Shown piece by piece: positions 1-23,640 of a stretch of DNA of 23,640 bases. The notes under the pieces are model-generated. The model saw only the letters and a list, made by a program, of their open reading frames with translations, searched no databases and had not been told where the DNA came from. The stretch spans positions 1 to 23,640 of IMG/VR virus record IMGVR_UViG_3300046011_004936; one strand, 5' to 3'. The position numbers and the translations under genes were made by a program. Numbering within the stretch: the stretch's first letter is position 1; the number at the start of each line of letters is the position of its first letter. The stretch is from a virus.

Positions 1-3000
1 ACCGCGACATCAAGGGTGAAGGCGCCACCATCGAAGGTGAGCTGTTCACCTACCGGAAGAAGGTCTCGAAGGCCCTGGCCGGCACGGTGCTGGAGATCGA
101 CGCCGAGCTGCGGAAGATCGACGAACGCCTGGGTAAGATCGGCAACCAGCGACGCAAGTTCGCGGCCGAGATCAGCGAGCTGAACGCCACGCGAGACAAC
201 CTCGCGCGCACCCGCGCCGCGGTGGCTATCAATCCCTTCGTCGCCCAGGAACTGTCCGGCGCCCGGTCGGCCAAATCCCAGCAGGCGCTCAAGAACGCGG
301 CCCAGGATGAACGCGCGCTCCAACGTGCGGTCGAAGACCTGACCCGCAGCCAAGTGCGGCTCCTGCAGATCAACACCGAGCTGGACGGCCTCAACGCCCG
401 CTCGGGCGGCAAGACCCCGGCCCGCATCAAGGCGCTGCGCGACGAACGCGACCAGCTCGAGAGTCTGATCCGCGCCTACCAGGCGGTCGGAGAAGTGACC
501 CGCCGCGCCCAAGGCAACGAGGGCAAGCTGCTCGGCGGCGCGCTCTCGAAGGAACGCCGTGACATCGTCACCCAGGCGCGACAGGTCATCGACAGCGAGA
601 ACCGCGTCCTCGAAATCAAACAGCGGATCCTGCTGCATGACGAACACACCAACAAGCTGAGCGACCAGCAGCTGAAGCAGCTGCAACTCGAACTGGCGAT
701 GTTGGAGAAGGTGCTTGCCCTCGGCCAAGCTGACGTCGCCGTGCAAGAGCGCGTCGCCGCCCTGCGCGAGCGAGCCAGCAAGACCCGCGGCGCTGCCGAC
801 AAGCCGGTCAACCTGGACGTCGCAGCAGGCCGGGTGCTCGACATCGAGAAGATGACGATCAAGGCCCAGGCTGAGATCGTCCGACTGAAGGCCGCCGGCA
901 ACGTCGAAGACGCCCGCCAAGCCCAGCTGCTGCAATCGGAACTGGGCCGCCTCGCCGAAGAGGCGAAGAAGCTGAACGAGATCGCCGGCATCGAAGCCCG
1001 CATCACGCTGGAGCGTGCCAAGCAGGCCAAAGAGACGAAGGCCCCCAAGAACCCGGCTGACCAAACCCACCGGACCCTTGAGCGTCTGCGCGCCGACGGT
1101 GGCGTGGGCATCATCGGCATCCAGAGCGAACTGATGGCGAACTACGCCGTCCTCTCGGCTGCGCAGCAGGCCGCCTACGCCCTGGGCTCCTTCGTGGTGC
1201 AGTACGAGAAGGCCCTGGCCCAGTTCCAGGCCATCGCCGCCGCCTCGGGCAGCGAGACCGCTCGTCTGAGCCTCACCATCCAGGAGCTGGGTCAGAACAC
1301 CCACTTCACCAACCTCGAGATCGCCGCCACGGCGACCCTGCTGGCCCAGGCCGGTCTCAGCACCACCGACACCGAACGCGCCCTGAAGGCCATCGCCGAG
1401 CTGGCGACCGCCGCCGGCACCGAGCTGCGCCAGGCCGCCGATGTCGTGACCTCGATCGCTTCGGTCTGGAACGTGGCAACGGAGGACTTCGGTCGCGTCG
1501 CCGACGTGCTGACATCGGCGTTGAACCGCACCAAACTGGGTATGGATCAGATCCAGCTGGGCATCCAGTACGCCGCCAACACGGCCCAGGACGCCGGCAT
1601 CGGCTTCATCGAACTGACCGCGGCGCTGGGCGCGATGGCCGACGCCGGTATCCGCTCGGGCTCCACCCTCGGCACCGGGCTGCGGGCGCTGATCGTCGAC
1701 CTGGAAGGCCCGACCGCCAAGGCTCGGGCCACCTTTGACCGCCTCGGCCTGACCCTGGCCGACGTTGACATCCGCTCGCTGGGCCTGACCCAGGTCCTGG
1801 TCAATCTGAAACAGGCCGGCTTCTCGTCTGCCGACGCCTTCGGCGCTTTCGAAATCCGAGCTGCGTCTGCTTTCACCGCCTTGTCGAACAACACCGGCAA
1901 GCTGATCGAACACCAAAAGAACCTGACGGAGACGGGCGCGGCTGCCGAAGCCAACGCCGTCCAGATGGACACGGTCGCCGCGAAGTGGACCCAGTTCACC
2001 AACGTCATGAAGTCGGCCGGCGACGGCGCGCTTGCCCCGCTGGTTGTGATCTTCAAAGGCTTCCTCGACGTCGCCACACTGGCGATCTCGGTGATCGGCT
2101 CGCTGGGTCCGGTGGGGCAGGGGGCCGCGACCGGCATCGCCGTGATGATTGCCGCCATGGCCGTCGGCAAGGTGATCGCGGCGGCCCAGGCCCTCGGCCT
2201 GATGGTCAGCTCGATCCGCCTCATGCCGCCGGCCCTGGCCGCCGCCACGGTCGCCACCCAGGTGCTGACCACCAACCAGGCGGTCGCCGCTACGGCGTCC
2301 ATGCGCCTGTCCGCTTCGCTGATCACCGCCACGGGCACCACGGGTGGCTTCGCCACGGCGCTGACCTTCCTGGGCCGCGTCCCGATGGTGCTGATCGTCG
2401 GAGCGGTCGTCAGCCTGGTGGCGGGTATCGCTGCCGCCAGCGGAGCGTTCAAGAAAGCCGAGGACCGGGCCGACACCCTGAAGGGTGAGATCAACGATCT
2501 GACTTCTCAGATCGATGAGTCCAAGAAGGCGATCCGCGGCATCGACGACACGATCATCCGCCTGTCGTCCTCGATGGTCGTCCTCGCGGAAAACCCGGTC
2601 ATGCGCGGCCGAGTGCTCGACGAAGCCCGGACCAAGTTCGAGTCGATGGGGCTTGAGATCAAGACCGGCTCTGACTCCGTCGAGGACATGATCACGGCCC
2701 TCGAAAAGCTGAGGACCGAACTGCAGAAGCAGTTCTCGTCCGAGCTGCTGTCGCTCGCCGACCGCCTGGAGGAGCGCATCTTCGCCATGAACCTGGAACT
2801 CGGTAAGGGTGAGTTCACTTCTGCCGAAAACGTCAAGGCCATCGCCAAAGGCTACGACTATAACCAAAACAAGGGCTTCGTGGGTGAGAAGACCAAGTTG
2901 GAAAAACTCGGTCCCTCGGCGGTGTTCGCCTACCAGGCGGTCCAAAAAGAGAGAAAAGTCTTCGACGCGGACGGCAGCCTGGCCGACGACGTTACCCCTG

Positions 3001-5957
3001 ACCAACTCCGCAAGGTCCAAATTGATCTGGGCAACATCCGCCGGGAGATGCAGCAGGCCCTAAACAACGAGAAAAACCCGGGTCGCCGTCGCGAGATGGA
3101 AGCCGACATCACCCTCATGAACACCCTCATCAACGCCTACAGCGACATGCTGGCCAAGGTGCGGGCGGTGCGGACGGAAGAAGAACAACTGGCGGAAACC
3201 CGCGAGAACTCCCAGTACCAACTGGACATCGGCGGCGACACCCGCCCCGGTAAGCTCTTTAGCGAAATGGATCGCAAGTACGCCACCTTCGACAACGAGA
3301 TGGCGAAACTGAAGGACACCAAGCTGTCGGCCGACGAGATGGTGAAGAGGGCCGACGAGATCACGGTGCGAGCCCGTGAGGCGGGGGTGGACATCTATCT
3401 GAAGGCGCTCGCGGAGTCGAAATACCTGATCCCCAAATTCCGCGACCGCTATCTGAACGAGGTCAGCGACCGGGGTAGCCAACGCGTCGGGAAGTTGGGC
3501 GCTCAGGTTGACCCGCTGCGCCGCGATGGCACCAGGGAGGCGAGCGCTTCGGGCGCTGCCGGCCAACGGGGTCTCGACGACAATCAGGCCGTCGACGCCA
3601 AGCTGGCCTCGGCCCGCGCCGCGAACATCGACCGCCAGCTCGATCAGCTGGAGGCGCAAATCCCGCTCGCCAAGAACGGCGCCGAGCTGGCCCAGCTAAC
3701 CTCCCGCTACCAGAGCCTGCTGGACCAGTACGAACCCCTGCTGGTCGCCCAGTCAGAAGCCGCTCTCCAAGCCAAGGGCTTCTACGACCGCCTGGGTACG
3801 GTCGACATCCTCGCCCCGATGGTGGAGCGCCAGGAGAGCAACAACAACGATCCTCGCTACCAAACCAGCTCGGCCGGCGCCCTCGGCGCAATGCAGCTGA
3901 TGCCGGGCACCGCCCGCGCCGCTGCCAAGCGCCTGGGTAAGACTGACATCGCCGGCCTCTCGGATGAGCTGCTCAAGCAGAAGCTGCTGAAGGACCCCGA
4001 GCTGAACCGTCTGCTGGGCCGCGAGGAACTGCGATACCTGCTCGCGAAGTACGACGGCAACACCGTGCTGGCCCTGGCCGCCTACAACGCCGGCCCTGGC
4101 CGCCTCGACGGCTACATGAAGGACGGCAAGTTCAACCCGGGCTGGCTGAAGACGATTGGCGACCCGCGCGCCCCCGGCGGCCCGTCGAGCGCTGAGTTCG
4201 CCGCCAAGATCCCGATCAAGGAGACCCGGGAGTACGTCGCCAAGATCGCAGGCCGCGCCGCCGGCGTCACCGGTTCGGATGATCCCCGCATCGCGGAGAC
4301 CCGCCGTCTCGAGGGTGATCAGGCCGCGACCGAGGTGGCGACCCGTCGCACCAAGTTCCTGAAGGCAGCTCGCGACCGTCAGATGGTCGTCGAGTACGCC
4401 GTCCTGTCGCGGCAGCTCAAGGAAGAGCGCGACACCAACAACGCCCAGATCGAGTTCCTGCTCAAGAACATGAGCGGCGTCGAAGGCAACGTCGGCCAAC
4501 TGGCAACGAGTGTCGCCCAGGTCGACAGCCTGAACCGCCGGAACTTCGACATCACGGAGCAAGCCTTCTGGGCGGATCCGAAGAACGTCGACCGGAAGAA
4601 CGACCCCTCGGCCATCTACGAACTTGAGGAGCTGCTCACCCAGGCGATCATCAAGGCGGCTGAGAACAACTCCGAGGCGATGGACGCCTACGTGGCTTCC
4701 CGCGACTTGGGGGCCTCGCGTAACGTCGGCGCGGCGCAAACCGAACTGGACCGGGCCCAACAGAACGGTGCCGGCGCGACCACCGTCTGGTCCCTGCAGC
4801 AGCGCGTTGACTGGGAAGAGTACCAAGCTGCCCTCACCCACCAGACTGCGGTCGAGGAAGCCCTGGCGCTCGCCCAGGCCGCCCGCGCCGACGCGACGGC
4901 AACCCTGGCGGAAGCGATCCTGATCGCCCAACCGGCGCTGTTCGAGAATGCGGCCATCGCCATCGCCTTGGCTGACCCCAAGATCACGGAAGCTCAGCGT
5001 ACCCAACTCCTGATCCGCAAGGCAGAACTGGAAGTCATGGTCGCTCAGGCCGACGCCGCGGTGAAGCTCGCCAAGGCCCGCGCCGACATTGCCGGCAACG
5101 TGGTTGGCACGCAGCAGGGGAACGTGCTCACGGCTGCCGCCGGTGTCTCGGCCGCCACGCCTGGCCGCCCAATCTATGAGGGCAACAAGACCGCGACTAC
5201 CGCCTCGAACGGGACGCAAACTCCCGAGGAGATGGTCAAGGCTGCCGCCGCGCGCTTCGGCGAGCAGTCGGGGGTGTTCCAGTCGACCTCTGACACTATC
5301 GCCGACGGCATCTACCAAACCTTCGAGGCTCTGGGCGCCGGCATCAACAAGACGATCGATCAGATCGCCGACGGCTCGGTCACGATCAAGGGGGCCTTCC
5401 AGAACATCCTGGGCGGCATGTTGCAGGAGCTTCAGCAGACCGCCGCCAAGATCGCGACGAACATGATCATGAAGTACCTGCTGACCACGATCATGAACAT
5501 GGGCATGTCCGGCGCCACCACCACCCCTATGGGTGGCACGGGGAGCGGACCCGGTACGACCATCACGGCCGGCAGCGGCACGACCGTCAGTGGCATGAGG
5601 ATGGGTGGGGAAATCAAGGCCCGACGTATGGCCGGCGGCGGGGCGATCTCTAACCGCGATAGCCAGCTGATCCTGGGCGAGCCCGGTGAAGTCGTCATGC
5701 GCAAGAGCGCCGTCGACTTCGTCGGCAAGAAGAACCTGCTGGCGATCAACGCCCTTGGCAACCGCTCCATCAGTCAGGCGGGTGCCGCCGTTGCGCCCCA
5801 GGCTCCTCGCGAGCCCGACAAGGTCAACGTCTGGGTCGTGAGCCCGCAGCAGGTCCCGGTGCCTGGCCCGAGGGACATCGTTCACTACGTCGCCGCCGAC
5901 CTGGCTCAGGGAGGCACCCTGAAGAAGCTGGTTCGCCAGGTGGCAATGGGTGGCTAG
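1..5957 (+). CDS. Tail tape measure protein with embedded lytic transglycosylase domain (5' partial)
   Basis: Tape measure protein (lambda H equivalent): it spans the tail tube, sets tail length and is ejected into the host envelope. The frame is open from base 3, so the start is upstream; the first internal start is GTG at 87, and residues below count from it (1956 aa). Residues 1-330 are rich in charged helices (coiled coil). Residues about 370-610 resemble the TP901 tape-measure core. Hydrophobic segments lie near residues 650-720 and 770-795. Residues about 1240-1340 form a soluble lytic transglycosylase domain: probable catalytic Glu1250 in RQESN, then GALGAMQLMPGTA and AAYNAGPGR. The C-terminal part holds LGEPGEVVM, similar to the GE-G-E-V motif near tape-measure C-termini. 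By the family rule of about 0.15 nm per residue, 1984 visible residues suggest a tail near 300 nm. The transglycosylase probably opens peptidoglycan locally during DNA entry. Confidence 0.95.
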   Translation, partial: RDIKGEGATIEGELFTYRKKVSKALAGTVLEIDAELRKIDERLGKIGNQRRKFAAEISELNATRDNLARTRAAVAINPFVAQELSGARSAKSQQALKNAAQDERALQRAVEDLTRSQVRLLQINTELDGLNARSGGKTPARIKALRDERDQLESLIRAYQAVGEVTRRAQGNEGKLLGGALSKERRDIVTQARQVIDSENRVLEIKQRILLHDEHTNKLSDQQLKQLQLELAMLEKVLALGQADVAVQERVAALRERASKTRGAADKPVNLDVAAGRVLDIEKMTIKAQAEIVRLKAAGNVEDARQAQLLQSELGRLAEEAKKLNEIAGIEARITLERAKQAKETKAPKNPADQTHRTLERLRADGGVGIIGIQSELMANYAVLSAAQQAAYALGSFVVQYEKALAQFQAIAAASGSETARLSLTIQELGQNTHFTNLEIAATATLLAQAGLSTTDTERALKAIAELATAAGTELRQAADVVTSIASVWNVATEDFGRVADVLTSALNRTKLGMDQIQLGIQYAANTAQDAGIGFIELTAALGAMADAGIRSGSTLGTGLRALIVDLEGPTAKARATFDRLGLTLADVDIRSLGLTQVLVNLKQAGFSSADAFGAFEIRAASAFTALSNNTGKLIEHQKNLTETGAAAEANAVQMDTVAAKWTQFTNVMKSAGDGALAPLVVIFKGFLDVATLAISVIGSLGPVGQGAATGIAVMIAAMAVGKVIAAAQALGLMVSSIRLMPPALAAATVATQVLTTNQAVAATASMRLSASLITATGTTGGFATALTFLGRVPMVLIVGAVVSLVAGIAAASGAFKKAEDRADTLKGEINDLTSQIDESKKAIRGIDDTIIRLSSSMVVLAENPVMRGRVLDEARTKFESMGLEIKTGSDSVEDMITALEKLRTELQKQFSSELLSLADRLEERIFAMNLELGKGEFTSAENVKAIAKGYDYNQNKGFVGEKTKLEKLGPSAVFAYQAVQKERKVFDADGSLADDVTPDQLRKVQIDLGNIRREMQQALNNEKNPGRRREMEADITLMNTLINAYSDMLAKVRAVRTEEEQLAETRENSQYQLDIGGDTRPGKLFSEMDRKYATFDNEMAKLKDTKLSADEMVKRADEITVRAREAGVDIYLKALAESKYLIPKFRDRYLNEVSDRGSQRVGKLGAQVDPLRRDGTREASASGAAGQRGLDDNQAVDAKLASARAANIDRQLDQLEAQIPLAKNGAELAQLTSRYQSLLDQYEPLLVAQSEAALQAKGFYDRLGTVDILAPMVERQESNNNDPRYQTSSAGALGAMQLMPGTARAAAKRLGKTDIAGLSDELLKQKLLKDPELNRLLGREELRYLLAKYDGNTVLALAAYNAGPGRLDGYMKDGKFNPGWLKTIGDPRAPGGPSSAEFAAKIPIKETREYVAKIAGRAAGVTGSDDPRIAETRRLEGDQAATEVATRRTKFLKAARDRQMVVEYAVLSRQLKEERDTNNAQIEFLLKNMSGVEGNVGQLATSVAQVDSLNRRNFDITEQAFWADPKNVDRKNDPSAIYELEELLTQAIIKAAENNSEAMDAYVASRDLGASRNVGAAQTELDRAQQNGAGATTVWSLQQRVDWEEYQAALTHQTAVEEALALAQAARADATATLAEAILIAQPALFENAAIAIALADPKITEAQRTQLLIRKAELEVMVAQADAAVKLAKARADIAGNVVGTQQGNVLTAAAGVSAATPGRPIYEGNKTATTASNGTQTPEEMVKAAAARFGEQSGVFQSTSDTIADGIYQTFEALGAGINKTIDQIADGSVTIKGAFQNILGGMLQELQQTAAKIATNMIMKYLLTTIMNMGMSGATTTPMGGTGSGPGTTITAGSGTTVSGMRMGGEIKARRMAGGGAISNRDSQLILGEPGEVVMRKSAVDFVGKKNLLAINALGNRSISQAGAAVAPQAPREPDKVNVWVVSPQQVPVPGPRDIVHYVAADLAQGGTLKKLVRQVAMGG

Positions 5958-5974
5958 GGGTGTTACGGGAAAGG

Positions 5975-6433
5975 ATGAAAGTCCTTTCCCTAGCACTGCT
6001 GGTTGCAGTCTGCGCTTTTCCGGCAGCCGCCCAGGCTCCCGATACCGTCATCGACAGCATCCGCACCGAGACAACCGCGGCGGCTGAGGCGCGGATCACC
6101 TGGCTTGCTTCGACCGATCGCCAATGCGCCCAACTGGCAACCTCCGAGGGTCACACCGACGCGGCGTTGCAGATCGTCATGCAGTGGAGCGCGAGACTGA
6201 GTTCACCGTCCAGCGGTCGCACATCGCAGTGGCTGGCCGGCAAGGTCCTGGACGCAGGCGGACCCATGGTCGCCAGCAGTATGCTGCAGCTGGGTGACAC
6301 CTATCTGGCCGGTAAGTGCGCCAACGAAGCGAAGAGGGTCTATCAGCAAGTGATCGCCACCTTCACCGGGTCCAACTACACTGCCTACAGGGAGCTGGCT
6401 TCCGAAGGTCTCGCAGACATACGAGCACTGTAG
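5975..6433 (+). CDS. Small Sec-exported protein of unknown function between tape measure and M
   Basis: The ATG at 5975 gives 152 residues beginning with a classic signal peptide: basic N-tip (MK), hydrophobic core, and a likely cut after AAAQA near residue 21. A GTG at 5960 is also in frame, but it would put five residues (two of them Arg) before the signal; GGGAAAGG just before 5975 can serve as ribosome site. The mature part of about 131 residues is helical, with two cysteines (in RQCAQ and GKCANE) that could pair in the periplasm. Its C-terminal third, around LGDTYLAGKCANEAKRVYQQ, looks like one or two TPR-type helices. Lambda has no gene here between H and M. No enzyme motif is seen. Possible roles are superinfection exclusion, a periplasmic chaperone or an envelope modifier; these are inference. 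Confidence 0.72.
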   Translation: MKVLSLALLVAVCAFPAAAQAPDTVIDSIRTETTAAAEARITWLASTDRQCAQLATSEGHTDAALQIVMQWSARLSSPSSGRTSQWLAGKVLDAGGPMVASSMLQLGDTYLAGKCANEAKRVYQQVIATFTGSNYTAYRELASEGLADIRAL

Positions 6434-6490
6434 CCAACAGTTACCGCTTTGCTTTAGCTTACTCGACGGCGCTGTGGTCTCACGACCACG
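6434..6490 (+). promoter_or_regulatory. Gap with a perfect 6-bp hairpin touching the start of the M-like gene
   Basis: This 57-base gap is one of the few real spacers in the tail block. It contains GTGGTC (6474-6479), loop TCAC, GACCAC (6484-6489), one base before the ATG at 6491, with a possible extra G-U pair at 6473/6490. No U-run follows, so it is not a typical terminator. No clear Shine-Dalgarno sequence is seen, and the hairpin occupies the place where one would lie. The segment around 6441-6463 is less GC-rich than its surroundings and could hold a promoter, but I cannot name -35 and -10 boxes with confidence. A translational control hairpin is the simplest reading. Confidence 0.4.
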
Positions 6491-6940
6491 ATGCCGTACA
6501 AGACGTTCGACTACCCCCTACATTCGGCCGTTCACGTTTTTCCCGAGGGCGACGCCGTGCGCTTCGGGAAGGGCTACAGCCATGCGTCTGAGCCTGACCG
6601 CCCGATCCAGCGGGGCTTCAAGCTGGCCTTCCCCGGCATGGTCTACGTCAAGAACCCTTACACGGGCGCCTGGCTCCGCGGCGCCGACACCCGGGTAGAC
6701 ACTGCTGAGAACGCCATCCTGACCACGCTGAAGCGCCGGTCGATCTGGGCGATGAACGACTTCTACGACGAGCACATGATGTTCAAGAAGTTCGAGTACA
6801 CCCACTACGTCTTCGGGCTGATGGTCGTGCGCTTCGCCCAGGTGTTCGAGATGCCGCCGGCGGCCGACGGCACCCGGGCCATCTTCGACAACATCCCGAC
6901 ACAGCCGTTCGAGATCCGACTGATCGAGCAGCCGGAATGA
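6491..6940 (+). CDS. Minor tail protein M-like (tail-tip protein)
   Basis: A 149-residue protein in the position of lambda M, directly ahead of the L-like gene. The N-terminal third follows the lambda M layout: a short strand start (YKTF), then VRFGKGYSHAS, which matches the VRFGDGYSQ signature of the minor tail protein M family. Further on, LKRRSIWAMNDFYDEH and VVRFAQVFEMP correspond to the family's helix plus final strand (FSAEFEQV in lambda). In the family this protein joins the tail-tip complex around the tube end. It is about 40 residues longer than lambda M, mostly at the C-terminus. The ATG at 6491 has no obvious ribosome site and follows a hairpin. The stop overlaps the next start (ATGA). 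Confidence 0.8.
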   Translation: MPYKTFDYPLHSAVHVFPEGDAVRFGKGYSHASEPDRPIQRGFKLAFPGMVYVKNPYTGAWLRGADTRVDTAENAILTTLKRRSIWAMNDFYDEHMMFKKFEYTHYVFGLMVVRFAQVFEMPPAADGTRAIFDNIPTQPFEIRLIEQPE

Positions 6941-7428
6941 CGCAGATCGGCGCACCCACGGGGCACGTCGAGGACGCGCTCAAACTCACCTCCGACAAGG
7001 AGGTCGACCTTTTCACGATCACGCTGCGGGACAACAGCAGCGTCTTCCGGCTGCGCAACGGGCCTGAGATCACCTGGCGCACAAACACCTTCGAGAACAT
7101 CCCCATCATGCTGGGCGGGGAAGAGGACACGTCGGACGAACGGGTAGCCCGGCCGACCATGCGTATCTTCAACCCCGGCAAGGTCTTCGGGCCCTTCGCC
7201 CAGGCGGGCCTCTTCGAGCTGGCCCACGTCGTCAGGCAGACGGTCCTGCAGCAGAACCTGATCGCCAACGCCAACATCTTCGTCCAGCGGGTCTGGATCA
7301 TCGGCCGCATCACCCACTGCACGAGCGAAGCTCTGCAGGTGGAGCTTCGCGCTCCCACCGACGGACCCAACATGCAGGTTCCCTTCCGCATGTATGCGCC
7401 GCCCGAGTTCCCCTATGTGAGCTACTGA
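6937..7428 (+). CDS. Minor tail protein L-like, lacking the C-terminal cysteine domain
   Basis: A 163-residue protein in the place of lambda L. The region FRLRNGPEITWRTNTFENIP followed by RPTMRIFNPGKVFGPF matches the L family (in lambda, a bound-ligand-like strand pair followed by RPTLTVSNLYGMV), as does the later VWIIGRI and LRAPTD part. Lambda L is about 230 residues and ends in a cysteine-rich domain that binds an iron-sulfur cluster; here the protein stops at PEFPYVSY and has a single Cys (HCTS), so that domain is missing. The start overlaps the M-like gene by ATGA and the stop overlaps the next gene by TGATG. It should sit in the tail tip between M and J. Confidence 0.82.
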   Translation: MTQIGAPTGHVEDALKLTSDKEVDLFTITLRDNSSVFRLRNGPEITWRTNTFENIPIMLGGEEDTSDERVARPTMRIFNPGKVFGPFAQAGLFELAHVVRQTVLQQNLIANANIFVQRVWIIGRITHCTSEALQVELRAPTDGPNMQVPFRMYAPPEFPYVSY

Positions 7429-7937
7429 TGGCCCTGGTCTGGGAACACCTCAAGGGTCGGCAGTACGACGAATATTCCGCCAACTGCTCCCACATCATCC
7501 GAGACTTCTACGAGCTCAACTACGGTGTTGTGCTGCCGAAATACTCTTGTCCACACATGTGGTGGGAGAACGGCCTGGACATCTTCGGGCAGTATTACCA
7601 TCACGCCGGCTTCGACAGCCTCGACATTCATCCCCGGGACTATCAACCCGGTGATGTAATCATGCTCGCACACGACTCGTCTGTTGCGAACCACGTTGGT
7701 GTTCTTCTCGACAACGGTCGGATGCTTCATCACATGATGGGCTCAACCTCAACTGACGACCCCTACTCGAGCGGCGGCTACTGGCGATCCAAGACTGTGG
7801 GTCTGCTGCGCCACCGTGAGGTGGTCGCCCTCCCGGCGCCGCCGAATACCGACCTCTGGAGCCTGTTACCTGACCATGTTCGAGCCAAACTCCAACCAGC
7901 TGCAGACGCTTCGGGGCTACCTGTCGGGGGAGAATGA
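7428..7937 (+). CDS. NlpC/P60 peptidase (C-terminal half of lambda K as a separate gene)
   Basis: A 169-residue cysteine peptidase of the NlpC/P60 fold. Visible catalytic pieces are Cys20 in SANCSHIIRDFY, His89 in NHVGVLLDNG, and His101 or His102 in MLHHMMG. LPKYSCPHMWWENG and the YSSGGYWRSKTVGLLRH tail are typical of the lambda K peptidase half. Such peptidases cut peptide stems of peptidoglycan or process tail-tip parts, and lambda K is needed for tail-tip assembly. In lambda K the JAMM domain comes first and this domain second, in one chain; here this domain is its own gene and comes first. The last 35 residues are a low-complexity extension whose DNA (62 bases) is also used by the next gene in another frame. 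It is fused to no other domain. Confidence 0.9.
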   Translation: MALVWEHLKGRQYDEYSANCSHIIRDFYELNYGVVLPKYSCPHMWWENGLDIFGQYYHHAGFDSLDIHPRDYQPGDVIMLAHDSSVANHVGVLLDNGRMLHHMMGSTSTDDPYSSGGYWRSKTVGLLRHREVVALPAPPNTDLWSLLPDHVRAKLQPAADASGLPVGGE

Positions 7938-8223
7938 ACGCTGCGGCTTCATCCTCGCGTCTGGCGAGATCGTCGAATGTACCAACATCTGTCCCGACCC
8001 GGCCCAAGGCTTCGAGGTCGGAGACTTCGACCTCGACCGGTACATCGATGACGCCGTCGCCACCTGGCACACCCACCCGGGCGACACCCGTCTCCTCTCG
8101 GTTGGAGACTACGAGACCTACCGGGGGATGCCGGACCTGATGCACTTCATCGTCGGCACTGACGGCCTCGCCGCCTACGTCGTCGACAGGGACGCGGTCC
8201 TCGACCACGCGCTGCCGGAATGA
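7876..8223 (+). CDS. JAMM (JAB/MPN) metallopeptidase, N-terminal half of lambda K as a separate gene
   Basis: The start is taken as ATG 7876, giving 115 residues; an upstream GTG at 7816 would add 20 Arg/Ser-rich residues unlike the family. The JAMM zinc signature is complete: Glu21 (NERCGFIL), His65 and His67 (TWHTHPGD), Ser75 and Asp78 (LLSVGDYE). In lambda K and relatives this domain heads the protein and is joined to NlpC/P60. Here it is encoded alone and downstream. It overlaps the NlpC/P60 gene by 62 bases, an unusually long overlap for this operon. The bases upstream offer only a weak ribosome site (GGAG about 14 bases before), so coupling to the previous gene is likely. The stop overlaps the next ATG. 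Confidence 0.88.
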   Translation: MFEPNSNQLQTLRGYLSGENERCGFILASGEIVECTNICPDPAQGFEVGDFDLDRYIDDAVATWHTHPGDTRLLSVGDYETYRGMPDLMHFIVGTDGLAAYVVDRDAVLDHALPE

Positions 8224-8831
8224 TGCGCGTCAGGGTCCACCTCCGCGGGTCGCTTCGCTCCATCCATGATGGCGTGATCGAGGTCGTCGCCGAGACGGCG
8301 GCCGAAGCCATCGACGCCGTGACCAGCCAGCTGCCCGGCTTCAAGCCCGACGCCAACGGGCGCAAGTCCATCAGGGTCGGCGGGCACCCGACGGAAGCGT
8401 CCCTCTACGAGCCGCTCGAGACGACTGATCTTCACCTCTTCCCGCAGATGGCGGGCGGCAAGAAGGTCGGCGTCGTTCAGATCGTGATCGGCGTCGTGTT
8501 GATCGTCGCGACCATCTTCTCGATGGGCGGTACAGCAGGCTTCTCTGGCGCCTACGGGGCCGTCCTGGCGGGCGGTGGCACCTTCGCCCAGACGCTGGCC
8601 GTCTCGGTCTTCATGATCGGCGTCTCCACGGCCATCGGTGGCTTGGTCTCACTGCTGATGCCGGCCCCCGGCACGGATAGCCGCAAGGGACAGGCCGACA
8701 GCGCCTACCTCGGCCCAGGCCGGCCTACGGTCGCCATCGGTACGCCGATCAGGGTGATCTACGGCTTCCGCCGGGTCGCCTTCCACATCCTGGCCGTCAA
8801 CATCAACGCGTCCAATACACGGATCTACTAG
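8220..8831 (+). CDS. Tail assembly protein I-like
   Basis: A 203-residue protein of the lambda I type. It opens with a ubiquitin-like strand/helix unit (VRVHLRGSLRS, then AAEAIDAVTSQLPGF, a helix followed by a loop) seen in this family. A long Gly/Ala-rich hydrophobic stretch follows (VGVVQIVIGVVLIVATIFSM to VSTAIGGLVSLLM, about residues 82-145). It ends with NVNINAS-like residues (VNINASNTR). Lambda I helps build the tail tip between K and J; the position here is equivalent. Two start codons are adjacent (ATGATG at 8220); the first overlaps the JAMM gene stop. In lambda, J follows directly, but here a phosphoesterase gene comes next and overlaps the stop (TAGTG). Confidence 0.82.
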   Translation: MMRVRVHLRGSLRSIHDGVIEVVAETAAEAIDAVTSQLPGFKPDANGRKSIRVGGHPTEASLYEPLETTDLHLFPQMAGGKKVGVVQIVIGVVLIVATIFSMGGTAGFSGAYGAVLAGGGTFAQTLAVSVFMIGVSTAIGGLVSLLMPAPGTDSRKGQADSAYLGPGRPTVAIGTPIRVIYGFRRVAFHILAVNINASNTRIY

Positions 8832-10453
8832 TGAACCTGAGCCAAGTCCCCCACGTCGAGCTGCTCAAGATGGTGCGCAAGGCGGGGGGGCAACGCTCCT
8901 TTGCTCGCAAGAACAACATCCCGCGCACCACGCTGCAGAAGTACCTCAACAAGGGGCGCATTGATCCCTTCGGCCACCGGCCGGCGCCGACCGCGCTCCA
9001 GGCCCCCGCCGGCAGGAGCCGGTTCATCCTCACATCGGCCCAGGACTGCACGCTGGTCCACGACGGCTTCCTGAGCAATCTGGAGGCCTACCGCGACCAT
9101 CTGGCGAAAGACGCGCCCTGCGAACTGATGATCGCCGGCTTCACCTACAACAAGAAGCTGTTCGAGAGCCACGCGAAGCACCAGACCCTCTACCACGAGC
9201 GGGTCACACCCTACCTGGTGGATGAGCGGTTCAGGATCGCCGACCAGGTGGATTTCTGCGGCGAGATGAACACCCTCCCGACCGCTGTCCGACCGCTGTC
9301 GGACTTCCAGACCTACACCCGCGAGCGCTGGGGCATCTTCCCTCACGCCAAGGTCCAGCTGGTCAGCGTCGCGACGATGAAGAACGCGCCACCCAAGCAG
9401 ATCATGACCACCGGCGCGGTGACCATGCCCAACTACATCGCGAAGAAGGCGGGCCTGAAGGCCTCCTTCCACCACGTCTACGGCGCGGTGTTGGTCGAGG
9501 TCGACGACGACGGGACCTTCTTCTGCCGGCACCTGATCGGCGATGAGCAGGACGGGTCATTCTATGACCTGGACGCCTTCGTCTGCGACGGCGAAGTCAG
9601 CCTTGACCACCGCCTGGATGTGTTGGTCCCCGGTGACATCCACGTCGCCCAGATTGACCCGACGATGTCGCGGCTGCTCTTCGACTACTGGCCGACCGAA
9701 GGCCGGGACATCGTCGGCAATCGCCGCTGGAAGCACGGCCTCACCGGCACGTCGATGCTGGACGTGATGAAGCCCAAGCACCTCATGATCCATGACGTGT
9801 CGGACTTCCGGGCTCGGAACCACCATGAGATTGCCGATCCCCATACGCGCTTCACCCACCACATCCAGGGCGTCGAAGCCGTAGAGGCCGAGCTGCGGGA
9901 GGTGGCCGAGTTTCTGAAGGCCATCGAGCGCGACGGCACCCGCGTCGCCATCGTCGACAGCAACCATGACCAGGCGCTGCTCCGCTGGCTGAAGACCGCC
10001 GACTACCGCACCGACCCGGTCAACGCCCGCTTCTTCCTGCAGTGCCAGCTGGCCACCTACGACGCCATCGCCAACCGGGTGTCGTCCTTCTCCGTCTTCG
10101 AGCACGTCATGCGCCGGCACTTCACCGGCGCCAACCTCTCCGCGCAGACCGTCTTCCTCCGTGAGGACGAGAGCTACGAGGTGGGTGGCGTGGAGCAATC
10201 CAACCACGGGCACCGCGGCGCTAACGGCTCGCGGGGCGGCCTGGCCGGCTTCGCCATCATGGCCTCCAAGGTGAATGTCGGGCACGCACACAGCCCCGGG
10301 ATCCAGGACGGGGCCTACCAATCCGGCACCACCTCGCTGCTCGACATGCACTACAACAAGGGGGCGTCATCCTGGGCTCACACGCTGATCGGCCAGTACC
10401 TCAGTGGTAAACGAGTGCTGATCACCGTGATGAACGGCAAGTGGCGGATATAG
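8831..10453 (+). CDS. HTH plus calcineurin-like metallophosphoesterase inserted between I and J
   Basis: A 540-residue protein starting at GTG 8831, overlapping the I-like stop by one base. Residues about 10-43 form a helix-turn-helix of the kind that reads GGQRSFARKNNIPRTTLQKYL. The second half carries metal-binding motifs of calcineurin-like phosphoesterases: GDIH (Asp269, His271), HDVSD (residues 321-325), SNHD (377-380, the family's GNHD), SNHGH (457-461), and GHAH (484-487). The product is probably a Mn- or Zn-dependent phosphodiesterase, perhaps a nuclease, guided to DNA by its N-terminus. HTH-phosphoesterase fusions recur in phages without a settled role. No structural motif explains its place in a tail cassette. 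The following gap has a long inverted repeat. It could be a selfish insertion, a host-takeover nuclease, or a DNA-processing enzyme. Confidence 0.78.
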   Translation: MNLSQVPHVELLKMVRKAGGQRSFARKNNIPRTTLQKYLNKGRIDPFGHRPAPTALQAPAGRSRFILTSAQDCTLVHDGFLSNLEAYRDHLAKDAPCELMIAGFTYNKKLFESHAKHQTLYHERVTPYLVDERFRIADQVDFCGEMNTLPTAVRPLSDFQTYTRERWGIFPHAKVQLVSVATMKNAPPKQIMTTGAVTMPNYIAKKAGLKASFHHVYGAVLVEVDDDGTFFCRHLIGDEQDGSFYDLDAFVCDGEVSLDHRLDVLVPGDIHVAQIDPTMSRLLFDYWPTEGRDIVGNRRWKHGLTGTSMLDVMKPKHLMIHDVSDFRARNHHEIADPHTRFTHHIQGVEAVEAELREVAEFLKAIERDGTRVAIVDSNHDQALLRWLKTADYRTDPVNARFFLQCQLATYDAIANRVSSFSVFEHVMRRHFTGANLSAQTVFLREDESYEVGGVEQSNHGHRGANGSRGGLAGFAIMASKVNVGHAHSPGIQDGAYQSGTTSLLDMHYNKGASSWAHTLIGQYLSGKRVLITVMNGKWRI

Positions 10454-10543
10454 ACCCAAGACTTAGAACCGACCCCACCAAGTTCGCCTCGACCTTCTAA
10501 CCTTGGGCCCCGCATACCCTGTTCTCAATCTCCTGAGAGCAGC
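10454..10543 (+). repeat. Non-coding gap with a long interrupted inverted repeat upstream of J
   Basis: The largest plus-strand gap (90 bases). CCCAAG (10455-10460) and TTAGAA (10463-10468) pair with TTCTAA (10495-10500) and CTTGGG (10502-10507), giving 12 base pairs with a 2x1 internal bulge and a 26-base loop. The left arm begins two bases after the phosphoesterase stop. No U-run follows, so an intrinsic terminator is not supported; an operator, RNA-processing site or junction scar are alternatives. A short GAGAG at 10535-10539 can serve as the ribosome site for the J-like gene at 10544, and TCTC/GAGA (10522-10525/10535-10538) could form a small hairpin over it. Confidence 0.55.
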
Positions 10544-13500
10544 ATGTCGAACTTCCGCGGACGGAAATCTGACGAACCGTACTACATGCGGGACACTATC
10601 CGCAGCACGGATACCATCGAGGCCATCCTGGGCGTCGGTGAAGGCGAGAACTTCGGTCTCGCCCTGGGCCCCAAGTCGCTCTACCTGGGCAAAACCCCGC
10701 TGGTGAACTCGAACGGCGAAGCCAACTTCAATGGCTTCTCGCTCTCGGAATACACCGGTACTGCCCTCGGCAATCCGATCACGCCGAGCCTCGGTGGCTT
10801 CGGTTCACCGCAGACCGTGCAAGTCAACCTGGCGCACAACTCGACCGTCACCCGCCAGGGTGTGTTGACCCAGTACGACTACATGGACCTGCGGTTCGTG
10901 ATCTCGCAGCTGGTCTGGAACAAGGACGATGGGGCGATAGCGCACGAAGCGCTGATCCTGATCGAGCAGAAGGCATCCAACTCAGCAACCTGGCTCCCGG
11001 CCGAACTCGGTGAGACCGAGCAGCCCTACGCCGGCACATTCACCGAGGGCGCCACCGGCGCCACGTCGGGCTACGAACTGGTCAGCACCGGCACCGGCGG
11101 CGTCGGCGGCACCGGAGTCGGCGGCGTCACGCAGGTTGTGACGTTCCCGAACGACGGGCCCATCATCTACCAGTCCGAGACCCCCGGAGCCCCGAGCATC
11201 CCGGGCACCATCTGGATCAACATCTCTGGCCAGCCGAACCACTTCACCGGTGCCGGCTGGGCGCTGCTGGACCCTGACGGCGGCGTCGCCTGGGACGAAA
11301 CCACGCCGCCCGACATGGACGATGATGGTATCCCCGACGGGTCCGACCCGGACATGGACGGCGATGGCACACCCGACCTGGTCGATGTCGATGACGACAA
11401 CGACGGGATCGACGACGAGCCCGATCCCATCCTGCCCGAGTGGGTGTCCTACGGCCAAGTCCGCTACTACAAACCCGCCCTGGTCCCTCCGTCGAACCTC
11501 GATGGTGTCCCCATCGGCTCGGTCTTCGTCCCGATGTCGACGGCTCTGCCGCCCCGCCAGTGGAATGGCAGCAGCTGGGTAACGTCGGCGCTCGAAGACC
11601 TCCCGTCTCTGGGTCTGCCGACCCCTGCGGGCGTGCTCCGCATCTATGACAAGGTGACGAGCCCGGTTGTCCGGGAAATCCGCATCAAGCTGTCACGCAG
11701 GTCGGTTCCTACGGACGTCCGCGTCACGCTGAAGTCTCCCAACACCTTCGGCGGTGGTAAACGCCTGATCACCATTGGGTGGGAGAGCTTCGAAGAGATC
11801 GCAGCGGTCTCGCGGATCTTCCCGAACACTCACATCCTCCACCTGGTCGGCAAGGCCAGCGATCAGCTGAACGGCTTCCCCGAGATGGAGGGGGACATCA
11901 AGGGTCGCATCGTCAAGGTGCCGACTAACTACGACCCGATCACGCGGACCTACGCCGGCGTGTGGGACTTCACCTACAAGCTCGCCTACACCGACAACGG
12001 CGCGTTCTGCACGCAGGACTTCGTCGAGAGCACGCGCTACGGCCTGAGTGCGCTCTACCCGCAGACGGTCAACAAGTCGGCCTTCTACGAATGGGCCCAG
12101 TGGTGTGACGCGCCGGTGCCGAACGGGCAGGGCGGCACCCGCCCGCGCTGGACCTACAACGACGACCTGGCCGAGCCCCGCGCCGCCAAGGAGCAGTCGC
12201 AATACATGGCCGGCGCTTGCGGCGCCCGCCTGATCGACGACGGCAGTGGCAGGGTCGATGTCCTGGTCGACCGCGACGAAGAAATGTCCATCGTCTTCGG
12301 CCCGCAGAACGTGGTCGACGGGGAGTTCATCTACAGCTTCACCGACATCCAGACGCGAGCCAACTGGATCAAGGTCGGGTTCATGAACCCGGCCCTGGAC
12401 TGGGTCGCCGACTACCGCGTGGTCAAGGACCAGGCCCACATCGACGAGTTCGGGCGTATCCCGATGTCGATGATCGCGGCCGGCAAGATCAACGAGTCCG
12501 AGGCCCTGGCATCCGCCCGCCTCCGACTGGTCACCAGCACGACCGAGACCACGATGGTCACGTTCCGAACCAACAGGCTCGGAAAGTTCCTGAAGGTCTT
12601 CAACATCATCGGCATCTGCGATGAGGACATGGGCTGGGGCATCGGCGGGCGTATCCGCGCGAAGGTCAGCGCACGTAGCGTCACCCTCCGCGACGCCATC
12701 ACGCTCGAGGCCGGTGTCACCTACACCGCCACCTTCAACTACGCCGCACCGGCTGAGCTGGAAGGGGAGTCGGTCGTCGGCGTCATTGAGCTGCCGATCA
12801 CCTCGGCGGCCGGCACCCACACCACGCTGACGTTCGGCGCCGACCTGCCGGCCAACCTGCCCGAGTTCGCCCAGTTCTCCCTGAACGCCCCGAACCAGAT
12901 CGGTGTCCCCAAGCCGTTCAAAATCCTCAGCATCGTCCGCGCCGACGGCGACGGTGAAGCTGTCGAGATCATGGCTCTGGAGCTAAACCGCAACAAGTGG
13001 GCCTACGTCGACGGGACCATCGACGACATCATCCCCGTCATCGACGGGGTGAACTACAACGGCCCGGTCGCCCGCGTGGGCGGCATCGGCATGTCGGTGA
13101 ACATCCGGCAGTCGACCGGCTCCATCGAACGCGCGCTGCAGATCGTCTGGGAAGCGTCGTCCAATCCGATGACCCAGCGGGTCGAAGTGGAGATGTCGCG
13201 GGACGGCAACCACTTCGCCCTCATCGGCTCGTCCGTCACCGACTTCTTCGAGCTGCCCAACGTCGACTCGGGCATCTACTGGCTTCGACTGACGCGCGTC
13301 CACATCGACGGCCAGCGCCGCAGCCAACCGCAGCTCGCCATGCACCAGGTCGAGAGCGACGTTCGCTCCGTCCCGCCGGTCATGGCCCTGACCCTGGTCG
13401 ACGAACTCAGCAACACGGTCTCGACTTCCACCCAACCGAAGTTCGGCTGGCTGCACGGCGACATCGATCCGAACTTCAAACACTACCAGGTCCAAATCCT

Positions 13501-16500
13501 GGATCCGACGACCTCGGCCGTCCGACGCACGGTCACGACCCCGCTCCGGGAGTTCGTCTACGACTTCGACATGCAGAAGGCTGATGGAGCTGGCGTCGCC
13601 GCCCGTTCCTTCAAGGTCTCGGTCACGAAGATCGACGACTTCGACAACGCTTCGTATGCCAAGACCCTGTCGGTCACGAACCCGACCCCCGCCGCGCCGG
13701 TCCTGACGCTCACTGAAGCCATCGGTGGCGTCACCGTCACGCTGGCGCCTTCGGTGGAGCGAGACGTCCTGGGGGCTCTCCTGTGGCTCTCCACGACCAC
13801 GGGTTTCGACCCGGTGGTCTTCAGCCCAACAGAGGACGCGAACCAGCAGTCCTGGTTCATCGCCGTGCCGACCGGTGAGACCCGCTACGTCCGCGCCGCC
13901 TACTATGACGCCTACGGCAAGGAAGCATCGGGCCTGAACATCTCGGGGCAGGCTTCGTCCTCGACCCTGACCGTCACCGCCGATGATCTCTCGCCCGAGC
14001 TGGTCCAGGAAGGGACTGACGCCGCCGAGGCTCACATGCTCGACGCGATCGATCGCATCGAGCAGGCGGTCACCACCGAACGTGCCGGCCTGATCAACGG
14101 CAAGCCGGGGTCTTACGTCCTGGCCAAGCAGATCAGCGACGAAGCCGTGACCCGCGCTCTGGCGCTCACCAGCGAAGCTACCGCCCGTAGTACCGCCATC
14201 GCGACCGAGGTGACCAACCGCGCCGCGGCGATCCTGGCCGAGACCAACGCCAGGGGCACCGCCGTCACCAATGAGGTGACCGCTCGGACTGACGCCGACA
14301 CCGCGTTGTCTGGCCAGATCAGCACGGTTGCCGCCAACCTCTCGACGGAGACCACCAACCGCACCGCCGCTGTGACCGCAGAAGCTGACGCACGCGCCTC
14401 GGCTGACACGGCTGAGGCGACAACCCGGAGCCTGCTGGCTACTCAGGTACGCGGGGCCTACACCGGCAACGACCTGACCCTGGTCACGACCGGTCTGATC
14501 TACTCGGAGCGTACCGCACGCACCAACGCCGACAACGCCCTGGCCACTCAGATCACGCTGCTGACGGCCGGCGCCGGCGAGCAATTCGACCCACTGAAAA
14601 TCTGGTACTTCGACACCAGCGTCGAAGGCTGGGACGGCAACGGCACGCCCGTCGCCACGGCTGGTTGGCTGCGGCCGGCGAACCACGCCAGCGCGGCTTA
14701 CGTCTTCTCGGCAGTCGGCATCGCCGCTGACTCGTCGAAGTACAGCCAGGTTCGTATGCGCGTCCGCAAGACCGGTGCGCCGACCTGGGCCGGCTTCCTG
14801 TGGTGGAGAGGTGTCGGTGACACCACCTGGGACGCGGCCCGCCGCGTTGCCCTGACCGCGCCGACCTACGACGCAAACGGGATCGGCCTGGTCACCGTCA
14901 GCCCGACCTGGACCGGCACGATCGATCGGATCCGGGTCGACATGTCGGCCGCCCAAACCGCGACCGATGCGCTGGAACTGGACTGGGTCTCCATCGGTCG
15001 GCCGTCGCCGGGTGCGTCGAGCGCCGCTCTGCTGGAAGAGCAGACCGCCCGCGCCAACGCCGACAGCGCCATCGCGACCGACGTCCTCACCTTGACGGCG
15101 ACCGTGAGTGGCAACACCAGCGCAATCACGGCCGAGCAGACCGCCCGTACCAACGCCGACGCTGCCGAGGTCACGTCTCGCCAGGCGCTGTCCGCGAAGC
15201 TGACCGGCCTGAACAACCCGGCCGCCGCAACCCTCGCTGGCCTGACTGCTGGTCTGGTCTTCGACGAACGCACCGCCCGGGTCTCCGCGGATGGTGTCTT
15301 GGCGACTGCGACCGCCCTGGTTCAGGCAAACCTGAACACGACCAACGCCAACGTCACCAGCGAGCAAACTGCCCGCGTCAACGCCGACAACGCTCTGGCG
15401 AGTGACATCTCGACGGTCACCGCGACGGCCAACGCCAAGAACAAGACGTTCCGCCAGGCCACGGCACCCGCTTCGGGAATGATCACCGGCGACGTCTGGT
15501 ATGACAGCGACGACTCGAACAAGCCGTACCGCTACGACGGCAGCACCTGGACGGCCACCGACGATAGCCGCATCGCGGTCAACACCTCGGCCTTGACCAC
15601 CGAGACCAACGCCCGGGTCAACGCCGACGCCGCCCTGACGACCACGATCAATAACGTCTCGGCCGTCGCCAACGCCAAGAACAAGAGCTTCCGCCAGGCC
15701 TCTGAACCTACGACCGGCATGACCAGCGGCGACATCTGGTTCGACAGCGACGACGCGAACAAGGCCTACCGCTTCGACGGGTCGATCTGGGCGGCCACGT
15801 CCGACACCCGGATCGCAGGCAACGCGGCTGACATCATCACCGAAGCCGCGGCACGCGCGACTGCGGTCAGCGCCGAGGCAACCGCGCGACAGGCGCTGTC
15901 AACGAAGCTGACCGGCCTGGCTGATCCGAGCGGAGCTACGCTCGCGGGTCTCTCGGCTGGCCTGATCTACGACGAACGCACCGCCAGGGTCAGCGCCGAC
16001 GGGGCTTCGGCGACGCTGATCACCGCGCTGCAAACCCTGACCGGCACCCATACCTCCGACATCGCGACCGAGATCACGGCGCGAACCAGCGCCGACGCCG
16101 CCGCGGCGAGCCGGATCGACAGCCTGTACGCCGGCCTGAACCCGCTCGCGGGCTACAGCTTCGATCCGACCCACCAACTATGGCCGGTCGCCAACCCGCT
16201 GCCGACCAACATCATCGCCAGCGGGACGGCGCCGATCACCACGCGGGTCACCACCGGTCTGATCTACGGCGAGAAGGCCCTCAAGGGAGCCGCCATCGCG
16301 GTGACCCCGACCGGCTACCAGCGCCAGGCCGCTTCGATGAAGCCGTCGGCGGCGCCGGCCGCCGGGTACGTCGTCTGTGAGTGGGAAGTCACCGTCAACG
16401 CGGGCGACCTGAAGCGCGCCGGCTTCGAGTACCGCCTCAACTATACCAGCGGCTACAAGCGCGCCGTGGTCGAGCTGTTCGCCCAACACGCAACGGTCGC

Positions 16501-17443
16501 GGTCGGCCAGACCTACCGAGGAAGCAAGCTGGTCCAGCTGACCGACGTCTCATCGTCGGGTTCGATCGTCGACCAGACCGACTTCCTCTGGCTGAACAAT
16601 GCCAGCCTGTTCCCGAGCCAGACCACCTCGGTGAAGACGCTGACCTTTCACAAGGTCTTCTGGCGCGAGGCGACGGCTGAGGAAGTGGCGGCTGGCGTCA
16701 CCCTGCCGACCGTCTCAGCTTCCGTCGTCACCAACGCAGCAGCCCTGGTGGACATTAACGGCCGGATGTCGGCGACCTGGGGCGTGGAGCTGAACGCTGG
16801 TCTACGGGTCGCCGGGATCAGGCTGCAAACGGAAGGTGGCGGCGGCACCGTCATTTCGTCGTTCGACGTCGAAGCTGACACGTTCCGCGTCTGGAACGGC
16901 GCTTCGCTGACCCCGGCCTTCGAAGTGTCGGGCGGCGCGGCCTACGTCGGCGGCAACCTGGTCCGCACCGGCAGCGTGCAGTTGGGTGCGCTCAGCTCGA
17001 TCCAGGCCCAGGTCACCGAGACCCAGACCGACATTCCCCACTGGACCACCAGCAAAACACACTTCGGCCAGCTCGACAGCTTCACCTTCACCAGTTCGGG
17101 CGAAGGTAAGGTCTTCATCCAGTGGACCGGCACCATCCAGTGGAACCGGGCCGGCGCCAACCTGGCGGCGATCTATCTCTGCTGGGGAACCTTGTCCCCC
17201 TACCATTCCAGTGGTGATGACCCGATCGTTCGGGACATCCCAATGACGTTGGGCTGGCTCTCCCGCGCCGTCGCCCGCGGCAACGCCAACTCCCAGGCCC
17301 ACAGCATGACGCTGTCGCACCTCGGCACGTTCCCGGCCGGCACCCATACGGTGAAAGTCTGGGGTCACAGCGACATCAACACCAGTGCGCTGCCGGTCTC
17401 CGACGTCGGCAAGTCCTTCCTGATCATGGAGATCAAGCGATGA
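10544..17443 (+). CDS. J-like tail tip attachment / central fibre protein
   Basis: A 2299-residue protein, about twice lambda J (1132). The N-terminal part matches J: DTIRSTDTIEAILGVGEGE and KSLYLGKTPL near the start, RIVKVPTNYDP (455-465) and AYTDNGAFCTQDF. Between them residues about 257-290 hold Asp-rich DxDxDGxxD repeats of thrombospondin type-3 style, a likely calcium-binding insert. Fibronectin-III-like strands follow (about 860-1140). From about 1160 the protein is fibre-like: Ala/Thr/Glu helical repeats (TEVTNRAAAI, TNEVTARTDAD), a jelly-roll-like insert (about 1350-1490), a duplicated Trp/Asp module, a second beta insert (about 1865-2040), and a C-terminal beta domain (about 2165-2299). 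It should close the tube, bind the receptor and trigger ejection. The stop overlaps the next start. The weak ribosome site follows a structured gap. Confidence 0.93.
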   Translation: MSNFRGRKSDEPYYMRDTIRSTDTIEAILGVGEGENFGLALGPKSLYLGKTPLVNSNGEANFNGFSLSEYTGTALGNPITPSLGGFGSPQTVQVNLAHNSTVTRQGVLTQYDYMDLRFVISQLVWNKDDGAIAHEALILIEQKASNSATWLPAELGETEQPYAGTFTEGATGATSGYELVSTGTGGVGGTGVGGVTQVVTFPNDGPIIYQSETPGAPSIPGTIWINISGQPNHFTGAGWALLDPDGGVAWDETTPPDMDDDGIPDGSDPDMDGDGTPDLVDVDDDNDGIDDEPDPILPEWVSYGQVRYYKPALVPPSNLDGVPIGSVFVPMSTALPPRQWNGSSWVTSALEDLPSLGLPTPAGVLRIYDKVTSPVVREIRIKLSRRSVPTDVRVTLKSPNTFGGGKRLITIGWESFEEIAAVSRIFPNTHILHLVGKASDQLNGFPEMEGDIKGRIVKVPTNYDPITRTYAGVWDFTYKLAYTDNGAFCTQDFVESTRYGLSALYPQTVNKSAFYEWAQWCDAPVPNGQGGTRPRWTYNDDLAEPRAAKEQSQYMAGACGARLIDDGSGRVDVLVDRDEEMSIVFGPQNVVDGEFIYSFTDIQTRANWIKVGFMNPALDWVADYRVVKDQAHIDEFGRIPMSMIAAGKINESEALASARLRLVTSTTETTMVTFRTNRLGKFLKVFNIIGICDEDMGWGIGGRIRAKVSARSVTLRDAITLEAGVTYTATFNYAAPAELEGESVVGVIELPITSAAGTHTTLTFGADLPANLPEFAQFSLNAPNQIGVPKPFKILSIVRADGDGEAVEIMALELNRNKWAYVDGTIDDIIPVIDGVNYNGPVARVGGIGMSVNIRQSTGSIERALQIVWEASSNPMTQRVEVEMSRDGNHFALIGSSVTDFFELPNVDSGIYWLRLTRVHIDGQRRSQPQLAMHQVESDVRSVPPVMALTLVDELSNTVSTSTQPKFGWLHGDIDPNFKHYQVQILDPTTSAVRRTVTTPLREFVYDFDMQKADGAGVAARSFKVSVTKIDDFDNASYAKTLSVTNPTPAAPVLTLTEAIGGVTVTLAPSVERDVLGALLWLSTTTGFDPVVFSPTEDANQQSWFIAVPTGETRYVRAAYYDAYGKEASGLNISGQASSSTLTVTADDLSPELVQEGTDAAEAHMLDAIDRIEQAVTTERAGLINGKPGSYVLAKQISDEAVTRALALTSEATARSTAIATEVTNRAAAILAETNARGTAVTNEVTARTDADTALSGQISTVAANLSTETTNRTAAVTAEADARASADTAEATTRSLLATQVRGAYTGNDLTLVTTGLIYSERTARTNADNALATQITLLTAGAGEQFDPLKIWYFDTSVEGWDGNGTPVATAGWLRPANHASAAYVFSAVGIAADSSKYSQVRMRVRKTGAPTWAGFLWWRGVGDTTWDAARRVALTAPTYDANGIGLVTVSPTWTGTIDRIRVDMSAAQTATDALELDWVSIGRPSPGASSAALLEEQTARANADSAIATDVLTLTATVSGNTSAITAEQTARTNADAAEVTSRQALSAKLTGLNNPAAATLAGLTAGLVFDERTARVSADGVLATATALVQANLNTTNANVTSEQTARVNADNALASDISTVTATANAKNKTFRQATAPASGMITGDVWYDSDDSNKPYRYDGSTWTATDDSRIAVNTSALTTETNARVNADAALTTTINNVSAVANAKNKSFRQASEPTTGMTSGDIWFDSDDANKAYRFDGSIWAATSDTRIAGNAADIITEAAARATAVSAEATARQALSTKLTGLADPSGATLAGLSAGLIYDERTARVSADGASATLITALQTLTGTHTSDIATEITARTSADAAAASRIDSLYAGLNPLAGYSFDPTHQLWPVANPLPTNIIASGTAPITTRVTTGLIYGEKALKGAAIAVTPTGYQRQAASMKPSAAPAAGYVVCEWEVTVNAGDLKRAGFEYRLNYTSGYKRAVVELFAQHATVAVGQTYRGSKLVQLTDVSSSGSIVDQTDFLWLNNASLFPSQTTSVKTLTFHKVFWREATAEEVAAGVTLPTVSASVVTNAAALVDINGRMSATWGVELNAGLRVAGIRLQTEGGGGTVISSFDVEADTFRVWNGASLTPAFEVSGGAAYVGGNLVRTGSVQLGALSSIQAQVTETQTDIPHWTTSKTHFGQLDSFTFTSSGEGKVFIQWTGTIQWNRAGANLAAIYLCWGTLSPYHSSGDDPIVRDIPMTLGWLSRAVARGNANSQAHSMTLSHLGTFPAGTHTVKVWGHSDINTSALPVSDVGKSFLIMEIKR
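11312..11428 (+). other. Thrombospondin type-3-like calcium-binding repeats inside the J-like gene
   Basis: The segment encodes successive Asp-rich turns (DMDDDGIPDG, DPDMDGDGTPD, DVDDDNDGIDD) in about 39 residues. This DxDxDGxxD spacing is that of thrombospondin type-3 and related calcium-binding loops, known in bacteria from OmpA-like proteins. It sits in an insert between the first J-like block and the NYDP block. A calcium requirement for tip stability or adsorption is inferred. Confidence 0.72.
15179..15295 (+). repeat. Fibre module B, copy 1 (39 codons)
   Basis: This segment encodes RQALSAKLTG at the start and GLVFDERTARVSADG at the end. Bases 15887-16003 encode a near-identical module (RQALSTKLTG ... 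GLIYDERTARVSADG) with the same length and no gaps, 708 bases downstream. A more distant third copy of the last part (GLIYSERTARTNAD) starts at 14492. These mark internal duplication within the fibre part of the J-like gene. Confidence 0.85.
15431..15817 (+). repeat. Direct tandem duplication in the J-like fibre (period 240 bp)
   Basis: Two 147-base copies, 15431-15577 and 15671-15817, encode NAKNKTFRQA... and NAKNKSFRQA... followed by GDVWYDSDDSNKPYRYDGS and GDIWFDSDDANKAYRFDGS. The period is exactly 240 bases (80 codons), without gaps. The WYDSDDxNKxYRYDG signature is a small beta module often seen in phage fibres. The DNA copies differ at wobble and at some replacement sites, so the duplication is not recent. 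Confidence 0.88.
15887..16003 (+). repeat. Fibre module B, copy 2 (39 codons)
   Basis: The second copy of the module at 15179-15295. It ends with GLIYDERTARVSADG, which keeps ERTARxxAD in all three related copies, so that stretch is probably the start of a trimeric coiled-coil segment. The two modules bracket the 240-base tandem duplication. Confidence 0.85.
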
Positions 17444-17805
17444 AGACCTCCCCCGAAGGCAACTGGGTCATCTACGACCGGGAGACCGGCAAGGTCATCA
17501 AAACCGTCCAGGGCACCCGCCGCCTGGCGATCCTCAACGCCGAGGCAGGGCAATGGGTCGTGCCCGGAGACGGGTTGCCGGCGCCGGGCGGTGTTGTCGA
17601 GAGCCGTAAGGTTGTCCGCAGAGGTGTGGCCCCCAGGATCAAGTCTTATTCCGAGCTTCGACAGGCCACTATTCTTGAAGCGTGGCCCCAGGATGTTCAA
17701 TTGGAGGCGTTCACTGAGGATGCGATGGGTCGTCCTGAGAAACTCGAGCAGCTGAAGACCTTCATCGCCAAGGTCAAGGCCGAGTTCCCGAAGGACAATA
17801 CATGA
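17440..17805 (+). CDS. Small tail protein of unknown function
   Basis: A 121-residue protein, overlapping the J-like stop by ATGA and the next start by ATGA. I do not recognise a named family with confidence. The N-terminal half is beta-like with Gly/Pro turns (GNWVIYDRETGKVIKT, WVVPGDGLPAPGG). The C-terminal half is helical and ends in LKTFIAKVKAEFPKDN; a final I-x-x-VK-x-x-(F/Y)PK helix is common in short phage proteins encoded beside fibres. That position and shape would suit a fibre-assembly chaperone or a small structural partner of J, but no residue proves it. No signal peptide or membrane helix is present. Confidence 0.7.
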   Translation: MKTSPEGNWVIYDRETGKVIKTVQGTRRLAILNAEAGQWVVPGDGLPAPGGVVESRKVVRRGVAPRIKSYSELRQATILEAWPQDVQLEAFTEDAMGRPEKLEQLKTFIAKVKAEFPKDNT

Positions 17806-19136
17806 TCACGAATGCCCAGCTTGCCGTCGGCGTCGCCCAACTCGCGGCCGACTTCAAGGCGGGTACGATCACCCAGGCGGCCCACGCCGCCGGCCTGACC
17901 GCCCTGTACGACAACTGGAACCAGCAGATCTCGGTCGGTGGCCTGGCCAAACGCGTCAGCGAGCAGATCACCCGCTTCGACTCGAAGTTCTCTTCGTTCC
18001 TCGACCTCACCGTGAAGGGCTCGAAGGCCCTGGTCGTAGACCTGCCGCTAACCGGCGTGACAGGCGACCTGTGGTGGGTTCTGCAGGCTGCGTCCGGCCT
18101 GCCCTTCGGCCAGGCCTACATCTGGATCATCGACGCCTGGTTCCCGCAGGGGGACCGTCTGACCCAAGGCCAAACCGGCGCCGGCGTCCCACCCGGCGGC
18201 ACGACCGGCCAGATCGCGACCAAGGGATCCAGCGCGGACTACGACATTGACTGGGTCGACGCCGGCGCCGGCGGCACCGCCATCTGGGGCGCCATCACCG
18301 GCACCCTAGCATCGCAGACCGATCTGAACACGGCGCTCAACCTGAAAGCCCCGGCAGCCAGCCCGACTTTCACCGGCGTTCCAGCCGCGCCGACCGCCGC
18401 CGGCGCCGCCAACACCACCCAGCTCGCCACCTGTGCCTTCGTCATTCAGCAGGCCTACGCGCCAGCAGCCGGCCCCACCTTTACCGGCGTCCCGGCTGCT
18501 CCGACCGCCGCCGTCAACACCAGCACCACCCAGCTGGCGACCTGCGCCTTCGTCATCAACCAGGCCTATTCAAAGCTGGCTGGGCCCACCTTCACTGGCG
18601 TTCCGGCTGCGCCGACCGCCGCCGTCAACACCAGCTCCACTCAGCTTGCGACCTGCGCCTTCGTCATCAACCAGGCCTACTCGAAATTGGCTGGGCCCAC
18701 CTTCACCGGCGTCCCGGCTGCGCCGACCGCCGCCGTTAACAACAACTCCACCCAGCTGGCGACGACGGCCTACGTCGATCGGGCGGCCCTGACCTTCTTC
18801 ACCGTCGCCTGCTCCGACGAAACCACGGCCCTGACGACCGGCGTCAAGACGACCTGGCGCATGGGCGCCGGCTTCGTCCTGACCGGGATCAAGGGCAGCC
18901 TGACGACCGCAGCTACGAGTGGCACGGTCACCGTCGACATCAAGGAGAACGGCGTCTCCATCTTCAGCACCCTGCTGACCTTCGACGCTACCGAAGACAC
19001 GACCGTCACCGCCGCCATCGCCGCCGTCATCAGCGACGCCAGCCTGGCTTCTGACGCCAAGATGACCATCGATGTCACCGTGGCCGGCGTCGGCGCGAAG
19101 GGTCTGAAAATCACCTTCACCGGCTACAACGCTTGA
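17802..19136 (+). CDS. Tail fibre protein with four 37-residue repeats
   Basis: A 444-residue fibre. Residues 1-150 form the probable attachment head and end in the common fibre phrase GGTTGQIATKGSSADYDIDW. WGAITGTLASQTDLNTAL (about 167-184) is another widespread fibre motif. From residue 187, four repeats of 37 residues follow, each reading PTFTGVPAAPTAA then TQLAT and a YV/FV strand; this FTGxPxAPTA unit is found in many phage side-tail fibres. The final 110 residues are a beta-rich domain (MGAGFVLTGIKG, VTVDIKENGVSIF), likely a receptor- or surface-binding tip. Its start overlaps the preceding stop (ATGA) and its stop overlaps the next TTG. A second receptor-binding element beside J is the likely role. 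Confidence 0.85.
   Translation: MITNAQLAVGVAQLAADFKAGTITQAAHAAGLTALYDNWNQQISVGGLAKRVSEQITRFDSKFSSFLDLTVKGSKALVVDLPLTGVTGDLWWVLQAASGLPFGQAYIWIIDAWFPQGDRLTQGQTGAGVPPGGTTGQIATKGSSADYDIDWVDAGAGGTAIWGAITGTLASQTDLNTALNLKAPAASPTFTGVPAAPTAAGAANTTQLATCAFVIQQAYAPAAGPTFTGVPAAPTAAVNTSTTQLATCAFVINQAYSKLAGPTFTGVPAAPTAAVNTSSTQLATCAFVINQAYSKLAGPTFTGVPAAPTAAVNNNSTQLATTAYVDRAALTFFTVACSDETTALTTGVKTTWRMGAGFVLTGIKGSLTTAATSGTVTVDIKENGVSIFSTLLTFDATEDTTVTAAIAAVISDASLASDAKMTIDVTVAGVGAKGLKITFTGYNA
18360..18803 (+). repeat. Four tandem 111-bp coding repeats in the fibre gene
   Basis: Copies begin at 18360, 18471, 18582 and 18693, with a constant 111-base period (37 codons) and no gaps. Copies 2-4 are most alike; copy 1 has GAANTTQ in place of VNTSTTQ, and copy 4 ends in TTAYVDRA in place of TCAFVINQAY. 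Near-identical stretches such as GGGCCCACCTTCAC recur. Such arrays can change copy number by recombination and so alter fibre length. Confidence 0.95.
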
Positions 19137-19930
19137 CCTTCTTTCTGAACCCTTACCGGTTTGCGACAACCGGTATGTCGGCCGAGGCGACCGCGCTGAT
19201 CGCGCGGATGACGGCGCTCGGCGACACCCCGAACAGCACCCGTGAGGGTTTCCTCGTCAAGTTCATCGACGCGGTGAGGACAAACGGCGGCCTCACCAAG
19301 CTGGATCTTCTCTACCTTCTGGTCGGGCATGGCTCTGCCGCGACCCGGGTCAACTTCGCCCAGCCGGGCACCTACGACCTGTCCCTGGTCAACACGCCAA
19401 CCTTCACCACGGACGGCGGCTGGACCAGCGCCGCCACCAGCTACCTTTCGTCGGGCTTCAACCCGTCGAGCGCCGCCGGCCGCAAGATGTCGCAGAACGA
19501 CAACTCCTTCGGCGCCGCGGTCCTCACCGACGCCAGCGACAGCAACAACGTCAAGGCCGTGGCCGGTGTCGCCAACATGCGGACCATGCCCCGCCGGTCA
19601 ACCGGCGGCGACTGGATCATCTACGGTGGTTCGACCACGGTCCAGACCCCCATCGCCGCCAACACCGGCAAGGGCCTGTACGGTTACAGCCGTTCAGCGT
19701 CCAACGTGTTCACGCCGAACAAGAACGGCGTCGCCCTGACCAACATCAGTTCGACCTCGACCACGCCGACCAACGCCACCTTCAACGTCCTGACCAGCGA
19801 CGGCACCAACCTGACCGCGAAGCAGACCGCCCTGGTGTTCGCCGGCGCCGCCCTGACCGACCTGGAGATGACCGGACTCTGGGACGCCTACGTCCAGTTC
19901 ATGACCGACATCGGATCGAGCGCCACATGA
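19133..19930 (+). CDS. Second fibre or lectin-like tail protein, TTG start
   Basis: A 265-residue protein. The start is taken as TTG 19133, overlapping the preceding stop (TTGA): it yields MTFFLNPYRFATTG, and an NPYRF-type N-terminus is common in tail appendage proteins of phages of Gram-negative hosts. An ATG at 19175 would delete that motif. Residues about 45-265 look like a concanavalin/LamG-like beta sandwich: KLDLLYLLVGHGSAATRVNF, then YLSSGFNPSSAAGRKMSQND, then strand pairs and a final helix (LTDLEMTGLWDAYVQFM). Such domains bind sugars or act in receptor contact. It probably decorates the fibre encoded upstream. No catalytic residues are evident. Confidence 0.8.
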   Translation: MTFFLNPYRFATTGMSAEATALIARMTALGDTPNSTREGFLVKFIDAVRTNGGLTKLDLLYLLVGHGSAATRVNFAQPGTYDLSLVNTPTFTTDGGWTSAATSYLSSGFNPSSAAGRKMSQNDNSFGAAVLTDASDSNNVKAVAGVANMRTMPRRSTGGDWIIYGGSTTVQTPIAANTGKGLYGYSRSASNVFTPNKNGVALTNISSTSTTPTNATFNVLTSDGTNLTAKQTALVFAGAALTDLEMTGLWDAYVQFMTDIGSSAT

Positions 19931-20142
19931 TCATCCTGACCCCGGAGCAGGCCGAGGCCGTCGCCGTGATGGAATTCGTCGAGGCCGCACTGATCCCGGT
20001 TCCGCTGCTCGACCAGACCGGTTTCATCCTGCCGGCGGACTGTCTGACCGACACGACCTATGAGGCGGCATGGCCGTTGCTGTCGACGCTGCCGCGCCGA
20101 GACGTCGCCGAAGCTGAATACATCGCCGCCGATGCGGAGTGA
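19927..20142 (+). CDS. Small acidic protein of unknown function
   Basis: A 71-residue acidic protein, overlapping the previous stop by ATGA. It starts with TPEQAEAVAVMEFVEAALIP, a helix, and contains PVPLLDQTGFILPADCL, a beta-like stretch, and a short final helix. One Cys, no signal peptide, no membrane helix. I do not recognise the family. Its coupling to the fibre gene suggests a role with the fibre (chaperone or bound partner); this is inference. Confidence 0.62.
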   Translation: MIILTPEQAEAVAVMEFVEAALIPVPLLDQTGFILPADCLTDTTYEAAWPLLSTLPRRDVAEAEYIAADAE

Positions 20143-20299
20143 GACGCTCACCGCCTACGGCACCGCCGAGGACCGGGCGAAGCTCGCCGTCCTGGCCGGC
20201 GACCGGTCGGTGAGCACCTGGCTGATCGACAAAATTCGCTCTGAATATCACCGACTCTACGGCGACACAGACCCCACAACCCTGCGTAAGTGTGGGTAA
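20132..20299 (+). CDS. Small ribbon-helix-helix-like protein
   Basis: The start is taken as ATG 20132 (55 residues), overlapping the previous gene by 11 bases; an ATG at 20060 would add 24 Arg/Cys-rich residues that only reflect the neighbour's other frame. Residues 5-44 follow the ribbon-helix-helix plan: a short strand (TLTAYG), helix A (AEDRAKLAVLAG), the turn DRSVS, and helix B (TWLIDKIRSEYHRLYG). This is the layout of Arc/MetJ/CopG-type DNA-binding proteins, which act as dimers. A DNA-binding regulator at the tail/lysis boundary could govern the lysis genes that begin 36 bases downstream. Its role is inferred; the fold assignment rests on pattern only. Confidence 0.6.
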   Translation: MRSETLTAYGTAEDRAKLAVLAGDRSVSTWLIDKIRSEYHRLYGDTDPTTLRKCG

Positions 20300-20334
20300 T
20301 GGCTACGCAAAGCGTCGTTCCCTAGACCTTTGGA

Positions 20335-20607
20335 ATGTCGCTCGATCATCAACCTTCCGAAATCGTCCAGGTCTCCCGCGCCGAGCTGGAGGCTATCTGT
20401 CGCAAGGTTGCTCAGGAGGGTGTGAAAGACGCTCTCGAGAGTCTGGGTCTGAACGACGCCAAGGACATCTACGAGATCAAGAGCATCGTCGAGGCCTGGC
20501 GCGCGATCCGCACCAGCATGTTCCAGACGGTGGGTAAGGTCGTCACGACCATCATCCTCGCGTCCATCGCCGCCGGGGTGGTCATCAACGGAAAGTGGTT
20601 CAGCTGA
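20335..20607 (+). CDS. Small membrane protein ahead of the endolysin (holin or antiholin candidate)
   Basis: A 90-residue protein with one transmembrane helix near the C-terminus (TTIILASIAAGVVI, about residues 71-84), and a helical, charged N-terminal part (SRAELEAICRKVAQEGVKDA, then KSIVEAWRAIRTSMFQT). It resembles the DUF6127-type phage proteins often found beside endolysin genes; I recall the family by shape, so this is tentative. The stop overlaps the muramidase start (TGATG). A single C-terminal helix preceded by a cytoplasmic domain could be a class III-like holin or a regulator of one. It starts after a 35-base gap, the first clear break since 10544. Confidence 0.7.
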   Translation: MSLDHQPSEIVQVSRAELEAICRKVAQEGVKDALESLGLNDAKDIYEIKSIVEAWRAIRTSMFQTVGKVVTTIILASIAAGVVINGKWFS

Positions 20608-21200
20608 TGACCTCCAAGCTCTCGCCCGCCGACGTCTCGGCAGCCGCCGCCACCCTGAACACCACCCCGGCCAAGGTCTGGGCAATCGCTGACGTCGAGA
20701 GCGCCGGCGACGGCTTCGACGGCGTCTTCCCGGTCATCCGCTTCGAACCGCACTGGTTCCAGAAGCTGACCAAGGGAAAGTACGACAAGAGCCACCCGCG
20801 CCTCAGCCACTCCTACGCTCAGCGCAAAAGCTACGCCCAGCCGGCGTCGCAGGCTGAGCGCCGGCGCATCCAGTTCGCCGCGGCGATGGCGCTGGATCCG
20901 AACGCGGCCATCCAGGCGACGTCCTTCGGTCTGTTCCAGATGATGGGCTTCAACTACCGGGTCTGCGGCTTCAAGTCGCCGGCTGACTTCCACGCGGCCA
21001 TGTGCCGGTCGGAGGGGGCCCAACTCCAGGCGACCGTGGGCTTCATCAAGTCGCTGCACCTGGACGACGAGCTGCAGCGCGGTGATTGGGCCGGCTTCGC
21101 CAAGGTCTACAACGGCCCGGCCTACGCCGACGCGCCCGGGCGCTCGGCCGACTACGACTACAAGCTGGACCAGGCCCACAAGCGGCGGTCGGCGCGGTGA
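20607..21200 (+). CDS. Endolysin: N-acetylmuramidase
   Basis: The start is ATG 20607, overlapping the previous stop; 197 residues. It matches the N-acetylmuramidase family (DUF3380-type): IADVESAGDGFD with likely catalytic Glu31, then FPVIRFEPHWF (41-51), SFGLFQMMGFNY, and a late YNGPAY. The enzyme cuts the glycan chain of peptidoglycan. The family often has an N-terminal wall-binding domain; none is present here. No signal peptide is seen, so it needs a holin to reach the wall. It sits inside a five-gene lysis cassette, and its stop overlaps the next GTG. Confidence 0.92.
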   Translation: MTSKLSPADVSAAAATLNTTPAKVWAIADVESAGDGFDGVFPVIRFEPHWFQKLTKGKYDKSHPRLSHSYAQRKSYAQPASQAERRRIQFAAAMALDPNAAIQATSFGLFQMMGFNYRVCGFKSPADFHAAMCRSEGAQLQATVGFIKSLHLDDELQRGDWAGFAKVYNGPAYADAPGRSADYDYKLDQAHKRRSAR

Positions 21201-21430
21201 CCTTCTACGACCGCCTCATCCGCGTCTCGAACGCGGCTCTGTGCGCTTTCCAGAAATGGTGGCGGCCGATCGGCTGCGCTGGGATCGTCGCGTCCATCTG
21301 GACCAACGGTGTCGTGCTGCCGCTGATCAACCACCAGCAACCGGACCTGAGCGCCATGGCGGTGTTCTGCAGCACCTTTGCCGCCCTGGCCGGCATCCGC
21401 GAATGGGCCAAGATCAAAGGGACCGACTGA
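21197..21430 (+). CDS. Two-helix membrane protein, holin candidate
   Basis: The start is GTG 21197, overlapping the endolysin stop (GTGA), giving 77 residues; a longer reading from 21086 would only extend into the endolysin. Two hydrophobic helices are visible: IGCAGIVASIWTNGVVLPLI (about 27-46) and MAVFCSTFAALAGIREW (about 54-70), joined by a short polar loop and followed by a basic tail (KIKG). Size, topology and position between muramidase and spanins fit a class II holin or a phage membrane pinholin. It is one of two holin candidates here. The stop overlaps the next ATG (TGATG). Confidence 0.75.
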   Translation: MTFYDRLIRVSNAALCAFQKWWRPIGCAGIVASIWTNGVVLPLINHQQPDLSAMAVFCSTFAALAGIREWAKIKGTD

Positions 21431-21825
21431 TGTCGATCAAGCTCTACGCGACCCTGGCCGCCGCAGCTGCGCTGCTGGCCGGCGGTGTCGCGGGCGGCCG
21501 GTACTGGGGCGCCCAAGCAGAAGAGAAGGCCGTCGAGACCTGCGCAACGGGCATCCGCTCACACGACACCTCGAAATGCCATCAGCGTATCATCGACGCC
21601 TTCTCGACCATCCAGCTGGAAGCAGCCGGCGCGACCATCGAGTACAGGGACCGCATGGTCCCGATCCAGGGCGCGAGCATGAAAGCCGACCTGGCTCGCC
21701 TCGAAAGTCTGAAGGACGACCTGGCGGCCATCGCCGCCCAGCCGGTCACCAGCGTCTGCGCCACGGCGCCGGCCATGGTCGAACTGCGCTCGCAGATTTG
21801 CGCGCAAACTGGAGACTGCCAATGA
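21430..21825 (+). CDS. Inner-membrane spanin (Rz-like)
   Basis: The start is ATG 21430 (131 residues). It has an N-terminal membrane anchor (LYATLAAAAALLAGGVAGG, about residues 5-23) and a periplasmic helical domain (STIQLEAAGATIEYRDRMVP and KADLARLESLKDDLAAIAAQ). Three to five Cys occur in the periplasmic part (ETCATG, SKCHQ, TSVCATA, SQICAQ, GDCQ). Spanins join the inner and outer membranes at lysis. The next gene encodes a small lipoprotein overlapping by ATGA, as expected for an Rz/Rz1 pair. The sequence itself has no Pfam-like signature I can cite, so the call rests on topology and position. Confidence 0.72.
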   Translation: MSIKLYATLAAAAALLAGGVAGGRYWGAQAEEKAVETCATGIRSHDTSKCHQRIIDAFSTIQLEAAGATIEYRDRMVPIQGASMKADLARLESLKDDLAAIAAQPVTSVCATAPAMVELRSQICAQTGDCQ

Positions 21826-22127
21826 GGACCGCGCTAGTCCTGCTTCTTCTGCTGACCGGCTGTGGCACGGTGCCGAAGGCGTTCAGCCTTACGGCCGAGC
21901 CCAGCAAGTACGTCGCTGAGATGTTCTGGTGTCCGGTCGATCCCGGGGCCTGGGCGGCTGATGCGACCGATCCGGTCATCGCCGCAAACGTGCGTAACAG
22001 GTTCGATGCCCTTCAGGCCTGCCGGGCCCGCCTCAACACGCTCTGTCTGCTGCTGGACGCCAACGGTCAGATCGCCCCCAAGGGGTCCTGTTTGAAGGGG
22101 CCAACTAGCCCCTCTGTGCGGCCATGA
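21822..22127 (+). CDS. Outer-membrane lipoprotein, outer spanin (Rz1-like)
   Basis: A 101-residue protein with a clear lipoprotein signal: MRTALVLLLLLTGCGTV, with lipobox LTGC and lipidated Cys14. The mature part has four further Cys (MFWCPVD, LQACRAR, LNTLCLL, KGSCLKG) and a Pro-rich tail (GPTSPSVRP). It starts inside the stop of the Rz-like gene (ATGA). A short lipoprotein in this place is the expected outer spanin. Classical Rz1 proteins are shorter and Pro-rich; this one is longer and helical in the middle, so a different outer-membrane role cannot be excluded. Confidence 0.75.
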   Translation: MRTALVLLLLLTGCGTVPKAFSLTAEPSKYVAEMFWCPVDPGAWAADATDPVIAANVRNRFDALQACRARLNTLCLLLDANGQIAPKGSCLKGPTSPSVRP

Positions 22128-22180
22128 GCTGGTGGCATCGGGTACTGCTAGGGCTCAGCCAGTGGTCCGCGAGCATGTGA
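22124..22180 (+). CDS. Possible 18-residue micropeptide overlapping the spanin stop
   Basis: ATG at 22124 overlaps the outer-spanin stop (ATGA), the junction type used throughout this operon, and reads 18 codons (MSWWHRVLLGLSQWSASM) to TGA at 22178-22180, just before the terminator stem. The peptide is Trp-rich and partly hydrophobic. No homologue can be checked here and chance occurrence is quite possible. Confidence 0.22.
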   Translation: MSWWHRVLLGLSQWSASM

Positions 22181-22182
22181 AA

Positions 22183-22210
22183 AAGGCCCCGGACTCGCGT
22201 CCGGGGCCTT
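22183..22210. terminator. Strong hairpin terminator between convergent gene blocks
   Basis: AAGGCCCCGGAC (22183-22194), loop TCGC, GTCCGGGGCCTT (22199-22210): a perfect 12-bp GC-rich stem. Read on the minus strand, the stem is followed by TTTTTC, a good U-run, so it should end the ThyX cassette, 5 bases after its stop. Read on the plus strand only CTT-CATCTTA follows, so it is weaker for the lysis genes but could still work as the stem is strong. Confidence 0.9.
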
Positions 22211-22214
22211 CATC

Positions 22215-23048
22215 TTAGAGCTGCTGTCGGAACTGTTCCCAGCCCCTGAAATTCGCCGACCAACCATTCCTCGGCGTGGCCTGGTGCTCGAAGGGCGACA
22301 TGTGTCCGTCTCGCCGTAGGCCTTCGGCGAACTCGATGTCCTTGTTCGCGTCAGACTTCGTGCCGTCGTGGTTGAGGTAGGAGACCCGCGCACAACGAGC
22401 GACCGACCGGGACAGCAGGGTGTTGACGCCCCACCTCGACCACTCGTCAGGACGGACGTAGGGGAGATGCCACTGCCCACTGGCCAACTGGCGCGGCTCC
22501 GACCCATCCATCGCGGCCTTCATCTGGATGGCCAGCTCGTGGATTTCCGGCTGGGCGTCGGGGTGGAGGCGCAGCTGGAAGAAGTTTACCCACTCGGTCG
22601 CCGTGACGACGACCGTGATGTGGCTGAAGGGCTCGAGCAGACGGTTGACCACCTGCTTGTGGTAGCCGGCCGCTTCGAAGGCCTGGGCCGCCACAACTGC
22701 TTGGTCCCTGGCGTACAGCCAGGCGGCTTTGGCGGTGATCGGCTCGTACTGGGCGTCCAGACTGTCGAAGAAACGCCCGTCGCGGACGTAGACCGGAGCG
22801 TCATGCTCTTCCCGCGCCTGCATCCCCGGCTGGTTCTTGCCCCAGTGGATCGGCATGGCGGGGTTGTCGAGCACAGCCTGGATCGTCTTCTTCACCGGGA
22901 TGGCGCGGCTGCTGCTGGCGTTCCGGCTGAAGACCCGGTGGGTCATGAACTCGGCATGGATGAACCGCGGATAGGTCAGCTCCATGGTCGTGATGCGCAC
23001 CCCGAAGAAAGAGACGCTGTCGGCGATGATCTTGGCGGTGATGGTCAT
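22215..23048 (-). CDS. thyX: ThyX-family flavin-dependent thymidylate synthase, atypical motif
   Basis: A 277-residue protein (ATG 23046-23048, preceded by GGGGAAACGCGG on its strand). It has the ThyX plan, with a late helix-rich core: NRLLEPFSHITVVVTATEW, NFFQLRLH and QPEIHELAIQMKAAM. The ThyX signature RHRxxSxNExSxRY appears here as THRVFSRNASSSRAIP (residues 36-51): His37, Arg38, Ser41, Asn43 and Arg48 are kept, but Arg is Thr36, Glu is Ala44, and Tyr is changed. FSHI and the late SPFEHQ also fit. ThyX makes dTMP from dUMP using FAD and methylene-tetrahydrofolate. It is longer than common bacterial ThyX (about 220-250). The changed motif leaves open a variant reaction or base modification. 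It overlaps the next upstream gene (ATGA). Confidence 0.85.
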   Translation of the reverse strand: MTITAKIIADSVSFFGVRITTMELTYPRFIHAEFMTHRVFSRNASSSRAIPVKKTIQAVLDNPAMPIHWGKNQPGMQAREEHDAPVYVRDGRFFDSLDAQYEPITAKAAWLYARDQAVVAAQAFEAAGYHKQVVNRLLEPFSHITVVVTATEWVNFFQLRLHPDAQPEIHELAIQMKAAMDGSEPRQLASGQWHLPYVRPDEWSRWGVNTLLSRSVARCARVSYLNHDGTKSDANKDIEFAEGLRRDGHMSPFEHQATPRNGWSANFRGWEQFRQQL

Positions 23049-23317
23049 CCGCGTTTCCCCATGATGGCTTCGGACACCCGGCCGAGGCCGGTCTTCAAGT
23101 CGGCTGCGATCTCCAGCAGCGACCGCAGCGGGTTGGCTTGTGCGTAGTCCCGGACGATCTGCTCCTCCTCAAGGGTCAGCTTCGGGTGGCGGGTTGGCGT
23201 TCGGCGTCTGATCGACGACCGGCGCTTGGTCTCTTCGGCGAGGTCGGCCAGCTCCGGGCAGGCCAGCTCGAGGGCCAGCTCGTGGAGCCGGCCCCTGATC
23301 TGCGGGATGGTCCTCAT
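23045..23317 (-). CDS. Small basic protein with possible HTH, between MazG-like gene and thyX
   Basis: A 90-residue basic protein. The N-terminal half is helical and charged (LHELALELACPELADLAEE), followed by an Arg-rich linker (KRRSSIRRRTPTRHPK). The C-terminal half (LTLEEEQIVRDYAQANPLRS, then EIAADLKTGLGRVSEAIMGK) looks like a helix-turn-helix of the kind that starts with T-x-E-E and ends in a recognition helix. It could bind nucleic acid. I do not recognise a named family. Both its ends overlap neighbours by ATGA, so it is co-translated with MazG-like and ThyX proteins. Confidence 0.72.
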   Translation of the reverse strand: MRTIPQIRGRLHELALELACPELADLAEETKRRSSIRRRTPTRHPKLTLEEEQIVRDYAQANPLRSLLEIAADLKTGLGRVSEAIMGKRG

Positions 23318-23640
23318 CCGGCTGTGCCCCTCGCAATCTTGGCGAAGTGGTTGGCCCTGGCCTGCTCGGTGAAGGCCGGGTCGAAGATCCGGGTCATCTC
23401 CCGGACCTCCTCGTAGTCGACCGAGTAGCCGCCGGCCTCGGCGATGCAGTTCAGCGTGACGCTGACGGCGCCGATTTCCTTGCCCAGCTCACCGACCGGA
23501 CGACTGAAGGTGTTGGAGATGACGACGTGAGCCGTCGCCTCGTCGAGGCCGGCAGCCTGGACACACTCGGCCGCCTCCTCCAGCAGCCGACGTGCCCGTT
23601 CGACCATGTCGATCGCACCCGGCCCGAAGGTGTTGATGGA
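23314..23640 (-). CDS. MazG-like nucleotide pyrophosphohydrolase (5' partial)
   Basis: The frame is open to the right edge; the first internal ATG (23605-23607) gives 97 residues, but the in-frame residues before it (NTFGPGAID) look coding, so the true start is probably outside the window. Numbered from that ATG, LLEEAAECVQAAG (Glu10, Glu11, Glu14) followed by GELGKEIGAVSVTL (Glu40, Glu44) fits the EExxE...E metal-binding plan of MazG-like all-alpha NTP pyrophosphohydrolases. Phage versions may remove unwanted NTPs or lower ppGpp-type alarms. It heads the visible part of a thymidylate cassette on the minus strand, overlapping the next gene by ATGA. The C-terminus (TEQARANHFAKIARG) is a regular helix. 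Confidence 0.72.
   Translation of the reverse strand, partial: SINTFGPGAIDMVERARRLLEEAAECVQAAGLDEATAHVVISNTFSRPVGELGKEIGAVSVTLNCIAEAGGYSVDYEEVREMTRIFDPAFTEQARANHFAKIARGTAG

Follow-up and report, generated by a model that had tools for sequence, protein, structure and literature searches.

What role, if any, is played by the inverted repeat that directly follows the stop codon of a phosphoesterase gene in the tail module of this virus, just ahead of the central tail fibre gene J? The DNA analysed is a stretch of 23,640 nucleotides (positions 1 to 23,640 of IMG/VR record IMGVR_UViG_3300046011_004936), hereafter called the window. An earlier note on it had proposed three options for the repeat: a self-regulating operator bound by a neighbouring helix-turn-helix (HTH) protein, a processing site that separates the J message, or the boundary of an inserted element.

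A T5 A1 homologue in the slot between I and J

The repeat lies in a 90-nt gap (10454–10543, + strand) that sits among overlapping genes, as most other genes of the tail module overlap by a few bases. Upstream, the stop codon of tail assembly gene I (8220–8831, +; lambda gpI-like; phrog_32 tail assembly protein, E 5.9e-29) is overlapped, as TAGTG, by the start of the gene that ends at the gap (8831–10453, +). The 540-aa product of the latter is a T5 A1-like DNA transfer protein, with an N-terminal HTH and a phosphoesterase-like domain: its match to the profile of phrog_1745, the PHROG 1745 to which bacteriophage T5 A1 itself belongs, extends over the full length (residues 34–539, E 8.2e-183), and it is 62.2% identical to a phiCbK protein. 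A Pfam search of this product returned no metallophosphoesterase match, and its predicted model gives weak Foldseek matches to solved metallophosphoesterases (best E 3.2e-3). The HTH protein that the earlier note placed next to the repeat has no gene of its own: the HTH forms the N-terminal part of the phosphoesterase (residues 8–41, the first three helices of the predicted model, pLDDT 89.8). Downstream, J (10544–17443, +; 2299 aa; phrog_31, E 5.6e-118) has a start and an N-terminus that are backed by alignment with the J of Seuss and of L089, the closest relative found. No statement on the gap before J was found in a literature search, and the genome paper of Seuss does not discuss the I–J boundary.

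The position of this A1 gene differs from that of its counterparts. According to published descriptions (PMC7472727, PMC8541194), the T5 A1 gene belongs to the early-injected (pre-early) region and the phiCbK and KASIA counterparts lie near replication genes, whereas the A1 gene of the window stands between tail genes I and J. The T5 injection stop signal is also described as containing inverted repeats, palindromes and DnaA boxes (PMC13250531); the window resembles it in having inverted repeats near an A1 gene and differs from it in that its repeat is inside the tail module.

What occupies the slot between I and J in relatives was determined with I and J as queries. Among 252 loci and the window, those without both genes were dropped and contigs that were nearly identical were collapsed only when they agreed over the 150 bases ahead of the I stop, leaving 93 distinct readable I–J junctions, window included. 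An ORF of at least 200 aa is present between I and J in 38 of these. The 336-aa HTH-metallophosphoesterase of L090 is matched by 24 of them (tblastn), and a further 10 ORFs were scanned, all of which match PHROGs with the annotation exonuclease or metallophosphoesterase (704, 284, 221 and 20266); the remainder are the A1 of the window and three unscanned ORFs (L183, L233 and L242). Thus 35 of the 38 could be assigned to metallophosphoesterase- or exonuclease-type proteins from several PHROGs, and many of them carry an HTH at the N-terminus (window 8220–10544; L090, L103–L117, L181–L237). The L090 protein itself matches phrog_7339 and Pfam Metallophos, and its predicted fold resembles the PolD DP1 and Mre11 nucleases (best E 6.7e-8). 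When A1 is compared by hhalign with the slot proteins of relatives, its HTH part alone aligns, with their HTH (probability 89%, E 2.1e-6). Near the J start, extra stretches of a few hundred bases are found in L167 (4485–4980) and L178 (3927–4350), which look intein-like by eye.

A T5 A1 homologue fills the slot in the window only, among the loci seen, which bears out the idea of the earlier note that relatives lack something present here. The reverse search agrees: when queried with an A1 alignment, viral contigs gave 153 stretches that encode a relative, and neither I nor J of the window is present at any of 90 A1 loci, that is, the best 80 of these 153 and 10 loci in bacterial genomes, with about 3 kb of flanks where available.

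Two predicted hairpins in the gap

The repeat itself was recovered exactly as described, letters, coordinates (10455–10507) and 26-base loop included, with two corrections of detail. The A1 stop codon TAG (10451–10453, +) is followed by a single A (10454), so that what we call hairpin 1 begins one base, and not two, after the stop. Its 5' arm CCCAAG-AC-TTAGAA (10455–10468, +) and its 3' arm TTCTAA-C-CTTGGG (10495–10507, +), on either side of the loop (10469–10494, +), do pair, but what had been called a small bulge is a 2x1 internal loop between two 6-bp helices. The reported lack of a U-run also holds, the sequence downstream being CCCCGCATAC.

By itself, hairpin 1 is above chance to a modest degree. 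In two folding runs its energy gives z -2.16 (7 of 200 shuffles as good) and z -2.58 (17 of 1000 as good). Its pattern class, defined after seeing the case as 6 bp, an internal loop of up to 2x2 and 6 bp, with a loop of 3–40, is present in 2 sequences when the 90-nt gap is shuffled 5000 times; it occurs on average 1.08 times per dinucleotide-shuffled window (largest number 6, in 60 shuffles) and twice in the real one, and is therefore not rare window-wide. In absolute energy, 91.5% of the 62-nt stretches of the window (79% after GC correction) fold at least as stably as that of hairpin 1, which is thus weaker than most of the window, whose GC content is 65%. No match in the window to any of 4227 Rfam families was obtained with covariance models at the gathering score.

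A second, stronger hairpin, overlooked in the earlier note, is responsible for the whole gap being well above chance. Hairpin 2 (10519–10542, +) consists of 9 pairs, one of them G-U, and a loop of 6, as CTGTTCTCA-ATCTCC-TGAGAGCAG, and a single base separates its end from the ATG of J. Taken alone, it gives z -4.4, with 1 of 1000 shuffles as good, and the whole gap gives z -4.3 and -4.5 in two runs, values reached by 2 and 0 of 1000 shuffles. The reverse complement of the gap gives z -0.67 (241 of 1000 shuffles), an asymmetry between strands that is partly due to base composition. Two other gaps between listed + strand genes reach 25 nt or more, and neither shows significant structure (6434–6490, z -0.54; 20143–20334, z -1.35).

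The 3' arm of hairpin 2, TGAGAGCAG, includes GAGAG (10535–10539), the weak Shine-Dalgarno (SD)-like sequence of J. In the predicted ensemble these bases are paired: the stretch 10534–10541 has an unpaired probability of 0.02 in three folding contexts. The wider J site, from about -15 to -5, is no more paired than background (0.47 unpaired vs 0.40). The predicted pairing of hairpin 1 depends more on context, being 0.99/0.96 when the upstream A1 RNA is free, 0.32/0.24 when it is blocked and 0.23/0.07 with a ribosome on the A1 stop; because it falls to 0.07–0.32 once the upstream RNA is occupied, we have less confidence in hairpin 1 than in hairpin 2. A switch between the hairpins driven by the terminating ribosome was also considered and rejected: when the 5' arm of hairpin 1 is blocked, the SD-like bases of J stay paired, so that a coupling switch of this kind is not supported.

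Other structured places were seen in the window. Directly behind the stop of the tape measure gene (5957), a hairpin GGGAAAGGATGAAAGTCCTTTCCC (5958–6010; z -5.6, 0 of 1000 shuffles) encloses the start of the following gene, with its likely ribosome-binding site (RBS) and its ATG (5975); by eye, the N-terminus of the product of that gene resembles a signal peptide. The 17-nt gap after the tape measure gene, taken with its flank, is significantly structured. At 22183–22210, a strong terminator-like stem of 12 pairs with a loop of 4 stands between convergent genes.

The boundary before J in other lineages

In a search for covariation of the arms, neither the queries with I and J nor an exact-pattern scan of viral_contigs for hairpin 1 (0 matches) turned up a relative that shares this leader; a scan of viral_contigs with the single A1 protein likewise found no close relative of the window. 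At most I–J junctions there is no leader at all, as J overlaps or abuts the preceding gene. A script found 29 gaps of at least 25 nt before J, having skipped four loci (L145, L155, L167 and L177); 10 of these gaps were set aside because an earlier, overlapping J start is more likely (L117, L132, L141, L144, L152, L154, L163, L196, L222 and L246), and the 19 junctions kept were grouped by eye into 12 lineages, with crude gene calls.

In 8 of the 12 lineages (7 of 11 without the window) the median z is lower than -1.5, vs 9 of 37 for other gaps of these loci. In a one-sided Mann-Whitney comparison, which is a small test on crude gene calls, this gives p 0.019 with the window and 0.035 without it, a weak indication that hairpins or true terminators are enriched before J across the lineages having a gap there. 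In particular L089, whose J is 47% identical and which has no A1, has a 57-nt gap before J and its own 13-bp hairpin across the I stop codon (z -3.29 for stop region and gap). The L108 and L109 groups, which are two families, have hairpins of their own, and L146, L220, L242 and L248 have, by eye, terminator-like hairpins with U-runs, the z value of L242 being rough since the assumed J start falls within its hairpin. The gap is without a clear hairpin in L142/L150, L221 and L235, and L237 has only a weak hairpin. In the family hairpin of L108, L110, L114, L198 and L215 (five aligned sequences and one variant), one pair is changed on both sides and two variants have a broken pair, a covariation signal too weak to use.

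A putative leader of J and its rivals

The reading that we favour, tentatively and with a probability of roughly 40%, is that the gap 10454–10543 is a cis-acting RNA leader, which would uncouple J from the upstream gene and keep its translation low. Hairpin 1 would form in the tail-module mRNA directly behind the A1 stop codon, and the 90-nt distance would prevent a ribosome ending there from restarting at J, so that J, unlike most genes of the module, would not be translationally coupled. Hairpin 2 would hold the GAGAG of J in its stem, and the sequestered J would then be translated at a low, independent rate. Such a rate would fit a very large protein required in about three copies per virion, as is the case of J in lambda. 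Hairpins that control translation by sequestering the RBS occur in phage operons; that of the window is alike in that it is predicted to pair SD-like bases just before the start codon, and unlike in that the SD is weak and no trigger is known. That the hairpins form in vivo, that they reduce translation of J and that they act in any way on transcript processing or ends is inferred here from sequence and folding. The proposal of a site separating the J message is thus the one of the three original options that fits best, in the modified form of a translational and possibly transcript-level insulation that we infer.

The main functional rival, because several relatives have terminator-like hairpins before J, is that hairpin 1 acts on the transcript, as a weak attenuator or as a hairpin that is processed by RNase or blocks decay, so that the J message is reduced or set apart. 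The U-runs of L146, L220, L242 and L248 at the same place speak for it, as do the internal terminators and intergenic stem-loops that are reported to set subunit ratios in clostridial ABC transporter operons (PMC9045158). The window shares with the systems described there a hairpin between adjacent operon genes whose products are needed in different amounts; its hairpin differs in having no U-run and in being known from sequence. Hairpin 1, with its loop of 26 and its tail CCCCGCATAC, does not have the make-up of an intrinsic (Rho-independent) terminator and looks different from the clear terminator-like stem at 22183–22210, and scans of 8000–12000 found neither a terminator-like site on the + strand nor a promoter-like site from which transcription could restart. 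We therefore regard an action on the transcript as improbable. Greater weight, if still on the doubtful side, is given to the possibility that the gap is simply a spacer left when A1 came into the I–J slot, with incidental hairpins that are not under selection. The absence of the arms elsewhere in viral_contigs, the 17 in 1000 shuffles that equal hairpin 1 alone, a pattern class expected once per window and an absolute stability that is ordinary for the window all agree with such a spacer; the two hairpins within one 90-nt gap, matched by 0–2 of 1000 shuffles, and the hairpins of other lineages at the same place argue against it.

Readings that involve the A1 protein or gene fare much worse. 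A self-regulating operator, whose arms would be bound as DNA half-sites by the HTH of the A1-like protein to repress or loop J expression, draws on the N-terminal HTH of the product and on T5 A1, for which binding of RNA polymerase and a shut-off of the pre-early genes have been reported (PMC7472727, PMC8541194). The half-sites of the window, however, are of unequal length (14 vs 13 nt) owing to an indel, badly tolerated by a DNA-binding half-site and easily by an RNA helix, so that the small internal loop suits an RNA stem better; their spacing of 39.5 bp does not correspond to an integral number of helical turns. The window contains no further half-site with at most one mismatch, and 8000–12000 no promoter-like site; the symmetric half-sites, repeated at regulated promoters, of a palindromic operator are not found at 10455–10507. 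An element linked to A1 was also sought and rejected: 84 distinct A1 3' flanks, 13 of them having z < -2 (the window has -1.91), show no common hairpin among those inspected, and no common motif was seen among the 14 best. We consequently judge an operator very unlikely. In L010 and L031, strong hairpins (z about -5) overlap or follow the A1 stop and are unrelated in sequence to those of the window.

We give hardly any credit to the view that A1 arrived on an inserted element and that the arms are its terminal inverted repeat or target-site scar. This would be in keeping with A1 filling the slot in the window only, among the loci seen. Both arms are, however, at one end of the gene, whose left end has no matching direct or inverted 8-mer (8701–8900 against 10401–10600), so that neither inverted repeats at both ends nor a target duplication are found; its GC and GC3 resemble those of the neighbour genes, and in many relatives the slot is taken up by other genes. 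The element boundary, as it had been put forward, is thus not supported. It is equally far-fetched, in our opinion, that the HTH or phosphoesterase domain of the slot proteins recognises or cuts the hairpin before J. If these proteins did act on the leader, a phage importing a T5-type A1 would have had to evolve a matching new leader, and the whole would form a self-contained switch between a DNA-entry protein and a tail fibre.

The two-hairpin gap is a real, modest feature, an ordinary kind of intercistronic leader that is mostly of local interest, and where there is a gap ahead of the central tail fibre gene, hairpins or terminators often mark off this boundary. More interesting than the hairpins is the position of the A1 homologue, as known from sequence comparison: relatives have other HTH-phosphoesterases in this slot. 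HTH-metallophosphoesterase genes often reside in the slot before J, and the gene found there in the window is homologous to T5 A1, a protein whose part in DNA entry is little understood; the presence of A1 in a tail module suggests that the protein might travel with the tail tip, or be timed with it.
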